Positions 1 to 64,000 of a stretch of 64,000 nucleotides of DNA are shown here, piece after piece. Source of the stretch: Dehalococcoidia bacterium (GTDB lineage Bacteria; Chloroflexota; Dehalococcoidia; Bin125); contig JAJDTU010000013.1 of NCBI GenBank assembly GCA_022826965.1, forward strand, positions 124,001 to 188,000. The letters are read 5' to 3'. How positions within the stretch are numbered: position 1 is the first letter of the stretch; the number at the start of each line of letters is the position of its first letter. Below the pieces are notes generated by a model that did not search any database, was not told the DNA's origin, and saw nothing but the letters and a program-made list of their open reading frames with translations. The position numbers and the translations under genes are program-made.

Positions 1-31
1 GAGGGGGGCTCCGCTCCGCGTCGGAGTTCGC

Positions 32-76
32 TTGCCCCGCGCTGCCTCCCCGTCGGCTACGCAGCGGGAGAGGCAA
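32..76 (-). terminator. Possible hairpin terminator after the substrate-binding protein gene
   Basis: Just past the stop codon of the minus-strand lipoprotein gene, two imperfectly complementary arms (32-45 and 61-76) can pair. No T-tract follows, so this is a weak call. The first 30 bases hold only a small CTCCG/CGGAG repeat and no recognisable gene. Confidence 0.3.
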
Positions 77-88
77 CCGATCGTGCGC

Positions 89-2017
89 CTACGTCTTCAG
101 CTTCTGCGCGTAGATCGCGTTCAGACCGGTCGATGTGTCGTAGTACTCGTTGTAGAGAATCTCCGGCGTGACCGCGTAGAGGTGCGGCAGACCGAACAGC
201 GGCACCTGGAACGCGTTCTCGTACGAAATCACCGCAGCCTGGTAGTAGAGATCGTTCGCGCGCTGCTGATCGAACTCGGCGTTCGCTTCCTCGATCAAGG
301 CCTGGAACTCCGAGAACTCCGGCAGGAAGTCGTCCGTCTCCTGAGCGTGCGAATACGGAGCGCCGATAGTCGTGACCAGCCGGTAGGCGAAGGCCGGACC
401 GAGCGGCGCGCCGCTAGAGACACCGGCCTGGTTGAAGACGAACGGGTGCGGCAGCTCGTTGTTGCGGATCAGCGCCAGCGCGTTGCCGAAGTCGGCGTAG
501 TCGATCTCGACCTGGAAGCCGACATCGTTGAGCATCTGCTGCACCGCCGGCATCCAGATCCGGTCGGCGGTCCACAGACCGGTTGGCAACGTGATCGTGA
601 AGGCGAAGCCGATCTGTCCCGCCTCCTCGAGCAGCGCCCGCGCCTTGTCCGGGTCGTAGTTGTACTGTCCCGGCAGATTGCCGATCGGCGGGTCGTAGCC
701 GGCCGGGAACGGCGAATAGGCCCGTTCTTCGGTACCGGTCAGCAGGTTCTCGATGATCGCGTCGGCGTCGATCGCGTAGTTCGCGGCCTGCCGCACGCGC
801 ACGTCGCGCCACGGATTCTCTTCGCCCGTGATCGGATCGAGCGACTGGTTGACCGGGAGTTCCAGCGCCATCACGCGCACGTCGGGCAGCGCGATCACCT
901 TGAAGTCGTCGCGATCCTCGAACTGCTTGGCCACGTCCGGGCTGATCCGGTAGGCGATGTCGACCTCGCCGGCCTCCAGCGCCGCCGCACGCGCTTGTTC
1001 CTCGGGGAAGTAGCGGCCCGTGATGTACTTGGCCCAACCGGCCTTGTACTGGAACGGCGCGTCGTGACCGAAGGCGAAGTTCTCGAAGCGCTGGCTGCGA
1101 ATCTCCTGGTCCGGGATCCAAGACATGAACTGGTATGCCCCGCAACCGATCGGGTTGTTGGCGAAATGGTCGTCACCGTTGTCGATGATGTACTGCTTGG
1201 GCAGCAGACCGAAGTTGATCCCGCCCGACTGTTCGGGCGCGTCCACGAACGGCGTGTCCATGGCGATGTCGACGGTGTATTCGTCGACCACCGTGATATC
1301 GCCCATCCAGCCGGCGCGGGCGCGCAGTTGCGACTCGAAGTCCGGGTTGTACTCAGCCCGGCCGAGGATCCGCTCGTAGTAGAACTGCACCGACTCCGCG
1401 TTCAGCGGTTCGCCGTTATGGAAGGTGACGCCTTCCTTGATCTTCCAGCGGAAGCTGGACAGGTCCTCGGAAAACTCCCAGTCGCCGAACCCGCCCTCAG
1501 CCTGGATCACGCGACCCGAGTTGTACGCCGCCAGCGCCGCGAAATGCAGGTTGTTGCTCGCGCCCTGACCGCCGCCGCCGCCGGCAGTGGTAATGTCCAG
1601 CGTCGGCGGGAATGACCCGTAGCCGACGATGATCTCCGCGTCGAGGTCGACCTCGCTGACTTCGGCCTCCTCCTGCGCCGTCGAGCGGTCCAGTTCCTCT
1701 TCTTGCTGAGCCTGTTCCTGCTGCTCGACCTGTTGCGCCTGCTGTTCGGCCTGTTGCTCCTGCTGCTCCTGCATGGCCTGTTGCTGAGCCTGCTGTTGCA
1801 TGGCCTGCTGCTGCTCTTGCTGCTGCATGGCCTGCTGCTGCTCTTGCTCCTGCGGCTGGGCCTGGGCAACGGTCTGTTGCGGTTGATCGTCATCGTCGTC
1901 GCCGCCGCAGCCGACCAGCGCCAGACCGGCCGCGCCCACGCCCGCTCGCGCCGAGGCTCGCAGCAACGACCGCCTGCTCAGCTTCGCACGCCGTAGTTGG
2001 GTCCAATGTCGCGTCAT
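89..2017 (-). CDS. ABC transporter substrate-binding lipoprotein (solute-binding family 5, peptide/nickel type)
   Basis: The 642-residue product looks like an extracytoplasmic solute-binding protein of the oligopeptide/nickel family, which captures peptides or similar solutes for an ABC permease. The N-terminus has a Tat-like motif (SRRSLLRA, about residues 14-21) and a lipobox ending LVGC with Cys37 as the likely lipidated residue. Residues about 47-115 are a very Gln/Glu-rich low-complexity tether, followed by the family 5 fold (features such as the GVTFHNGEPLNAESV segment). The start is ATG with a strong GAAAGGGGAA Shine-Dalgarno sequence, and a TATCTT box lies about 45 bases upstream. No permease or ATPase genes are adjacent on this side; they could lie beyond the left edge. 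The family call is firm, the substrate unknown. Confidence 0.88.
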   Translation of the reverse strand: MTRHWTQLRRAKLSRRSLLRASARAGVGAAGLALVGCGGDDDDDQPQQTVAQAQPQEQEQQQAMQQQEQQQAMQQQAQQQAMQEQQEQQAEQQAQQVEQQEQAQQEEELDRSTAQEEAEVSEVDLDAEIIVGYGSFPPTLDITTAGGGGGQGASNNLHFAALAAYNSGRVIQAEGGFGDWEFSEDLSSFRWKIKEGVTFHNGEPLNAESVQFYYERILGRAEYNPDFESQLRARAGWMGDITVVDEYTVDIAMDTPFVDAPEQSGGINFGLLPKQYIIDNGDDHFANNPIGCGAYQFMSWIPDQEIRSQRFENFAFGHDAPFQYKAGWAKYITGRYFPEEQARAAALEAGEVDIAYRISPDVAKQFEDRDDFKVIALPDVRVMALELPVNQSLDPITGEENPWRDVRVRQAANYAIDADAIIENLLTGTEERAYSPFPAGYDPPIGNLPGQYNYDPDKARALLEEAGQIGFAFTITLPTGLWTADRIWMPAVQQMLNDVGFQVEIDYADFGNALALIRNNELPHPFVFNQAGVSSGAPLGPAFAYRLVTTIGAPYSHAQETDDFLPEFSEFQALIEEANAEFDQQRANDLYYQAAVISYENAFQVPLFGLPHLYAVTPEILYNEYYDTSTGLNAIYAQKLKT

Positions 2018-2045
2018 AACGTTCCCCTTTCGCTCTGTGGGAATT

Positions 2046-2051
2046 TACGCT
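2046..2051 (+). promoter_or_regulatory. Candidate -10 box TACGCT for the sulfatase gene
   Basis: TACGCT is the hexamer seen before several genes in this window. Here it would give a leader of roughly 70 nt before the sulfatase start, which has its own GAAAGGGA ribosome-binding site. No clear -35 is visible. Confidence 0.35.
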
Positions 2052-2130
2052 TGCGCGAAAGATAGGGAATTGCGGGACTGTTGCCTACCGCCCGACCAGC
2101 TCGCTCGGGCCATTGAAAGGGACGCGTCGT

Positions 2131-4389
2131 ATGCCGCAACTGGAACACGAACGCGGCTTCCGCGGAACAATTCGCCCCACGATCCAGGATTCCGAAGCTT
2201 CCTGGACCGACGAGCGGAAAGCGACCGGCCCCAACATCGTCGTCATCGTCCTCGACGACGTCGGCTACTCCCAGCTCAGCTGCTACGGCTCCAGTATCGA
2301 CACGCCCGCCCTCGACCGCATCGCCGATCGCGGCCTGCGCTACTCGAACTTCCACGTCACCCCGCTCTGCTCCCCAACCCGCGCCTGCCTGCTCACCGGA
2401 CGCAATCACCACGCCGTCGGCATCGGACGCGTGACCGAGATGGACAACGGCTTTCCCAACACCGCCGGCTACATCTCGCGCGAAGCCGGCACACTCGCGG
2501 AAATGCTCCGGCCCAGCGGCTACCGAACCATGTGCGTGGGCAAGTGGCATCTCGTCGTCAGCACCATGCAGACCCCGGCCGGACCCTACGACCATTGGCC
2601 GCTGCAGCGCGGCTTCGACCGCTACTACGGCTTCCTCTTCGGCGAGACCAGCCAGTGGAATCCCGAACTCTTCCTCGGCAACGAGCGCATCGACGCCCCT
2701 CCCACCGTCGATTCCGGCGACGACTACCACCTCTCCGAGGCAATCGTCGACCGCGCCAACCTCTGGCTGCGCCAACTCGTCTCCGCCGACGACGACGCCC
2801 CGTTCTTCCTCTACGTGGCCTTCGCCGCAGCCCATTCGCCCCATCATGTCCCCGCCGCCTGGGCCGACAAGTACCGAGGCCGCTTCGACGACGGCTGGGA
2901 CGTCGAGCGCGACCGAATCCTCGCCCGCCAGCGCGCCTCGGGGCTGCTTCCCGACGACCAGCAACTCGCGCCACGCAATCCCAACGTCCGTCCCTGGGAT
3001 GACCTCCACGACGACGAGCGCCGCGTCTACGCCCGCATGCAGGAGGTCTTCGCCGGCTTCCTCGACCACGCCGACGCCCAGATCGGCCGGCTGCTGGACG
3101 AACTGGAGCGGCTGGGCAAACTCGACGACACCCTGGTCATCGCGATCTCCGACAACGGCGCGTCGGCCGAAGGCGGCGCCGGCGGGACCGTCGATCACAC
3201 CCGTCGCCGCAACGCCGTCGGTGATCCGCTCGACGAGATCACCCCCCGGCTCGACGATCTGGGCGGCCCGCTGGTCATGAATCACTACCCGCGCGGCTGG
3301 GCGATGGCCGGCAACACGCCGTTCAAGCGCTACAAGTCACACACGCATGCCGGCGGAGTCCGCGCGCCGCTCGTCATCTCCTGGCCAAATGGCATCAAGG
3401 CCCGCGACGCGACGCGCCGACAGTTCTGCCACGTCGTTGACCTCGCCCCGACGATCCTCGAACTCGCAGGCATCGAAATGCCCGAGTCAATCAACGGCAT
3501 CGAACAGATCCCGATGCACGGCGTTTCGCTCAGCTCCACGCTTGAGGACCCGCACGAGCCCTCACCCAAGACAACGCAGTACTTCGAGATGGTCGGCAAC
3601 CGAGCCATCTGGCACGAAGGCTGGAAAGCGGTCACCTTCCACGAGCCCGGCGCCGACTACGACACCGAGCCGTGGGAGCTCTACCACCTCGAGCACGACA
3701 TCGCCGAACTGAACGACCTGGCCGAGGCTGAACCTGAGCGGCTCAAAGACATGATCGACCTCTGGTGGCGACAAGCTGAACGCTACGGCGTGCTCCCGCT
3801 CGACGACCTGACCGGCGGCCACCAGCTTCGACTCCAGCGCCCCGGCCCCGGCCGCTGGGTCTTCCAGCAGGGCGCCGTCCTGCCTCACTTCTTCCGACAA
3901 GGACCGTTCCTGCTCGGCAGTTCGCATCGCATCGAAGCGAAGATTGAGCGAGCGAACACGGCCCAGGGAGGCGTCATCCTCGCCGACGGCGGCCGCTTCG
4001 GCGGCCTCGCACTCTACGTCCAGAACAATCGGCTCTGCTACACAACCAACGCCTTCGGCGAGCGCAGCCGCATAATCTCCGACTCCGCCATCCCTGCCGG
4101 CTCGGTCACGCTGCGTGCCGATGTGGTTCGCGTCGCCGACGGCCAGGCTTCGGTCCGCATGTTCATCAACGACGAGCCCGCCGGTGGCGGAACCCTGTTC
4201 CACTTCGAGGATCGCAACTACGTCAACGAACCACTCGAAGTCGGACGCGACGGCCAGACCCCGGTCGACGACACCTATGAGTCGCCGTTTGACTTCGAGG
4301 GCCTGCTGCTCGACGTCGTCGTCGAATCGGCCGGCCGAGAAATCGCAAACCCCCATACCCTCATCGACGACCTCATGCGCACTCAGTAA
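2131..4389 (+). CDS. Arylsulfatase-type sulfatase
   Basis: This 752-residue protein should hydrolyse sulfate esters. The metal-binding start of the fold is visible (IVVIVLDDVGYSQLSCYG, Asp42/Asp43) and the sulfatase signature C-S-P-T-R begins at Cys80, the residue that a formylglycine-generating enzyme would convert to formylglycine. A later DNGA motif (about residue 340) supplies further metal ligands. The last ~180 residues form a beta-rich domain often found at the C-terminus of arylsulfatases. An in-frame TTG exists at 2113, but the ATG at 2131 is preceded by GAAAGGGA at the right distance and is preferred. No signal peptide is evident, so the enzyme may be cytoplasmic. No sulfatase-maturating enzyme is in the window. 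Confidence 0.92.
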   Translation: MPQLEHERGFRGTIRPTIQDSEASWTDERKATGPNIVVIVLDDVGYSQLSCYGSSIDTPALDRIADRGLRYSNFHVTPLCSPTRACLLTGRNHHAVGIGRVTEMDNGFPNTAGYISREAGTLAEMLRPSGYRTMCVGKWHLVVSTMQTPAGPYDHWPLQRGFDRYYGFLFGETSQWNPELFLGNERIDAPPTVDSGDDYHLSEAIVDRANLWLRQLVSADDDAPFFLYVAFAAAHSPHHVPAAWADKYRGRFDDGWDVERDRILARQRASGLLPDDQQLAPRNPNVRPWDDLHDDERRVYARMQEVFAGFLDHADAQIGRLLDELERLGKLDDTLVIAISDNGASAEGGAGGTVDHTRRRNAVGDPLDEITPRLDDLGGPLVMNHYPRGWAMAGNTPFKRYKSHTHAGGVRAPLVISWPNGIKARDATRRQFCHVVDLAPTILELAGIEMPESINGIEQIPMHGVSLSSTLEDPHEPSPKTTQYFEMVGNRAIWHEGWKAVTFHEPGADYDTEPWELYHLEHDIAELNDLAEAEPERLKDMIDLWWRQAERYGVLPLDDLTGGHQLRLQRPGPGRWVFQQGAVLPHFFRQGPFLLGSSHRIEAKIERANTAQGGVILADGGRFGGLALYVQNNRLCYTTNAFGERSRIISDSAIPAGSVTLRADVVRVADGQASVRMFINDEPAGGGTLFHFEDRNYVNEPLEVGRDGQTPVDDTYESPFDFEGLLLDVVVESAGREIANPHTLIDDLMRTQ

Positions 4390-4410
4390 GCCTCGCCTCC
4401 CCTTCCGGCC

Positions 4411-4431
4411 CCCTCTCCCCGAGGGAGAGGG
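4411..4431. repeat. Perfect GC-rich hairpin, first of a pair after the sulfatase gene
   Basis: CCCTCTCCC and GGGAGAGGG form a perfect 9-bp stem around CGA. Together with the neighbouring hairpin at 4476-4500 it looks like a REP-type intergenic palindrome unit. It could also act as a transcription end, but there is no T-tract. Confidence 0.6.
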
Positions 4432-4475
4432 TTGGGGTGAGGGCCCGGCGGGGCGAGATGCCCAACCATCTCCCC

Positions 4476-4500
4476 TCTCCCCCCGCTCCGCGGGGGGAGA
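4476..4500. repeat. Perfect 11-bp GC-rich hairpin
   Basis: TCTCCCCCCGC pairs perfectly with GCGGGGGGAGA around a TCC loop. It lies 45 bases after the first hairpin. The two share a CTCTCC-rich arm, as expected for a composite repetitive extragenic element. The rest of the 568-base gap (4390-4957) holds the A-rich decamer array described separately and no convincing gene. Confidence 0.6.
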
Positions 4501-4730
4501 TGCCGAAGGCTGTGGGGGGGCATCCACGCGTGTATCGACGACTACAGCACGCATATCCATAGCTCTCATGTTCTGATACTATCAGCCGACGACAACCCGC
4601 CTCGGCTCAGAAACGACTCTGGATGGCCCGCTCGCACCAGCCCGAACACCGTATGAACATCCTGCGCCATAGCCGCCCAGCCTCGTCGTCTTTCGCACAC
4701 AATCGAACAAGGCCGAACGCTCCCAACAGC

Positions 4731-4791
4731 TGAACCGACCTCAAGAAACCTCGAGAAACCTGAAAAAAGCTGAAAAACCTGAAAGCCCTCA
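4731..4791. repeat. Array of ~10-bp repeats with phased A-tracts (core GAAACCTGAA)
   Basis: Units of about ten bases follow each other: TGAACCGACC, TCAAGAAACC, TCGAGAAACC, TGAAAAAAGC, then two 9-base units. A further AACCTGAAA copy lies at 4870-4878 beside a run of seven A at 4853-4859. A-runs recur once per helical turn, so the DNA is probably curved. The segment is conspicuously A-rich in a GC-rich genome. It sits 170-230 bases before the LLM oxidoreductase operon. On the opposite strand the unit reads TTCAGGTTTC, close to the GTCAGATTTC unit of the array before argS. Confidence 0.6.
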
Positions 4792-4957
4792 GATGCACGA
4801 TATCCAGCAATACATGGGAGATCGCCAACGCGCTTCCGCTTTTCCGCCCGAGAAAAAAAGTTCGCCTGAAACCTGAAAACCGGTCCCGGACCCCCCGCGA
4901 ACGCTGCCGGTACCCTCGTCGCATCCAACATTCGCGAACAATCAATGGAGGTCGCAC

Positions 4958-6043
4958 ATGACGGTCGAATTCTGGACGATGGGCGCCGGTGTCCCGACCA
5001 GATCTGCTCCGGGCGCCAGCTCCGGCATTCCCTCGTTCGACGGCGTGCAGATGGCTGTCCAGGCCGAACAGCTCGGCTATGACGGGATCGTCTGGGTCGA
5101 CAGCCAGAACCTCGCCCCGGACTGCTACATCTCGATGGCCCTCGCCGCCCACGCGACCTCCCGCATCCAGCTCGGCACCGGCGTGACCAACTCCTACACC
5201 CGCCATGCGGCGATCACCGCGTCCTGCATCGCCACGATCCAGGCGGAGAGTCAGGGTCGAGCCCACATGGGCATTGGGCGCGGTGACTCAGCTCTTGCAC
5301 ATCTGGGCCTCGCGCCTCACGCCGTCGATCCGTTCGAGCGCTATCTAAGGGATTTGCAGGCGTACCTGCGCGGCGACAGCGTCGAGTTCGGCGATAGCGA
5401 CGTCGACGCGCTCGGCCTGGCCGACACTCCCGAGGCCAGCAACATTCGCTACATCAACGGCATGGGACCCAAGGTGCCAGTCGATGTCGCCGCGACCGGT
5501 CCGCGAGTGATCCAGGCAGCCGCCCGGCACGCCGATCGGGTCAGCTTCAACGTCGGCGCGGACGTCGATCGCACACTCTGGGGCATGGACGTCGCCCGCG
5601 AGGCGCGTGCCGAAGCCGGCCTCGACCCTGAAATCCCGTTCGCCGCCTACATCCCGCTCGCCGTCCACGACGATCCCGAGCGGGCCATGCAAATCGGCGC
5701 TGGACAGGTCTCCCTCTTCGCCCGCTTCTCCAACATGTACGGCCAGATCGTCGGTCCGGCAACCGAACAGCAGACGAGAGTCCTGACCGACATCCACGAC
5801 AACTACGACATGCACCACCACGGCCGTCCGTCCAGCGCCCAGGCCGACGTGATCCCCGTCGAATTCGAGCGCTCCTTCGGCGTCTTCGGCTCGCCCGACT
5901 ACGTCGTGCAACGCCTCGGCGAGCTCATCGACATCGGCATCGACCGCTTCATCTTCCGAGGCTCCCCGCTCGATCCGAACGATCCCGACACCGAGTCAAG
6001 CGTGCGCTTCACCCAGGAAGTCATCCCGCAGCTGAAGGGCTAG
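4958..6043 (+). CDS. LLM-class flavin-dependent oxidoreductase (first of a tandem pair)
   Basis: The 361-residue protein belongs to the luciferase-like monooxygenase superfamily, TIM-barrel enzymes that use FMN or coenzyme F420. Typical segments are the early LGYDGIVWVDSQN strand, the GTGVTNSYTRH region, and the MGIGRGDSALAHLG loop expected near the cofactor. Gly-rich and His positions suggest an F420-type member related to methylene-tetrahydromethanopterin reductase-like proteins, but cofactor and substrate are not decidable by eye. The ATG has a GGAGG site 7 bases upstream. Only 5 bases separate it from a close paralogue, so the two are almost certainly co-transcribed. Confidence 0.88.
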   Translation: MTVEFWTMGAGVPTRSAPGASSGIPSFDGVQMAVQAEQLGYDGIVWVDSQNLAPDCYISMALAAHATSRIQLGTGVTNSYTRHAAITASCIATIQAESQGRAHMGIGRGDSALAHLGLAPHAVDPFERYLRDLQAYLRGDSVEFGDSDVDALGLADTPEASNIRYINGMGPKVPVDVAATGPRVIQAAARHADRVSFNVGADVDRTLWGMDVAREARAEAGLDPEIPFAAYIPLAVHDDPERAMQIGAGQVSLFARFSNMYGQIVGPATEQQTRVLTDIHDNYDMHHHGRPSSAQADVIPVEFERSFGVFGSPDYVVQRLGELIDIGIDRFIFRGSPLDPNDPDTESSVRFTQEVIPQLKG

Positions 6044-6048
6044 CCATC

Positions 6049-7131
6049 ATGCCGGTCGAATTCTGGACATCAGGCCGAGGCCTCGCCTCGAGCGGAGATC
6101 CGACCGCGTTCACCTCCGCCCGTCAGGCGCAGCGCGCCGAGGAGCTCGGCTTCGACGGCATCACCTTCGTCGACAGTCAGAATCGCGCCAGCGACTGTTA
6201 TGTCGCGCTGACGGTCGCCGCCCATTCGACCACGAGGCTCAAGCTCGGCACTGGCGTGACCAACTCCTACACCCGACACCCGGCCGTCACCGCCTCGGCG
6301 ATCGCGGCGATCCAGGCCGAGAGCGGCGGACGGGCCTATCTCGGCATCGGCCGCGGCGACTCCGCTCTGGCCCATCTCGGCCTCGCCCCGCACGCCGTCC
6401 CCAGGTTCGAGCGCTATCTCGAACAGCTCCAGGAATACCTGCGCGGCGAGGAAGTGCCCTTCGGCGAAACCGACGTCCACGTCCTGGGCCTGGCCGATAC
6501 CCCGGAAGCCAGCCGGATCGAGTGGCTCAACCCGTCCTACCCCAGGGTCCCGGTCGACGTCGCCGCCACCGGTCCCCGCGTAATCGCGGCAGCCGCGCGC
6601 CATGTCGATCAGGTCAGCCTCGCCGTCGGCGGAGATCCTGAGCGGATCAAGTGGGGCATGCAGGTCGCCCGCGAAGCGCGATCCGATGCCGGACTCGATC
6701 CCGACATCGCGTTCGGCGCCTACATCCCCACCGTCGTCCACGACGATCCCGAGGTCGCACTGGGAATCGGTTCCGCCGGACTCTCCCTGTTCGCCCGCTT
6801 CTCCAACATGTACGGCAACATTGTTGGTCCCGTCACGGACACCCAACGCGATGTCCTGACCAGGATCCACGACAGCTACGACATGCACGGCCACGCACGG
6901 GAGGGCAGCCCGCAGTCGGCTCAGGTCACCCAGGAGTTCGCCGGCAGCTTCGGCATCTTCGGACCGCCCGATTACTGCGTCCAACGCTTCGGAGAGCTGA
7001 TCGAGCTGGGAGTCACCCGCTTCTACGTCGCCGGCACCACCCTCGATCCCAGCCACCCCAACTCAGAGTGCAGCGAACGCTTCGTCGCCGAGGTCGCCCC
7101 CCAACTCCGGAGTCCGATGCCCCGTGCTTGA
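6049..7131 (+). CDS. LLM-class flavin-dependent oxidoreductase (second of a tandem pair)
   Basis: This 360-residue protein aligns along its whole length with the preceding gene product. Long identical stretches include the GTGVTNSYTRH and GIGRGDSALAHLGLAPHAV segments, the VPVDVAATGPRVI strand and the SLFARFSNMYG region. It is therefore a recent tandem duplicate with the same luciferase-like TIM-barrel fold. The C-terminal third differs more, which may alter substrate choice. There is no strong Shine-Dalgarno sequence in the 5-base gap, so translational coupling to the first gene is likely. The two products may form a heterodimer or act on related substrates; the sequence does not say which. 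Confidence 0.87.
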   Translation: MPVEFWTSGRGLASSGDPTAFTSARQAQRAEELGFDGITFVDSQNRASDCYVALTVAAHSTTRLKLGTGVTNSYTRHPAVTASAIAAIQAESGGRAYLGIGRGDSALAHLGLAPHAVPRFERYLEQLQEYLRGEEVPFGETDVHVLGLADTPEASRIEWLNPSYPRVPVDVAATGPRVIAAAARHVDQVSLAVGGDPERIKWGMQVAREARSDAGLDPDIAFGAYIPTVVHDDPEVALGIGSAGLSLFARFSNMYGNIVGPVTDTQRDVLTRIHDSYDMHGHAREGSPQSAQVTQEFAGSFGIFGPPDYCVQRFGELIELGVTRFYVAGTTLDPSHPNSECSERFVAEVAPQLRSPMPRA

Positions 7132-7187
7132 CACAGGGCCCAGACCTCGAACACCGCCGGCGAGCCGGCCTCCCCCTCACCACCGAC

Positions 7188-8342
7188 CTACGCAGACGCC
7201 GCCGAATCGAGGAACCGCAGCAGCAACTCCGCCACCGCCTCCGGCTGCTCCTGCTGCACCCAGTGGCCCGCTCCGTCGACCAGGTGCATGCCCAGCAACT
7301 TCGAACACGCCGCCGCCATCCGATCCCATCCGCCCGGCGACTGGTACACGCCCCAGTCCGATGCGCCGCCGATGAACGCCGCCGGCACATCGATTGTTTT
7401 GCCGTGAAACAGCTGCAGCTGCGCCACGCACTCCGGTTCGCGCGTCGCCCGATACCAGTTCAGCCCACCCTGGAATCCGTTGCGCGAGTACTCCCCCGCA
7501 TACACGGCAAGCTCGGCCTCCGAGAGCCACGAGCAACTGGCAATCTCCTCAGCCGACGGCATCTCGTGAGCCACAGTCGTCGGCATGTCCTCGTCAAGAT
7601 CCATCACGTAGTAGGTCGGCAGCTTGGCCAATTCCGTCGCCGTCCACGCCTCCAGCGGATGCGGCCGGTTCTGCGTCCAGTCCGCGCTCTTGTGGTGGTA
7701 GTAGGCGCGCAGGAAATCGTGGACGCCCTGCGGGGCGTTGGTCATGTCTGCGTCGGCCGGTCGAGTGCAGTAGTAGAGCTGATAGTGCTTGCGCGGACGA
7801 TCCAGCGCGGCCAGGTCGTCGGCAATGCTCGCCGACCCGGCCGCGCCCGACCCACGAAGCTCGCCCGCCGGCAGGCTCGGCGGACCGCCGAACGGTCCGC
7901 TCATCGTCACGACCGAGCGGAACACATCGGGCCGGATCAGCGCGCAATACGCCGCCACCGGCGAACCGAAGTCATGCCCGAACACGCCGTCAACGCTCTC
8001 CCAACCCAGCGCACTGACGAGCCCGACCGCGTCGCGAGTCAGATTCAACATCCCATACGGGATCAGGCTGTCGTCATAGTTCGCCGTCCAACCGGTCGTC
8101 CGGCCGTAGCCGCGCTGGTCCGGCGCGACCACATGGAAGCCGGCGTCCGCCAACATCGGCATCACCTTGCGCCACGAGTAGGCAATCTCCGGGAAGCCGT
8201 GCAGCAACAGCAGGCGCGGTCGGTCACCGTCTGCCCATCCCGCCTCCAGCACGTGCATCGTCAGGCCGTTGACCCCCTCAACGAATCGCGAGCGAGTGCC
8301 AGGATCCAGCGTCTCTGCTCCGTAGCCGGCCCGTTCAGCCAT
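7188..8342 (-). CDS. Epoxide-hydrolase-like alpha/beta hydrolase
   Basis: The 384-residue protein has the alpha/beta-hydrolase layout of epoxide hydrolases and haloalkane dehalogenases. HGFPE (49-53) would form the oxyanion-hole loop, and GHDFGS places an Asp nucleophile at about residue 124, not a serine. An acidic residue in GGASDWG and the His in DGAGHW (about 360) could complete the triad. A cap-type insertion lies between. The ATG has a GGGAG ribosome-binding site. It is transcribed divergently from the desaturase gene and converges on the LLM pair. It probably opens an epoxide or cleaves a carbon-halogen bond by a covalent ester mechanism; the substrate is unknown. Confidence 0.85.
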   Translation of the reverse strand: MAERAGYGAETLDPGTRSRFVEGVNGLTMHVLEAGWADGDRPRLLLLHGFPEIAYSWRKVMPMLADAGFHVVAPDQRGYGRTTGWTANYDDSLIPYGMLNLTRDAVGLVSALGWESVDGVFGHDFGSPVAAYCALIRPDVFRSVVTMSGPFGGPPSLPAGELRGSGAAGSASIADDLAALDRPRKHYQLYYCTRPADADMTNAPQGVHDFLRAYYHHKSADWTQNRPHPLEAWTATELAKLPTYYVMDLDEDMPTTVAHEMPSAEEIASCSWLSEAELAVYAGEYSRNGFQGGLNWYRATREPECVAQLQLFHGKTIDVPAAFIGGASDWGVYQSPGGWDRMAAACSKLLGMHLVDGAGHWVQQEQPEAVAELLLRFLDSAASA

Positions 8343-8420
8343 CTTCGATTCTCCCGTTGTCCGACCGCAATAAGGATAGGCCGACGCTAGCCTGAGCCAA
8401 CAGCCGAAGGAACGACCTCA

Positions 8421-9650
8421 GTGCCGACGATGACCGAGGCCCCAGAGAGCAAAACTGCGCAATGGCCGCCGCTGACTGAGGTGCGCAAGTCGATGCGGGT
8501 CCGATGGTATCGCTCGCCGATCGACAAGCCGACGCTCTGGCAGCTGATGGAACGTTCCAACCGTCGCGGCTTCCAGCAGTCGCTCGGTCATCTGGCACTG
8601 ATCGTCGGTCTCGCAGGCGTCGTGGCGGTCTCATTCGAGTCAGGCTGGTGGATCGCGTTCGGCGTCTCGGTTTGGCTACTGGGAACGGTCTCGGCGTTCG
8701 TGCCGGGACTCGCCTGTCACGAACTGGTGCACGGCACGGTCTTCCAAACCAACCGGCTGAACCGCATCTTCCTGCGGCTGTTCTCACTGTTCGGCTGGTT
8801 CAACTACAACGAGTACCGGATGAGTCACACCTTCCATCACCGCTACACGCTCTTCCCCGACGGCGACCGCGAGGTCCTGCTGCCCAAAGAGCCCTCGCTG
8901 CATCCGCTGGTGTTGCTCGAGATGTTCACGATCAACGTGCGCGGAGCGTTGCGGCTGCTCCACGCAACGGTTCGCATGGCGATGGGCAAGTTCGACATGG
9001 ACAAGCCGTCCAGCGTCGGCGGCGCAGGAGCGACCGCCTGGACCTGGGCACTCTCGGAGGTCCATCCCGACACCTATCGCGCGGCCGTCCGTTGGGCCCA
9101 GTTCCTGCTGGCGTTCCACGGAACGGTGATCGTCCTGTCGATCGTGTTCCAGCTCTGGTGGCTGATGATCGTCGTCACCGGCGCGATCTTCATCGGAAAC
9201 TGGTGGAAGTACTTCATCGGCACGACCCAGCACGCCGGCCTGCGCGACAACGTGCCCGACTTCCGCCTCTGCACACGCACGATCAAGCTTGATCCGCTCT
9301 CGTCGTTCCTCTACTGGCACATGGAGATGCACATCGAGCACCACATGTTCGCCGGCGTGCCCTGCTACAACCTCAAGGCGCTGAGCATGGCAATCGCAGA
9401 GGACCTGCCCGAGCAACGCACGCTGCTCGGCGCCTGGGGAGAAATGCGATACGCCTGGAAGCGTCAGCAGATCGAGCCGGACTATCAGTACAACACGCCG
9501 CTGCCGCCGACGGCCAACCCGGGCATGACCTCGGAATCCGCGGTGACACGCGTCTCGGACGGCATCGAAGCCTCAATCGGAACGCTCGATCCGGACGACG
9601 ATCAGATCGACCCGCGCGGCACGATGCCGGCGGTCGCGACGTTGGACTAG
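8421..9650 (+). CDS. Membrane fatty-acid desaturase family protein
   Basis: The 409-residue protein has the three histidine clusters of membrane-bound di-iron desaturases/hydroxylases: HELVH (about 100), HTFHH (about 137) and HIEHHMF (about 303). Hydrophobic segments before and between them would span the membrane. The order and spacing fit fatty-acid desaturases. A free-standing hydroxylase of the same superfamily cannot be excluded. The GTG at 8421 is chosen because GAAGGAA lies at the correct spacing, while the ATG at 8430 is too far from it; a TAGCCT box sits at 8388-8393. Its stop codon overlaps the stop of the converging crotonase gene within a shared CTAG. Confidence 0.85.
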   Translation: MPTMTEAPESKTAQWPPLTEVRKSMRVRWYRSPIDKPTLWQLMERSNRRGFQQSLGHLALIVGLAGVVAVSFESGWWIAFGVSVWLLGTVSAFVPGLACHELVHGTVFQTNRLNRIFLRLFSLFGWFNYNEYRMSHTFHHRYTLFPDGDREVLLPKEPSLHPLVLLEMFTINVRGALRLLHATVRMAMGKFDMDKPSSVGGAGATAWTWALSEVHPDTYRAAVRWAQFLLAFHGTVIVLSIVFQLWWLMIVVTGAIFIGNWWKYFIGTTQHAGLRDNVPDFRLCTRTIKLDPLSSFLYWHMEMHIEHHMFAGVPCYNLKALSMAIAEDLPEQRTLLGAWGEMRYAWKRQQIEPDYQYNTPLPPTANPGMTSESAVTRVSDGIEASIGTLDPDDDQIDPRGTMPAVATLD

Positions 9651-10435
9651 CGGCCTTTGAACTGCGGCGTCCGCTTCTCCATGAACGCCCGCGGACCTTC
9701 AATCGCGTCCTCACTGCCGAACGCCCGCGCGCCCAACAACGACTCCATGCTCCACGCCTGCTCCCAGGACATACCCATCGAGCCTCTGATGACGATCTCC
9801 TTGGCCGTTCGCACGGCGAGCGGGCCGTTCGCGCAGATCAAATCCGCGATCGCATGAGTCGTCGGCATCAGCTCATCAAGCGGCACCACACGATTGATCA
9901 GCCCGCATTGCAGAGCCTCCTGCGCGCTCAGCCGCCGGCCGGTCAGCAGAATCTCCATCGCCCACGCCCAGGGAATCTGGCGCGGCAGGCGAATGTGCGC
10001 CCCCGCATCGGGAACGATGCCCCAGCGGACTTCCTGCAACCCGAACTCCGCATGCTCGGCCGCGACTCGGATGTCGGTACCGAGCATGTACTCAAGTCCG
10101 CCGGCGATGCAATAGCCATTGATCGCCGAGAGCACCGGCTTGAACACGCGATGCAGGTTGCGTGTCTCGTTCACCTTGAGCGGCTCGTCGCGAGCGCCGC
10201 CCGCCTTGGCCGGAATCGTGCTTGACAGGTCGGCGCCGGCGCAAAATGCGCGTTCGCCGGCGCCGGTGATGATCGCGACCCACAGATCCGGGTCACTATT
10301 GAAGTCCTCGGTCGCGTCCCGCAGCAACGACAGGAGCTCGAGCGACATCGCGTTCATTCGCTCAGGCCGGTTGAATGTGATCACGCAACGCCGATTGGCG
10401 GGGTCCTTCTCGTAGATCAACGGCAAATCGGACAT
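9647..10435 (-). CDS. Enoyl-CoA hydratase/isomerase (crotonase) family protein, tandem copy 2
   Basis: The 262-residue crotonase carries the CoA-binding/oxyanion segment GERAFCAGADLSS and the catalytic region IAGGLEYMLGTDIRVA through LQEVRWGIVP. Both glutamates that align with the acid/base pair of classical enoyl-CoA hydratase (GGLE and LQE) are present, so hydration of a trans-2-enoyl-CoA is plausible. A very strong AAGGAGGTGA ribosome-binding site precedes the ATG. It lies 36 bases after a close paralogue on the same strand, so the pair is probably one operon from a gene duplication. The precise acyl-CoA substrate is unknown. Confidence 0.87.
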   Translation of the reverse strand: MSDLPLIYEKDPANRRCVITFNRPERMNAMSLELLSLLRDATEDFNSDPDLWVAIITGAGERAFCAGADLSSTIPAKAGGARDEPLKVNETRNLHRVFKPVLSAINGYCIAGGLEYMLGTDIRVAAEHAEFGLQEVRWGIVPDAGAHIRLPRQIPWAWAMEILLTGRRLSAQEALQCGLINRVVPLDELMPTTHAIADLICANGPLAVRTAKEIVIRGSMGMSWEQAWSMESLLGARAFGSEDAIEGPRAFMEKRTPQFKGR

Positions 10436-10471
10436 CCGTCACCTCCTTGACTTCGATCAGAGCCTATGCGG

Positions 10472-11260
10472 CTATCGACCCTTGAACACGGGAACGCGCT
10501 TCTCCATGAACGCCCGCGGGCCCTCGATGGCATCGTCGCTGCCGAACGCGCGGGCGCCCAACACCGATTCCAGGCTCCAGGCCTGCTCCCACGACATGCC
10601 CATGGCCCCGCGCACGGCGATCTCCTTGGCCGTCCGCACAGCCAGCGGGCCGTTACGACAGATCAGATCGGCGATCCCGTTCGCCGTCTCCATCAGCTGA
10701 TCGGCGGGCACCACCCGATTGATCAACCCGCACTGCAATGCCTCAGCCGCAGAGAGCCGGCGGCCGGTCAGCAGTATCTCCATGGCCCAGCACCAGGGAA
10801 TCTGTCGTGGCAGGCGGATGTGCGAACCGCCAATCGGGATGATCCCCCAGCGCACTTCCTGCAGTCCGAATTCGGCATGCTCGGCGGCCACGCGGATGTC
10901 GGTGCCCAGCATGAACTCAAGGCCGCCGGCGATGCAGTAACCATTGACCGCCGCGATCACCGGTTTGTGCACATCGTGCAGCCCGCGCGTCTCGTTGACC
11001 TTGAGCGGCTCGTCCCGAGTCGCTTGAGTCGCGTTCGGGATCGTACTGCTCAGGTCGGCTCCGGCGGAGAAGGCGCGCTCCCCGGCGCCGGTGACGATCA
11101 GCACCCAGAGATCCGGATCGCGCTTGAACTCCTCGATCGCCTCGCGCTGGAGCGCCTGTAGCTCCGGGCTCATCGCGTTCATGCGCTCGGGTCGGTTGAA
11201 TGTCATCAGCGCCCGCCGGTTGGCGCGGTCTGGCTCGAATAGCAGCGGCGGTTCAGGCAT
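10472..11260 (-). CDS. Enoyl-CoA hydratase/isomerase (crotonase) family protein, tandem copy 1
   Basis: This protein has the same length (262 residues) as the next gene and matches it closely, for example in GYCIAGGLE, DIRVAAEHAEFGLQEVRWG and LLTGRRLSA. Both catalytic glutamate positions are kept. The main differences lie at the N-terminus and around the PIGGSH segment (PDAGAH in the sister copy), which faces the active site in crotonases, so the copies may prefer different acyl groups. GGAGAAG precedes the ATG. It is the promoter-proximal gene of the pair. Confidence 0.87.
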   Translation of the reverse strand: MPEPPLLFEPDRANRRALMTFNRPERMNAMSPELQALQREAIEEFKRDPDLWVLIVTGAGERAFSAGADLSSTIPNATQATRDEPLKVNETRGLHDVHKPVIAAVNGYCIAGGLEFMLGTDIRVAAEHAEFGLQEVRWGIIPIGGSHIRLPRQIPWCWAMEILLTGRRLSAAEALQCGLINRVVPADQLMETANGIADLICRNGPLAVRTAKEIAVRGAMGMSWEQAWSLESVLGARAFGSDDAIEGPRAFMEKRVPVFKGR

Positions 11261-11393
11261 AGCGCTTCTCCAGGAGTCGGCCGAACGATGTAGTGCGAAG
11301 ATACGGGCAATCCCGCTGACGCGGACTCCGCCCGCGATCCGAGGCGATCGGTTGCGTCATACGCTGTGAGCAGCGGACGGGACGGGTGGCGAC

Positions 11394-13004
11394 ATGCGTT
11401 GGCTAGTTGCGATTCTCGGTTGCGTGTTGGTGCTGGCCGCTTGTAGCGGATCCGAGCAAGTTTCGACACCCGTAGAGGTCGAGCAGGCACGGCAACAGGT
11501 AGCCACCCAGGTCCAACCCGAGCCGCAGCAGCAAGAGCAGGAACAGGAAGAGGTTCAGGCGAGAGACGCCGCGGACGAGTCAACCGGGCAGGTCGAAGAA
11601 CAAACCCAACAGTCCGTCGTTCAACAGGTAGAACCGCAGGAGTCAGCGGACGGCCGGCAGGAGGCAACGACCCTCGAGGACGGGCCGTTCGACCCTGACG
11701 CCGTCGACATGTCGCAGTTGATCTTCTGGGGTCCGCTGGACGGCTTCTTCGGGCGGTTCCTGGAGATACCGATCACTGGACAGGCGCTGCTGGATGAACT
11801 CCTCGCTTCCCAGTCGCCGGCGGCAGACAAATACATCATCGACCTGGCCGCGTTTCCCAATCCCTACTGGGACCAGATCTACGAATACCTGCGGAATCGC
11901 TTCGATGCGCAGCACCGGTCGGTGTACGAGTACCGCGAGATCTTCGAGTTTGACCGGGCAGACTCGGCCACGCCGGCATACCTCAGCTTCAAACAAGCGT
12001 TATTCGGCAGCCAGTTCGAAGATATGGCCGAGATGATGAACCCCGACGCGGAGATCTTGATCGACGCGCGGGAGATCTTCTGGGGCGGCGTCCGTGTTGA
12101 CGGCATCCCGCCACTCGAGTTCCCGGCCCAGGTGTTCCCCGACGAAGCAGCCGAGTGGATCAATGGCACGGACGTCGTCGTCGGCGTCGAAATCGACGGC
12201 GACGCCCGCGCCTATCCGATCCGGATCATCGCCTGGCACGAAATGGTCAACGACACGATCGGCGGCGTCCCCGTCTCCCTCGCGTACTGCACCCTGTGCG
12301 GCTCGCCGATCCTGTTCGACGGTCGCGTTGGCCCCGAGGTCTATCGCTTTGGCACCAGCGGACTGCTGTACCGCTCAAACAAGCTGATGTACGACCGCAA
12401 CACGCGCACGCTCTGGAACCAGTTCAGCGGCAAGCCGGCCTGGGGGCCGCTGGTCGGCGAGGACATTCGACTCACGGTGCTGCCCGTCGTCGTCACCACC
12501 TGGGCCGACTGGTACGACCGCCATCCCGACACGACCGTGTTGAGCATCAACACCGGCTTCTTGCGTGACTACGGACCGGGAGTGGCCTACAACGACTACT
12601 TCAACAGCCCGCTCACCTGGTTCAACGTCCCGGTTGAGGACGATCGTCTGGCGCAGAAGGACAACGTGTACGCGGTGCGCGTGGGCGAGGCGCTGACCGC
12701 CTACCCCATCGAACTGCTGGCACAGCGCACATTCGCGCAGGACGAGGTGGGCGGCCTACCGATCGTCGTCGTTGCGACTGCCAACGGCGAAGGAGGCCGT
12801 TCATATGAGTCGGGCAACGTTCACTTCGAATCTGCTGATCCTGCGGCCAACACCCTGACAGACTCCGACGGCGGCGTCTGGATGATCAGAGAGGACAGCT
12901 TGCTCGGGCCGGACGGCGAGGTGCTCCCAAGGGTCGGCGGACACAATGCCTACTGGTTCGCCATCACCAACCAGACCGACAACGGGCAGCTCTGGCAGGG
13001 CTGA
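11394..13004 (+). CDS. DUF3179-domain lipoprotein with Gln/Glu-rich tether
   Basis: The 536-residue protein starts with a lipoprotein signal peptide ending LAAC (Cys17), then a Gln/Glu-rich low-complexity stretch to about residue 95. The rest matches the DUF3179 family, most clearly in the hallmark AYCTLCGSP segment near residue 298, followed by a conserved FGTSGLLYRSN strand. The family has no assigned reaction; the paired cysteines are usually thought structural or metal-binding, which I cannot test here. A TACGCT box lies at 11359-11364 and GGGTGG sits just before the ATG. The tether resembles that of the substrate-binding lipoprotein at the left edge, suggesting a shared way of displaying surface lipoproteins. 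Confidence 0.85.
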   Translation: MRWLVAILGCVLVLAACSGSEQVSTPVEVEQARQQVATQVQPEPQQQEQEQEEVQARDAADESTGQVEEQTQQSVVQQVEPQESADGRQEATTLEDGPFDPDAVDMSQLIFWGPLDGFFGRFLEIPITGQALLDELLASQSPAADKYIIDLAAFPNPYWDQIYEYLRNRFDAQHRSVYEYREIFEFDRADSATPAYLSFKQALFGSQFEDMAEMMNPDAEILIDAREIFWGGVRVDGIPPLEFPAQVFPDEAAEWINGTDVVVGVEIDGDARAYPIRIIAWHEMVNDTIGGVPVSLAYCTLCGSPILFDGRVGPEVYRFGTSGLLYRSNKLMYDRNTRTLWNQFSGKPAWGPLVGEDIRLTVLPVVVTTWADWYDRHPDTTVLSINTGFLRDYGPGVAYNDYFNSPLTWFNVPVEDDRLAQKDNVYAVRVGEALTAYPIELLAQRTFAQDEVGGLPIVVVATANGEGGRSYESGNVHFESADPAANTLTDSDGGVWMIREDSLLGPDGEVLPRVGGHNAYWFAITNQTDNGQLWQG

Positions 13005-13056
13005 TTCCCACCCTATTCGGTTCGCTATCTTCGCCGAGTACGCCGAGGAGGTCGAT

Positions 13057-14010
13057 ATGTCCACGAGCACGCAGCCGCCGATCCCGGAGAGTGAGTGGGT
13101 GGAGTTCGCATCGCGGGGGTGGTGCGAAGAGGCAAACCGCTATCTGCAGGAGCAAGCCGCTTTGCACCCTGAGGCTCTCACGGGTGTCGAGTGGTCGGTG
13201 ACGGAGCGCTGGCAGAACGCGCCGCCGCACCTCGGCTTTCAGGACAACGTTGCGGGCTTCTGGTTCACCATCTCAGCAGGCAAGATCGAGGTCGGCGCCG
13301 GACCCGCCGCCGAGGCGGACACCGAAATCGACGGCGACTACAACGCCATCCTGCCAATCGGCTGGACCATTTACGCAGGCGACGCCGAGATCCAGGCCCG
13401 CGCCCAGCGGGAGTACGGGCACCTCTCCCGAAGCAAGCCGGTCAAGATGAAGGGCCAGTTCCCCTCCCACCCGCCGCTCTTGCCCTTCCTTGGAGGCCTC
13501 CACGACCACATGGCCCGCCGAACGATCAACAACCCCGACATCGAGCACCGGATCGAGCACTACGGCCTGCGCGATAACTCCGAAGCACTTGGCAATCAGG
13601 GCCACACGATGCTCGACGCCGCATTCACCGAGAGGATGGCTGACGAACTGCGAGCGGCCGGCGGCTGCGGCCGGCTCTGGGAAGAAGCCGTCGTGCATCC
13701 CTGGGTGTTGGCCTTGGTCGAGCAAGCACTCGGTGCCCGACCCATTCTGGTTTGGCCTGAGCGCGGATCGGCGGGCGACTCCTCCGTCACCGCCACCTGG
13801 GCGCTCTCAGACGACGCATTGAACAAGGCCGGCGTGGGAAGCATCGCGATCGCGCGCAACGCCCCAATCGCATCCGAACCCGACGGGACGATGCAAGTGA
13901 TCTACGCCGGCCGGGACTCCACGCTGAGTAGGCAACGGATAGAGGTTGACCCAGACCAGCTTGAGCGAAACCCGCCGGTCTTCCGCTCCCTCTGCGGCCT
14001 CGACTCTTGA
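13057..14010 (+). CDS. Protein with SCP2-like N-terminal region, unknown function
   Basis: I do not firmly recognise this 317-residue protein. The first half (SVTERWQNAPPHLGF, then an alternating strand pattern around GKIEVGAG and EADTEIDGDYNAILPI) resembles SCP2 sterol-carrier-like domains, which bind lipids or acyl-CoAs. The second half (from about residue 190) has no clear match. The longer frame opens at 12946 inside the previous gene, but GAGGAGGTCGAT directly precedes the ATG at 13057, so that start is used. No signal peptide or membrane segment is visible. The gene follows the DUF3179 gene by 52 bases and may be co-transcribed. Confidence 0.6.
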   Translation: MSTSTQPPIPESEWVEFASRGWCEEANRYLQEQAALHPEALTGVEWSVTERWQNAPPHLGFQDNVAGFWFTISAGKIEVGAGPAAEADTEIDGDYNAILPIGWTIYAGDAEIQARAQREYGHLSRSKPVKMKGQFPSHPPLLPFLGGLHDHMARRTINNPDIEHRIEHYGLRDNSEALGNQGHTMLDAAFTERMADELRAAGGCGRLWEEAVVHPWVLALVEQALGARPILVWPERGSAGDSSVTATWALSDDALNKAGVGSIAIARNAPIASEPDGTMQVIYAGRDSTLSRQRIEVDPDQLERNPPVFRSLCGLDS

Positions 14011-14080
14011 TCGGTAACACCTAGGGCTTGCCTCGGGCCCGAGCGCCCGACGCTTGCTCATCGCTGGTCAAGAGCCGCGC

Positions 14081-14086
14081 TATCTT
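14081..14086 (+). promoter_or_regulatory. -10 box TATCTT, leaderless arrangement
   Basis: TATCTT is followed by exactly seven bases and then the ATG at 14094, which has no Shine-Dalgarno sequence. Transcription would start at or next to the start codon. This fixes the start choice for the following gene. Confidence 0.5.
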
Positions 14087-14093
14087 GCCCGAC

Positions 14094-14645
14094 ATGGTTG
14101 TCGACTCGGAAATGCGTATCGCTGCATTTCGGCAGCTCGCCGCGCTCAATGCGGCAGGCCCGACGCTGCGATGGGCCGACCTGCAGTACGGGTTCGAGCA
14201 CGACGGTCGCCGGTATCTGCTAGCAGCTCAGCAAGGCATCTGGAAGCCGAAGGTGATGGACTACGTGTTGTCAGTGCGAACGGGGCGCGGCCCCGAAGCT
14301 GAGCGATACATCGACCATCGCGTCGCTGAAGAAAGTGCCATGTATGACGCCGTCGACCGAATCCAGTATTCCTTCCGCGGTGATGATGCTGAGCACCACG
14401 ACAATCGCAATCTCGTTACCGCGTTTGCTGCGGGCGCGCCGCTGATCTACCTGCTCGCTGTTGCAAGCGGCGAATATGTCGCCAGTGCCCCGGCCTACAT
14501 CGCAGCCGTCGACAAGCTCAATCTTCGTTGCGACCTTGTCTTCGGCTCGCCCGACCGAGGTCCTGCATTTGGCTTACCAGGCGTAGAAGAGCGTCGCGAA
14601 GGAATGCGCTCGTTCCGAGCGCGCGTACGTCGCGCAACCGGCTAA
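14094..14645 (+). CDS. HNH-restriction-endonuclease-type N-terminal domain without the HNH domain
   Basis: The 183-residue product matches the N-terminal half of putative HNH restriction endonucleases: an opening AFRQLAALNA helix, then RWADLQYGFEHDGRRYLL, a QGIWKPKVMDYVLSV segment, YSFRGDDAEHHDNRN and PLIYLLAVASGEY. In the family this part is a recognition/PUA-like module followed by a Cys/His HNH nuclease domain. Here the frame ends right after the linker helix (FRARVRR), with a TAA and no HNH cysteines or histidines. It is either a decayed endonuclease or a stand-alone DNA- or modified-base-binding module. The next gene converges 15 bases later. These family recollections need a profile search. 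Confidence 0.6.
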   Translation: MVVDSEMRIAAFRQLAALNAAGPTLRWADLQYGFEHDGRRYLLAAQQGIWKPKVMDYVLSVRTGRGPEAERYIDHRVAEESAMYDAVDRIQYSFRGDDAEHHDNRNLVTAFAAGAPLIYLLAVASGEYVASAPAYIAAVDKLNLRCDLVFGSPDRGPAFGLPGVEERREGMRSFRARVRRATG

Positions 14646-14659
14646 CTCAACGTTTCCGG

Positions 14660-15841
14660 CTAGCTTCGCGGCAAGCCCAGACCTCGAGTCGCGATGATGT
14701 TTCGCTGGATCTCGTTCGTCCCGGAGTAGATGGTGCTGGGCACGGCGAGCAGGTATTGCTCGGGCATGTCTCCGGCCCACGGCGCGGTCGGCTCCTCAGG
14801 AATCAACTGACCGCTAAGGCCGAACATCTTGATCCCGTAGTTGTAGATCTTCTGGCCCAGTTCAGACTGGAAGATCTTGATCACCGACGCTTCGTAGTTA
14901 GGCACATTGCCGGTCGCCTGGATGTGACCGATACGGTAGCCGAGGTACTTGGCGACGTTGTTGGAGATGACCAGGTCCGAGAGTCCGAGTCGGTAGCGCT
15001 CGCGTTCGTCGGCCGAGCCGTTCTGCAGCTCCTCCGTCATGCCCTCCAGCGTCTTGCGCTGGCCAGCGGTGGTGCCGATCCCGGAACGCTCGAAGTCGAG
15101 CAGCGTCATGCCGACGTACCAGCCACGGTTCTCTTCACCGATGCGGTTCTTGGCGGGCACGCGGACGTCCTCGAAGAAGACCTCATTGAAGTGGTGGCGG
15201 CCGGCCATATTGATCAGCGGCCGCACCGAGAGGCCGGGCGTGTTCTTGATGTCATCAATCAGCAGGAAGGAGATGCCGCGGTGCTTGGGGGCGTCGGGGT
15301 CGGTGCGGACGAGGCAGAACATCTGGTTGGCGCGGTGACCGCCGGAGGTCCAGATCTTCTGTCCGTTGATGATGTAGTCGTCGCCGTCGCGGACGGCGCG
15401 GGTCTGCAGCGAGGCGAGGTCCGAGCCGGAGCCGGGTTCGGAGTAGCCCTGGCACCAGATGTGCTCGCCCGAGGTGATCTTGGGTAGATACTCGGCCTTC
15501 TGCTCGTCCGACCCATGGATGATCAGGGTCGGGCCGATCATCCCCACGCCGAAGCCGCGCGTGCCGGTGTCGGGCGCGCCGTGATAGCCGAACTCCTCGT
15601 TGAACACAATCTGTTCGTAGATCGAGGCGCCCAGACCGCCGTACTCCTTCGGCCAGGCAGGAGCGATCCAGCCGCGGTCGGCGAGCTTGCGGTTGAACTC
15701 GACAGCGTTCTCGAAGTCTTCCTCGTTCTCCCGCGCGCCGCCGGGGCCTTCGCTCGACGCCGGTTCGGGAATGTGGTCGAGCAAGAACTGGCGGACCTCG
15801 CCGCGCAGGGCTTCCTCAGTCTCGGAGAATCGCAGTTCCAT
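14660..15841 (-). CDS. Acyl-CoA dehydrogenase
   Basis: The 393-residue protein is a flavin-dependent acyl-CoA dehydrogenase, the enzyme that introduces the alpha,beta double bond in acyl-CoAs and passes electrons to ETF. Visible family signatures include the QGYSEPGSGSDLAS segment in the middle domain, the following INGQKIWTSG strand, and the C-terminal GTNEIQRNIIATRGLGLPR, which normally packs against FAD. Length and domain order (helical, beta, helical) are typical. GAGG precedes the ATG. It may feed the crotonases nearby, although it is not in one operon with them. Substrate chain type is unknown. Confidence 0.9.
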   Translation of the reverse strand: MELRFSETEEALRGEVRQFLLDHIPEPASSEGPGGARENEEDFENAVEFNRKLADRGWIAPAWPKEYGGLGASIYEQIVFNEEFGYHGAPDTGTRGFGVGMIGPTLIIHGSDEQKAEYLPKITSGEHIWCQGYSEPGSGSDLASLQTRAVRDGDDYIINGQKIWTSGGHRANQMFCLVRTDPDAPKHRGISFLLIDDIKNTPGLSVRPLINMAGRHHFNEVFFEDVRVPAKNRIGEENRGWYVGMTLLDFERSGIGTTAGQRKTLEGMTEELQNGSADERERYRLGLSDLVISNNVAKYLGYRIGHIQATGNVPNYEASVIKIFQSELGQKIYNYGIKMFGLSGQLIPEEPTAPWAGDMPEQYLLAVPSTIYSGTNEIQRNIIATRGLGLPRS

Positions 15842-15886
15842 CTGTGCTGCCTCACTAACCCGTTGCTTCGGGATTCCTGGACCTCT

Positions 15887-15961
15887 TGGAGCGGGAGACG
15901 GGATTCGAACCCGCGACCCTCTGCTTGGGAAGCAGATGCTCTACCACTGAGCTACTCCCGC
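15887..15961 (-). tRNA. tRNA-Gly (anticodon CCC)
   Basis: The minus strand folds into a full cloverleaf: acceptor GCGGGAG/CTCCCGC, D-arm GCTC/GAGC, anticodon stem TCTGC/GCAGA with loop TTCCCAA (anticodon CCC), and a T-arm with TTCGAAT. The discriminator is T, usual for bacterial tRNA-Gly, and CCA is encoded (15887-15890 gives TCCA). It lies 46 bases before the acyl-CoA dehydrogenase start on the same strand. No clear -10 was found in the ~100 bases upstream. Confidence 0.96.
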
Positions 15962-16063
15962 AAGCATGCACGGAGCGCGCATCCAGCATCGCTCCGTCAA
16001 TGCCATCCGGTTGGTTGCATCGTACACGTGGTTGAGACGTCGAGCGGTATGCACTCCGATACC

Positions 16064-16906
16064 TCAGGGCTGACCGCCAGCCTGGCGCCGCCCGCGAGTT
16101 TCCACGACTCGCAGCAACCCGCCGCCCGCAACTGACGATGCGGCCACGACCCCTCCCGCCAGCGCGACGATGGCGGCGTTGCGCACCAGCAACGAGGCCG
16201 CGTCGGCTGCGATCAACCAGAGGTCGGCGGCGAATGGGTCGGCCGTCGTCTCGGCCCGACCTTCGAATGACGCTCGCACCAGGGTCGCGACCAGCCAGAG
16301 CAGGGCGGCGCCCAGCCCAATGGCGAATCCCGGTGTTCCGACTCGATTCAGGCCGCGAACCTGCGCCGCAGTCGCCATCGCAAGGAGAATGGCAAACGAG
16401 CCGCTCACGATCAGCGCCACTGTTGCCACCTCATGACCGCCGCTGGTCAGCCGGCCGATCGTGCCGTCGAATGCGCCGCCGCGAGAGACAAGCCTGAACA
16501 CCTGGCGCGACTCGGCCAGCACTTCGAACCCGTCGTCGTAGATCAAGGAAGCTGTGGTGGCCGCTATCGCGTCGGCTACTGCGTCGGGCCCGCCAGCTAG
16601 GCCGCTTGGGTCGAGTTGCAGCGGGACCGGATACCCCACGAGCGGGATCGGATCGCCTTCGTCTGCAGCACTCTGCAGAGCCGGCCAGACATTGGCCACG
16701 AACTGATCGACCTCCAACAGAGAATCGACGGCGCGCGCCACGTAATGCTGAGCAGTTGCACGACTGGTGAGTTGGGCAGCCGTGACGAACAAGACCGCCA
16801 TGGCCGACACCGCCGCGGTCAGCAGGATCGAGATGAACAGCGCCCAGCGACGCCAGGCCGAGTCGCCCGGCGCGCCCGATCGACGCAACGTTGAGCGCGT
16901 AATCAC
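16064..16906 (-). CDS. Membrane protein of unknown function (about four TM segments)
   Basis: I do not recognise this 280-residue protein. It has a hydrophobic segment near residues 22-45, an extracytoplasmic-looking region of about 110 residues, then three further hydrophobic stretches (about 160-180, 195-212 and 230-255) and a basic tail. This topology could suit a small sensor or accessory membrane protein. Its ATG overlaps the stop codon of the RDD-family gene by four bases, so the two are translationally coupled and may work together. Confidence 0.6.
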   Translation of the reverse strand: MITRSTLRRSGAPGDSAWRRWALFISILLTAAVSAMAVLFVTAAQLTSRATAQHYVARAVDSLLEVDQFVANVWPALQSAADEGDPIPLVGYPVPLQLDPSGLAGGPDAVADAIAATTASLIYDDGFEVLAESRQVFRLVSRGGAFDGTIGRLTSGGHEVATVALIVSGSFAILLAMATAAQVRGLNRVGTPGFAIGLGAALLWLVATLVRASFEGRAETTADPFAADLWLIAADAASLLVRNAAIVALAGGVVAASSVAGGGLLRVVETRGRRQAGGQP

Positions 16907-17349
16907 GGTGGGAAGGTTTCGATAAGTAGAGAGCCAGAGAGCATGTCCGGCAGGCTGCGTCCCTGACGGTCAATCCACGGCCACCACATACCGACCCCCA
17001 ACAACAGCAACGACGGCCACCAGATCAGGCCTCTAATGACAAACGTTCGCTTGCCACCTCTGAGTTCCCGGAGTCCAAGCGCGCGAGCACCGACCGTCCG
17101 CGCGCCCAGCCCCGCGTACAGCGAAGACAGCAGAAACCAGAGCAGCGCAATCGCATAACCAACGCCCCACTCCCCGGCCGTCGGATCGCGCTCAAGCGGA
17201 TCAACCTGGAGCAGCATGGCGAGGACGGCGAACGCCCCGCAGAGCGCGCTGAACAGACCGATCACCACGAAATCGATCGCCGCGGCGACCAGGCGCGCTT
17301 CTCGGCGAACGACGGGAATGTACAGGGGTTCGGACGCTGCACGGGCCAT
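16903..17349 (-). CDS. RDD-family membrane protein
   Basis: With the start at 17349 the product has 148 residues. YIPVVRREARLVAAAIDFVV holds the Arg and Asp that define RDD proteins (small multi-pass membrane proteins, some linked to ion exchange), followed by the GARTVGARALGLREL segment typical of the family. Three hydrophobic segments are visible. The frame stays open to 17544, but that part is rich in Ala/Arg with no domain and lies over the divergent neighbour, so it is discarded. A TACGCT box ends 11 bases before the chosen ATG, so the mRNA would have almost no leader. Confidence 0.7.
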   Translation of the reverse strand: MARAASEPLYIPVVRREARLVAAAIDFVVIGLFSALCGAFAVLAMLLQVDPLERDPTAGEWGVGYAIALLWFLLSSLYAGLGARTVGARALGLRELRGGKRTFVIRGLIWWPSLLLLGVGMWWPWIDRQGRSLPDMLSGSLLIETFPP

Positions 17350-17360
17350 CAACGCGCTTG

Positions 17361-17370
17361 AGCGTAGCAT
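17361..17370. promoter_or_regulatory. Two overlapping divergent -10 boxes (TACGCT on minus, TAGCAT on plus)
   Basis: On the plus strand TAGCAT (17365-17370) is followed by seven bases and the ATG at 17378. On the minus strand TACGCT occupies 17366-17361, 11 bases before the RDD ATG at 17349. The two boxes share two base pairs, and only 28 bases separate the start codons. Confidence 0.45.
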
Positions 17371-17377
17371 CGAATCC

Positions 17378-18526
17378 ATGGCCCATAGACGCATGTTCCT
17401 CGCATTCGTGTTCGCGGCGATCACCGGCGCTCTGGCCGTCGTCGTCGCTCTCTTCGCCGCCTCGACGCTCAGGGCGCAGTCGAGCCAGGGTCTCGGCGAC
17501 CTGGTCGCCGACGCCACCGAGACCCATCGCTTCTCACTCGTCACCTACGAGCTGACACATCTGCCAAACCGCTGGCTCACCAACATCGCCTGGTGGATTG
17601 ATGAGCCGCACCTTGACGAAGAGGCGATCCTGCAGCGTTGGTTCGACCGGACCGACGAGCAGGACCGCAACAGGGTGGAGTTGCTCCTCGAACGCCGGCT
17701 GGGGCGCGCCGTCTCGGAACTCCAACTGGACACGCCATTGCCGCTCTTTGGCCGTGTGCGCCTCGTCTGGCCGCCGGTCGACGTGGATCTGAGCGAACGG
17801 CTCCATGTGCTCGCCGTCTCCCCTCGACACGAAGTGCGAATGGTCCGCACCGTGCTATTGACATCCGACTTGAGCCGGGACCAGTACGAGCGCATCGAAG
17901 CGGCGATCGAAGCGGACGGGCGTTGGTCCGCCTGGGTCGGACGAGTCGGCGGCGTGGCGCTGTACCCCGCATCGGTCGTGTCGTCGCGCGATTATCTCGG
18001 CACGCTGCAGATCATGGCCCACGAGTGGACGCATCACTACCTCGGCTTCTATCCCCTGGGCCTCGCCTACGCCCGCGGTTCGGACATGCGGACCATCAAC
18101 GAGACCGTGGCTGATATCGTCGGCGACGAGCTGGGCGAGACCGCTGCGCGGATTCCCGGATTCGTCCCAGCAGTAGACACGGGGGAGGAAGAGCGCCGCA
18201 GCGAGATCCGGGCCGCGACCGACCCGCTCTTGCGGCAGCTTCGGCTCGACGTAGACGAGCTCCTGTCCGAGAGCCGAATCGACGAGGCCGAACGGCTGAT
18301 GGACGACGTTCGCCAAGAGTTGATTGATCTCGACCGGCCGTTCAGAAGGATCAATCAGGCGTTCCTCGCCTTCCGCGGCGGCTACGGGGCGAGCCCTGCC
18401 TCGCCCAGCCCGTGGGGCGATCGCCTCTTGACGCTTCGCGCCTCGACTGCTTCATTGCCCGAGTTTGTCGAACTCGTGCGCGAGATCGGCTCAGCCGACG
18501 AGGCCGACGCGCTTCTGCCGCCGTAG
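17378..18526 (+). CDS. Membrane-anchored putative zinc metallopeptidase
   Basis: The 382-residue protein opens with a hydrophobic segment (about residues 6-28), consistent with a signal anchor. The rest would be extracytoplasmic. A zinc-peptidase motif HEWTH occupies residues 215-219, and an INETVADIVGDELGE helix 23 residues further on offers Glu242 as third ligand and an Asp nearby, the gluzincin pattern. I know no named family for it. The last ~100 residues are helical and acidic/basic mixed. The start at 17378 is fixed by a TAGCAT box seven bases upstream and by the hydrophobic N-terminus; the frame upstream to 17216 is discarded. It converges on the penicillin-binding protein gene. Confidence 0.65.
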   Translation: MAHRRMFLAFVFAAITGALAVVVALFAASTLRAQSSQGLGDLVADATETHRFSLVTYELTHLPNRWLTNIAWWIDEPHLDEEAILQRWFDRTDEQDRNRVELLLERRLGRAVSELQLDTPLPLFGRVRLVWPPVDVDLSERLHVLAVSPRHEVRMVRTVLLTSDLSRDQYERIEAAIEADGRWSAWVGRVGGVALYPASVVSSRDYLGTLQIMAHEWTHHYLGFYPLGLAYARGSDMRTINETVADIVGDELGETAARIPGFVPAVDTGEEERRSEIRAATDPLLRQLRLDVDELLSESRIDEAERLMDDVRQELIDLDRPFRRINQAFLAFRGGYGASPASPSPWGDRLLTLRASTASLPEFVELVREIGSADEADALLPP

Positions 18527-18532
18527 GTGACG

Positions 18533-21358
18533 CTACGGGTTGGCGTCCTCGAGCTCTTCCTCGAGCTCGGCCACGCTCGAATCCTCCGGCAACGCCACCA
18601 CAATCTCGTGCGAGATTGTCCCGAGATAGGCGTCGTTCACTTCCAGGCGCAAGTAGTAGACGCCGCCGGCAATCTCATCGCTCTGCCATCGACCCAGCAC
18701 CCCGCCTTCGACCGCGCTGCTGCCCGATGCCAGGGTGACTCCGTCGTCGCTGCCCAGCCTGGTGGCGACCAACGACCAGCCCAGCAGGTCCCCGCTGTTG
18801 GCGCGCCCCATAATCACCAGCGTTCCCCGCCGGATGACCGCTCCATCGTCGGGAGAGTCCAGACGCACCGGCGCGAGCGCTTCGTCGACGGTCCCGGGCT
18901 GGAGGTACGCGACCCGATTTCGCCTGAGCCAGTCGACCACGACCGGATCGAGCGCCGCGGCGCCGCCGCGCGCGACGGTCGGAGGTTCGAGCCAAACACC
19001 ATGCCAGAGGAAGTTCTCGGGAGTGGCAACCGTCGCGCGCTGGAGCGTACGGCGATCGACCTCGACCTCGTAACAGATGTGGTTGTCCACCGGCGGCGCA
19101 ACGCGAACGGAGACGAATACTTCCTCGCGAGGCGACGCACAGGGATTCCTCAGCTGGCCGGCACTGTCGGCGGCAGCCCATAGGGGAGCCACCTGGGGTG
19201 CGTAGACCATCGCTCGATGAATGCCGTCGGGCTCGAAGAACTCCTCGGGATCCTGACCCTCGTGGGCGGCGAGCATGAACTCGCTCCAGATCAGCCCGGC
19301 GGTCTGGACTGACGATCCACCCGACATCGGCGATTCGTCGGCGTTGCCGATCCAGACGCCAACTGCGAGTTGCGGTGTATAACCCATCGTCCAGTAGTCG
19401 CGCCTCACGTCGTCCATCTCCGGGTCTCCCGCCGTGCCGGTCTTGGCTGCAGCTGGCCGGTCCAGCAGTAGTGGACTGTTCGTCCCGTACAACAGCGAAC
19501 GCGCCTGGTTGTCGGACAGGATGTCGGTGATCTGGAAGACCTGGCCCGCATGGGCGACCACCCGAACCTCGGCCTCGCCCGTCGGCGACCACTCATAGAG
19601 CAAACGCCCGTCAGCATCGCGAATCTCCAGCACCGCCACGGGATCAAGCGCCCGGAATCCGTCCGGCAGTGCGAGAACCGTGGGATGCCCCTTCATCTCG
19701 CCGCCGTTGGCGAGCGTCGCGTAGGCGAACGTCATATCGAGCAGCGAGACTTCGCCGCCGCCGAGCGTGATCGAGGGACCGTAAACACCTGGATCGTGCA
19801 TCGTCGTAATCCCGAGCTGATGCATCGTGTCGAGCAGCGCCGCGCTGCCCAGTCGGTCCGCCACCTTGAATGCGGGCACGTTCATCGAGTTGGCCAGCGC
19901 GCTGCGCACCGTGACCGGACCGCGAAAGACTCCGTCAAAGTTGACCGGGCGGAACTCGGTCCCGTCAGCCTCGACGTACGTGGTTGGAACGTCCCACACC
20001 ACCGTCGCGGGATGCCAGGTGCGCGGATCGATCTGGAATGCGGCCAGGTACGTCAACGGCTTGAGTGCCGAACCGGGCGAATGTGTGGCCGTGGCCAGAT
20101 TCACCTGCCCGTCGATCTCCTCGTCGAAGAAGTCGCGGCTGCCGACCATGGCAAGTATCTGACCGGTGCTTGTGTCGATTGCGACGAGCGCGCCGTTATG
20201 TGCCCCGGTGGACGCTTCGAATCCGCTGATCGCGGAGCGAAGCTCGACCTCTGCGCGCTCCTGCAGTGCGAAATCAAGCGAAGTGCGAATCCGCAATCCG
20301 CCGTTGTCCATCAGGTTCTCGCAGCCGCCTGCTCCCGAGGGCGGCACGAATCGCTCCAACCGGCAGAGTTGCTCCACCTGCTCGCGGACGTAGAGCACAT
20401 AGTGCGGCGCCTCGATGTCGAACTCGGCAGTCTCGAACAGCAGCTCCGTTGCCCACGCCGCGTCCGCTTCGGAGCGGGTGATGTACCCGTGCCGCACCAT
20501 CAACTCCAGAACCTGCAACTGACGTTGCTTCGCCCGATCGAGGTTCTCCAGTGGGTTGTAGACCGATGGCGCCTGCGGCAAACCGGCCAGCATGGCCGAC
20601 TCAGCCAACGTGAGATGCGCGGGAGCCTTGCCGAAGTAACGCTGGCTCGCTGCGCCGATTCCGTACGAGAAGTTCCCGTAGTAGATCGAGTTCAGGTACC
20701 ACTCGAGGATCTGCTCCTTGCTGTACTCGTCGGTCAACTCGACAGCGAGGATCGTCTCCTTGAGCTTGCCTCGGATCCGGTTCATCGTGCGGCCGGTTCG
20801 CTCCTCAGGCGGAATCAGGACGTTCTTGACCAGCTGTTGCGTAATCGAGGACCCGCCCGATCCGCCGAGGAAATCCGAACTGCCGACGCCGAAGTTCTCC
20901 CAGGCGGCCCGCAACAGACCTCGAACGTTGATCCCCTGGTTCGTCCAGAAGGACGAATCCTCGGTAGCGACGGTGGCGTTGATGACGTGTTGCGACACGC
21001 GGTGCAAGCGCACTGGCGCGCGCAGCCCGTCGTGGGGGCGCGCGTACTCGAACAGCAATACCCCGTCTTCACCGTTCCGGTCGAAGATCCGGCTGCTGCC
21101 CAGGAGTCGTTGCGTTTCTTCGATCCGATCCGGTGGAGCCAGATCACTGGCGAAGTCCGAGTAGATCAGGAAAGCCGCACCGGCCACCGCGCCGATCATC
21201 ACCATCGGTAGGCCAAGCACCAGCACCAGCGCGATCATCCAGCCGCGCATCCGCACGGGTTCGACCCGTTCGCCGCGCTTGCGCCGCCGCGAACGGATCG
21301 CCAGTCGGGTGGCCGGACTCAGTCTGCGCCTGAGTCGCGCGCTACGTTCGAGCGACAA
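18533..21358 (-). CDS. Class A penicillin-binding protein (glycosyltransferase/transpeptidase)
   Basis: The 941-residue protein polymerises and crosslinks peptidoglycan. A basic cytoplasmic tail and one membrane segment (about 40-65) lead into the family 51 glycosyltransferase domain, with its catalytic Glu in the TEDSSFW motif and the GGSSITQQLVKN segment. The transpeptidase domain shows SALK (SxxK), SMN (SxN) and KTGTAG (KTG), so it looks active. An extra C-terminal region of roughly 150 residues has a beta-sandwich look. The start is probably TTG at 21358, preceded by an AGGCG-type site, with a TAATGT box further upstream. Its presence argues for a peptidoglycan wall, informative because some Chloroflexota lack one. 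Confidence 0.93.
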   Translation of the reverse strand: MSLERSARLRRRLSPATRLAIRSRRRKRGERVEPVRMRGWMIALVLVLGLPMVMIGAVAGAAFLIYSDFASDLAPPDRIEETQRLLGSSRIFDRNGEDGVLLFEYARPHDGLRAPVRLHRVSQHVINATVATEDSSFWTNQGINVRGLLRAAWENFGVGSSDFLGGSGGSSITQQLVKNVLIPPEERTGRTMNRIRGKLKETILAVELTDEYSKEQILEWYLNSIYYGNFSYGIGAASQRYFGKAPAHLTLAESAMLAGLPQAPSVYNPLENLDRAKQRQLQVLELMVRHGYITRSEADAAWATELLFETAEFDIEAPHYVLYVREQVEQLCRLERFVPPSGAGGCENLMDNGGLRIRTSLDFALQERAEVELRSAISGFEASTGAHNGALVAIDTSTGQILAMVGSRDFFDEEIDGQVNLATATHSPGSALKPLTYLAAFQIDPRTWHPATVVWDVPTTYVEADGTEFRPVNFDGVFRGPVTVRSALANSMNVPAFKVADRLGSAALLDTMHQLGITTMHDPGVYGPSITLGGGEVSLLDMTFAYATLANGGEMKGHPTVLALPDGFRALDPVAVLEIRDADGRLLYEWSPTGEAEVRVVAHAGQVFQITDILSDNQARSLLYGTNSPLLLDRPAAAKTGTAGDPEMDDVRRDYWTMGYTPQLAVGVWIGNADESPMSGGSSVQTAGLIWSEFMLAAHEGQDPEEFFEPDGIHRAMVYAPQVAPLWAAADSAGQLRNPCASPREEVFVSVRVAPPVDNHICYEVEVDRRTLQRATVATPENFLWHGVWLEPPTVARGGAAALDPVVVDWLRRNRVAYLQPGTVDEALAPVRLDSPDDGAVIRRGTLVIMGRANSGDLLGWSLVATRLGSDDGVTLASGSSAVEGGVLGRWQSDEIAGGVYYLRLEVNDAYLGTISHEIVVALPEDSSVAELEEELEDANP

Positions 21359-21470
21359 CGCCTACGCCTCGTCTCCGTCTCCACATTACGTCTTGTCCCC
21401 CACAACCTTGATGCGCGATAGGCTGCGTTTCACGCACCGATAACGAACACTTCGCAGCGACCCAACCGAC

Positions 21471-21782
21471 ATGTCCGAAGCCGACACCACGCAGTTCACG
21501 AGCGAGCAGGTACGGCACCTGGCGTCGCTGGTCCGTATTGAGTTAACGGAATCGGAAGTCGAGGAGTTCCGCAGCGAACTGGCCAGCATCCTCTCCCATA
21601 TCGACGCGCTCTCCGAGATCGACACCGAAGGTGTGCCACCCACCAACAACGGCGCTGACCTCCTCAATGTCCAGGATTCCGACGCCGCCCAACCGGCGAT
21701 GCCGCGCGAAGCGGTCCTGGCCAATGCGCCGCAGCGGGAAGACGACTACTTCCGGGTCCATGCGGTACTCGACCAATCATGA
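21471..21782 (+). CDS. gatC: Aspartyl/glutamyl-tRNA amidotransferase subunit C
   Basis: The 103-residue product has the typical GatC sequence: a helical start (VRHLASLVRIELTESEVEEF), a LSEIDTEGVPPT turn and the C-terminal PQREDDYFRVHAVLDQ that wraps round GatA. It stabilises the amidotransferase that converts Glu-tRNA(Gln) and Asp-tRNA(Asn). The stop codon overlaps the gatA start by four bases, so the genes are coupled. A TAGGCT box lies at 21417-21422. No clear ribosome-binding site is seen before the ATG. gatB is not in the window. Confidence 0.93.
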   Translation: MSEADTTQFTSEQVRHLASLVRIELTESEVEEFRSELASILSHIDALSEIDTEGVPPTNNGADLLNVQDSDAAQPAMPREAVLANAPQREDDYFRVHAVLDQS

Positions 21783-23269
21783 GCGCCACCGCGAACAGCG
21801 AGTTACTCACCATCACGCTCGCCGACGGCGCGAAGCGATTACGCGCTGGCGAGATCACATCCAGGGAACTGACGCGCGCGTTTCTTGATCGGATCGCCGC
21901 AACCGACGACCGCGTGCGCGCCTTCGTCACCGTGACCGAGGAATCGGCGTTGGCCGAGGCCGAGCAAGCCGACAGTCTCCTCTCCAGCGGAGACGCGACC
22001 GCGCCGCTGACCGGTCTGCCGATCGGGCTCAAGGATGTCCTGATGACCAAGGGCGTGCGCACGACGGCCGGATCGCGCATGTTGGACACACTCGTCCCTC
22101 CGTACGACGCGACGGTGGTCTCCAGACTGCAGGAGGCCGGTGCAATCTCACTGGGCAAGCTGAACATGGACGAGTTCGCGATGGGCTCATCGACCGAGCA
22201 CTCGGCCTGGTTCCCGACGGCCAATCCCTGGGATCTCCAGCGAGTGCCTGGCGGTTCTTCGGGCGGCTCCGCCGCGGCGGTCGCGGCGCAGCAATGCATC
22301 GCCACGCTCGGCTCCGACACCGGGGGTTCGATCCGTCAGCCGGCCTCATTTTGCGGCGTAGTCGGACTCAAGCCGACTTACGGACGCGTCTCCCGCCACG
22401 GCTTAATCGCCTTCGCCAGTTCCCTCGACCAGATCGGTCCGTTCACGCGGACCGTCGAAGACGCCGCCATGCTCCTGCAGGCAATCGCCGGACCCGACCC
22501 ACTGGATTCGACCTGCTACGACGCGCCCGTGCCTGACTTCGACGCAGAGCTGGACCGAGGCCTCGACGGCCTCCGCGTCGCTGCGCCGCGTGAGTTCTTC
22601 AGCGACGGCATGCACGACGATGTGGCAACCACGATCGAGGCCGCCCTCGACCTGCTCTCGGCCAACGGTGCAATCATCGACCGTTCGCCTTCGATGCCGT
22701 CGGTGCCGATGGCTCTGCCGGTCTACTACATCCTCGCTCCCTCCGAGTGCTCCGCCAACCTGGCTCGCTTCGACGGCGTCAAGTATGGCTACGGTGCCCG
22801 CCAGGGAGAGTCGATGTGGGCCGACATGGAGGCGACCCGGAAACATGGCTTCGGCCGCGAGGTCAAGCGGCGCATCCTGCTCGGCGCGTACGCGCTCTCG
22901 GCCGGTTACTACGACGCCTACTACCTCCAGGCGCAGAAGGTTCGCACGCTGATCCGGCGCGAGTTCGATCGCGTCTTCGCCGAGCACGACGTGATCGTCG
23001 CGCCAACCGCGCCGACCGTCGCCTTCAAGCAAGGCGCAATCACGGACCCGTATCAGATGTATCTCAACGACATCTTCACGATCCCGGCCAACATCGCGGG
23101 TCTACCTGCGATCTCGATTCCCGGTGGATTCGGAGCCGATGGCATGCCGGTCGGTCTCCAGTTCGTTGGACAACGCCTGGACGAATCCACGCTGCTTGGT
23201 ATCGCAAACGCGTACGAGCAGTTGGCCGATTGGAGCACGATTCCGCCGTCGAATGTTGGCTCAACGTAA
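21779..23269 (+). CDS. gatA: Aspartyl/glutamyl-tRNA amidotransferase subunit A
   Basis: The 496-residue protein is an amidase-signature enzyme that releases ammonia from glutamine for transamidation of mischarged tRNA. The catalytic Lys lies in PIGLKDVLMTKG, and the cis-Ser/Ser pair in GGSSGGSAAAVAA and the GSDTGGSIRQPAS segment, followed by GLKPTYGRVSRHG, which is highly typical of GatA. Length is normal. It overlaps gatC by four bases. It implies an indirect route to Gln-tRNA and/or Asn-tRNA. Confidence 0.95.
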   Translation: MSATANSELLTITLADGAKRLRAGEITSRELTRAFLDRIAATDDRVRAFVTVTEESALAEAEQADSLLSSGDATAPLTGLPIGLKDVLMTKGVRTTAGSRMLDTLVPPYDATVVSRLQEAGAISLGKLNMDEFAMGSSTEHSAWFPTANPWDLQRVPGGSSGGSAAAVAAQQCIATLGSDTGGSIRQPASFCGVVGLKPTYGRVSRHGLIAFASSLDQIGPFTRTVEDAAMLLQAIAGPDPLDSTCYDAPVPDFDAELDRGLDGLRVAAPREFFSDGMHDDVATTIEAALDLLSANGAIIDRSPSMPSVPMALPVYYILAPSECSANLARFDGVKYGYGARQGESMWADMEATRKHGFGREVKRRILLGAYALSAGYYDAYYLQAQKVRTLIRREFDRVFAEHDVIVAPTAPTVAFKQGAITDPYQMYLNDIFTIPANIAGLPAISIPGGFGADGMPVGLQFVGQRLDESTLLGIANAYEQLADWSTIPPSNVGST

Positions 23270-23334
23270 CGAGTCGACCGCCGTTACCCATCCCCGCAGA
23301 CAGGGCCCTGTTCTTCACGTAAAGTTCAACACTG

Positions 23335-23826
23335 ATGGACTCGATTCTGGAACTGGCACTCCGCGAACTCGCACGTGACGCCCGTCTTTCGGCCGGTGAC
23401 ATCGCCGCCACGCTCGGCGTCGAGGAATCCGCCGTAGCCGAGGCGATCTCGGAAGCCGAGGAGCGCAACATCATCCTCGGGCGCGGCGCGAAGATCAACT
23501 GGGAAACGCTCGGTCTCTCGACCGTCTACGCCGTCGTCGAAGTCACCGTCGAGCCGCAGGAGAACGTCGGCTACAACGCCGTCGCTCGCCGTATCGCCCG
23601 CTTCGACGAGGTGCGCACGGTCTACTTCGTGTCCGGAGCCTATGACCTGCTGGTCATGGTCGAAGCGGACAACATGCGCGGCATCTCCGACTTTGTCGGC
23701 GACCGCCTGGCCACGATGTCGGGCGTCAAGGGCACCACGACCCGCGTGCTCATGCGCCGCTACAAGGAAGACGGCGTCTTCCTTGACGCCGATCTACAGA
23801 ACGACCGCCAAAAGGTGGTCTTCTGA
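23335..23826 (+). CDS. Lrp/AsnC-family transcriptional regulator
   Basis: The 163-residue protein has an N-terminal winged-helix region (LARDARLSAGDIAATLGVEESAV) and a C-terminal RAM ligand-binding domain with the characteristic VYFVSGAYDLLVMVEAD strand-turn. Such proteins sense amino acids as octamers and often control their neighbours. The aminotransferase gene 45 bases downstream is the obvious candidate target. A TAAAGT box lies nine bases before the ATG and no Shine-Dalgarno sequence is visible. Confidence 0.87.
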   Translation: MDSILELALRELARDARLSAGDIAATLGVEESAVAEAISEAEERNIILGRGAKINWETLGLSTVYAVVEVTVEPQENVGYNAVARRIARFDEVRTVYFVSGAYDLLVMVEADNMRGISDFVGDRLATMSGVKGTTTRVLMRRYKEDGVFLDADLQNDRQKVVF

Positions 23827-23871
23827 CTCACCCAACGCAGCAGCAGGAATGAGTTCAAAGCGAGTTCAACC

Positions 23872-25167
23872 ATGCCGATAGCGTCCAACGACCGCCCATT
23901 TGCAAGCGACGACGATCCCCGGCGTACCGGCGCCGCGGGTGCCGGATCGGCTGCTGCGGCGCGAGGAACCGGATCGGCTGAACAGGCGGCAGATGGTGCG
24001 GCTCGAATCGCTGAGCGGGTGCAGGCGGTGCCCGGCTCGGGCATCCGGCGCTTCTTCGACATCATCGCCTCGATGGACCACGTGATCTCGCTGGGCGTCG
24101 GCGAACCCGACTTCGTCACTCCCTGGCCGATCAGCGAGGCGGCAATCCGGGCGATTGAACAGGGACACACGCACTACACCTCCAACCTCGGCTTGCTCGA
24201 GCTGAGGGAAGCAATCGCCACCGACGTTGAGCGCCGCTACGGCGTGGAATGGGATCCGCGCGAGGAGTTGCTGATCACGACCGGTGTGTCCGAGGGCCTC
24301 GATCTCGCCGCCCGCGCGATCATCGATCCCGGCGACGAAGTGATCGTCGCCGACCCGTCATACGCAGCGCACGCGCCGGCGATCGTGCTGGCCGGTGGCG
24401 TACCGGTGTCAATCAAGACCGACGCCGCGCACAACTTCGCCCTCGACCCTGCGGCCGTCGAGGCAGCGGTCACGCCCAACACTCGGGCGCTGCTGATTGC
24501 CTACCCATCCAACCCCACGGGCGCGGTGCTGGAGCGTCCCACACTCGAGGCGCTGGCCGACATCGCGCGACGACACGACCTGCTCGTCATCTCGGACGAA
24601 ATCTACGATCGCCTCGTCTACGGCGGGGCCGAGCACACGCCGATCGCCTCGCTGCCCGGCATGAAAGATCGCACGATTACCCTCGGCGGATTCTCGAAGT
24701 CGCACGCGATGACCGGCTGGCGGGTTGGCTGGGCTGCTGCTCCGCCCGATCTCTTTGGCGGCATGCTCAAGATTCACCAGTACGCGATGATGTCGGCGCC
24801 TACGGTCGCCCAGTACGCCGCGCTTGAAGCGGTCCGCGCCGGCGAGGAATACGTCGTCTCGATGCGCGAAGAGTACGACCGCCGGCGTCAACTCATGTGG
24901 CGCGGCTTCAACGACCTTGGCCTTGCCTGCGCCGAGCCGCGAGGTGCGTTCTACGCATTCCCCTCAGTCGCCCAGACCGGCTACGACGACGAGACCTTCG
25001 CCGAGGAGCTGCTCCTCCGAGAGCAGGTCGCGGTCGTTCCTGGTTCCGCCTTCGGCCAAGCCGGCGCAGGCCACGTCCGAGCCTGTTACGCGACCAGCTA
25101 CGAGGACATCGAGGAAGCGCTCAGGCGCATCCGCCGCTTTCTGCACCACGCTCCGATGGCCAAGTAA
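23872..25167 (+). CDS. PLP-dependent aminotransferase, class I/II
   Basis: The 431-residue protein is a fold-type I aminotransferase. The pyridoxal-phosphate lysine sits in GGFSKSHAMTGWRVGW, the cofactor Asp/Tyr region in LVISDEIYDRLVY, and the substrate Arg is expected in the C-terminal GAGHVRACYATS. The first ~45 residues are an unusual Ala/Gly/Arg-rich stretch with no counterpart in the family, and no ribosome-binding site lies close to the ATG. The true start could therefore be internal, before VQAVPGSGIRRFFDI. It follows an Lrp/AsnC regulator and probably transaminates aspartate or an aromatic/branched-chain amino acid. Confidence 0.88.
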   Translation: MPIASNDRPFASDDDPRRTGAAGAGSAAAARGTGSAEQAADGAARIAERVQAVPGSGIRRFFDIIASMDHVISLGVGEPDFVTPWPISEAAIRAIEQGHTHYTSNLGLLELREAIATDVERRYGVEWDPREELLITTGVSEGLDLAARAIIDPGDEVIVADPSYAAHAPAIVLAGGVPVSIKTDAAHNFALDPAAVEAAVTPNTRALLIAYPSNPTGAVLERPTLEALADIARRHDLLVISDEIYDRLVYGGAEHTPIASLPGMKDRTITLGGFSKSHAMTGWRVGWAAAPPDLFGGMLKIHQYAMMSAPTVAQYAALEAVRAGEEYVVSMREEYDRRRQLMWRGFNDLGLACAEPRGAFYAFPSVAQTGYDDETFAEELLLREQVAVVPGSAFGQAGAGHVRACYATSYEDIEEALRRIRRFLHHAPMAK

Positions 25168-25195
25168 CAGCGGCTTGGTCCGCTCTGCCAGGCGC

Positions 25196-25201
25196 TAGCC
25201 T
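25196..25201 (+). promoter_or_regulatory. -10 box TAGCCT, leaderless arrangement
   Basis: TAGCCT is followed by six bases and the ATG at 25208, which has no Shine-Dalgarno sequence. Confidence 0.42.
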
Positions 25202-25207
25202 GCGCCA

Positions 25208-25930
25208 ATGACGTTCCGCCTCAAGCCCCCCGAGGGCCAGCCCGACCCTGAAGATCTTACGCTCCGTATCACCGGCGTGCAGGCCCGACCGCGACCGGTG
25301 GAGGAGGGCGAGCCGGATTCCTCGCGCTTGGAGCTGAAGCTGGGAACCACCCGCGGTGAGATCAGTGCATTGCTCGACGTGAGCGAAGGACAGACCGGCG
25401 CGCTGGTCACCTGCTCGGGCGCGATGGGTGGCGAGCACGAGGTCCGTGGCCCGGCGGACAACGTCTACAAGCGCCTTGCCGAGCAGTTGCCAACCGAAGG
25501 TATCTCGACACTGAGGATCCACTACCGGATCGCCGGCGAGTTCGAGGAGTGCGTGCTCGATCTGCTCGGAGCCTGCTCGTTCCTGAGTGGCGTCGGGGCC
25601 GAGCGAATCATCCTCGCCGGTCACTCGTTCGGTGGCGCGGTCGTGATCAAGACGGCCCAGATCATGCCACAGGTGGCCGGCGTGATCTCGCTCTCGCCTC
25701 AGCTCTTCGGGACGAGACAGGTTGAGGAGATGGCCAAGCCGCTGCTGCTTATCCACGGCACAGCGGACGCCATCCTCCACCACATGGCCTCGGAAGACAT
25801 CTACGAGCGAGCAAACGAACCGAAAAAGCTGGTCCTGATCCCCGACGGGGGTCACGGACTCGCTGAGGATCCCGACACCGTGATGTCAGAGATGCACCAG
25901 TTCGTGCACGACCACGCCGGACCTCAATAG
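25208..25930 (+). CDS. Alpha/beta hydrolase (dienelactone-hydrolase-like)
   Basis: The 240-residue protein has a nucleophile elbow GHSFGG (Ser about residue 140), an acidic residue in IHGTADAI and a His in PDGGHGL, a complete serine-hydrolase triad in the usual order. The first ~70 residues contain an atypical beta-rich region before the canonical strands. No signal peptide is seen. It may act on small esters or lactones; the substrate is unknown. It converges on the SPFH gene with six bases between the stop codons. Confidence 0.78.
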   Translation: MTFRLKPPEGQPDPEDLTLRITGVQARPRPVEEGEPDSSRLELKLGTTRGEISALLDVSEGQTGALVTCSGAMGGEHEVRGPADNVYKRLAEQLPTEGISTLRIHYRIAGEFEECVLDLLGACSFLSGVGAERIILAGHSFGGAVVIKTAQIMPQVAGVISLSPQLFGTRQVEEMAKPLLLIHGTADAILHHMASEDIYERANEPKKLVLIPDGGHGLAEDPDTVMSEMHQFVHDHAGPQ

Positions 25931-25936
25931 GCGGTC

Positions 25937-26803
25937 CTACTCGTCGCTGTTGTTGCCGTTGCCCGATGCCACACCGACGCCGAGCCGCTCGGCGATCGTG
26001 CGCGCCGCGTTGGTCAGCTCCATCGGGATGATCCACTTGGTGCTCTCGCTGTTGGCCAGGTTGCGCAGCGTCTCGAGATACTGCAGCCCCATGGTGTTGC
26101 CGTGCGCCACCTGCGCCGCGGTGTTGATCGAGTTCAGCGCGTCGGCGTAGCCCTGGGCTTCCAGGATCTGCGCCTCCCGGTGGCCCTCGGCCCGCAGGAT
26201 CTGAGCTTGCTTCTCACCTTCGGCCTCGAGAATGGCGGCCTGGCGTTCACCCTCGGCCACGTTGATCTGGGCGTCACGTGAACCCTCGGACTCGGTGATC
26301 TGAGCACGCCGCGTGCGTTCCGCCGACATCTGTCGGGTCATTGCCTCCGCAATCGCGGGCGGAGGCTCGATCTCGCGGATTTCCACCGCCGTGACCTTCA
26401 CGCCCCAGCGGTTGGTCACCTCGTCGAGCTTGACCTGCATCTGATCGTTGATGTCGTCGCGCCGAGACAGCACTTCGTCCAGCGCCATCTCACCGACGAC
26501 CGCGCGCAACGTCGTCGTCGCGAGCTGTCTCGCCGCGCCCAGGTAGTCGCGGACCTCGAGCACCGTGCGCTCAGGATCCATCACGCGCAGGTACACAACG
26601 AAGTCGACGTCCACACCGGCGTTGTCGCGGGTGATGTTTCGCTGCGGCGGCACGTCGAAGTACTGCTCGCGCATATCCACCTTGGTGCCGGCCTGGATGA
26701 TCGGGATAACCCAGACCAGCCCCGGACCCTTCATACCGACATATCGGCCCAGCTGAAACTTGGCGATCCGCTCGTAGTCGCGGACCATGTTGATGATCGC
26801 CAT
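25937..26803 (-). CDS. SPFH/band-7 (stomatin-like) protein lacking an obvious membrane segment
   Basis: The 288-residue protein has the stomatin/paraslipin core: GPGLVWVIPIIQAGTKVDMRE, a FDVPPQRNITRDNAGVDVD segment and TLRAVVGEMALDEVLSRRDDIN, then a long coiled-coil of A/E/Q-rich repeats (RQAAILEAEGEKQAQILRAE type). Relatives assemble into ring-shaped membrane scaffolds and usually open with a hydrophobic segment. Here the protein starts almost directly with the SPFH strands, so membrane attachment is unclear. The ATG has an AGAGGAGAA site. No NfeD partner gene is next to it. Confidence 0.88.
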   Translation of the reverse strand: MAIINMVRDYERIAKFQLGRYVGMKGPGLVWVIPIIQAGTKVDMREQYFDVPPQRNITRDNAGVDVDFVVYLRVMDPERTVLEVRDYLGAARQLATTTLRAVVGEMALDEVLSRRDDINDQMQVKLDEVTNRWGVKVTAVEIREIEPPPAIAEAMTRQMSAERTRRAQITESEGSRDAQINVAEGERQAAILEAEGEKQAQILRAEGHREAQILEAQGYADALNSINTAAQVAHGNTMGLQYLETLRNLANSESTKWIIPMELTNAARTIAERLGVGVASGNGNNSDE

Positions 26804-26928
26804 CGGATTCTCCTCTATTGCTCAACGCTGCAGACCGCCTGTTGTTCGCTCGCAGCGAGTCTATGGACTGAACGTCGATCCAAAGGTACACAGTCGCTGT
26901 ACGTCGGTGCGAGACGGCGACACCCGAA

Positions 26929-26934
26929 TAAGCT
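26929..26934 (+). promoter_or_regulatory. -10 box TAAGCT, leaderless arrangement
   Basis: TAAGCT is followed by seven bases and the GTG at 26942. No ribosome-binding site is present, so the UbiA gene is probably translated from a leaderless mRNA. Confidence 0.45.
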
Positions 26935-26941
26935 GCGCTGT

Positions 26942-27856
26942 GTGAACGCACCCGACCGCGATCCGTTACCCGAGTCGCAGGTTTCCTGGCAGATCAGGCT
27001 GGCACGCAGCCGAGCCTTCGCCTGGCTCGAGCTGTGCCGGCCGTACACAGCCTCGTGGCTGCTGGTCTCGTCCGCGTTGATGGTGCTGACCGCGGCGGAA
27101 GGCACCCTGTTCTGGGGCCTCCCCTTGCAGTACGCCGCGATGATTGTCGCCCTGACCTGCGCCGCAGGGTTGATCGGCAATGCGCTTGACGCCGAGGTCG
27201 ATGGCAACAGCCGTCTGATGCGGCCGATCCCGGCAGGCAAGATCGAGATCAAACTCGCACTGTTCGCGGCACTGATTCCGGTGGCATTCGGTGCTGCGAT
27301 CGGTTTCTTCACCGACTGGCGTGTCGGCGTCATTGGACTGGCAATGCTCGGCGCGTGCGTGATGTACAACCTGGGCTGGCGAGGCTCCGTCCTCGGCGTT
27401 GCTGCCTTCGCATTGATCGGCGTGCTGATGCCGGTCGGCGCGATCCAGACTGCCAATGTCAACTTCGCCGATGCGCATCTGCTCTGGGTGATTCCGGTCG
27501 GCGCGCTCACCGGCGCGGCCACATTCCTGATCTACAAGCTGCCTGATTTCGAACTCGATGATGTCGATGGATCACGCTCGATCCTCCACTGGCTCGGTAT
27601 CGATACCGCGATTCCGATGTCCTGGGCGATCCTCGCGGCGGGCCTCGCCCTGGCGGCGGCTTCGATCAACCTCTCCGGCGGCAACCTCGCCTGGCTGTTA
27701 GGGCCCTTGTTGTACATCATTCTCGCCGGGCTGTTCTGTATCGCGATGCTGATTCGGCGAGTGACCGAGGATCGCCTTCGCCGGCAGCGACTGCTCATCG
27801 TGCCCGCATTACCGATCCTGGTGGTCTGCTGGCTCGGTGCGGCGGCATCGGCCTGA
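26942..27856 (+). CDS. UbiA-family prenyltransferase
   Basis: The 304-residue protein has eight or nine hydrophobic segments and the two acidic motifs of UbiA enzymes. The first is a variant Asn/Asp-rich loop, NALDAEVDGNSRLMRPIPAG, and the second is KLPDFELDDVDG, which should bind Mg2+ and the prenyl diphosphate. Such enzymes attach isoprenoid chains to quinone, heme or lipid head groups. A menaquinone, heme O or archaeal-type lipid role cannot be told apart here. The GTG start is supported by the TAAGCT box seven bases upstream. It is divergent from the SPFH gene. Confidence 0.82.
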   Translation: MNAPDRDPLPESQVSWQIRLARSRAFAWLELCRPYTASWLLVSSALMVLTAAEGTLFWGLPLQYAAMIVALTCAAGLIGNALDAEVDGNSRLMRPIPAGKIEIKLALFAALIPVAFGAAIGFFTDWRVGVIGLAMLGACVMYNLGWRGSVLGVAAFALIGVLMPVGAIQTANVNFADAHLLWVIPVGALTGAATFLIYKLPDFELDDVDGSRSILHWLGIDTAIPMSWAILAAGLALAAASINLSGGNLAWLLGPLLYIILAGLFCIAMLIRRVTEDRLRRQRLLIVPALPILVVCWLGAAASA

Positions 27857-27926
27857 ACAACGCGGAAACGACGCGAACGAACATCATCATCCGTTAGGTT
27901 GATCGCGCAGCCCTCAGGAGTGCGAG

Positions 27927-29495
27927 ATGCCCGAACCGACCGACTGGCAACCCGAAGTTGACGAACTCAACCTGCGCCGCAAGCTGGCGCTCAAGATGGG
28001 CGGCGAGGAGCGCGTCAACCGCCAGCGAGAACTGGGTAAGCTAACCATCCGCGACCGGATCGACGCGCTGGTCGACCCGGGCAGCTTCCACGAAATCGGC
28101 GGTCTGGCCGGCTACGGGACGTACGACGACCGAGAGTTCAAGGACTTCAAACCACTCCCGTACATCGGCGGCCTGGCGAAGATCGATGGTCGCTCCGTCG
28201 TCGTCGGCGGTGAGGATTTCACGGTCGGTGGCGGTGCGGCCGACATCAGCACCCAGGAGCGCTTCAAGAGCCTCTTCCTCGCCGACATGGCGCGCGAGTA
28301 TCGCATCCCGCTGTTCGTTTTCCACGAGGGAGCCGGCGCCAACGTCGCCGCCGAGGGCGACGGACACGGCCACCTGCCCAGCAGCTTCGATGTGTTCGGA
28401 CCGGACATTCGCGCCGGCCAGGAAGTTCCGCTGGTCTTCTCCGTCTCCGGCGCGACCGCCGGCGGCGTCGCGGCCAGAGCGATGCTGGGTCACTTCACCG
28501 TGATGACACCCAATGGCGCCCTGTTCGCCGGCGGTCCGCCGCTGGTCAAGCGGGCGCTCGGACAGGAGATAAGCAAGGACGCGCTCGGAGGCCCCGATAT
28601 CCATGTCGGCCAGTCCGGTGCCATCGACAACCGCGCCAGGGACGAATACGACGCGATCGAGCAGATGAAGGCATTCCTCAGCTACCTGCCGCAGAACGTC
28701 TACCAGCAGCCGCCGTTCAAGCCGACCGAGGACTCCCCCGACCGCGAGGAGGAGGCGCTGCTTAGCATCGTCCCGCGCAGGCGGACCAAGCCGTACGACA
28801 TGCTCAAGCTGGTCGAGCTCCTGGTCGACGACGGCATTTACTTCGAGATCAAGCCCGAGTTCGGCACAACCGTCCACACGCTCTTCGCCCGAGTCGGCGG
28901 CTATGTCGTCGGCATTGTGGCCAACAACCCCAGCATGCTGGCCGGCGCTATGACCGCCGATTCGGCCGACAAGCAAGGCCACTTCGTTGAGCTCTGCGAC
29001 CACTTCCACATCCCGATTGTGTTCATCGCCGACGTGCCGGGTTTCATGCTCGGGCCGCAAGCCGAAGCGACTGGAACGCTGCGTCACGGGATGCGCGCTT
29101 ACTGGGCGACCTATCTCGCGACCGTGCCCGTCTTCACGGTGATCACGCGCAAGAACTACGGCATGGCCGGACAGGCGACGGCGAATGTCGGGACGATCAA
29201 CTACCGGGTCGGCTGGCCCTCGGGCGACTGGGGCTCAATCCCGATCGAGGGCGGCGTCGCAGCGGCCTACCGCCGTGAAATCGAAAGCGCGCCCGATCCG
29301 GACAAGCGCCGCCGCGAGATTGAAGAGCACCTGCTCCAATTCCGCAATCCCTTCCGCACCGCCGAGGCGTTCGGGATCGAGGACATCATCGACCCGCGCC
29401 AGACGCGCTCGTACATCTACCGCTTCCTCGAGCACGCCTACGAAACGATCTCTGCAGATCTGGGCGTGAAGGGCAAAGCCGGGGTGCGGCCTTAG
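27927..29495 (+). CDS. Acyl-CoA carboxylase carboxyltransferase (beta) subunit
   Basis: The 522-residue protein is a crotonase-fold carboxyltransferase of the PccB/AccD5 type, which moves CO2 from carboxybiotin to an acyl-CoA. Both halves are recognisable: FVFHEGAGANVAAEGDG and FSVSGATAGGVAARAM in the first, GGPPLVKRALGQEIS in the middle, and IADVPGFMLGPQAE with VITRKNYGMAGQAT in the second. Some loops differ from common propionyl-CoA carboxylases (AYWATYLATVPV and WPSGDWGSIPIEGG), so it may belong to a side branch. No biotin carboxylase subunit lies nearby. AGGAG precedes the ATG and a TAGGTT box lies at 27895-27900. Confidence 0.87.
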   Translation: MPEPTDWQPEVDELNLRRKLALKMGGEERVNRQRELGKLTIRDRIDALVDPGSFHEIGGLAGYGTYDDREFKDFKPLPYIGGLAKIDGRSVVVGGEDFTVGGGAADISTQERFKSLFLADMAREYRIPLFVFHEGAGANVAAEGDGHGHLPSSFDVFGPDIRAGQEVPLVFSVSGATAGGVAARAMLGHFTVMTPNGALFAGGPPLVKRALGQEISKDALGGPDIHVGQSGAIDNRARDEYDAIEQMKAFLSYLPQNVYQQPPFKPTEDSPDREEEALLSIVPRRRTKPYDMLKLVELLVDDGIYFEIKPEFGTTVHTLFARVGGYVVGIVANNPSMLAGAMTADSADKQGHFVELCDHFHIPIVFIADVPGFMLGPQAEATGTLRHGMRAYWATYLATVPVFTVITRKNYGMAGQATANVGTINYRVGWPSGDWGSIPIEGGVAAAYRREIESAPDPDKRRREIEEHLLQFRNPFRTAEAFGIEDIIDPRQTRSYIYRFLEHAYETISADLGVKGKAGVRP

Positions 29496-29539
29496 ACTCA
29501 AGCGCGACTATTCAGGACGACCGAACAGAGAGAGCCGAC

Positions 29540-30001
29540 ATGCCCGACATCTTCACCGTCGACCCCAGCCTCCCGGACTGGATCCGCACGCACACCGAGC
29601 AGTACCTCAACTCGGGCGGCGAAGAAGGCCACATGTGGGGCCGTCCCGACGGCTCCGGCCCGATTCCCTGTCTGCTGCTCGCGGCCAAGGGCCGACGATC
29701 GGGCGAGTGGCGCACGCTGCCGCTGATCTACGGCGAAGCGGATGACGCCTACGTGATCGTCGCCAGCAAGGGCGGCGCCAGGAGTCACCCGGCCTGGTAC
29801 CTCAACATCGATGCGAACCCTGACGTCCAACTGATGGTTGGGACGGAACAGTTCGAGGCCACCGCCCGAACCGCGGAGGGCGCGGAGCGAGACAAGCTCT
29901 TCGCCATGATGGCCAAGGACTTCGACCCCTACCTCGACTACGCCATCCGGGCCGGCGGCGCCGGTCGACAGATTCCGATCGTGGTGCTCGAGCGAAAGTA
30001 G
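29540..30001 (+). CDS. Deazaflavin-dependent nitroreductase-family protein (Ddn/DUF385-like)
   Basis: The 153-residue protein has the split-barrel features of F420-binding Ddn relatives: CLLLAAKGRRSGEWRTLPLIYGE, a YVIVASKGGARSHPAWYLNI loop that holds the deazaflavin in characterised members, and a VQLMVGTEQFEATAR strand. With the LLM proteins at 5-7 kb it suggests the organism makes coenzyme F420. A GAGAGAG stretch precedes the ATG. The substrate, often a quinone or nitro compound, is unknown. Confidence 0.88.
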   Translation: MPDIFTVDPSLPDWIRTHTEQYLNSGGEEGHMWGRPDGSGPIPCLLLAAKGRRSGEWRTLPLIYGEADDAYVIVASKGGARSHPAWYLNIDANPDVQLMVGTEQFEATARTAEGAERDKLFAMMAKDFDPYLDYAIRAGGAGRQIPIVVLERK

Positions 30002-30003
30002 AC

Positions 30004-30036
30004 GATGAGATCTCCCCAGGCGGGGGAGATCTCGTC
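30004..30036. terminator. Bidirectional hairpin terminator between converging genes
   Basis: GAGATCTCCCC (30007-30017) pairs perfectly with GGGGAGATCTC (30023-30033), and the stem extends three more pairs outward. It occupies almost the whole gap between the Ddn-like gene and trpS, which meet tail to tail. It lacks a T-tract on either side. Confidence 0.65.
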
Positions 30037-31048
30037 AAGCGTTGACGTTCGCCATCTCAGGCAGTGACGCGGGCAGCCCAACTGCATCCTTGACGTCAGC
30101 CAATACCTCAGACGCGATCACGCGTGCGCGACGGGCTCCGTCAATCAGGATTTCGTCCACCGCTTCGGGGTTGGCCGACAGTTCTTCCCGGCGCGCCCGA
30201 ATCGGGCCGAAGTAGTCGTTGACCGATTCGGACAGCATCTTCTTGCAGTCGACGCAGCCGATCTCGGCGCTGCGGCAGGCGGAGTTGATCTTCGGCTGAT
30301 TCTCCGGTCCAAAGAATCCATGCAGGGTGTAGACGTTGCAGACCTCCGGGCGGCCCGGGTCGTTGCGGCGCACGCGCTGCGGATCGGTGATCGCGGTGCG
30401 GATCGCCTGGAACGTCTCCTCCGGCGTGGCGGCCATATCGAGCGAGTTGCCGTAGGACTTGGACATCTTGCGGTTGTCGAAGCCCAGCACCATCGGAGCG
30501 CTGGTCAGCTCGGCCTCGGGCTCGGGGAACGTGTCGCCGAAAATGTTGTTGAAGCGACGCACGATCTCGCGGGCCAATTCCAGGTGCGGTAACTGGTCCT
30601 CGCCCACCGGCACCTTGTTGGCTCGATAGAGCACGATGTCGGCGGTCTGCAGTACGGGATAGCCGACCAGGCCGTAGTTGACGTTCTCCGGCTGCGCCTT
30701 GGCCTTCTCCTTGAAGGTGGGCACATTCATCAAGCGGCCGATCGGCGTGACCATCGAGAGCAACAGGTGCAGCTCGGAGATCTCCGGCACATGGCTCTGC
30801 GCGTAGAGGATCGTTTCCTCAGGACGGATGCCGGAGGCGAGCAGGTCGAGCGCCGTTTCACGCACGTTGTCTTGCAGCTCTTCGGTATCGGTCAGGGTCG
30901 TGAGCGAATGCAAATCAACGATCGAATAGACACACTCGTACTTGTCCTGCAGCGCGACGAAGTTTTGGATCGCTCCGAGGTAGTTGCCGATGTGCTGCCG
31001 GCCGGTACAGCGGATGCCCGCGAACACGCGATCCTGCCCCTGCTGCAT
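30035..31048 (-). CDS. trpS: Tryptophanyl-tRNA synthetase
   Basis: The 337-residue class I synthetase charges tRNA-Trp. It shows the HIGH-type motif in GRQHIGNYLGAIQNF, a DLHSLTT strand that helps bind tryptophan, a PVGEDQLPHLELAREI segment typical of TrpRS, and an intact KMSKSYGN. The frame opens at 31084, but the ATG at 31048 has AGGAGA at the proper distance and gives the normal length. It follows argS by about 40 bases on the same strand, so two synthetase genes probably form one transcript. Confidence 0.95.
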   Translation of the reverse strand: MQQGQDRVFAGIRCTGRQHIGNYLGAIQNFVALQDKYECVYSIVDLHSLTTLTDTEELQDNVRETALDLLASGIRPEETILYAQSHVPEISELHLLLSMVTPIGRLMNVPTFKEKAKAQPENVNYGLVGYPVLQTADIVLYRANKVPVGEDQLPHLELAREIVRRFNNIFGDTFPEPEAELTSAPMVLGFDNRKMSKSYGNSLDMAATPEETFQAIRTAITDPQRVRRNDPGRPEVCNVYTLHGFFGPENQPKINSACRSAEIGCVDCKKMLSESVNDYFGPIRARREELSANPEAVDEILIDGARRARVIASEVLADVKDAVGLPASLPEMANVNA

Positions 31049-31087
31049 GGTCGTCTCCTGCTCTGCTTGGCCGTCTCTACTCAAACA

Positions 31088-32770
31088 CTACATTTCGTCG
31101 GGCGCCTCGACGCCGATCAGTCGCAACGACGCTGCGAGCGCCGCCTGAGCAGCCAGCGTCAGTGTGAGTCGAGCTCCCGACCGCTCCGGGTCGCCCGGGA
31201 CGACGATTCGAAGGGCGTCGTAGAACTGCGTGAACGCCTGGGCCAGGCCCTGGGCGTAGTAGGTCAGGTGATGCGGCTCTCGTCGCGTGGCCATGTCAGC
31301 GACAAGCTCTGGTAGACGCAGGATTTCCCCGATCAATACGGTCTCCTGCTCCTCGACCAACAGGTGCAGATGGTCCGAAGATGCCGATAGCCCGGCCTCC
31401 GCGGCGTTGCGCATCACGCTTGCGCAACGCGCATGGGCGTATCTCACGTATGACGCTGGATTTTGCCGAGGGTCGGCGGAGGCCGCTGCCGCGAGGTCGA
31501 AGTCCATTTGCGCGTCGGCCGATCGCTGCAGCATGAAGAACCGCGCCGCGTCAGCACCGACTTCTTCGATCAGCTCGCGCAGGGTGACGATCTCACCGGT
31601 CCGCTTCGACATCCGCACGCGCTCGTCCCCGCGTCGCAGGTGGACGAGCTGGTACAGCAAGACCTCCAACGCCTCGCCGTCACCGCCCACGGCCGAAACC
31701 GCGGCCTTCGTCCGAGCCACGTGACCCTGGTGGTCGGCGCCCCAGACATCGATCACGGTGTCGAAACCGCGCGAGAGAAACTTGTCGTAGTGATAGGCCA
31801 CATCGGAGGCGAAGTAGGTCGGTTCGCCGGACGACCGGATCAGCACGTTGTCCTTGTCCTCGCCCAGGTCGTCGGACCGGAACCAGACCGCGCCCTCCTT
31901 CTCGATCACATATGAGCCGTCGCGCAGGCGTCCCATGGCCACGTCATATGTCGACGAGCCGTTTGCGCTGTCGTAGAGCGCCGATTCCCGTTTCCAGTGG
32001 TCGAACTCGACGCGAAGCAAACCCAGATCGCCTCGGATCTGGTCGACCATCAACTGCAAGCCCCGTTCGGCCAACTCGTCAGGTGGATCCTGCTCACTGT
32101 TGAGCCAGCGCTCGCCCGCTTCATCCTTGATCCGCGCGGCCAGGTCGATCATGTACGCGCCCTGATAGCCGCCGTCGGGGAGTGGGACTTCGCGTCCGAA
32201 CTGCTGTTGATATCGAGCGAACAACGTGCGGCCGAAGAGCCGAATCTGCGCGCCCGCATCGTTGACGTAGTACTCCCGCTCGACCTCGAAGCCCGCGGCA
32301 TCCAGCACGGATGCGAGCGCGTCGCCCAAGACCGCTCCGCGTCCGTTGCCGACCTGCAGCGGCCCGGTTGGATTCGCCGAGACGAACTCCACCTGCACCC
32401 GTTGTCCGGCGCCGAGATCGATCCGTCCCCATGCTTCGCCGGCGTCGATCACAGAGAGCAACTGTCCGCGCTGCCACTCTTCGTCCAGCTTGATGTTGAT
32501 GAATCCCGGTCGCGCGACATCGACATCAGCGATCGGCTTCGTGCGCATGATTCGTTCGGAGATCACCGAAGCCACATCCATCGGCGGCCGACGCACCGCG
32601 CTGGCCAACCTCAAGGCGACGTTGCAGGAGTAGTCGCCGTGTGCACGCTCCTTGGGACGCTCGATTCGCAGTTCGATCGGCGGGATCGGCGGCAGGGCGC
32701 CGTCGGCCTGCGCCAGCTCCAGCGCGTTGCGCACCAACTCCCCCACCAGCTCTCGCGTCGCACGCGCCAT
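31088..32770 (-). CDS. argS: Arginyl-tRNA synthetase with an altered HIGH motif
   Basis: The 560-residue protein has the ArgRS order: N-terminal Add-1-type domain (ERPKERAHGDYSCNVAL), catalytic core (EFVSANPTGPLQVGNGRGAVLGDALA), a RMSKRTGEIVTL region in place of KMSKS, and a C-terminal DALRIV anticodon-binding domain. The HIGH motif, usually HVGH or HVGN in this family, reads QVGN here (Gln139), so the first histidine is missing. KMSKS is often degenerate in ArgRS, but loss of that His is not usual to my knowledge. The ATG at 32770 is used because AGGAG precedes it; the frame to 32866 adds only an unrelated stretch. Confidence 0.92.
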   Translation of the reverse strand: MARATRELVGELVRNALELAQADGALPPIPPIELRIERPKERAHGDYSCNVALRLASAVRRPPMDVASVISERIMRTKPIADVDVARPGFINIKLDEEWQRGQLLSVIDAGEAWGRIDLGAGQRVQVEFVSANPTGPLQVGNGRGAVLGDALASVLDAAGFEVEREYYVNDAGAQIRLFGRTLFARYQQQFGREVPLPDGGYQGAYMIDLAARIKDEAGERWLNSEQDPPDELAERGLQLMVDQIRGDLGLLRVEFDHWKRESALYDSANGSSTYDVAMGRLRDGSYVIEKEGAVWFRSDDLGEDKDNVLIRSSGEPTYFASDVAYHYDKFLSRGFDTVIDVWGADHQGHVARTKAAVSAVGGDGEALEVLLYQLVHLRRGDERVRMSKRTGEIVTLRELIEEVGADAARFFMLQRSADAQMDFDLAAAASADPRQNPASYVRYAHARCASVMRNAAEAGLSASSDHLHLLVEEQETVLIGEILRLPELVADMATRREPHHLTYYAQGLAQAFTQFYDALRIVVPGDPERSGARLTLTLAAQAALAASLRLIGVEAPDEM

Positions 32771-32929
32771 GATCTTGTTGCTCTCCTGAACTGCCAGATT
32801 GCCACTGTAAAGGGCGAACGGCCAAAGGATCAGGATATCGGGCGGCGTGGAACAGGGACAAAACACTGGACCATCACTGCTGAACCTCGTGCATCTGGCG
32901 CTGTGGGCTGGGAATTCTCGCTGCGGGAT

Positions 32930-33030
32930 GTCAGATTTGGTCAGATCCCGTCAGATGTTGGGGGAGTGAGGTCAGATTTCGGTGAGCCGTGTCGGCTGAC
33001 GTCGGGTCATGTCCAGCGATGTCGGATGGG
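32930..33030. repeat. Intergenic array of ~10 decamers, consensus GTCRGATNNN
   Basis: Heptamers begin at 32930, 32940, 32950, 32971, 32991, 33001, 33011 and 33021: GTCAGAT four times, then GTCGGCT, GTCGGGT, GTCCAGC and GTCGGAT. The spacing is exactly 10 bases, with one 21-base step. Units at 32981 and 33031 are more decayed. The array fills much of the 370-base gap between recG and argS and would lie 160-260 bases upstream of the argS start. Apart from this, the gap shows nothing gene-like. Confidence 0.72.
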
Positions 33031-33140
33031 TTGGAGGGGTTCATGAGGCGCTCCTGGATCGCTGGCGTGGTCGGGCATCGCCGATTGTATGCGCACACAC
33101 GTTCTTCCGCGGGGCCGCGACGTGTCGCAGGCAACAGGCG

Positions 33141-35696
33141 CTAGTGGACCGCGGTCGCGCCCGCCACATTCAGGTTCTGCGACTGAAGCCTGAGTAGCCG
33201 ATGCTCCGGCGCACGCAGGTGCGGATCGTCGTCCAGGATCCGGTTGGCCCAGTTCCTTGCCAGATCGAGCGTGCGGTGATCCGTCAGCTTCGCTACTCGA
33301 AGCTCGGGCAAGCCGGACTGTCGCGTACCGAAGTACTCGCCCGGTCCGCGCATCTCGAGATCGGCCTCCGCCAGTTCGAATCCGTTCGACGTCTGCACCA
33401 TCAGGTCGAGCCGCCGCTGGCTCTGCTCGATGTCCGTGTCGGAGATCAGGTAGCAGACCGACTCCATGTCGCTGCGACCCACCCGTCCGCGCAGTTGGTG
33501 TAGTTGCGCCAGGCCAAATCGCTCCGCTCCTTCGATCGCCATCACTGTCGCCCGCGGCAGATCGACGCCGACCTCGACGACGATGGTCGAGACCAGTACG
33601 TCGGCCTCGCCCTTGACGAGGTCGCTCATCACGGCCTGCTTGTCTTCCGACGACATCCGTCCGTGCAGCAGCCGGATCCTCGGAGCCAGCTCGCGCAGCG
33701 GCCCGGACTTCAGGTACTCGTACTGCTCCGTCGCCGCCTCTGACTCCAACTTGTCAGACTCCGCCACGAGCGGACAGATGACGAACGTCTGCCGACCCTT
33801 CCTCGCCTCTTCGCGGATCCGGGCGTAGACGATCTCTTCGCGCTGCGATGGCTCGACAATCTGCGTGCGCACCCGTTGACGCCCCGGCGGCAGTTCGTCG
33901 ATCACCGACGAGTCGAGTTCGCCGTAGACGGTCAGAGCCAGGGTTCGCGGGATCGGCGTGGCCGACATGACCAGCAGATGCGGGCTGCGACCCTTGCTGC
34001 GCAGCGCGTCGCGTTGCAGCACGCCGAAGCGGTGCTGTTCGTCGACGACCGCGAGGCCGATGTCCTTGAAGTTGGCGCTCTCCTGGATCAGGGCATGCGT
34101 CCCGACCACGAGGTCGAGCATGCCCGATTCCATTTCCTGGTGGATCTGACGCTTGCGGGCAGCGCGCATGCTGCCGGTCAGCAACGCCATGCGCACGGGT
34201 CGTCCGAGCGCCGGCGCCAGGCTGAAGTTGTGCCAGATCTGATCGTCGCCCGACAGTTCCTTGCCCGCGAACAGCCGCTGGAACGTCTCATAGTGCTGCG
34301 ACGCGAGCACCTCGGTCGGCGCCATGAGCACGGTTTGATGCCCGGCGCGAACGGCGGCGAGCATCGCCGCCGCCGCGACCACCGTCTTGCCCGATCCCAC
34401 GTCGCCCTGCAGCAGCCGGGCCATCGGCTCGCGGCGGAACATGTCGTTGCGGATCTCCGTCAGGACGCGTTGCTGCGCGCCGGTGAGCTGGAACGGCAGC
34501 GCGCCGATGAACTTGTCGAGGAAGTCTCCCGGCATCGGGATCGGCGGCGCATCCGCACGCTGTCGCGCCTCCCGTTTGCGACCGAGTACCGCGAGCTGGA
34601 TCGAAAGCAGTTCCTGGAACGCGATCCGCTCCTTCGCCTCGTCGACGTCTTCCAACCGCTCTGGGAAGTGAATGATGGAAAGGGCCTCTGCCTCTGAGGG
34701 GAATCGCTCCTCGGCGACGACGCGAGGCGGCAGCGACTCGGCCAGCAGCGGCAGATAGTCGCGCACCGCAGCATGTGCGAGACGGCGAATCGTGCGGTTG
34801 GGCAGACCCTTGGTCCTCGGGTAGACCGGCGACAGTCTGCCGACGTGGACCGTGTCGTCGTCGGGATCGTCGAGCCGTTCCCATTCCGGTGAGACCATTT
34901 GCAGCTGGCGCCCGCGAATCTCGATTTTGCCCGACAGTCCGACGCGCATCCCGGGCTTGAGCGATCGCGCCAGGTAGGGCTGTTGCCACCACCAGATGCG
35001 CAGGCTGCCCGAGCCGTCGCGTACCACCGCTTCCGTTGCCGTCCGCCCGCCTCGCAGATACTTGACGCCGATGCTGGCGATCTCGCCGACGATGGTCAGG
35101 TCGATCCCCTCAAGCGCATCGGAGATCGTACGCACGTTGCGCCAGTCCTCGTATCGGCGCGGCAGGTGCCAGAGCAGGTCGTAGACCGTGTTCAGCCCGA
35201 TCGTGGACATGGCCTTGCGTGAGATCGGCGGGATGCGACCGAGAACCGCGACATCGCGGGCAAGGGGATTTTCGTCGTCGAGCGCGGCGGCGGGACGTCT
35301 CCGGCTGGATCTGGTTCGTGTTGGTGTCCTGTTCTGTCCGGATGTGTCCAGACTTGGACTGGATCGATCCGAATTCTTCCCCAACAGATCCGGCCGATTC
35401 TCTGCTGTTCCCGACCTCTCCGGGCGGCGTGCACTTCTCGGGGCAGCTCCGGGGCTCAGGGCGGCTCGCACGTCGTCGGTCCAGCGCTTGCGCTCGTCAA
35501 TGCTGAGCGCGGCGTAGCCCTCCTGGGGCAAGGCGGCGACGATGCGCTTGAAGAACTGCGCCTGCTCGCCCTCCTTGAGGACGTTGCGGAGGAACCCGTC
35601 GAGGCCGCCGACCACAGCCCGATCCTGGAATCCGAGCTTGGCCTCACGCTCCAGCATCAGCTGGAGGGTCTGCGTAGGCCGTCGCCGGGTCGTCAT
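33141..35696 (-). CDS. recG: ATP-dependent DNA helicase RecG
   Basis: The 851-residue protein remodels stalled forks and branched DNA. The OB-fold wedge domain (GEIASIGVKYLRGGRTATEAVVRDG) precedes the helicase core with Walker A GDVGSGKTVVAAAAM, the DEQHRFG box and the late VVEVGVDLPRATVMAIEGAERFGLAQLHQLRGRVGR motif. It is longer than usual because of an N-terminal helical part (about 1-90) and a Ser/Arg/Pro-rich low-complexity linker (about 90-165) with a weak 10-bp DNA periodicity around 35325-35365. The ATG at 35696 shares a base with the degV stop codon (TGATG), so the 100 bases of further open frame are ignored. Confidence 0.94.
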   Translation of the reverse strand: MTTRRRPTQTLQLMLEREAKLGFQDRAVVGGLDGFLRNVLKEGEQAQFFKRIVAALPQEGYAALSIDERKRWTDDVRAALSPGAAPRSARRPERSGTAENRPDLLGKNSDRSSPSLDTSGQNRTPTRTRSSRRRPAAALDDENPLARDVAVLGRIPPISRKAMSTIGLNTVYDLLWHLPRRYEDWRNVRTISDALEGIDLTIVGEIASIGVKYLRGGRTATEAVVRDGSGSLRIWWWQQPYLARSLKPGMRVGLSGKIEIRGRQLQMVSPEWERLDDPDDDTVHVGRLSPVYPRTKGLPNRTIRRLAHAAVRDYLPLLAESLPPRVVAEERFPSEAEALSIIHFPERLEDVDEAKERIAFQELLSIQLAVLGRKREARQRADAPPIPMPGDFLDKFIGALPFQLTGAQQRVLTEIRNDMFRREPMARLLQGDVGSGKTVVAAAAMLAAVRAGHQTVLMAPTEVLASQHYETFQRLFAGKELSGDDQIWHNFSLAPALGRPVRMALLTGSMRAARKRQIHQEMESGMLDLVVGTHALIQESANFKDIGLAVVDEQHRFGVLQRDALRSKGRSPHLLVMSATPIPRTLALTVYGELDSSVIDELPPGRQRVRTQIVEPSQREEIVYARIREEARKGRQTFVICPLVAESDKLESEAATEQYEYLKSGPLRELAPRIRLLHGRMSSEDKQAVMSDLVKGEADVLVSTIVVEVGVDLPRATVMAIEGAERFGLAQLHQLRGRVGRSDMESVCYLISDTDIEQSQRRLDLMVQTSNGFELAEADLEMRGPGEYFGTRQSGLPELRVAKLTDHRTLDLARNWANRILDDDPHLRAPEHRLLRLQSQNLNVAGATAVH

Positions 35697-36544
35697 CAGG
35701 CTCGCCGCAGGACCGAAGCGCCGACCGTGCCGGGACCAATGTGCGCGCCCAGCACGGGAGAGCTGAGCACGAGCGGAACGTTCATCCCGCCGCAAGCCTC
35801 GGAGACCCGCTGGGCGAGTGCGTTCGCATCGGATTCGGCGTTGCCATGCAAGATGGCGACGCGCTCCGGCTCGCCGTTGGACATGATCTGCGCGTAGAGA
35901 CGGTCGAGCGCTTTCCTGCGCGTCCGCGGCCGCTCAACATCGGCGACCTCGCCCTCGATCAGCTCGAGCAACGGACGCATGCGCAGCAACTTGCCGGCGA
36001 GCTGGCGGGCACGGCCGATGCGGCCGCCGCGCAGCAGGTAGTCGAGCGTCTCGACGAACAGCATCGTGCGTGTCCTGGCGGCCAACTCCTGCGCCGCCTC
36101 TGCTGCTTCCTCCACGCCGGCGCCGCTCTGCGCGGCGGCCAGCGCCGCTTCCGCGGCCCAGCCGACCGCCATCGAGGCGGACTCGGAGTCGACAAACTCG
36201 AACGGGGGAGGGTTCTCCAGCAGCGACGCGCCCTGGCGGGCGGAGTTGAGCGTGCCCGACAACTTGCCGCTCACGTGGACGGCGACGATCCCCTCGGCGC
36301 CGTCATCGATCAGCTGCTGATAGGTGTCGCGGAACGCGCCGGGGGACGCCTGCGAGGTGGTCGGCAACGTGCCTCCCGATTCGACGACCTCGTCCAGCTT
36401 GGACCAGAAGTCGGGCTTGGAGAGGGTGAGGCCGTCCTCGAAGAGTTCGTCGCCGAAATGCAGGTGCAGCGGGACGACGGTGATGCCCTCGATCTGGCCT
36501 TGCTCCAGATCGGAGGCAGAGTCGGTGACTACGGCAATGGACAT
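35696..36544 (-). CDS. DegV family fatty-acid-binding protein (FakB-like)
   Basis: The 282-residue protein begins with the DegV hallmark VVTDSASDL and continues with VVPLHLHFGDELFEDG, a LPTTSQASPGAF segment that binds the carboxylate in relatives, and a DYLLRGGRIGRARQLAGKLL helix. DegV/FakB proteins present fatty acids to the kinase FakA, and a FakA-like gene lies directly upstream on the same strand, which supports this role. A TAGGGT box seven bases before the ATG suggests it is also transcribed from its own leaderless promoter. It is coupled to recG through a shared TGATG. Confidence 0.9.
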   Translation of the reverse strand: MSIAVVTDSASDLEQGQIEGITVVPLHLHFGDELFEDGLTLSKPDFWSKLDEVVESGGTLPTTSQASPGAFRDTYQQLIDDGAEGIVAVHVSGKLSGTLNSARQGASLLENPPPFEFVDSESASMAVGWAAEAALAAAQSGAGVEEAAEAAQELAARTRTMLFVETLDYLLRGGRIGRARQLAGKLLRMRPLLELIEGEVADVERPRTRRKALDRLYAQIMSNGEPERVAILHGNAESDANALAQRVSEACGGMNVPLVLSSPVLGAHIGPGTVGASVLRRA

Positions 36545-36551
36545 ATGTTCT

Positions 36552-36557
36552 ACCCTA
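36552..36557 (-). promoter_or_regulatory. -10 box TAGGGT, leaderless arrangement for degV
   Basis: On the minus strand TAGGGT is followed by seven bases and the degV ATG. A TGGACT element 17 bases further upstream could serve as a -35. Confidence 0.48.
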
Positions 36558-36607
36558 GTAGCTGTGTGGACGCGAGTCCAGTCGGTCTCCTGGTGCTATC
36601 CGAGGTG

Positions 36608-38224
36608 TTATTCGAGCGCCAGCAGCCAGGGATAGTGGGGCTGGCCGCCCTCGATCAGATCAACCTCGATGTTCGTGTGTTCCTCTATCGCCCCGACCAG
36701 CGCTTCGGCGTTCTCTTCAGAGACACCCTCGCCGACGTAGGCGGTAAACAAGGACGCACCCGAGAGCGATTCCGCCATTGAGCCGGCCAGGGACAGGGCC
36801 ACTTCATCGATCGACTCACCGGCGCCGACGATCTCACCGTCGAGCATGGCGAACGGTTGACCTTGCTTGATCGGGATGTCGCCATCGAGCGTGCGGGCGG
36901 CGTACGTGACCCGACCGATCCGCACTGCCTCGAGCGCCTCCTGCATCTCAGCCACGAGGTCCTCGGCCGGCACGCCGCCGATGATGGCGGCCAGCGCCGC
37001 CACACCCTCAGCCTGGCTGTCATTGTGAATGACGTGGATGCGTTGCGGCTCGTCGGCCTCGGCAGCCAGTTCGCCGGCGCGCTCGGCGGCCGGCGTGACG
37101 TTGTGGTTGTTGGGCAGGATGATCACATCCTCGCCCTTGACCGACTCCGCCGCCGAGAACAGCATCTCGACCGAGGGATTGTCTGCGGCGCCGCCGGACA
37201 CGATGGCGGCCGCGCCGAGTTCGGTGAACACGCGGATAAAGCCGCTGCCCTGGGCGACAGCCACGACTGCGGCATCCGACTCCGATTCATGGGTTCGAGC
37301 AGCCTGCATACGCATGTCGACGGCGCGGAAGACTCGGATCCGACCCGCTTCATCCGCGGCGGCGTAGGCGTCGGCCGGTTCGGTCGTGTGGATGTGGATG
37401 CGGAGGTCATCGCCGTCGGGCGCAAGCATCACGGTTTCATCGTCGCCCGCCAACACCTCACGCAAGGCGTCGATGTCATTGACGTTGGCCACGACCAGCT
37501 CCGTACAGAATCCGTCGAACTCGCCGTCATCGTCGAGCCGGCGCGCGAGCCACCCGGGGTCGATCGCGCCCAATTCAGCCGGCACGTCGGGAATCGGCTC
37601 ACCGGCCAGGGCACCGGCCATGCCGCGCAGCATGAACTCCAGCCCGCGCGCGCCGGCATCGACGACGCCGGCGTCCTTGAGCACCGGATTCTGCTCCGGC
37701 GTGTACTCGACCGACTCGTACGCCGCCTCGACGGCGCGCTGCATCAGTGTCAGCGGACTTCCGGCCAATGTCTCGACAGCCAGCGCGGTATCCGCCGCGA
37801 CCGAGATCATGGTGCCGTCTCGCGGTTCGGCGACGGCGTTGCGCGCGGCCTCGGCCGCGCCGGCGAAGGCGGCGCCGAGCGATGCGTCACCGTCTTCGGA
37901 CAGTCCGGCGGCGAATCCACGCAGCCACTGAGCTCCGATCACGCCGGAACTGCCCCGACCGCCGAGCAGCGCGGCCGAGGCGGCCTGCGACGCGATCTCA
38001 TGCGCCGACGCCTCTTCGGAGATCTCGCCCAGCGCTTCACTGGCGGCCGCCAGGGTCCGACCGAGGTTGGCGCCGGTGTCGCCGTCGGGGACGGGGAACA
38101 CGTTGATCAGGTTCAGCGCTTCGCGGTGTAGGGCGACCCAGCCGGCAGCGCCCTGGATCATGCGTCGGACATCCGACCCGCTGAGGCCGGCGACCCCGAC
38201 TTCAGAGGCGCCTGGTTCGACCAT
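36608..38224 (-). CDS. fakA: DAK2-domain fatty-acid kinase (FakA-like)
   Basis: The 538-residue protein carries the DhaL/DAK2 ATP-binding signature INVFPVPDGDTGANLGRTL near the N-terminus, with GGRGSSGVIGAQWLRG after it, and a C-terminal DegV-like part ending in the IEVDLIEGGQPHYPWLLALE motif of the family. Together with FakB it phosphorylates fatty acids to acyl-phosphates for phospholipid synthesis. The ATG at 38224 has GGGAGG upstream. The order rpmB (divergent), fakA, degV, recG resembles a conserved arrangement in Gram-positive bacteria. Confidence 0.9.
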   Translation of the reverse strand: MVEPGASEVGVAGLSGSDVRRMIQGAAGWVALHREALNLINVFPVPDGDTGANLGRTLAAASEALGEISEEASAHEIASQAASAALLGGRGSSGVIGAQWLRGFAAGLSEDGDASLGAAFAGAAEAARNAVAEPRDGTMISVAADTALAVETLAGSPLTLMQRAVEAAYESVEYTPEQNPVLKDAGVVDAGARGLEFMLRGMAGALAGEPIPDVPAELGAIDPGWLARRLDDDGEFDGFCTELVVANVNDIDALREVLAGDDETVMLAPDGDDLRIHIHTTEPADAYAAADEAGRIRVFRAVDMRMQAARTHESESDAAVVAVAQGSGFIRVFTELGAAAIVSGGAADNPSVEMLFSAAESVKGEDVIILPNNHNVTPAAERAGELAAEADEPQRIHVIHNDSQAEGVAALAAIIGGVPAEDLVAEMQEALEAVRIGRVTYAARTLDGDIPIKQGQPFAMLDGEIVGAGESIDEVALSLAGSMAESLSGASLFTAYVGEGVSEENAEALVGAIEEHTNIEVDLIEGGQPHYPWLLALE

Positions 38225-38289
38225 CTGTAGCCTCCCGTATAGAGTGCCAACGTGGCCCCGAGGCATGGCCCAGAACCAGGCCGGGGTGC

Positions 38290-38298
38290 TGATATGAT
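38290..38298 (+). promoter_or_regulatory. Extended -10 promoter (TGATATGAT) for rpmB
   Basis: TG, one base, then TATGAT forms an extended -10. The predicted start of transcription is near 38305, leaving a leader of about 60 bases before rpmB. No strong -35 is visible, as expected for an extended -10 type. Confidence 0.55.
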
Positions 38299-38363
38299 AC
38301 CTGCCACGCGCCGGCGACTGCCGAAGTTGTTGGGTGCGTCAACGATGGATCAAGGACGGATCG

Positions 38364-38579
38364 ATGGCCGGCAAATGCGACCTGTGCCCCAAGCAGACCA
38401 CGTTCGGGCGCAACATTCGCCACAAGCACTCTGGTCGCTGGAAGCGCAAGGCGCCGCGCACATCTCGTACGTTCAAACCGAATGTTCACCGACACAAAGT
38501 AACCGTTGACGGTAAAACGCAACGGCTTAACGTTTGCACCGCATGCCTGCGAACGATGATGAAGCGGCTCGCCGCCTGA
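38364..38579 (+). CDS. rpmB: Large ribosomal subunit protein bL28
   Basis: The 71-residue protein has the bL28 sequence: MAGKCDLCPKQTTFG, a basic centre with HSGRWKRKAPRTSRTFKPN, and LNVCTACLRTM. The two CxxC pairs mark the zinc-binding form of the protein. The ATG at 38364 gives the normal start; the frame extends to 38334 without homology. It is transcribed away from fakA. Confidence 0.95.
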   Translation: MAGKCDLCPKQTTFGRNIRHKHSGRWKRKAPRTSRTFKPNVHRHKVTVDGKTQRLNVCTACLRTMMKRLAA

Positions 38580-38644
38580 CTCATCGACCATGACCGACAA
38601 AGCCTGAGCCGGATCGGATTACCCAAGCCCTGAGAGCCAGAGCC

Positions 38645-38661
38645 GCGGACGAAGCGTCCGC
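38645..38661 (+). terminator. Hairpin after rpmB, possible terminator or leader structure
   Basis: GCGGACG and CGTCCGC form a perfect 7-bp stem around AAG in the 145-base gap between rpmB and the RNA-binding protein gene. A second small hairpin, GGCGC/GCGCC around GCTT (38690-38703), ends about 20 bases before that gene. Neither has a T-tract, so an mRNA-leader role in the downstream gene is equally possible. Confidence 0.4.
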
Positions 38662-38724
38662 ACGTGACCACCTGTACGAGCCCGAAGCCGGCGCGCTTGC
38701 GCCGCCACACCGAGACCGAGGAAT

Positions 38725-39183
38725 ATGCGAATCTACGTTGGAAACCTGCCTTTCCGAACCAACCAGGACGAACTGCGCGACCTGTTCGCCGAACACGGCG
38801 AAGTCCAGGATTGCGTCATCCCGGTCGACCGAGACAGCGGTCGATCCCGAGGATTCGGCTTCGTCGACATGGCCGACGAGGAAGCGCGCAACGCGATCAC
38901 CGCGCTCGACGGCTACGACATGGACGGACGCCAACTGCGCGTCAACGAAGCGCGACCGCGCGGTTCCGGCGGCGGCGGCGGTGGCGGGTACCGAGGCGGT
39001 GGCGGTGGTGGCGGCGGCTACCGTGACGACCGCGGCGGCGGCTACCGCGATGGCGGTGGCGGCGGCTACCGTGAGAGCCGGGGAGGCGGCGGTGGCGGTG
39101 GTGGCGGCGGCTACCGCGAGCCCCGTTACGACGACCGCGGCTCGCGCGACAGCTACTCGTCCGACCGCGGCCGGCGCTGGTAG
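38725..39183 (+). CDS. RRM-type RNA-binding protein with Gly-rich tail
   Basis: The 152-residue protein has one RNA-recognition motif with RNP2 IYVGNL at the start and RNP1 RGFGFVDM near residue 47, both with the aromatic residues that stack on RNA. The second half is a Gly/Arg/Tyr repeat region (GGGGYR and GGGYRE units), as in cyanobacterial Rbp proteins and hnRNP-like proteins. Such tails bind RNA loosely and can promote condensation. A GAGGA site lies very close to the ATG. Hairpins in the leader could be its own binding sites. Cold-shock or general RNA-chaperone roles are plausible. Confidence 0.9.
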   Translation: MRIYVGNLPFRTNQDELRDLFAEHGEVQDCVIPVDRDSGRSRGFGFVDMADEEARNAITALDGYDMDGRQLRVNEARPRGSGGGGGGGYRGGGGGGGGYRDDRGGGYRDGGGGGYRESRGGGGGGGGGGYREPRYDDRGSRDSYSSDRGRRW

Positions 39184-39219
39184 CGTCTGCCGCTCGGCGA
39201 CCCCGCTCTGGCCGATGCC

Positions 39220-40353
39220 ATGAGATCGGACGTCCGAGTCCGAGCAATCGGATTCGGGCGTCAGGCCGCGCCCTTCATCGACGTCCTCTGGACTGTCTAC
39301 GACGGCGATCCGACATGGATCCCGATGCTGCGCCGTGCGCAGATGGAGCGACTCGATCCCGAGAAGACGCCGTTCCTGCGCTACGGCGAGGCGCAGCTCT
39401 TCATCGCCGAACGCCATGGCCGCGACATCGGCCGCATCTCGGCCCAGATCAATCCACTGCACAACGAGAAGTGGGACGAGTCCGCCGGGTTCTTCGGCCA
39501 CTTCGACTGCGTGGACGATCCCGAGGCCGCGACTGCTCTCTTCGACGCCGCCGAGAGCTGGCTGCGTGAGCGCGGCGCGGCATTCTCGCGCGGGCCGTTC
39601 AGCTTCACGATCAACGACGAGTCCGGTTGCCTCGTCGAGGGCTTCGACTCCCCACCGATGGTCGCCATGCCGCATGGACGGCGCTGGTTCCCGACCTTGA
39701 TCGAAGCAAACGGCTACGCAAAGGCCAAGGATCTCTGGGCCTATCACTATCCCGTCGACGCCCTGCTCGGCGACCGACGCGAGCGTGCCTGGAAACGCAT
39801 CCACGAGCATCCCCGAGTGACCGTGCGACCGTTCTCCAGGCGCAACTTACGCCGTGACGTGCGCATCGCGGCGGAAATCTTCAACGAGGCCTGGGTCGAA
39901 AACTGGGGCTCTGTCCCGATCACACCGGAGGAAGCGGACCGACTGGCCGCCGACCTGATCCAGTTCGCGGACCCCGAGCTGACCGCGTTCGTGGAAATCG
40001 ACGGCGATCCGGCGGCAATGGTGATCTCGATCCCCAACCTCAATGAGTGCGCTCGCGATATCGACGGACGGCTGTTCCCCTTCGGCTGGATCAAGGTGTT
40101 GTGGCGTCTGCGGCGAGGTCCGGAGAGCGGTCGCGTGATGCTGCTCGGCGTGCGCCAGAAGTGGCGAGTCCGGGAGTTCGCCCAGCTCGGCATGATGCTG
40201 ACCGCCGAAGTACACGTGCGCGGCGCAGCGCGTGGTTACAAATGGGCTGAACTGGGCTGGGTCCTGGAAGACAACCACCTGCTCAACCACGCCCTGCGGC
40301 GCACGGACGCCGAGGTCTACAAGGTCTACCGGATCTACGAGAAGCCGCTCTAG
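39220..40353 (+). CDS. GNAT-like hypothetical protein
   Basis: The 377-residue protein resembles a widespread but uncharacterised family with two acetyltransferase-like halves. Recognisable segments include FLRYGEAQLFIAERHGRDIGRISAQIN, GPFSFTINDESGCLVEGFDSPPM, the NGYAKAKDLWAY strand and, near the end, the AELGWVLEDNHLLNHALRR pattern seen at acetyl-CoA sites of GNAT folds. I cannot name a substrate. The ATG is taken at 39220 because the motif region begins directly after it; no strong ribosome-binding site is visible. Its stop codon overlaps the rpe stop in a shared CTAG. Confidence 0.72.
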   Translation: MRSDVRVRAIGFGRQAAPFIDVLWTVYDGDPTWIPMLRRAQMERLDPEKTPFLRYGEAQLFIAERHGRDIGRISAQINPLHNEKWDESAGFFGHFDCVDDPEAATALFDAAESWLRERGAAFSRGPFSFTINDESGCLVEGFDSPPMVAMPHGRRWFPTLIEANGYAKAKDLWAYHYPVDALLGDRRERAWKRIHEHPRVTVRPFSRRNLRRDVRIAAEIFNEAWVENWGSVPITPEEADRLAADLIQFADPELTAFVEIDGDPAAMVISIPNLNECARDIDGRLFPFGWIKVLWRLRRGPESGRVMLLGVRQKWRVREFAQLGMMLTAEVHVRGAARGYKWAELGWVLEDNHLLNHALRRTDAEVYKVYRIYEKPL

Positions 40354-41024
40354 CCGTTCCGCAGCGCCCGGCGTAGCCGCGCTACCGCATCTGCGACCGG
40401 CTCGCGGTCGTTGTAGATCGCCGACCCCGCTACCAACCAGTTTGCGCCGGCCTCGACGATTGAGGCGATGGTCGACTCGTTCACACCGCCGTCCACCGCA
40501 ACGGGCGTCCTCTCGCGTCCGCAGCCGTCCAGCATTGCCCGAGCCTGGCGAATCCGTCCCAGGGACTCGGGGATGAACCTCTGACCGCCCCAACCCGGGT
40601 TCACGCTCATGATCTGGATGCGATCGCAGATCGACACGACCGGTTCGATCTCGCTGAGCGGCGTGCCGGGATTGAGCGTCACGCCCGCGTCGACGCCAGC
40701 CTCGGAAATCTGTTGCAGCAATCGATGCGGATGGCGAGTCGTCTCGACGTGAATCGTCACGCAGTTGACGCCGGCCTCGATGAAGTCGCCGATCTGATCC
40801 TCGGGATGTTCAACCATCAGGTGCGCCTCGATCGGCAGGGACGTCAGCCGGCGGACCGCCGAGGCCATCTGCGCGCCGAACGTGATCGGCGGGACGAAGT
40901 TGCCGTCCATCACGTCGAGCGAGATCCAGTCGACGCCGGCAGCCTCCGCTTCTGCGATCTGCTCGGCCAGCCGCGTCCAGTCGGCGCTCAGGATCGAGGG
41001 CGCGATGGCTATGGGCAACGTCAT
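40350..41024 (-). CDS. rpe: Ribulose-phosphate 3-epimerase
   Basis: The 224-residue TIM-barrel enzyme interconverts ribulose 5-phosphate and xylulose 5-phosphate. Diagnostic segments are IAPSILSADW, the metal/catalytic Asp in SLDVMDGNFVPP, EAHLMVEHP, MSVNPGWGGQRF and VDGGVN with the phosphate-binding VAGSAIY. Its ATG overlaps the argH stop by four bases, so it is the last gene of the argD-argG-argH transcript, an unusual companion for arginine synthesis. Confidence 0.95.
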   Translation of the reverse strand: MTLPIAIAPSILSADWTRLAEQIAEAEAAGVDWISLDVMDGNFVPPITFGAQMASAVRRLTSLPIEAHLMVEHPEDQIGDFIEAGVNCVTIHVETTRHPHRLLQQISEAGVDAGVTLNPGTPLSEIEPVVSICDRIQIMSVNPGWGGQRFIPESLGRIRQARAMLDGCGRERTPVAVDGGVNESTIASIVEAGANWLVAGSAIYNDREPVADAVARLRRALRNG

Positions 41025-42574
41025 GATCGACCCTGCTGACCCTGCCGCCCCTGTTGCTTGGCCGCTGCGCGCTCGGCGGCCCGTCGTTGGGCCCGGTTGA
41101 GGCCGGTTTCCAGTGTCGCTGCTTCTGCGGGTGCAGCCTTCTGGTTCGACGACTGAGCCGCCGGCTCCAGCTGGAGGCGACTCTTCGCTTCCTCAAGGGC
41201 CGCTCGCACCTGCTTCGGCGCCGTACCGCCGGGCAGGTCGCGCGATTCCAGCGCAAACTGCACCGTCATCCCGACCGCATCCGCTTCGAACGCCGAATGC
41301 TCCGTTTGCAGGTCCTCAAGCGAGAGGTCGGCGAGCCCGCAACCGCGTTGTTCGCAGAGTCGGACCAGGCGTCCGACGACGCCGTGCGCCTCGCGGAACG
41401 GGACGCCCTTACGCGTGATGTAGTCGGCGTAGTCGGTGGCCAGGATGAATGGGTCGCGGTCGACCATGGCCCGCGCTCGATCACCATCAACGTTCGCCGT
41501 CAGCAGCGCCCGCGCCAGGACGTGCAGCGTGCCGATCAACGTCTCAGCCGTGTCGAACAGGCCCGACTTGTCCTCCTGCAGGTCACGGTTGTAGGCGAGT
41601 GGCAGGCCCTTGAGCATCGTCAGCAGCCCGGTCAGATGACCCAACACCTTGCCGCTGCGTCCGCGGGCGAGTTCGGCGATGTCGGGATTGCGCTTCTGCG
41701 GCATGATCGACGAGCCGGTCGTGAAGGCGTCGCCGAACCGCAGCACGCCGAACTCGGCAGAGCTCCAGAGGATGACGTCCTCGCAGAGGCGCGAGACGTT
41801 AACCATGCAAATCGCCGCGTTGGCGATGAACTCGACGATGTAGTCGCGCGACGAGACGGCATCCATGCTGTTGCGCGACACCTGCTCAAAGCCAAGCTCG
41901 TCGGCCACGGCCTGCCGATCGAGCGGATATGCCGCGCCGGCCAGCGCGGCGCTGCCGAGCGGCATGATGTCGGCTCGAGCGAACGAGTCGACCAGGCGCT
42001 CGGCGTCGCGGTCGAGCATTTCCAGGTAGGCGAGCAGATGATGCGAGAGCAGCACCGGCTGCGCCCGCTGGAGGTGTGTGTAGCCGGGCAGGTAGACGTC
42101 GAGAGAACGCTCGGCCAGCTCGATCAATGAGGCCTGCAGACCTCGCACAGCGCCGACGGCCTGCACAATCGCATCGCGCACGAACATCCGAGTGTCAAGC
42201 GCGACCTGGTCGTTGCGCGAGCGCGCCGTGTGCAGCCGGCCCGCCGCGTCGGAACCGATGATCTGGCTCAGGCGAGCCTCAACGTGCGTATGGATGTCCT
42301 CGAGTTCATGGTTGATCTCGAATCCGCCCGACTCGATTTCCGACTCAACCTGATCGAGACCTTCAAGAATCTTCGCCGCATCAGCCGCCCCGATAATCCC
42401 CTGCGCCGCCAGCATGCGGGCGTGGGCGCGTGAGCCGGCGAGGTCGTGCCGGAAGAGCAGCAGGTCTGTCTGAATCGAGGAGGTGTATGCCTGGACAAGG
42501 GCGTCGGGAGCTTCCTCGAAGCGTCCGCCCCAGAGCCGTTGGCCATCGTCGCGTTGGTTGTCGGCGTCAGTCAT
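41021..42574 (-). CDS. argH: Argininosuccinate lyase with a basic C-terminal tail
   Basis: The 517-residue enzyme splits argininosuccinate into arginine and fumarate. The fumarase/aspartase-superfamily signature GSSIMPQKRNPD with its catalytic serine is intact, as are TARSRNDQVALD and the LPGYTHLQRAQP region. Usual ArgH length is about 460 residues. Here roughly 50 extra residues follow, rich in Ala, Gln and Arg and containing NRAQRRAAERAAAKQQ, likely disordered and nucleic-acid- or ribosome-like in composition. An AGGCGG sequence precedes the ATG. It is flanked by a small unknown gene and rpe. Confidence 0.94.
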   Translation of the reverse strand: MTDADNQRDDGQRLWGGRFEEAPDALVQAYTSSIQTDLLLFRHDLAGSRAHARMLAAQGIIGAADAAKILEGLDQVESEIESGGFEINHELEDIHTHVEARLSQIIGSDAAGRLHTARSRNDQVALDTRMFVRDAIVQAVGAVRGLQASLIELAERSLDVYLPGYTHLQRAQPVLLSHHLLAYLEMLDRDAERLVDSFARADIMPLGSAALAGAAYPLDRQAVADELGFEQVSRNSMDAVSSRDYIVEFIANAAICMVNVSRLCEDVILWSSAEFGVLRFGDAFTTGSSIMPQKRNPDIAELARGRSGKVLGHLTGLLTMLKGLPLAYNRDLQEDKSGLFDTAETLIGTLHVLARALLTANVDGDRARAMVDRDPFILATDYADYITRKGVPFREAHGVVGRLVRLCEQRGCGLADLSLEDLQTEHSAFEADAVGMTVQFALESRDLPGGTAPKQVRAALEEAKSRLQLEPAAQSSNQKAAPAEAATLETGLNRAQRRAAERAAAKQQGRQGQQGRS

Positions 42575-42595
42575 GCGCCGCCTACTTGTCGTGCA

Positions 42596-42955
42596 CTACT
42601 CGTCCGACGGCAATCGGGTCAGTCCGGCGGCGCCGATCACGCTGTCCAGTTGCTCCGCCGAGAGATCACGGGCGCGGATCGTCTGGATTGCCGGTGGTAC
42701 GATCCCCGATCCAATCTGAGACCGGTACAGCCCGTCGCCCAGGGCGCGGATCACCGCCTGTACGTCGCCATCCGACAACGGGCCGCACAACGCTTCGAAT
42801 GCCTGCTTTGCATCCAACGCCAGGTACAAGGCGACCTCGAGAGTGGCATGTCCCGGACGGCGAATCTCGAAGTCTGCAGCGTCGGGACCGCCTGCTGTGG
42901 ACACGGCCGTTTCGTACTCGATGTCGATCTCGATGTCGGAGGCGTCAGTCGTCAT
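42596..42955 (-). CDS. Small acidic protein of unknown function within the arginine operon
   Basis: This 119-residue protein matches nothing I recognise. It starts with an acidic stretch (SDIEIDIEYET), has a helical middle (EVALYLALDAKQAFEALCGPL) and ends with SAEQLDSVIGAAGL. A GAGG site precedes the ATG. It lies 38 bases after argG and 21 before argH on the same strand, so it is transcribed with them. Codon use looks like that of its neighbours. Confidence 0.6.
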   Translation of the reverse strand: MTTDASDIEIDIEYETAVSTAGGPDAADFEIRRPGHATLEVALYLALDAKQAFEALCGPLSDGDVQAVIRALGDGLYRSQIGSGIVPPAIQTIRARDLSAEQLDSVIGAAGLTRLPSDE

Positions 42956-42993
42956 CGTGCATGGTCCTCGCTGGCCGTTCTGCTCACTTCCGC

Positions 42994-44247
42994 TTACGAA
43001 CTACGTCCCGATGATACGTCCAGCACGCCTCCCGGTTGCCGCAACAACTGCTTCTCCGCCTGAACGCGGACCGGTAGGCCGAAAATGTCGATGAAGCCGA
43101 CCGCCGAGGTCTGGTCGTAAATGTCGCCCTCGTCGTAGGTGGCCAGCGAATACTGGTACAGACTGTTGGGGCTTTCGACCCCCACCGTGACGGCCTGCCC
43201 CTTGTAGAGCTTGACCCTGGCCGTGCCTGAAACATGACGCTGCATCGACGATGTCAACGCCGCCAGATCCTGGTGCAGACCGGTGAACCAGAGGCCGTCG
43301 TAGATCAGATCTGCGTAGTCCTGCATCAGTCGGTGCTTGATCCGCAGCTGGCTCTTCGAGAGCGTCAGCGTCTCCAGTGCCTCATGCGCAATCCGCAGCG
43401 TTGTCGCGGCGGGAGCCTCGTAGACCTCACGCGACTTAATACCCACCAGCCGGTCCTCGACCATGTCGATCCGGCCCACGCCGTTCGCTCCCGCGACATC
43501 ATGCACGCGGCTGATCAACGTGACGGGATCAATATCCTCGCCCTCCAGGGACACCGGGCGTCCGTGCTCAAATCCAATCTCGATGTAGGTCGGCTCATTG
43601 GGCGCTTGCTCTGGATTGACGGTCCACTCCCAGACGTTGTCGGGCGGCTCGGTCCAGGGATCCTCCAGCGGGCCCGCCTCAATTGACCGTCCCCAGAGGT
43701 TCTCGTCGGTCGAGTACTGCTTGTCGACACTCACAGTGATCGGAATGCTATGCGCCTGGGCGTAGACAATCTCAGACTCTCGCGTGGTGAGTTCCCACTC
43801 GCGAACCGGTGCGAGGATACGCAGGTCGGGTGCGAGGGCCTGTACCGACACGTCGAAGCGAACCTGATCGTTGCCCTTGCCGGTGCAGCCGTGGGCGACT
43901 GCGGTCGCGTTGTGTCGTCGAGCGACATCGACCAGCGCCTTGGCGATCAATGGTCGCGCCAGTGCGGTGGCAAGCGGGTAACGGCCCTCATAGAGCGCGC
44001 CCGCCATCAGCGCCGGGAAGCAGAATGCGCGAGCGAAATCGTCGCGCAGGTCGAGCATCTCGAAGCCGACCGCGCCGGCCGCGTAGGCGCGAGATTCCAG
44101 TTCCTCGTCCTCCTCGAGGTAGCCCATGTCGGCGGTCATGCAGATGACTTCCCATCCGCGCTCGGTCAGCCAACGGGTCACCACCGACGTATCCAACCCG
44201 CCCGAGTACGCCAACACCACCCGCTTGTCGTCAGTTCGTCTTGCCAC
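42994..44247 (-). CDS. argG: Argininosuccinate synthase
   Basis: The 417-residue enzyme joins citrulline and aspartate with ATP. The PP-loop YSGGLDTSV lies near the N-terminus, followed by ADMGYLEED, the AHGCTGKGNDQVRF loop and the GRIDMVEDRLVGIKSREVYE region, all standard for ArgG. It begins with GTG behind an AGGAGG site. It lies 38 bases downstream of argD. Confidence 0.95.
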   Translation of the reverse strand: MARRTDDKRVVLAYSGGLDTSVVTRWLTERGWEVICMTADMGYLEEDEELESRAYAAGAVGFEMLDLRDDFARAFCFPALMAGALYEGRYPLATALARPLIAKALVDVARRHNATAVAHGCTGKGNDQVRFDVSVQALAPDLRILAPVREWELTTRESEIVYAQAHSIPITVSVDKQYSTDENLWGRSIEAGPLEDPWTEPPDNVWEWTVNPEQAPNEPTYIEIGFEHGRPVSLEGEDIDPVTLISRVHDVAGANGVGRIDMVEDRLVGIKSREVYEAPAATTLRIAHEALETLTLSKSQLRIKHRLMQDYADLIYDGLWFTGLHQDLAALTSSMQRHVSGTARVKLYKGQAVTVGVESPNSLYQYSLATYDEGDIYDQTSAVGFIDIFGLPVRVQAEKQLLRQPGGVLDVSSGRSS

Positions 44248-44285
44248 CCGGGCCTCCTGTCCGGTTCGTGCTGTCTGCCCGCGCG

Positions 44286-45470
44286 CTAGTTGGCAATCGA
44301 GGCCAGGGCGTCGTCAATGATCCCGAGCGCCTGGTCGATCTCGTCGTCGGAGATGGTCAGCGGCGGTACCAGGCGCAGCACGTTCGGCTTGACCACGTTG
44401 CAGATCAGTCCGCGATCGCGGATCGCTGCAACCAGCGCCGGCCCGATGTCCTCGCTGAGTTGCACCGCGACCAAGAGTCCCTTGCCGCGCACGTGGTCGA
44501 TCAGCGGATGCCGATCCTCCAACGCGCGGATGCCGGACATCAATCGTTCGCCGGCGTCTTGAGCGCGGGCGGGAATGTCCTCTTCGATGATCACCCGCAG
44601 CGTCTCAAGCGCCACGGACGTGGTGAACGGCTGACCGCCGAACGTCGTCCCGTGGTCGCCCGGCTCGAGGATGTCGCCGCGCTCGTTAGCCACGATCGCG
44701 CCGATCGGTACGCCGCTGCCCAGACCCTTGGCCAGGGCCATCACGTCGGGCTGCACATCCTCATGCTGCCAGGCGAAGAGCCTGCCGGTTCGACCGATGC
44801 CTGTCTGGACTTCATCCAACATCAGCAGGAGATTGTGCTCGTCGCAGACCTCACGCAGCGCCACGAGGTAGCCCTCGTCGGCGACGTTGACGCCGCCCTC
44901 GCCCTGTAGCGGCTCAACGAGGATCGCCGCCGTCTGTGGACCGACGGCCGCGCGCACGGCGTCGACATCGTTGTAAGGCACGTGGCGGAAGCCGTCCAGC
45001 GGGCCGAACGGCTCTCGGTAGGCGGGATTACCGGACGCATTGACCGAGGCCAGCGTGCGTCCGTGGAAGGCCTCGTTCATGACGATGATCTCAGTGCCGC
45101 CGTCGCGCCGCGTCTGACCCCACTTGCGCCCAATTTTGATGGCGCCCTCGGTCGCCTCTGCGCCGCTGTTGCAGAAGAAAATGCGGGTCATGCCCGACTG
45201 TTCGAGGATCACGTCGGCCAGGTCGAGCTGGGGAATCGTGTAGAAGTAGTTCGAGACGTGCAACAGGGTCTCGGCCTGTTGCTTGATCGCTTCGACGATC
45301 CGCGGGTGGCAGTGGCCCAGGTTGTCGGCCGCGATGCCGGCGACAAAGTCGAGGTACTCATTGCCCTCGTCATCCCAGACCTTCGTGCCCTCGCCGCGCA
45401 CCAGCGTGACGGGCAAACGGCCCGCCGACATCATGAAGACAGCGGACTCGCGCTCAGCAGTGGTGGGCAT
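44286..45470 (-). CDS. argD: Acetylornithine aminotransferase
   Basis: The 394-residue class III aminotransferase converts N-acetylglutamate semialdehyde to N-acetylornithine. It shows the FCNSGAEATEGAIK loop, the LLMLDEVQTGIGRTG strand with the cofactor Asp, and the PLP-lysine motif in MALAKGLGSGVPIGA. A GTG nine bases further upstream is possible, but GGAG is spaced correctly for the ATG at 45470. A good TAATCT box lies about 43 bases before the start, making this the first gene of the argD-argG-unknown-argH-rpe unit. Confidence 0.93.
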   Translation of the reverse strand: MPTTAERESAVFMMSAGRLPVTLVRGEGTKVWDDEGNEYLDFVAGIAADNLGHCHPRIVEAIKQQAETLLHVSNYFYTIPQLDLADVILEQSGMTRIFFCNSGAEATEGAIKIGRKWGQTRRDGGTEIIVMNEAFHGRTLASVNASGNPAYREPFGPLDGFRHVPYNDVDAVRAAVGPQTAAILVEPLQGEGGVNVADEGYLVALREVCDEHNLLLMLDEVQTGIGRTGRLFAWQHEDVQPDVMALAKGLGSGVPIGAIVANERGDILEPGDHGTTFGGQPFTTSVALETLRVIIEEDIPARAQDAGERLMSGIRALEDRHPLIDHVRGKGLLVAVQLSEDIGPALVAAIRDRGLICNVVKPNVLRLVPPLTISDDEIDQALGIIDDALASIAN

Positions 45471-45512
45471 GGTCGTCACTCCGGTTACGCCAACAGGACA
45501 TTCAACCGATTC

Positions 45513-45518
45513 AGATTA
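45513..45518 (-). promoter_or_regulatory. Candidate -10 box TAATCT for the argD operon
   Basis: TAATCT on the minus strand is a near-consensus -10 about 43 bases before the argD ATG. No convincing -35 is seen. The tandem 15-bp repeat at 45543-45572 lies directly upstream, where an activator or repressor could bind. Confidence 0.45.
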
Positions 45519-45542
45519 CGCGAGCCGTCGATCCGCGTCTAT

Positions 45543-45572
45543 GCAGGCGATAGCGCTGCAGGCGATAGCGCT
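45543..45572. repeat. Perfect tandem 15-bp repeat upstream of the argD promoter
   Basis: GCAGGCGATAGCGCT occurs twice in direct succession (45543-45557 and 45558-45572). Each copy ends in the palindrome AGCGCT. It lies between the UPF0182 stop codon and the argD -10 box. Confidence 0.7.
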
Positions 45573-45583
45573 GGGCCGGCCGA

Positions 45584-48500
45584 CTATTCAGCCGACGTCG
45601 CCAGACGGTCAAGGATCGCGCCCAAACGCTCGATCGCTTCTCCGTAGCCCGCCCAATCGCCCTCGCGCTGCTTCGCCAGCGCCTCTTCGAACGCTTCCTG
45701 CGCCTGTTCCGCGAGTTCCGCCGCGTCATCCGACAAGACAACCGGTGCTCGCTCCTGACGCGCCTCTTGCTGGGCGGGCTCCGGCGCAGCTTCTTGTTCC
45801 GTTTCCGCCGAGACATCCTCGGCTGCAACCTCGCCCGGCACATCCCCGAGGAACGACAGACCCTGCGCGGCGCGGTTGCCGAGCGCGACCTGAACGGCGT
45901 TGGCGAACGTGTCCTCGAAGGCGATCGTGTCGCCGTTGACGACGATCACCCCCTTCAGCTGCGGGAATCGTCCCGTCTCGGCTTGCAGATAGATCGGCTC
46001 CACGTACACGTAGGAATCGCCGACCGGAATGAAGAGCAGGTTGCCCCGGATCACCTCCGAGCCCTGCTGTCCAAGCAACGTGAACTGTCGCGATACGGCG
46101 ACATCCTGATCGATCCGGTTCTCAATCTGTTTGGGGCCATCCACGTTCTTGTTCGCCGGGAAGCGGAACGCGAAGAGCTTGCCGTAGTTCTCCCCGTCCG
46201 AGCGGCCCGCCATCCACGCGATCGAGTTGAGCCGGTTTCTCGGAGTGAACGGCAGGATCAACAGGAACTCGGGCTCCTCCTGGTCGGGCAGACGCAGCGT
46301 GACGTAGTACGGCTCCACCGCGATCTCCTGCTGCCGCAAGAGCTCTTGCGGGATCGCCCAGAGGTCCTCGCGGTTGAACAGGCCGCGCGCCGATTCGATG
46401 TGATAGGTCAGGTACTGGTCGGCCTGGATCTGGAAGTAATCCTGTGGGTAGCGCCAGTGTTGTTGCAGGTCGCCCGGGAACTGGTCCGTCGACTTGAACA
46501 ACTCGGGGAAGATGTCCTGCCAGACCTGGATGATTGGGTCGGAGTCGTCAACAATGTACAGATCGACACTGCCGTGATAGGCGTCGATCACCGCCTTGAC
46601 CGAGTTGCGCACGTAGTTGTAGCCCACACCATGCGGCTGTGAATAGGGGTAGCGGTCGGTGACGGTGTAGGCGTCCTGGATCCAGTACAGGCGGCCATCC
46701 TCGCCAACCACGATGTAGGGGTCGGCGTCGAGCTGCAGGAACGGCGCGAGCTCGTTCACCCGCTCCTGGATCAGGCGGCGGAAGAGGATGCGGCTGTCGC
46801 CATCGACCGAACCGGAAATCAGGATGTTGGCGTCGCCGAACGACCAGGCAAACGCCAGCCGGCGGAAGAATCCACCCAGTTCGATCCCGCCGTCACCGGA
46901 GTATCGCGTTGTCGCCTGGTCGGCGACACCGTCCGATTCCTCCCCGCTGAGCGGATAGTCGAACTCCTCGGTCTCGCTGTTGGCGATCACGTATGCGTCT
47001 GTGACCTCGCCGTAGTAGATGCGCGGCTCGACGATCTCGATGTCAAGTGGCCCGGAGGATGTTTCGTCGATCACTTCCGGTGGGATGTTTGACACCCAGA
47101 AGACCGGCTCGCCTGAGGGCGAGACCTCGTCAACCGGCGTCATCACGACGCCAAAGCCGTGCGTGAACTGCAATCGGCGGTTGACCCATCCCTGCTGCGT
47201 CGACTGCAGGTTCGCCTGGGAGAGCTCGCGAGCTGCGAGGAAGACCTGGTGATCCTCGCCGCCGACGTCGTAGCGGTCAACGTCCACATCCGGATAGACA
47301 TAGAGCGGTCGAATCGTCTGGATCGTGTTCAGTGTGTCGTTGAGTGGTCGGTGGTCCCAGAGCCGAACGTTTTGCAGCGCCTCAGGATTCTGTGAGAGGT
47401 CGGCATCGCCGACGAAGTCGGCGGCCGGGAACTCGCGCTCTTCGATCGTGTCCAGGGCGAAAGCCGATCGCGTCGCGGCGATGTTGCGCTCGATGTACGG
47501 CGTCTCGCGTTGCAACTCGTTCGGCTCGACGGTGAAGCGCTGGATCGCGGCCGGCAGGATGGCGCCGCCAACGATCGAAACGAGGATCAACAGCGCAATC
47601 GGCGTCAGTGCGAAACGCAAGCGCTCGTGGAAGGGCCAGGAAAGCACACCGAGGATGACCACGATGCCGGCGACCATCTTCACGATCTGGACTGGTGAGC
47701 GAATGTTGTCGTCTGTGAATGTCGCACCGAAGACGAAGCCGCCGGGGTTGAGGGCGAGCTCGAACCGGGCCAGCCAGTAGCTCCAGACGAACAGCCCCAT
47801 CACCGCCGCAATCGTGAGCGCGAGATGCAGCCGAACGCCGATCGTCGAGCGGGCGTTGCCGCGATGCAGCATCAGGCGCACGCCGTACGTCGCCGCCGTG
47901 GCCAGCATCGCCATGATCGCCAGTCCGGTCGCCCAGCCCTTCATGAACTGGAGCGCCTCCAGCTCGAAGACGTAGAAGCCGAGGTCGCGGCCAAACTGCG
48001 CGTCGGTCTGGCCGAACGGCTTGGCATGCAGGAACTGCAGGATCAACTCCCACTGTCCCGCCGCGACCGAGCCGAAAATGATCGCCAACAGGATCATTGC
48101 GACGGCAGCGATGATGTGGACGACCCGGTTGAGGCGTGGATCGTCGACCGGCGGCGCCAGTGCTTCGACCGGCATCCGCCAGGCGATCAGATACATCGCG
48201 CCGAGTACAACCAGCGAGACCCCCGCGCCGGCCGCGAAGAGCCAGACCTGGGTCACGATCCGCAAGTCGAACACGCCGCGGTAGCCGATGTTGCCGAACC
48301 AGAGCCGATCGACGTAGATGTCGATTCCGATGTTGAGCAAGATCAGGGCCACCAGCAGGGCGACGCCGGCCACCACGATCCGCGGCCAGGTGCGGCCGCG
48401 GCTGGGGGGCTGCCCCTCGGCCGCGGTGTACGGCGGCGGCTCGTCGTCGCCAACACCGCCTCCGCCGCCGAGGCCCTCGCGGAACACGGGAGGCGGCGGT

Positions 48501-48616
48501 CCGAGCTGGCCGGAACGCCCCTCATCCGACGGTGGCACGTCGCGCGGTCCGTCGTTGCCGTTACGCCAGCCGCCCTGCGTGCGGTGAACCCAACTCGACC
48601 AGTTGATGCTCATCAT
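45584..48616 (-). CDS. UPF0182 family membrane protein
   Basis: The ~1010-residue protein belongs to UPF0182, large membrane proteins of unknown function found in actinobacteria, cyanobacteria and Chloroflexota. After a cytoplasmic Gly/Pro-rich N-terminus come about seven membrane segments (about residues 85-380) and then a very large extracytoplasmic domain. Family-typical stretches include FGRDLGFYVFELE and YPEDYFQIQADQYLTYH-like wording (here YPQDYFQIQADQYL). The C-terminal ~90 residues are acidic, Gln/Ala-rich and coiled-coil-like. The ATG at 48616 comes two bases after the argB stop, so it is co-transcribed with argB and interrupts the arginine genes. Confidence 0.9.
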   Translation of the reverse strand: MMSINWSSWVHRTQGGWRNGNDGPRDVPPSDEGRSGQLGPPPPVFREGLGGGGGVGDDEPPPYTAAEGQPPSRGRTWPRIVVAGVALLVALILLNIGIDIYVDRLWFGNIGYRGVFDLRIVTQVWLFAAGAGVSLVVLGAMYLIAWRMPVEALAPPVDDPRLNRVVHIIAAVAMILLAIIFGSVAAGQWELILQFLHAKPFGQTDAQFGRDLGFYVFELEALQFMKGWATGLAIMAMLATAATYGVRLMLHRGNARSTIGVRLHLALTIAAVMGLFVWSYWLARFELALNPGGFVFGATFTDDNIRSPVQIVKMVAGIVVILGVLSWPFHERLRFALTPIALLILVSIVGGAILPAAIQRFTVEPNELQRETPYIERNIAATRSAFALDTIEEREFPAADFVGDADLSQNPEALQNVRLWDHRPLNDTLNTIQTIRPLYVYPDVDVDRYDVGGEDHQVFLAARELSQANLQSTQQGWVNRRLQFTHGFGVVMTPVDEVSPSGEPVFWVSNIPPEVIDETSSGPLDIEIVEPRIYYGEVTDAYVIANSETEEFDYPLSGEESDGVADQATTRYSGDGGIELGGFFRRLAFAWSFGDANILISGSVDGDSRILFRRLIQERVNELAPFLQLDADPYIVVGEDGRLYWIQDAYTVTDRYPYSQPHGVGYNYVRNSVKAVIDAYHGSVDLYIVDDSDPIIQVWQDIFPELFKSTDQFPGDLQQHWRYPQDYFQIQADQYLTYHIESARGLFNREDLWAIPQELLRQQEIAVEPYYVTLRLPDQEEPEFLLILPFTPRNRLNSIAWMAGRSDGENYGKLFAFRFPANKNVDGPKQIENRIDQDVAVSRQFTLLGQQGSEVIRGNLLFIPVGDSYVYVEPIYLQAETGRFPQLKGVIVVNGDTIAFEDTFANAVQVALGNRAAQGLSFLGDVPGEVAAEDVSAETEQEAAPEPAQQEARQERAPVVLSDDAAELAEQAQEAFEEALAKQREGDWAGYGEAIERLGAILDRLATSAE

Positions 48617-48618
48617 GT

Positions 48619-49398
48619 TCACGACAGCGCCGTCCCCACTGCTTCGCCCTCTACCGCCTGTCGCACGATATGTGGTTGTCTGCCGTCCACGATACGAACC
48701 TCTGCGCCGCAACTGAGCGCGTCGCGGCCGGCGCGCAGCTTGGGCAGCATCCCACCCTCGATGACGTCTTGCTCTATCAGCTCCCCTTGCCGCTCCGCGT
48801 TCAGCGACCCGATCCCCGTCCCTTCGGCATCCATTACCTGCGCCACATCGGTCAGGAAGATCAGCGACGCGGCGTCAAGCGCGAAGGCGACCGCGCCGGC
48901 CGCAGCGTCCGCGTTGATGTTCAGGATCGTCGACAGGTCGTTCGAGAGGCCAACTGGAGCGAGTACCGGCAGCAGCCCGGCATCCAGGGTCCGTTGCAGA
49001 GTGTGGGGGTTACAGCGCGGCGTCTCGCCGACGAGTCCGATCCGCTCCGAGATCGGCGAGCAGAGCGTTCCGGCGTCAACGCCGCTGAGCCCGACAGCGG
49101 GCGCACCCAGCAGTTGCAACTGCCTGGTCAGTTCCTTGTTGATCAGCCCGGCCAACACGGCCACGACCACCTCCAGGGATTCAGGCGTCGTCGAGCGCAG
49201 ACCGTCGACCCACGTCGCCTCCGCGCCGAGCCTACGCTGCCAGTCGGTGACGGCCGCTCCGCCGCCGTGGACGACCACAACCTGGCGGCCCTCGCGGTGT
49301 AACTCAACGCAGTCGGACAACGATGTGTCGTGCTCGCCCAGTGTCGAGCCGCCGATCTTGATCACGATCGGTCCGTTCCCGTTTCGCGAAGCGCTCAT
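48619..49398 (-). CDS. argB: Acetylglutamate kinase
   Basis: The 259-residue amino-acid kinase phosphorylates N-acetylglutamate. Typical segments are VIKIGGSTL at the start, VVVHGGGAAVTDW, the LNINADAAAGAVAFAL nucleotide/substrate region and LTDVAQVMD. It is slightly shorter than many ArgB proteins and lacks an N-terminal extension, so arginine feedback of the hexameric type is less likely. No Shine-Dalgarno sequence precedes the ATG; instead a TACGCT box lies seven bases upstream. It is followed immediately by the UPF0182 gene. Confidence 0.92.
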   Translation of the reverse strand: MSASRNGNGPIVIKIGGSTLGEHDTSLSDCVELHREGRQVVVVHGGGAAVTDWQRRLGAEATWVDGLRSTTPESLEVVVAVLAGLINKELTRQLQLLGAPAVGLSGVDAGTLCSPISERIGLVGETPRCNPHTLQRTLDAGLLPVLAPVGLSNDLSTILNINADAAAGAVAFALDAASLIFLTDVAQVMDAEGTGIGSLNAERQGELIEQDVIEGGMLPKLRAGRDALSCGAEVRIVDGRQPHIVRQAVEGEAVGTALS

Positions 49399-49405
49399 GG
49401 ATGCA

Positions 49406-49411
49406 AGCGTA
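49406..49411 (-). promoter_or_regulatory. -10 box TACGCT, leaderless arrangement for argB
   Basis: On the minus strand TACGCT is followed by seven bases and the argB ATG. No ribosome-binding site is present. Confidence 0.5.
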
Positions 49412-49447
49412 GCCCACGATGGTCACGGCTTCTGCCTGCAAAAGCGA

Positions 49448-49453
49448 TACCGT
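49448..49453 (+). promoter_or_regulatory. -10 box TACCGT, leaderless arrangement for the molybdopterin gene
   Basis: TACCGT is followed by six bases and the ATG at 49460. It faces away from the argB box 37 bases to the left, so a 61-base gap serves two leaderless genes. Confidence 0.45.
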
Positions 49454-49459
49454 CGGCGT

Positions 49460-50500
49460 ATGAGCGCCCGCGCGACCAACCACGCCATTCTCTTCTTGCT
49501 CAGCGTCGAACTACTCTCCGGCCTGGTCTCATTCACCATCGGCAGACCGAGCGGCGAGTGGATCTTCTGGCTACACGGAATCGCCGGGTTCTCTCTGGTC
49601 GGCCTCGTGATCTGGAAGTACCGCATCGTCCTGCGCTCGTTTCGCCGCCGCGGCGTGGCATCGGAGACGGTCGGCTCGATCATCCTCGTCCTGCTCTTCG
49701 TCGGCGTCCTGACCTCCGGCACGCTCTGGGCAATCCTCGGCCGCGGCGGCCTCGACATCCCCTTCTACGGCAACGCGCGGCTGCTCGTGATTCACACGAC
49801 GCTGGGACTCGCGCTGACGATCCCGCTGATCGCACATGCGGCGATGCGCTGGCCGCGTCGGGTCAAGCGCAGCGACTTCACCAACCGACGGGCCGCGCTC
49901 CGGCTGATGGCTGTCGGCCTGGGCGGCCTCGTACTCTGGCAAGGCGCGTCGGCCGCCGCGCCCGTGGCCGGCCAGCGGCCCCGATTCACCGGTTCTCGCG
50001 AGGAAGCCAGCGGCCAGGGCAACGCGCACCCCGTGACTCAATGGTTGTTCGACAGCCGCCAGCGAATCGACAGGGATCAGTGGAGGCTGATCGTCCACGG
50101 TCGAGTCGATACGCCAGTCCAACTCACCTACGAGGATCTCCAGACCATCGCCAACCACGGCACGACGGCCACACTCGACTGCACCGGAGGCTGGTACACC
50201 GTCCAGGACTGGAGTGGTGTCAGGCTGTCCGACGTGCTGACGCTTGTCCAACCCGCAGAAGACGCAGAGAGCGTCGTGATTGAGTCCGCCACCGGATTCG
50301 ACCGCAGGTTCCCCATCGCCGACGCGCAGCAACTGCTCCTCGCGACACACGTCGCGGCCGAACCACTCTCATCCGGCCACGGATTCCCGCTCAGGCTGGT
50401 CGCACCGGGCCGTCGCGGCTACAACTGGGTCAAGTGGGTGACGACTATCGAGGTCAGCAACAAACCCTCATGGTGGCAACCACCGCTGCCCCTGCAGTAG
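49460..50500 (+). CDS. Membrane-anchored sulfite-oxidase-type molybdopterin oxidoreductase with b-type-like module
   Basis: The 346-residue protein fuses two parts. Residues 8-128 form four hydrophobic segments with His39, His112 and His126 inside or next to them, as in small b-type cytochromes. A twin-arginine stretch (TNRRAALRLMAVG, Arg143-Arg144) leads into a fifth hydrophobic segment (146-165). From about 195 a sulfite-oxidase-fold domain follows, with the molybdenum-ligand Cys in TLDCTGG (Cys241) and the HGFPLRLVAPGRRGYNWVKW motif. A Tat-exported, periplasmic catalytic domain tied to its own electron carrier is implied, reminiscent of MsrP-MsrQ. The frame runs open from 47825, but that part is antisense to UPF0182 and argB. 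Confidence 0.82.
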   Translation: MSARATNHAILFLLSVELLSGLVSFTIGRPSGEWIFWLHGIAGFSLVGLVIWKYRIVLRSFRRRGVASETVGSIILVLLFVGVLTSGTLWAILGRGGLDIPFYGNARLLVIHTTLGLALTIPLIAHAAMRWPRRVKRSDFTNRRAALRLMAVGLGGLVLWQGASAAAPVAGQRPRFTGSREEASGQGNAHPVTQWLFDSRQRIDRDQWRLIVHGRVDTPVQLTYEDLQTIANHGTTATLDCTGGWYTVQDWSGVRLSDVLTLVQPAEDAESVVIESATGFDRRFPIADAQQLLLATHVAAEPLSSGHGFPLRLVAPGRRGYNWVKWVTTIEVSNKPSWWQPPLPLQ

Positions 50501-50515
50501 CCGTCACCAGGATGC

Positions 50516-50770
50516 TCATGCTGTTCGGACCAACCTAATCCTGACAGACTCGTCGTCCATCAGGAGCTCGTACCTCAGCCGAATGGGACCGTTCGCCAAC
50601 TCGCGCAAGTCAACGCCGGTCGCCGTCGGATTGGAGACAATCCGGCCGCTCTACCATCGGTCGTGACGAAAACTCCCCACCCACTGGCGCGCCAGGACGT
50701 ACCGGATGGTACTCCTCTGTTCCAGCATTTCGAGCTTGGCCTGATCAGTCCGCTCGACTGTGAAGGGCAT
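50516..50770 (-). pseudogene. RelE/ParE-like reading frame interrupted by an in-frame TAG
   Basis: An ATG at 50770 lies inside the 3' end of the preceding small gene, in another frame. It opens a frame (MPFTVERTDQAKLEMLEQRS...) that meets TAG at 50653-50651 after 39 codons. The same frame then continues for 44 coherent codons, including LRELANGPIRLRYELL and DDESVRIRLV, to a TGA at 50518-50516. The strand pattern around RLRYEL and ESVRI resembles the core of RelE/ParE-type toxins, though I cannot confirm this. It is either a toxin pseudogene inactivated by one nonsense mutation or a readthrough gene. The remaining bases of the 50501-50744 gap show nothing else. Confidence 0.45.
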
Positions 50771-51101
50771 GTTGCGCCGCGCGCAAGTGGGCGAAGATGG
50801 CTAGTTCTTCCTGGCTGGGCATGCCGAGCGATGCTGCCAGTTGATCTCGATCCATGCCGAACTGGTCGACAACTTCCTGATCGCTGAGCCCAGTCGCATC
50901 AAGAAGTTCGTGCGGAGTCTGGCCGTGTTCGAGCACGAAGTAACGGTCGTCCGTGAGCCCATCGTCGCGCGCGTCGTGTTCGTCGATCAGCCGCTGGATT
51001 TCGACGCAGGTATCAGCGTCGTACCAGGCGTCGCCAATCCGCACCGGCGGGAGCTTCGATGGCTTCTGGCCCGGACGGCGCCAGACGTCTCGCGTCGTCA
51101 T
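50745..51101 (-). CDS. Small protein of unknown function, possible antitoxin partner
   Basis: This 118-residue acidic protein is not recognised. It contains RIGDAWYDADTCVEIQRLIDEHDARDD and a predicted helix-turn-helix-like stretch (LLDATGLSDQEVVDQFGMDRDQLAASLG) that could bind DNA. GGAGGG five bases before the ATG at 51101 fixes the start over the GTG at 51113. Its 3' end overlaps the start of the interrupted RelE-like frame, an arrangement typical of toxin-antitoxin pairs. It lies 33 bases after argJ on the same strand, so it may be read from the arginine transcript. Confidence 0.6.
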   Translation of the reverse strand: MTTRDVWRRPGQKPSKLPPVRIGDAWYDADTCVEIQRLIDEHDARDDGLTDDRYFVLEHGQTPHELLDATGLSDQEVVDQFGMDRDQLAASLGMPSQEELAIFAHLRAAQHALHSRAD

Positions 51102-51134
51102 CAGTCCCTCCACACAGCCACGATAGGAGATTCG

Positions 51135-52352
51135 CTACGTCACGTAGTCCGCGTTGAAGCGGACGTACTCCTCGGTCAGATCGCAGCCCCAAGCGGTGGC
51201 CTCGGCATCGCCCTGGCCGAGATCCATCCTGAGGAACACCTCTTCGCCCTGCGTCTTCGCCGATGCTTCCTCGTCAGGCACGCCGGTAGCCGTGCCGTCG
51301 AAGACGCACAGATCCGAGATCCAGATCCGCACGTGGTCCAGGTCGTAGGGCACGCCGGCGCGACCAGCGGCCATCAAGATCCGCCCCCAGTTCGGGTCGT
51401 ATTTGCTCAACGCGGCTTTGAGTAACGGCGACACCGCGATCGTGCGCGCCACGTCGCGGGCGTCGGACCAGGACTTGGTCCCCGAGACCGTGATCGAGAT
51501 CCGCTTGGTCGCACCCTCGCCGTCGCGGGCCATCATCTTGGCCAGCGCCGTCGACACATCGAGGAGGGCGGAGCCAAATGCTTCGAGCGCCGCCCCCGAG
51601 AGCGGCTCACCTCCCGCAGCCCCGTTCGCAAGGATCACGGACGAATCGTTCGTCGACGTATCGCCATCAACGGTGACCATGTTGAACGATCGATCCATGG
51701 CGTAGCGAAAGCACGAGTCCAGAGCGCCGGAAGCGATCGGCGCATCCGTGGTGAAGAACGCCAGCATCGTCGCCATGTCGGGGTGGATCATGCCCGCCCC
51801 CTTGGCGCAGCCGCCGACGGTGTAGCTGATTCCGTTCGCGTCGAACGTTGCCACAGCTTCCTTCTGGAAGGTGTCGGTGGTCATGATCGAACGCGTAAAG
51901 TCAGCGCCTCCGTCCGATCGTGGCTGGCACTGGGGGATAGCTGCGCGCAACAGATCCATGGGCAAGTAATGACCAATGATTCCGGTCGAGTTGACGAACA
52001 CGTCCTCGGCTTCGCAGCCGAGCAACGAGGCCGCGAGTTGCGTCATTTCGCGAGCGTCGGCCAACCCTTGGTCGCCGGTCGCACAATTGGCGTTGCCCGA
52101 GTTCACAACAACCGCCCGCAGAGACCCGTTTGCCGTATGCGCCTGACTGACATGCACCGGCGCCGCCGTGCTCTGGTTCTGCGTGTAGACCGCCGCCGCC
52201 GTCGCCGGCCGGTCCGAGACCAGCAGGGCCAGATCTGGCAGTCCAGACTCCTTGATCCCGGCGGTGTAGCCGCAGGCCGAGAATCCCTGCGCCCTGGTCA
52301 CAGCCCCTTCGGCGTCGGGATTGGCGCCCAGCGCATCATGTGTGCTGCTCAT
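51135..52352 (-). CDS. argJ: Glutamate N-acetyltransferase / amino-acid acetyltransferase
   Basis: The 405-residue protein transfers the acetyl group from acetylornithine to glutamate and, in bifunctional members, also makes acetylglutamate from acetyl-CoA. The self-cleavage region KGAGMIHPDMATMLAFFTTD, with Thr in ATML as the new N-terminus of the beta chain, is intact. So are NSGNANCATGDQGL at the front and KYDPNWGRILMAAGRAG near the end. The ATG at 52352 overlaps the argC stop codon (ATGA), so the 54 codons of further open frame are discarded. It makes argA and argE dispensable. Confidence 0.94.
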   Translation of the reverse strand: MSSTHDALGANPDAEGAVTRAQGFSACGYTAGIKESGLPDLALLVSDRPATAAAVYTQNQSTAAPVHVSQAHTANGSLRAVVVNSGNANCATGDQGLADAREMTQLAASLLGCEAEDVFVNSTGIIGHYLPMDLLRAAIPQCQPRSDGGADFTRSIMTTDTFQKEAVATFDANGISYTVGGCAKGAGMIHPDMATMLAFFTTDAPIASGALDSCFRYAMDRSFNMVTVDGDTSTNDSSVILANGAAGGEPLSGAALEAFGSALLDVSTALAKMMARDGEGATKRISITVSGTKSWSDARDVARTIAVSPLLKAALSKYDPNWGRILMAAGRAGVPYDLDHVRIWISDLCVFDGTATGVPDEEASAKTQGEEVFLRMDLGQGDAEATAWGCDLTEEYVRFNADYVT

Positions 52353-53422
52353 GGGTACACGCCGATCTTGCTCAGGCCCAGCTCCTCGGGCAGGCCGAAC
52401 ATCAGGTTGAAGCACTGCACCGCCGCCCCGGCCGTGCCCTTGACCAGGTTGTCGATCGCGCTGATCACCATCACTTCCCCGGTCATCGGGTCGACCATCG
52501 GATAGACGATGCATGCATTCGAGCCGAGCGTCTGCTTGGTCGACGGCGCGTTCGGCGCGACATGCACGAACGGTTCGTCTGCGTAGTAGGACTCGTACAC
52601 GTCACGCAACGCTTCCGCCCGCTCGGCTGAATTCTCAGGCAGGGAGCCATCCGCGATCGACGGATAGCAGGTCGCCAGGATGCCTCTCGTCATCGGCACG
52701 AGATGCGGGACAAAGGTGACGCTCAACTCCCCGTCCCCGTCGGCCCTGTCCTGCAGCGAGGAGAGTTCCTGCACCATTTCCGGCTGATGCCGATGGCCTG
52801 AGAGCCCGTACGCCGAGAAGTTGGAATCGACCTCGGAGAAGTGCGATGTGATCTTCAACGCGCGTCCCGCCCCGGAAACGCCGGACTTTGCGTCGACCAC
52901 CGTGCGCCCGTCCAGCCAACCCTTCGACGCGAGCGGGGCGAGGGCCAGAATCGCCGAGGTCGGATAGCAACCGGGAACACCGACTAGCCGCGATTCCGCG
53001 ATCGCGTCGCGATGCAGCTCGGGCAGGCCGTAGACCGACTCGGGCAGCAGGTGCGGCGACGGATGTTCGCCGTACCACTGCTCATAGGTCTCCTCGTCGT
53101 AGAGGCGGAAATCGGCCGAGGCGTCAACCACCGGCGTGCCCTGCTCGATGAAAGGCGTCAATCGCTCCGCGGCCGCCGCGTGCGGCAGACCGGAGAAGAT
53201 CACATCGACTTCGTCGTCAATCTCGGCCACGATCGGCAGATCCAGCGACCACAGGTGGGGAAACACTTCTGGCAGCCGCTTGCCGACCTCGGAACGGCCG
53301 GTCACGCAGACGATCTCCACACGCGGGTGTTGCGCCAGCAGACGCGCCAACTCCGCTCCGACGTAACCCGTCACATTGATGATCGCTGCCCGGATCGGAG
53401 ATCCGGAGGCCGAGGTGCTCAC
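52349..53422 (-). CDS. argC: N-acetyl-gamma-glutamyl-phosphate reductase
   Basis: The 357-residue enzyme reduces acetylglutamyl phosphate with NADPH. It shows the N-terminal nucleotide-binding NVTGYVGAELARLLAQHPRVE, the catalytic cysteine in GVPGCYPTSAILAL, and SGVSGAGRALKITSHFSEV. The start is GTG at 53422 with a weak GGAACAGG upstream. It is the first gene of the argC-argJ unit and is divergent from a CoA-transferase gene, with a perfect inverted repeat between them. Confidence 0.94.
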   Translation of the reverse strand: MSTSASGSPIRAAIINVTGYVGAELARLLAQHPRVEIVCVTGRSEVGKRLPEVFPHLWSLDLPIVAEIDDEVDVIFSGLPHAAAAERLTPFIEQGTPVVDASADFRLYDEETYEQWYGEHPSPHLLPESVYGLPELHRDAIAESRLVGVPGCYPTSAILALAPLASKGWLDGRTVVDAKSGVSGAGRALKITSHFSEVDSNFSAYGLSGHRHQPEMVQELSSLQDRADGDGELSVTFVPHLVPMTRGILATCYPSIADGSLPENSAERAEALRDVYESYYADEPFVHVAPNAPSTKQTLGSNACIVYPMVDPMTGEVMVISAIDNLVKGTAGAAVQCFNLMFGLPEELGLSKIGVYP

Positions 53423-53452
53423 AACCTGTTCCGTTCAACTGCGGCACATTTG

Positions 53453-53475
53453 CCAACACGCAAGTCACGTGTTGG
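53453..53475. promoter_or_regulatory. Perfect inverted repeat, candidate operator between argC and the CoA-transferase operon
   Basis: CCAACACG and CGTGTTGG are perfect inverted arms separated by seven bases. Their centre is about 40 bases upstream of the argC start and 70 upstream of the divergent start. The arms are GC-rich and do not look like the AT-rich ArgR box. Two-fold symmetry with ~15-base centre spacing suits a dimeric regulator. Confidence 0.55.
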
Positions 53476-53521
53476 TCGGAAAAGACGAAGATACACGGAA
53501 CGCCGCCCGCACCACCTGTCG

Positions 53522-53527
53522 TACTGT
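53522..53527 (+). promoter_or_regulatory. -10 box TACTGT, leaderless arrangement
   Basis: TACTGT is followed by seven bases and the ATG at 53535. No Shine-Dalgarno sequence is present. Confidence 0.47.
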
Positions 53528-53534
53528 ATTGACT

Positions 53535-54749
53535 ATGTCCCAGGCAACGAATGGTGCGTCGAACGGCGCGCTGAGTCCGTACCGCGTCATCGATCTGACC
53601 GCCGAAATCGGCGGTCTCTCGTCGATGGTGCTCGCGGGTCTCGGAGCGGATGTCGTCCGCGTCGAGCCGCCCAACGGTCACCCCACGCGCCGACGAGGCC
53701 CAATGCTACGCGAGGACAGCGATTCCTCGCTCTATTGGGCGCAGATGAACGCGGGCAAGCGATCTGTCACCCTGGACCTCGCAGACGCGGCAGACCGCGA
53801 GCGCTTGAGAGCCCTCTGCCAGACGGCTGACTTCCTCTTCGAATCAGACGCGCCAGGAACGATGGCCTCGCGAGGTCTCGGCTACGACGACCTCCGCGAG
53901 CGCGCGCCGCAGCTCATCTACGTCTCGATCACACCCTTCGGACAGACCGGACCAAAGTCCATGTGGGCTGCCTCCGATCTGATCGGCCACGTCTCCGGCG
54001 GTCTCAGCTCGCTCGTCGGCGATCCCGATCGCGCTCCCCTGCGGCCTTCGGTCGAGCAGGCGTACAACATCACCGCGCTCAATGCCGGATCGGCCGCGAT
54101 GATTGCCCTCCACGCCAGGAACCTCACAGGACGTGGCCAGCACGTCGACGTCTCGATGCAGGCCGCGATGGCCAACACCCTCGGCAACGCCCGGCTCTAC
54201 TACGAAATGGACGGAATCATCACTGAGCGCGCTGGCGGTGCGCGTGCATTCGCCGACCGCGCCACCCGAATCATCTATCCCTGCGCCGACGGCTACGTTG
54301 CCTTCGTCCGCGTTCCCGCCTCGATGCTCCGCCTGCACAAATGGATGACGGCCGAAGGAGCGGATCCACAGTTCGATGCCGAGCGATGGGCCAGCATCGC
54401 CATTGCCGGCAACGTTCTCCCAACCGAAACGGAAGTCGTCGAGCTTGAAGCCGAGATCGAACAGTTCTTCGCCGCCCGAGGAGCACAGGCGCTCTATGAA
54501 TCCGGACAGAACTTCAACGTGATGATCTGTCCGGTGAACACGATGCAGGACATCGTCGACAGCCCGCAGCTCAACGCGCGCGAGTTCTTCGAGGAAGTCG
54601 ACGACCCGGCGCTGGGACGAATCAAAGTCCCGGGAGCCCCGCTCAAGATGTCGGCAACGCCCTGGCAAACCCGACCCGCGCCACTGCCAGGACAACACAG
54701 TCGCGACGTTCTCTCGGACCGAACGCACCCGCAGCCAGTCGGAGATTGA
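53535..54749 (+). CDS. Class III (CaiB/BaiF) CoA-transferase, first copy
   Basis: The 404-residue protein belongs to family III CoA-transferases, which move CoA between carboxylic acids through an aspartyl anhydride. It has the RVIDLTAEIGGLSSMVLAGLGADVVRVEPP opening, a GKRSVTLDLADAADRERL segment, and the catalytic Asp expected in GRGQHVDVSMQAA. The frame opens at 53376, but the TACTGT box fixes the ATG at 53535. It heads a three-gene operon with a crotonase and a second CoA-transferase, with 3- and 14-base gaps. Confidence 0.9.
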   Translation: MSQATNGASNGALSPYRVIDLTAEIGGLSSMVLAGLGADVVRVEPPNGHPTRRRGPMLREDSDSSLYWAQMNAGKRSVTLDLADAADRERLRALCQTADFLFESDAPGTMASRGLGYDDLRERAPQLIYVSITPFGQTGPKSMWAASDLIGHVSGGLSSLVGDPDRAPLRPSVEQAYNITALNAGSAAMIALHARNLTGRGQHVDVSMQAAMANTLGNARLYYEMDGIITERAGGARAFADRATRIIYPCADGYVAFVRVPASMLRLHKWMTAEGADPQFDAERWASIAIAGNVLPTETEVVELEAEIEQFFAARGAQALYESGQNFNVMICPVNTMQDIVDSPQLNAREFFEEVDDPALGRIKVPGAPLKMSATPWQTRPAPLPGQHSRDVLSDRTHPQPVGD

Positions 54750-54752
54750 CCC

Positions 54753-55544
54753 ATGAGTGATGACCATCTGCTGATCGAACGGCGTGACAACGGCGTCGTT
54801 GTGGCCACGTTGAATCGGCCCGAGGTGCTCAACGCGCTATCGCCGCAGATTCGCAGCAGGCTGCGTGAGATGACCGCCGAACTGCGCGGCGACCCTGACG
54901 TCCGCGTCCTCGTGATCACCGGCGCTGGACGCGGCTTCTGCTCCGGCGCGGACCTCTCCAACCGCGACGAACGCGTCGCGGCAGAAAACGAGCCCGGCCT
55001 GACCTCAACCGAACTCCGCTACGGATTCGCCGCCGAATTGCAACAGCTCGAGATCCCGGTAATCGCTGCCGTCAACGGCGCAGCCGCCGGCGCCGGATTC
55101 GCGATCGCGCTCGCGGCCGACATCCGTCTCATGTCCGATCGGGCACGCTTCCATCCCGCCTTCATTCGCATCGGACTGGGCCCGGACTGGGCTGCGTCGT
55201 GGACGCTCACGCGTCTGATCGGTCACTCGAAGGCCCTCGAGACATTCTGGACCGCCGACCCCATCGATGCCGACCGGGCGCTCGAACTGGGCATCGCTAA
55301 CCGCGTGATTCAGCATGACGATCTGATGATCGAAACGATGGCGCTCGCCGATCGACTCGCGCAAAACGCACCCTGGGCTTCGGCCCTCACCAAGCGCGCG
55401 ATCTACGCGGCACTTAACAACGACGCCACTCAGCAAGCCCAGCTCGAGGAACTCAACCAGGCCTGGCTGCGCAACTCGCTCGACGCTCGTGAGGGCGCGC
55501 GATCGTTCAAAGAAAAGCGACCCGCGCAGTACCAGCGCCGCTAG
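54753..55544 (+). CDS. Enoyl-CoA hydratase/isomerase family protein
   Basis: The 263-residue crotonase has GAGRGFCSGADLSN as the CoA/oxyanion segment and AVNGAAAGAGFAIALAADIRLM with FHPAFIRIGLGPDWAASW further on. The first catalytic Glu of hydratases (GGxE) is replaced by Phe (GAGFA), and the second (QPE) by a PAFIRIG sequence. It is therefore more likely an isomerase, hydrolase or other crotonase-fold enzyme than a classical hydratase. GGAG precedes the ATG. It differs clearly from the two tandem crotonases at 9.6-11.3 kb and is sandwiched between two CoA-transferase genes. Confidence 0.86.
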   Translation: MSDDHLLIERRDNGVVVATLNRPEVLNALSPQIRSRLREMTAELRGDPDVRVLVITGAGRGFCSGADLSNRDERVAAENEPGLTSTELRYGFAAELQQLEIPVIAAVNGAAAGAGFAIALAADIRLMSDRARFHPAFIRIGLGPDWAASWTLTRLIGHSKALETFWTADPIDADRALELGIANRVIQHDDLMIETMALADRLAQNAPWASALTKRAIYAALNNDATQQAQLEELNQAWLRNSLDAREGARSFKEKRPAQYQRR

Positions 55545-55558
55545 GCCTCCCTACCAAA

Positions 55559-56803
55559 ATGAACAACAACGACGTTCTCGGCGCCCGTGTCTTCGACGGC
55601 ATTCGGATCGCCGACTTCGCCTGGGTCGGCGTTGGGCCCAACGCGACGATGCAGATGGCGTTTCACGGGGCGGAAGTGATCCGGGTCGAGTCCTCGCATC
55701 GACCCGACACGTTCCGCTCAAGCGGTCCCCGACCGGCTGGCCAGGGGTCGCTCGACGCCTCGGCCTACTTCGCCAAGTTCAATCGCGGCAAGCGCTCTGT
55801 CGCGATCAACCTGCCTCATCCGCGTGGCGCTGAGGTCGCTAGGCGGCTGATCGCCACGGCCGACATCGTCACGGAATCCTTCGCGCCGGGATTCATGCAG
55901 CGCATCGGTCTCAGTTACGAGGAAGTCCGCGAGATCAAGCCGGACGTGATCATGTGCTCGATGTCGATGGAGGGCCAGACCGGTCCGCACGCCGGATTCC
56001 GCGGCTTCGGGCTCACCCTGCAGGCGACCGCAGGCGTCACCGGCGTCACGGGTTGGCCCGACAGAGCGCCGGTCGGCACCGGTGTCGCCTACACCGACTG
56101 GGTCGCCACCCACATTGGCATCATCGGCATCCTCAGTGCCCTCGACCATCGCCGCCGCACCGGCGAGGGCCAGTACATCGATCTGTCCCAACTCGAAGCG
56201 TCCACGTTGGTGCTTGACGCCGGCGTGATCGACGCCGCCAACACCGGTCGTGTCGCCAGACCGCTCGGCAACCGCGACCTCCGCCACGCGCCGCACGGCG
56301 TCTATCCCTGCGCCGATGACCACACCAGCGGCGATCGCTGGGTGGCGATCGCCGTCACCACCGACGAACAGTGGCGCAAACTCGCCCTGATCATGGATCG
56401 CCAGGACTGGCTCGAATCGCAGCAACTCTGCTACGCAGCAGGACGCCTCGCCGCCCAAGACGATCTCGACGACGGCATCACTCGATGGACATCGTCACAG
56501 ACCGTCGCTGACGTCGAACAGTTTCTGCAGGCCGTCGGCATCCCGGCCCACCGAGCCTCAAACGTCCGCGATGCGCACGACGACCCGCAACTCGCCCATC
56601 GCAATCACTGGTGGACCAGCGACCACGCCGTAATCGGCGAGATGTCCTACGAGAGCCCCGCCTGGCGGCTCAGCGACACCCCGCCGCCGATGCCGAAGCC
56701 GTCACCGCTGCTCGGCGAGGACTCCGAATACGTCTACCGAAAACTCTGCGGCTACAGCGAGGAAGAGTTCCAGCAACTCATCGTCGACGGCGTCGTCGAG
56801 TAA
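55559..56803 (+). CDS. Class III (CaiB/BaiF) CoA-transferase, second copy
   Basis: This 414-residue protein is another family III CoA-transferase but not a recent duplicate of the first. It has FDGIRIADFAWVGVGPNATMQMAFHGAEVIRVES, GKRSVAINLPHPRG, and the probable catalytic Asp in GEGQYIDLSQLEAS. It may form a heteromer with the first CoA-transferase, or the two may act in sequence around the crotonase in activating and degrading a carboxylic acid. No good ribosome-binding site is visible 14 bases after the crotonase stop. It converges on the amidohydrolase gene. Confidence 0.9.
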   Translation: MNNNDVLGARVFDGIRIADFAWVGVGPNATMQMAFHGAEVIRVESSHRPDTFRSSGPRPAGQGSLDASAYFAKFNRGKRSVAINLPHPRGAEVARRLIATADIVTESFAPGFMQRIGLSYEEVREIKPDVIMCSMSMEGQTGPHAGFRGFGLTLQATAGVTGVTGWPDRAPVGTGVAYTDWVATHIGIIGILSALDHRRRTGEGQYIDLSQLEASTLVLDAGVIDAANTGRVARPLGNRDLRHAPHGVYPCADDHTSGDRWVAIAVTTDEQWRKLALIMDRQDWLESQQLCYAAGRLAAQDDLDDGITRWTSSQTVADVEQFLQAVGIPAHRASNVRDAHDDPQLAHRNHWWTSDHAVIGEMSYESPAWRLSDTPPPMPKPSPLLGEDSEYVYRKLCGYSEEEFQQLIVDGVVE

Positions 56804-56804
56804 C

Positions 56805-58388
56805 TCAGGGAACCGAACGCCCGGCCAGAATCCCCGTCGGCCGACCTCGATCGACCGCAACCCGCCCGTTGACGATCACATATGGAATCCCGGCCGGCGG
56901 CGTTCGAGGATCGTTGAAGTCACCCGTGTCTGTCACCGTCTCGGAATCGAACGCCACCAGATCGGCAAACTTGCCCTCGCCTATCACGCCGCGATCGGTC
57001 AACCCGAAGCGGCCCGCCGGCAGCGAGGTCATCCCCCGCACCAGGTGCTCAAGCGACACCCCGGTGCGCCGGCGCAGCCGACCCACGATCTTTGGGAACG
57101 TCCCGTAGGCCCTCGGGTGCGGGATGCCCTCATCGAACGGGATGCCGTCCGATCCCACCATGTAGTCGTCCCGCGAGAGCAAGGCGATCACGTCCGCCTC
57201 GATCTGGCGAGCCACCGACGGGCTCGCAGGCATCCCGTCGCGGAATCCGCATTGCAGGCCGGACTCCCGCATCACCATCAACGTCAGGTCCGAGACCGAC
57301 ATCTCCATCCGCGCGGCTGCGTCGGCGAAGGACAGGCCCTCAAGATGCTTGAGATGTTCGGCCCCGATCCAGGTGAACGTCGCCGCATCGTTGCGGCCGG
57401 GGAAGAGGTTCTCGAGCGAGTCGACCAGCCGCTCATGCCAGGCCGGATCGGCCAGACGCTCCAGCAGCCGATCGATCCCGCCAACGTGGCACTCGCCGCG
57501 CAGGAAGTAGCCCGGCACCGTCGCCGCCGCCGCGTACGGGTAACACTCAAGCGTCACGTCGACGCCGTCCTCCTTCGCCCGGTCGACTTCCGACATGATC
57601 GAATCGATGTCGCCGGCGTTGCTGGGGAACGTCCGGTAGTGCGAGATGTGCACCTTGACCCCGCTGCGCCGGCCGATGTTCATCGCCTCCACGATGCCGG
57701 ACCCGTCTGGCGCGCGATCGTCATTGTGATTGCGGATATGCGTCACATAGACCCCGTCGTAACGCGCGACGACCCTGTTCAGCGCCACCAGCTCGTCTGT
57801 GTCCGAGTAGGAGTTGGGGTAGTAGGAGAGGCCGGTCGAGAGTCCGGTCGCGCCCTGCTCCATCGCCTCGGCGACCATCCGCTTCGCCGTGGCCAGACCC
57901 TCGCCCTCGAGCGGCACATCCTCGAAGCCGACGCTCTCCAGACGGACCGGACCGTGCGGAGCCTGCACGGCCACATTGCAGCCCTTCCCGTCGTAGTGCG
58001 AGCGGAACGCCGCCATCGTCGACATGTCGAGACCCGTCGGCGGCGGACCGTACAGTCCGGAGATGTAGCGACCGTAGGAGTCGAGATTCTCATCCGATAG
58101 CAGCGCATAGGACAGCCCGTCCTGCGTGATGAACTCCGTCGTCACGCCTTGCACCAAGCCGTGCGCGTGAACCGCGTCGCGCAACAGCACGCCGTCCGAG
58201 TGCGCGTGCGTATCGATGAAGCCCGGCGAGATCGTCAGCCCCGATGCTTCAATTTCTCGATCGGCCGACATGCCGGACAGATCGCCAACCGCACTGATCC
58301 GATCGCCGTCGACCGCCACGTCGGCCGCGAAGGCGGGCGCCCCTGTGCCATCGACGACGGCTCCGCCCCGCAAAATCAGATCCGCCAT
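56805..58388 (-). CDS. D-aminoacylase-like amidohydrolase
   Basis: The 527-residue metal-dependent hydrolase resembles N-acyl-D-amino-acid deacylases. It has the beta-sandwich start ADLILRGGAVVDGTG, the metal motif GFIDTHAHSD, later His residues in VTHIRNHNDD and VHISHYRTF, and the catalytic Asp in VGSDGIPFDEG. Together they suggest a complete active site. The final strand KFADLVAFDSETV is typical. The ATG at 58388 is chosen because it starts the conserved MADLILRGG strand. It lies four bases after the CotH gene and is probably co-transcribed with it. Confidence 0.9.
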   Translation of the reverse strand: MADLILRGGAVVDGTGAPAFAADVAVDGDRISAVGDLSGMSADREIEASGLTISPGFIDTHAHSDGVLLRDAVHAHGLVQGVTTEFITQDGLSYALLSDENLDSYGRYISGLYGPPPTGLDMSTMAAFRSHYDGKGCNVAVQAPHGPVRLESVGFEDVPLEGEGLATAKRMVAEAMEQGATGLSTGLSYYPNSYSDTDELVALNRVVARYDGVYVTHIRNHNDDRAPDGSGIVEAMNIGRRSGVKVHISHYRTFPSNAGDIDSIMSEVDRAKEDGVDVTLECYPYAAAATVPGYFLRGECHVGGIDRLLERLADPAWHERLVDSLENLFPGRNDAATFTWIGAEHLKHLEGLSFADAAARMEMSVSDLTLMVMRESGLQCGFRDGMPASPSVARQIEADVIALLSRDDYMVGSDGIPFDEGIPHPRAYGTFPKIVGRLRRRTGVSLEHLVRGMTSLPAGRFGLTDRGVIGEGKFADLVAFDSETVTDTGDFNDPRTPPAGIPYVIVNGRVAVDRGRPTGILAGRSVP

Positions 58389-58392
58389 CCCC

Positions 58393-59781
58393 TCAGCCCT
58401 CTCCCGGTGCCTGTCCCGTCTCGTCCCAGGCCTCAATCTTCGCGTCAATATAGGCCCAGCGCTCGTCGATCTCCCCGTGCAGCCGCGCCACGTTCTCCTT
58501 CCATTCGAGGTATCCGGGTCCGTACAGATCGCCCCGGACATGCTGGTCAAGCAGCTTGGTTAGTCGGTTCACCCGCTCGTGCATCAGCTCCAGCGAGATC
58601 GTCTCGCGCATCAGCTCGCGCGACGCCTCGATGTACTGCTCCCAACCCAGGGTGACCATCGCGTGAATCATCGGATCACAGAACGGAGCGAGCGCCGGGA
58701 TGTCGAGGAACACCGCCCTCCGCCGGCAACTGCGATGCAGGTCGTCCCAGTCGGGCATATCGAAGAATTCGCGAATCGTACTCGGCGATCGCCAGGTCCA
58801 CTCCAGATCCCAGGGGATCAGGGTGAAGTCGCCCGACAGCGCGTCCTGGTACCAGAAGTAGTTGTGATTGCCGCACTCCGGCACGCAGTACCAGGCCACG
58901 ATCCCGTCCCAGTTGTCCGACAGACGATCGGCCGCCATGTAATTGAACAGGTCCGCAGAGTCCTGCATGGAGTCCATCAAGACCTGGAAGCGCTCTTCGT
59001 CGGTCCCTGCCGCGGCGAAGGCCTCGGAAAACGACACCATTCCCGATGCATCAAGCGGCCCGCGAGCGATCGCGTCCTCCAGGTTCTCCTGGAACACCCA
59101 GAGCGCGTCGAGATTCCCCGGCCAGACCTCCTTGTAGAGCACGCCCCGACCGCGATCGCGGAAGCGGTCGGCGATGAAGCGGTCGTCAATGTCCTCGACC
59201 AGCGCGAACAGTCCCAACGACTCGCCGTTCAGCTCCAACCGCGCGTGCGCAGCGCGCGGCGCCGTCACGCCCGCGTCGCGGAACACCTGGTAGCTCAGCA
59301 CCTCGCGCATCTGCGTCTCGTCGCTGTTCATCGAATGGAAGTTGAGCCGCTTCAGCCCGTGGAAGCGCAGCGCCGGGTCGTAATGGTTGAACTTCAACTT
59401 CCAGGACAGCTTGGCGCAGGTCTGCTGCCCGTCCTGAAAGCAGAAGCGCAGCATCCCAAAGAATCCCTTGTAGCGAATCCCGACAGGTTCATAGACCTGA
59501 CCATCGATCTCGACCGCCGCCTGCACATACTGCTCGGCAGTTGGATCCGCGTTCAGTCTGGCGAACTCCTCGTCGCTGATCACGACGTTGTAGGTGCGCA
59601 CCGTCGATTGATCGAAGACGACATCGAACGGATCGCTGCGCTGCTGGTCGACGCCGATCGTGGCCTCAGCTGCTTCGGACGGCACGCGCGGACCCGGCGA
59701 TTCGCCCGCGGTCGCGAACACGACCGCAGCGACGATCAACGCCGCGGCCAGTGCCAGCCCAGCCCCAATCCGCAGGTTCAT
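58393..59781 (-). CDS. CotH-family protein kinase-like exported protein
   Basis: The 462-residue protein has an N-terminal hydrophobic segment (about 3-25), then a CotH fold: YNVVISDEEFARL, IRYKGF, a WKLKFNHYDP strand, RLNFHSMNSDETQMREVLSY, and ALVEDIDDRFI. The later LIPWDLEWTW carries acidic residues like those that bind ATP-Mg in CotH kinases. CotH proteins phosphorylate spore-coat or surface proteins in some bacteria. Here, as often seen, the gene sits next to VTC-domain and DUF4956 genes, in this case divergently. GGGAGTGAG precedes the ATG at 59781. Confidence 0.87.
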   Translation of the reverse strand: MNLRIGAGLALAAALIVAAVVFATAGESPGPRVPSEAAEATIGVDQQRSDPFDVVFDQSTVRTYNVVISDEEFARLNADPTAEQYVQAAVEIDGQVYEPVGIRYKGFFGMLRFCFQDGQQTCAKLSWKLKFNHYDPALRFHGLKRLNFHSMNSDETQMREVLSYQVFRDAGVTAPRAAHARLELNGESLGLFALVEDIDDRFIADRFRDRGRGVLYKEVWPGNLDALWVFQENLEDAIARGPLDASGMVSFSEAFAAAGTDEERFQVLMDSMQDSADLFNYMAADRLSDNWDGIVAWYCVPECGNHNYFWYQDALSGDFTLIPWDLEWTWRSPSTIREFFDMPDWDDLHRSCRRRAVFLDIPALAPFCDPMIHAMVTLGWEQYIEASRELMRETISLELMHERVNRLTKLLDQHVRGDLYGPGYLEWKENVARLHGEIDERWAYIDAKIEAWDETGQAPGEG

Positions 59782-59819
59782 CGGCGGTCTCACTCCCCGT
59801 CGTCAAGTTAACCAGCAGT

Positions 59820-59825
59820 TACGCT
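59820..59825 (+). promoter_or_regulatory. -10 box TACGCT, leaderless arrangement
   Basis: TACGCT is followed by six bases and the ATG at 59832 of the VTC-domain gene. The CotH start lies 50 bases away on the other strand. Confidence 0.5.
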
Positions 59826-59831
59826 AGCGGC

Positions 59832-60566
59832 ATGGCGCTGACCCTCCGACGCCCGCGATCTCCAGGCGAAGCAGCCGATGCCGACTGGCGCGAGGAGCGC
59901 AAGTACCCCTTGCCCGCGTCTCGCGCCCCGCTGCTGACCGCCTGGCTCGACGCCCGTCTGCCGCGAGATTCGCAGTACCCGCTCGGTGTGGTGACGAGCT
60001 GCTACTACGACACCGCCACCCTCGACTCGTACCAGGAGTCGGCCGACGGCGAGTTCACCAAGCAGAAGCTGCGCCTGCGCTGGTACGGCGATCCGGTCGA
60101 CCCCTACGCCGGCGTCTGGCTGGAGCTCAAGTCGCGGGACGGCGCGCGCTCGGTCAAGCAGCGGGTCCGGTACCCGTCGTCCGGTGTCCCTAATCAACTC
60201 GGGCTGATCATTCCCGACCGCGACGAACTCACCCGTTGCCTCGCAGATTTCACCGAACTCGGCGCGCCGCCGCTCGATCCAACCCTCCAACCCACCGTGC
60301 TGATCCGCTATCAACGCATCCGTTGGCAGTCCACCGACGGTACGGTGCGCGCATCGCTCGACACCAGCGTCCGTGCGTCCAATCCGCGCGGCGCGCCGAT
60401 CTGGCTGCCCGTGCCCGATGGCGACGTGCTCGAACTCAAGTCGCGCGGCGACCTGCCGCCGCAGATGGCTCACCTCGCTCGCCTCGGCCTGCGCCGCACG
60501 GCGCACTCGAAGTACGCGCTCGCCGTCGAGACGCTCTACGGCGGCGAGTCCGCTCGCGCCGGCTAA
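59832..60566 (+). CDS. VTC-domain protein (polyphosphate-polymerase-like)
   Basis: The 244-residue protein has the VTC/triphosphate-tunnel fold. EERKYPLP opens the tunnel, then CYYDTATLDSY, KQKLRLRWYG and WLELKSRDGARSVKQRVRYP supply alternating basic and acidic residues that in relatives hold triphosphate and metal. A final HSKYALAVE strand is also typical. Eukaryotic VTC makes polyphosphate; bacterial VTC proteins next to CotH and DUF4956 have no proven product. The start at 59832 is fixed by the TACGCT box. Confidence 0.87.
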   Translation: MALTLRRPRSPGEAADADWREERKYPLPASRAPLLTAWLDARLPRDSQYPLGVVTSCYYDTATLDSYQESADGEFTKQKLRLRWYGDPVDPYAGVWLELKSRDGARSVKQRVRYPSSGVPNQLGLIIPDRDELTRCLADFTELGAPPLDPTLQPTVLIRYQRIRWQSTDGTVRASLDTSVRASNPRGAPIWLPVPDGDVLELKSRGDLPPQMAHLARLGLRRTAHSKYALAVETLYGGESARAG

Positions 60567-60593
60567 CTCTCCCCGCAATTCTGGAGTGAATCG

Positions 60594-61283
60594 ATGTCCA
60601 CCGTCTTGATCCAGTGGCCGGATTGGTTGGGACCGACCTCGGAGATTGCCTTCGAGGAGTACCTCCTCGCGATGGTTGTCTCGTTGGCCGCATCGATCGC
60701 GACGTATGTCCTGTACCTCATCTTCTACCGCGACTGGCAGCGCGGCGCTGGCATCCACCGCGTCTTCCTGCTCGCCGGACCGGCGATCACGCTGCTCTTC
60801 ATCGCAATCCAGTGGTCGCTGCCGCTCTCGCTCGGACTGCTCGGCGCGCTCTCCTTCGTCCGCTTCCGCACGCCGATCAAGGACCCGGCCGAGATCGGCT
60901 ACCTGCTCGTGGTGATCGCCGCGTCGATCGGCGCAGCGACCTACAACTACGAGCTGATCGGCATCCTCTTCGCCGCCGTCGCGCTGGTCCTGATCGGCCA
61001 GCGCATCTTCGGTTCGACCGGCCTGCGAGGCCTGACCGCCGGCAGCCGAGACCTGATCATCACCATGCCGGCGTCCGACTATCAACAACATGAAGCCGTC
61101 CTGCTCAGCTTCCTCCAGTCCAATCTGCGAGGCTTCAGCATCGCCTCCACCACACAGAACGCTGGAACCGCCAGCCTCCACGCCAACTTCCGCCGCTCCC
61201 GTTACGACGACCGCTGGGGAGAGTTCCGCACGGCCCTCGAGTCGGAGGTCGCACCCGCCGCCATCGACCTCTACGTCGGCTAA
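60594..61283 (+). CDS. DUF4956 family membrane protein
   Basis: The 229-residue protein has about four membrane segments in its first 140 residues, including the family-typical SLGLLGALSFVRFRTPIKDPAEIGYLL, and a soluble C-terminal part. It is the usual companion of VTC-domain genes, 27 bases downstream of one here, and may be its membrane anchor or export partner. TGGAGTGAA precedes the ATG. Its TAA is part of a TAACCT box just before the tRNA-Sec gene. Confidence 0.87.
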   Translation: MSTVLIQWPDWLGPTSEIAFEEYLLAMVVSLAASIATYVLYLIFYRDWQRGAGIHRVFLLAGPAITLLFIAIQWSLPLSLGLLGALSFVRFRTPIKDPAEIGYLLVVIAASIGAATYNYELIGILFAAVALVLIGQRIFGSTGLRGLTAGSRDLIITMPASDYQQHEAVLLSFLQSNLRGFSIASTTQNAGTASLHANFRRSRYDDRWGEFRTALESEVAPAAIDLYVG

Positions 61284-61286
61284 CCT
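61281..61286 (+). promoter_or_regulatory. Candidate -10 box TAACCT for selC
   Basis: TAACCT overlaps the stop codon of the DUF4956 gene and lies nine bases before the first base of tRNA-Sec. No -35 is clear. Confidence 0.35.
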
Positions 61287-61295
61287 CAGCCTCAC

Positions 61296-61393
61296 GGGAG
61301 CGGAAGGGGACCGGTGTCCTCCACAGTCTTCAAAACTGATGCGGGGCGGTCCGCACCGTCTCGGGTGGGTTCGACTCCCATGCGCTCCCGCCA
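61296..61393 (+). tRNA. selC: tRNA-Sec (selenocysteine, anticodon UCA)
   Basis: This 98-nt RNA has the special shape of bacterial tRNA-Sec. Acceptor arms GGGAGCG and CGCTCCC pair with an extended, partly mismatched eighth position. The D-stem is six pairs (GGGGAC/GTCCTC) with a short CGGT loop, and the anticodon loop is CTTCAAA, giving UCA, which reads UGA. A long variable arm has GGCGGT pairing with ACCGTC, and the T-arm loop is TTCGACT. The end is discriminator G plus encoded CCA. It cannot be tRNA-Ser, whose anticodon for this box would be UGA. selA, selB and selD are not in the window. Confidence 0.93.
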
Positions 61394-61402
61394 GACAGCC
61401 GC

Positions 61403-62506
61403 TTAGAGAGCGTCGATCACCGCCTGCGCGAACTCCTCGGTGCTCGCCGACCCACCCTGATCCGGCGTCAGCCGCTCACCTGCCTCGTACACCGCATCAA
61501 TCGCCGACTCCAACGCCGACGCTCGCTCGTGATGCCCGAGGTGATGCAGCATCATCACGGCCGAGAGCATCGTCGCGGTCGGATTGATCCGGTGCATCCC
61601 GGCAATGTCCGGCGCCGTGCCATGCACGGATTCGAAGTAGGCCCAGTCCTCGCCGAAACAACCCGACGGCGCCAGTCCCAGGCCACCGATCGTGCCCGCT
61701 CCCTCGTCCGAGAAGATATCGCCGTAGAGGTTGGGCAACAGCACGACGTCGAGGTCGTGCGGCGAGGCCACGAGCCGACGGGCAAAATCGTCGGCGATGA
61801 ACGACTCGAACGTGATGTCGGGGTATCCGGAGGCGACCTCGGCTGCGATCTCAACAAACCACCCGTCCGTCTTCGACAACACGTTGGTCTTGGCCGAGCA
61901 GGTCAGCTTGCCCTCGAAGCCTTCGGATTTGCGCTGCTGCGTCAATCGACACGCGAAGTGAGCGACCCGTTCGACGTTGGCCCGGGTGAAGTACTTGATC
62001 GCGTAGCGTCCGTCGGCCTCCGAGAAATGGCCGAATCCACCCGGAATCTGCGTCCGCGATACGCCGCCAAACCTGGGCCGCTCAGCCAGCCCCGACGCCG
62101 CAACCTCCGACAGATCACCCTCGATCCCGGCGTACAGGTCCTCAAGGTTCTCGCGCACGATGACGTAGTCGATGCCCTCCGGCTGCGCCAGCGGCGAGCG
62201 GAATCCCGGCCGCCACTTGATCGGTCGCACGTTGGCGTAGGTCTGCTTGCCCCAGCGGAAGTATCCGACGCCGGGCGTCTGACCGTTGGTCGAACCGAAC
62301 AGCACCGTGTCGCAGCGCTCGGCCGTGTCGATCACCAGCCGCTCGCCCTCGGCACGCGGCATCTCACGCGCGAGCTCCGCACCGTCGGGCAGGACGGTAA
62401 ACGAGATCGGCAGCTCCATCGCTTGCAAGACCGCCATCGAGGCATGCACCGCTTCGGGAGCGGCGTCGTCGCCGGGCACGACTCCGACCGTCGGTTGCTC
62501 AACCAT
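61403..62506 (-). CDS. Isocitrate/isopropylmalate dehydrogenase family protein
   Basis: The 367-residue protein is a beta-decarboxylating dehydrogenase. It has VIVRENLEDLYAGIEG, the Lys in CSAKTNVLSKTDG, DVVLLPNLYGDIFSDEGAGTIGGLGLAPS with the metal aspartates, and SVHGTAPDIAG near the cofactor site. The RENLEDLYAGIEG motif favours isocitrate over isopropylmalate, but the N-terminal substrate loop (STNGQTPGVGYFRWGKQTY) is unusual, so another 2-hydroxy acid such as homoisocitrate or tartrate is possible. The ATG comes two bases after the upstream stop codon, placing it in one operon with the Mrr-like genes. Confidence 0.87.
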   Translation of the reverse strand: MVEQPTVGVVPGDDAAPEAVHASMAVLQAMELPISFTVLPDGAELAREMPRAEGERLVIDTAERCDTVLFGSTNGQTPGVGYFRWGKQTYANVRPIKWRPGFRSPLAQPEGIDYVIVRENLEDLYAGIEGDLSEVAASGLAERPRFGGVSRTQIPGGFGHFSEADGRYAIKYFTRANVERVAHFACRLTQQRKSEGFEGKLTCSAKTNVLSKTDGWFVEIAAEVASGYPDITFESFIADDFARRLVASPHDLDVVLLPNLYGDIFSDEGAGTIGGLGLAPSGCFGEDWAYFESVHGTAPDIAGMHRINPTATMLSAVMMLHHLGHHERASALESAIDAVYEAGERLTPDQGGSASTEEFAQAVIDAL

Positions 62507-62508
62507 GC

Positions 62509-63285
62509 TCAGTCCCCGTCCCGGATCAATCGATCGCGCTCCAGATCGCGGAACCAGGATTCATCGATGGCCGTCACCCGACCGATCTCGTCGAACACCA
62601 GACCCAACCGGTTGGTATGCATCAGATCGATGAGATCATCCCCGTCGACCAGGTCGATTGGAGCGTCCCCTTCGTCCGCCTCGTCAACCGCCGATGACGA
62701 AAACTCGCCATTGGTGATGAAAATCCCTTCGGCGGCGTTGCCCTCCATCAGCGCCTGCAGGTCGCGCACCTGGTTGGCGCCCAGCGATCCGAACGAGCGC
62801 CGGCAGACCGCGTACACCGACGCCCGCTCCTCGTCGTCGTGCACGCCCGTACATTCCACGGCGCCGTCGAAGGCAACCCGTACGACTTTCACGTCGACGA
62901 TGCCCAGCGCATCAACGATGCGAAGCGTGAACTGCTCGAATGCATCGCGGCCCAGGTTACGAATCGAGGACTCCAGCCGGGACCGCCACTGGTAATCGTC
63001 CATCGGCGGATCCTCCACCCGTTCAACCTCGCCCCAACCTGGCCGCTCGCGCGGCTCCTCACCCTCTTCGGCCTGCCGAGCCTCCTGCTCCCGCCGCTGC
63101 CGCCCCCGCCGAAGCGTCCGCCAACCGAGATACAGCATCGCCAGAACCAGAGGAGCAATCGAAACCCAACCCGGAGCCGCCTCCCCCTCCTCCACCCCAG
63201 CAATCCGAGCAAAGATCGCCCCACCCGCAATCAAAATGATCAACGCAACCAGAACATCAAGCAGTACCGCGCGCATGTTGTTCAT
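62509..63285 (-). CDS. Membrane-anchored Mrr-like protein with degraded nuclease motif
   Basis: The 258-residue protein has two hydrophobic segments (about 8-28 and 40-57), a charged linker, and then an Mrr-type restriction-endonuclease fold from about residue 100. The later family strands are clear: AEGIFITNGEFSSSAV and IDLVDGDDLIDLM. Aligned by eye with the neighbouring Mrr, the DGGID motif reads DGAVE (Asp140, Glu144), and the Q-x-K motif reads AVC (159-161), so the catalytic Gln and Lys are lost. It is probably a binding or regulatory subunit at the membrane. Its ATG overlaps the upstream Mrr stop by four bases. Confidence 0.72.
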   Translation of the reverse strand: MNNMRAVLLDVLVALIILIAGGAIFARIAGVEEGEAAPGWVSIAPLVLAMLYLGWRTLRRGRQRREQEARQAEEGEEPRERPGWGEVERVEDPPMDDYQWRSRLESSIRNLGRDAFEQFTLRIVDALGIVDVKVVRVAFDGAVECTGVHDDEERASVYAVCRRSFGSLGANQVRDLQALMEGNAAEGIFITNGEFSSSAVDEADEGDAPIDLVDGDDLIDLMHTNRLGLVFDEIGRVTAIDESWFRDLERDRLIRDGD

Positions 63286-64000
63286 TGAGAGTCCTCGAAC
63301 TGGTCGAAGTACGAGCTATCGACCGTAACCTGTTCCACCATCTCAGTGCGTACGCCCAACTCATGCTCTTTGAGCAACTCCGCCAGACGGTTGCCCGAAA
63401 TGAGATCGACGGGAAGGGCACCTGGCCGACTTGCTTGACCCTCGGCGTCCTTTGTGAAGTAGCTGGTCGTGATTATGATTCCCCGATCGCTCTGTCCCTG
63501 AATTGCACCCTGAAATGCCTGCACCTCTGGCGCCCGAACTGGAGCATCTCTCCAGCGTTTGCATTGGAAGCTCGTGCGAAACGAGATCAAACCTGAAGGT
63601 CGATACGTCCCAACTCCGTCGATTCCTCCGTCTCGACTCGCTCTTGTCACCTCAACCTCATCAAATCCAGCCTTGAGCAGTAGCTCCTTGGCCAGTCGCT
63701 CGAAACCGGTAGGCGAAATGGCGTGTAGCCGATTCAGGAGTTCATCAACCCAGTCCGACTCAGTCTCTTCGCTTGAATCGCCGGGATCTTCGTCTGAGGC
63801 GGCTTCTCCTTGGCCACCTCGATTGCGGTGATACTCCGCCCGTGCGGCCGAGACCCGCCGCTCCACTTCATTGAACTCTATGGATCTCCCCTCATCTGTC
63901 AGGCTCCAAGAGCCCCGGGTCACATTGTCGACTGCGCGAGCTTGCTTCAAGAAGCTCAATGCCCAGCCGACACGGTCCATGTACTCCGGCATACTGCCAT
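63282..64000 (-). CDS. Mrr-type restriction endonuclease (5' end beyond the window)
   Basis: At least 236 residues are visible. The first part (MDRVGWALSFLKQARAVDNVTRGSWSLTDEG) is the end of the Mrr N-terminal winged-helix domain, which starts further upstream, and the frame stays open to the window edge, so the gene is partial. After an acidic linker comes the nuclease domain with GFERLAKELLLKAGFDEVEVT, DGGID and FQCKRW, an intact D...QxK active site, and GIIITTSYFTKDA and VDLISGNRLAELL. Mrr enzymes cleave methylated or foreign DNA and in E. coli trigger SOS under pressure. It is coupled to the membrane-anchored relative. Confidence 0.85.
   Translation of the reverse strand, partial: GSMPEYMDRVGWALSFLKQARAVDNVTRGSWSLTDEGRSIEFNEVERRVSAARAEYHRNRGGQGEAASDEDPGDSSEETESDWVDELLNRLHAISPTGFERLAKELLLKAGFDEVEVTRASRDGGIDGVGTYRPSGLISFRTSFQCKRWRDAPVRAPEVQAFQGAIQGQSDRGIIITTSYFTKDAEGQASRPGALPVDLISGNRLAELLKEHELGVRTEMVEQVTVDSSYFDQFEDSQ

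Follow-up and report, generated by a model that had tools for sequence, protein, structure and literature searches.

A genus-restricted family of intergenic modules with helically phased 10-bp repeat arrays in Dehalococcoidia

Introduction

Direct-repeat arrays phased at about 10 bp are known from single phage or promoter sites. In phage 186, the 6-bp operators of the Apl protein are arranged as direct repeats at 10-11 bp in arrays of 5-7 sites; Apl binds them cooperatively, needs three adjacent sites, and bends the DNA (PMC7498355). BldC, likewise, binds head-to-tail to 9-bp direct repeats of the form AATTXXXX(C), which occur in varying number, one turn apart, in promoter regions (PMC5859096). 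A further class of abundant intergenic short direct repeats with no assigned function is that of the Beggiatoaceae, in which a single fixed heptamer, TAACTGA, recurs with a contiguous 7-bp period and unit-step indels just upstream of the real start codons of ordinary genes (PMC4679880).

Here we analyze a 64,000-nucleotide stretch of a Dehalococcoidia genome (hereinafter the window), in which a row of heptamers between recG and argS belongs to a chromosomal family with dozens of copies. Its arrays resemble the operators of the Apl/Xis/Cox recombination directionality factors in being degenerate, short-core direct repeats with a 10-11 bp spacing near predicted promoters; however, the Apl sites lie in the phage att and pR-pL regions, whereas here dozens of chromosomal copies each carry a promoter-like sequence of their own. 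With the BldC operators they share a varying number of head-to-tail repeats one turn apart, though their repeat is 10 bp long, its core is of the CTGAC type, and the units number up to about 16. They are set apart from the TAACTGA repeats by their 10-bp period, drifting core, and putative promoter.

Results

A decamer array in the recG-argS gap is one copy of a larger element

The sequence-only reading of the window had claimed a row of eight GTCRGAT-type heptamers in the recG-argS gap, and inspection of the sites bears out the row. Five are exact (32930, 32940, 32950, 32971, and 33021), of which the first four are the identical GTCAGAT, and those at 32991 and 33001 match at six of seven positions; the eighth, at 33011 (GTCCAGC), matches at only three of seven and is hence a weak site. 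The heptamers follow one another in steps of 10, 10, 21, 20, 10, and 20, the last being 10+10 by way of 33011. The five exact heptamers of the gap form four pairs at 10-bp multiples, against a maximum of three heptamers and one such pair in 20,000 Markov shuffles of the gap. Genome-wide, GTCRGAT-N3-GTCRGAT occurs seven times, at this locus and three more places (four loci in all), versus zero times for the reversed control. The array is genuine, and chance falls far short of explaining it. Tandem Repeats Finder did not report it because its units are degenerate; the repeats which that program reported at window positions 1717-1853 and 38995-39116 are, as far as their sequence tells, Q/L-rich and G/Y-rich coding stretches.

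The row is, moreover, one copy of a larger repeated element that the sequence-only reading had missed. A model built from sequence alone on 27 copies (R1; its E-values are rough) matches about 275 bp on the minus strand here (Table 1), the window copy having belonged to the training set. Eight further matches to R1 lie in the window's genome, other genomes contribute many more, and the modules of the family are about 300 bases long. On the minus strand, the 27 aligned copies run in the order GACAC.., a box (cGAACGTgcGTgCG.ATACAATcg), about 30 nt, the start signal CAGGAGCGC.TC-ATG, block 1, block 2 (ATCTGACCTC, a 21-bp step, ATCTGACCGG, ATCTGACCAA, and ATCTGACATC), and the 3′ box GAATTCCCAGCCCACAGCGCC. 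As read from this alignment, each module comprises a promoter-like box, a predicted Shine-Dalgarno sequence with ATG, two blocks of phased 10-bp units, and a 3′ box. The promoter-like box has 37 genome-wide matches at two or fewer mismatches versus six in the control. The array of the window copy has about 12 units at 10-bp spacing, with two steps of 20 and 21, and several of the length differences among copies amount to whole 10-bp units.

Table 1. Features of the recG-argS copy and its surroundings (window coordinates)
Feature	Position	Strand	Remarks
Whole element	32879..33152	-	model R1 match, 202.6 bits, model positions 9-283 of 285
Promoter-like box GAACGTGTGTGCGCATACAAT	33084..33104	-	operator-like GAACN4GTNC, then a putative -10 TACAAT; conserved in class-1 copies
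Predicted Shine-Dalgarno CAGGAGC + ATG	33042..33056	-	conserved in aligned copies
ORF	33044-32931	-	37 codons; no purifying selection on amino-acid sequence
Array block 1	32981..33041	-	CCGACATSAC-type units, 10-bp steps, degenerate
Array block 2	32926..32980	-	ATCTGACCTC / 21 bp / ATCTGACGGG ATCTGACCAA ATCTGACATC; the GTCAGAT row of the sequence-only reading
Conserved 3′ box GAATTCCCAGCCCACAGCGCC	32897..32917	-	from alignment of copies
Putative argS promoter core GATATCCTGATCCTTTGGCC..TACAGT	32804..32839	-	outside the element; role inferred from position and sequence

The helical register is kept while the core drifts

Autocorrelation at lag 10 is pronounced in both main types of copies (z=20.7 for CTGAC-type and 24.3 for CTGGAC-type copies), whereas their flanks display a 3-nt codon periodicity rather than a lag-10 signal. 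Steps of 10, 20, or 30 bp make up 67% and 80% of all steps in the two core types, versus 3-5% in shuffles, and most of the remainder are 11, 21, or 31 bp. The step lengths are close to the helical repeat, and the array holds at least three direct repeats one helical turn apart, as do operators of the Apl/BldC type. Hence, of the earlier suggestion of a row of sites on one helix face upstream of argS, the register stands; the tie to argS does not (see below).

The core itself varies across copies between CTGAC, CTGGAC, and CGGAC. The unit is ATCTGGACAA in five genomes (G003, G010, G012, G013, and G014), where block 1 shifts alike to CCGGAC, and some copies in G008 have AATCGGACAA units. Even orthologous copies differ, with CTGGAC in G003 versus CGGAC in G008, and preserve the register.

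The sequence-only reading had also raised a minisatellite generated by slippage. Units of 10 bp are indeed gained and lost between copies, and slippage thus adds some variation; furthermore, unrelated phyla (Streptomyces, cyanobacteria, Bacteroides, and others; L037-L077) possess perfect ATCTGAC-N3 decamer runs, far above the 0.1 expected, which look like independent perfect minisatellites. However, a minisatellite would have a free unit number and no other conserved parts. Here the units are degenerate, yet at about 20% coding divergence the register persists, as do the flanking modules; orthologous and paralogous copies alike retain the promoter box along with the start signal and the 3′ box. 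This makes a function-free minisatellite extremely improbable.

An old, genus-restricted intergenic family with no special link to argS

Our searches covered 20 genomes of the family, all draft MAGs, 15 of them in the genus and five from other genera; taken at the order level, the search covered these 20 genomes too. Of the 15 genus genomes, eight gave 9-36 copies with R1, three gave 1-3, and four gave none, as did all five other-genus genomes. Among these 20 genomes, the previously unnamed element family is genus-restricted. The spaced GTCRGAT pattern is also found in the genus members G006, G008, and G009 (41 times in the last), and named contigs with the triple repeat comprise 14 loci from Dehalococcoidia MAGs (jk18x series) and 29 others in unrelated phyla. 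All 60 copies examined are intergenic by a home-made gene caller and lie in every orientation to their neighbors (codirectional 25, convergent 15, divergent 12, and opposite on both sides 8). Arrays are orthologous at no fewer than eight locus pairs; between the window's genome (G000) and G009, the element is 81-91% identical and the flanking genes about 80%, in comparisons that rest on short alignments. Since many copies are orthologous across species, the family is probably old, with losses or occasional moves.

The element sits upstream of argS, but the recG-argS gap in relatives speaks against a role linked to that gene: only two of 14 species, those of G000 and G009, have the element there, and it is missing from G013 (the sister of G000) and from G010 and G004 (the sisters of G009). 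The element does not include the putative argS promoter core, which almost every species in the comparison has, whether or not it has the element. The absence from 12 of 14 species, together with this external promoter, argues that the element is not an argS regulator, and other copies between convergent genes likewise speak against it; we accordingly give almost no credence to a cis-regulator or attenuator of argS. An argS leader or T-box was rejected on the same grounds and because an Rfam search with the element gave no match at E≤1. We also rejected the idea that G000 recently acquired its recG-argS region horizontally from a G009-like donor: the flanks follow the sister G013 (~90%), and so at most the gap itself moved. 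In five other genomes (G003, G014, G004, G006, and G010; L143, L145, L149, L148, and L146), the same gap contains other REP-like palindromic inserts of the GTCATACCCGCGCTTGTCGCGGGTATCTCGC and CCCCGCTTCGCGGGGGG types.

Several of these features recall a MITE- or REP-like intergenic repeat devoid of host function, in which the phased units and 3′ box would be recombinase or transposase sites. The copies are multiple (0-36 per genome), always intergenic, and in all orientations; they come and go between close relatives, as MITE/IS-derived repeats do; they are patchy at recG-argS, in non-sister species, in a gap that harbors REP-like inserts in relatives; and direct repeats of just this kind serve the RDF/Xis proteins of mobile elements (PMC7498355). 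On the other hand, no terminal inverted repeats or clear target-site duplications were recognized by eye in alignments or empty sites, the ends being fuzzy; orthologous places are kept across the genus; and it is unusual for a non-autonomous element to conserve a promoter-like sequence and a start signal. We regard this explanation as serious but on balance somewhat unlikely. If the element is selfish, it would be a new kind of intergenic element without recognizable terminal repeats.

Neither transcript nor peptide readily accounts for the array

The conserved promoter-like box and Shine-Dalgarno/ATG, a C-rich and G-poor sense strand (C 0.35-0.39, G 0.17-0.20), and the lack of a consensus fold (RNAalifold energy of 0 in CTGAC-type copies and of -3 in those of the CTGGAC type) would suit an array acting at the RNA level, whereby an unstructured transcript loads Rho or another RNA-binding protein and the short ORF serves as a translational gate. 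But Rho needs neither a strict 10/11-bp register nor a conserved core, the upstream 120 bp are also C-rich (C 0.42, with a higher G of 0.21-0.26), and for 38% of the copies there is no downstream gene in the same direction that could be attenuated. An RNA-level array is thus rather unlikely.

That the short protein is the product seems very improbable. The conserved start signal is in keeping with it, as is the frame-0 ORF of 45-300 codons in CTGGAC-type copies, which reads KSGQIWT in frame; however, a 10-nt repeat yields the same 10-residue cycle in any frame, so a common peptide is automatic. A pN/pS test found no purifying selection on the frame-0 amino acids, the ratio being near 1 in all frames (0.75 in frame 0; 0.89 and 0.94 in the others), and CTGAC-type copies stop at 27-41 codons, with two exceptions. 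We also considered an all-frame translation stop via the TGA in each CTGAC unit, and rejected it since the CTGGAC and CCGAAC classes have none and a three-frame stop in one class only cannot be the common function.

The promoter-like box links the arrays to a second class and to small proteins

The promoter-like box is common to class-1 arrays and a second class, in which CCGAAC units are followed by CCTGAAA units and then by a hairpin (ACGATCTCCAG..CTGGAGATCGT). Nine genus genomes together contain the class-2 pattern CCTGAAANNNCCTGAAA about 116 times, versus once for the reversed control, and all of them carry class-1 arrays as well. Class-2 loci of the window's genome (L081, L086, L096, L100, and L104; G000:C4, C7, and C14) show CCGAACNNNN and then CCTGAAAAAA decamers, with phased A-tracts.

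LexA (SOS) operators are of the GAACN4GTTC type. The lexA promoter contains CGAACGGAGGTTCCG, with the lexA box GAACGGAGGTTC; recA has only a near match, GCACACACGTTC, and the element box is GAACGTGTGTGC. The GAACN4GTNC of the element resembles these operators, including that of the lexA promoter, but its right half-site is GTNC. The resemblance lends weak support to a module that may respond to DNA damage via a LexA-type promoter, the degenerate right half-site and the recA near match making LexA control weak.

A box of this type is also present at solitary small genes (L082, L085, L097, and L107). The box-linked small-protein family (MPNPFHYRARIDRLW...VARHKLRDLYD...EEDDDPL) has 2-22 matches per genome in 11 genus genomes. 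It is an undescribed, multi-paralog family (L216-L234, L097, and L107) with an SSB-like acidic tip, DDDPL/W, encoded by solitary genes with the box, in several cases directly 3′ of a -10-like sequence, and its variable linkers (LPLPLGEGWGEG, PPASSGGRCLVETEGG, and KVAPAKAGA; alignment A4) look like translated REP-type inserts within genes. An AlphaFold model of one member (pLDDT 62) has five short helices; it had no match in a PDB comparison, and Pfam/NCBIfam searches with the protein gave none either. Separately, an HTH protein gene (L105/L009; G000:C8:8143) lies behind a degenerate box and has TGACC-type repeats in its 3′ half.

The small-protein family is absent from G002, G005, G007, and G011, which have zero or one array, G002 and G011 being the least complete genomes; G004 has two small-protein copies and no class-1 array. 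With these caveats, the co-distribution of arrays and small proteins across the genus is suggestive only. Both have the GAACN4GTNC box, the genus genomes that contain them largely coincide, and the core code differs between species and copies. One could envisage a genus-wide two-part system in which filaments on the arrays are built by these acidic-tip small helical proteins (..EEDDDPL/W) or by some other member of that regulon, with array code and protein co-evolving, but we consider such a system quite doubtful.

Discussion

By analogy with Apl and BldC, we tentatively favor the array as a helically phased DNA site for a cooperative head-to-tail binding protein, with a probability of roughly 0.4. 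Subunits of a small protein would bind cooperatively and head to tail, each helical turn taking up one of them, such that many weak degenerate sites might combine into a single strong stretch that is bent or coated. Formed within the module's own short transcription unit, the resulting filament could shut off or gate that promoter; alternatively, it may be a dispersed nucleoprotein landmark. This DNA-array reading is weakened by the dispensability of the element at any given place (two of 14 species at recG-argS) and by the conserved Shine-Dalgarno/ATG, which a pure DNA site does not need; the core drift between species would in addition call for a drifting or tolerant protein.

Across the whole genus, the register is held while the site sequence drifts. 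If a protein does read these arrays, their copies would constitute a natural record of changes in a cooperative DNA-binding code.
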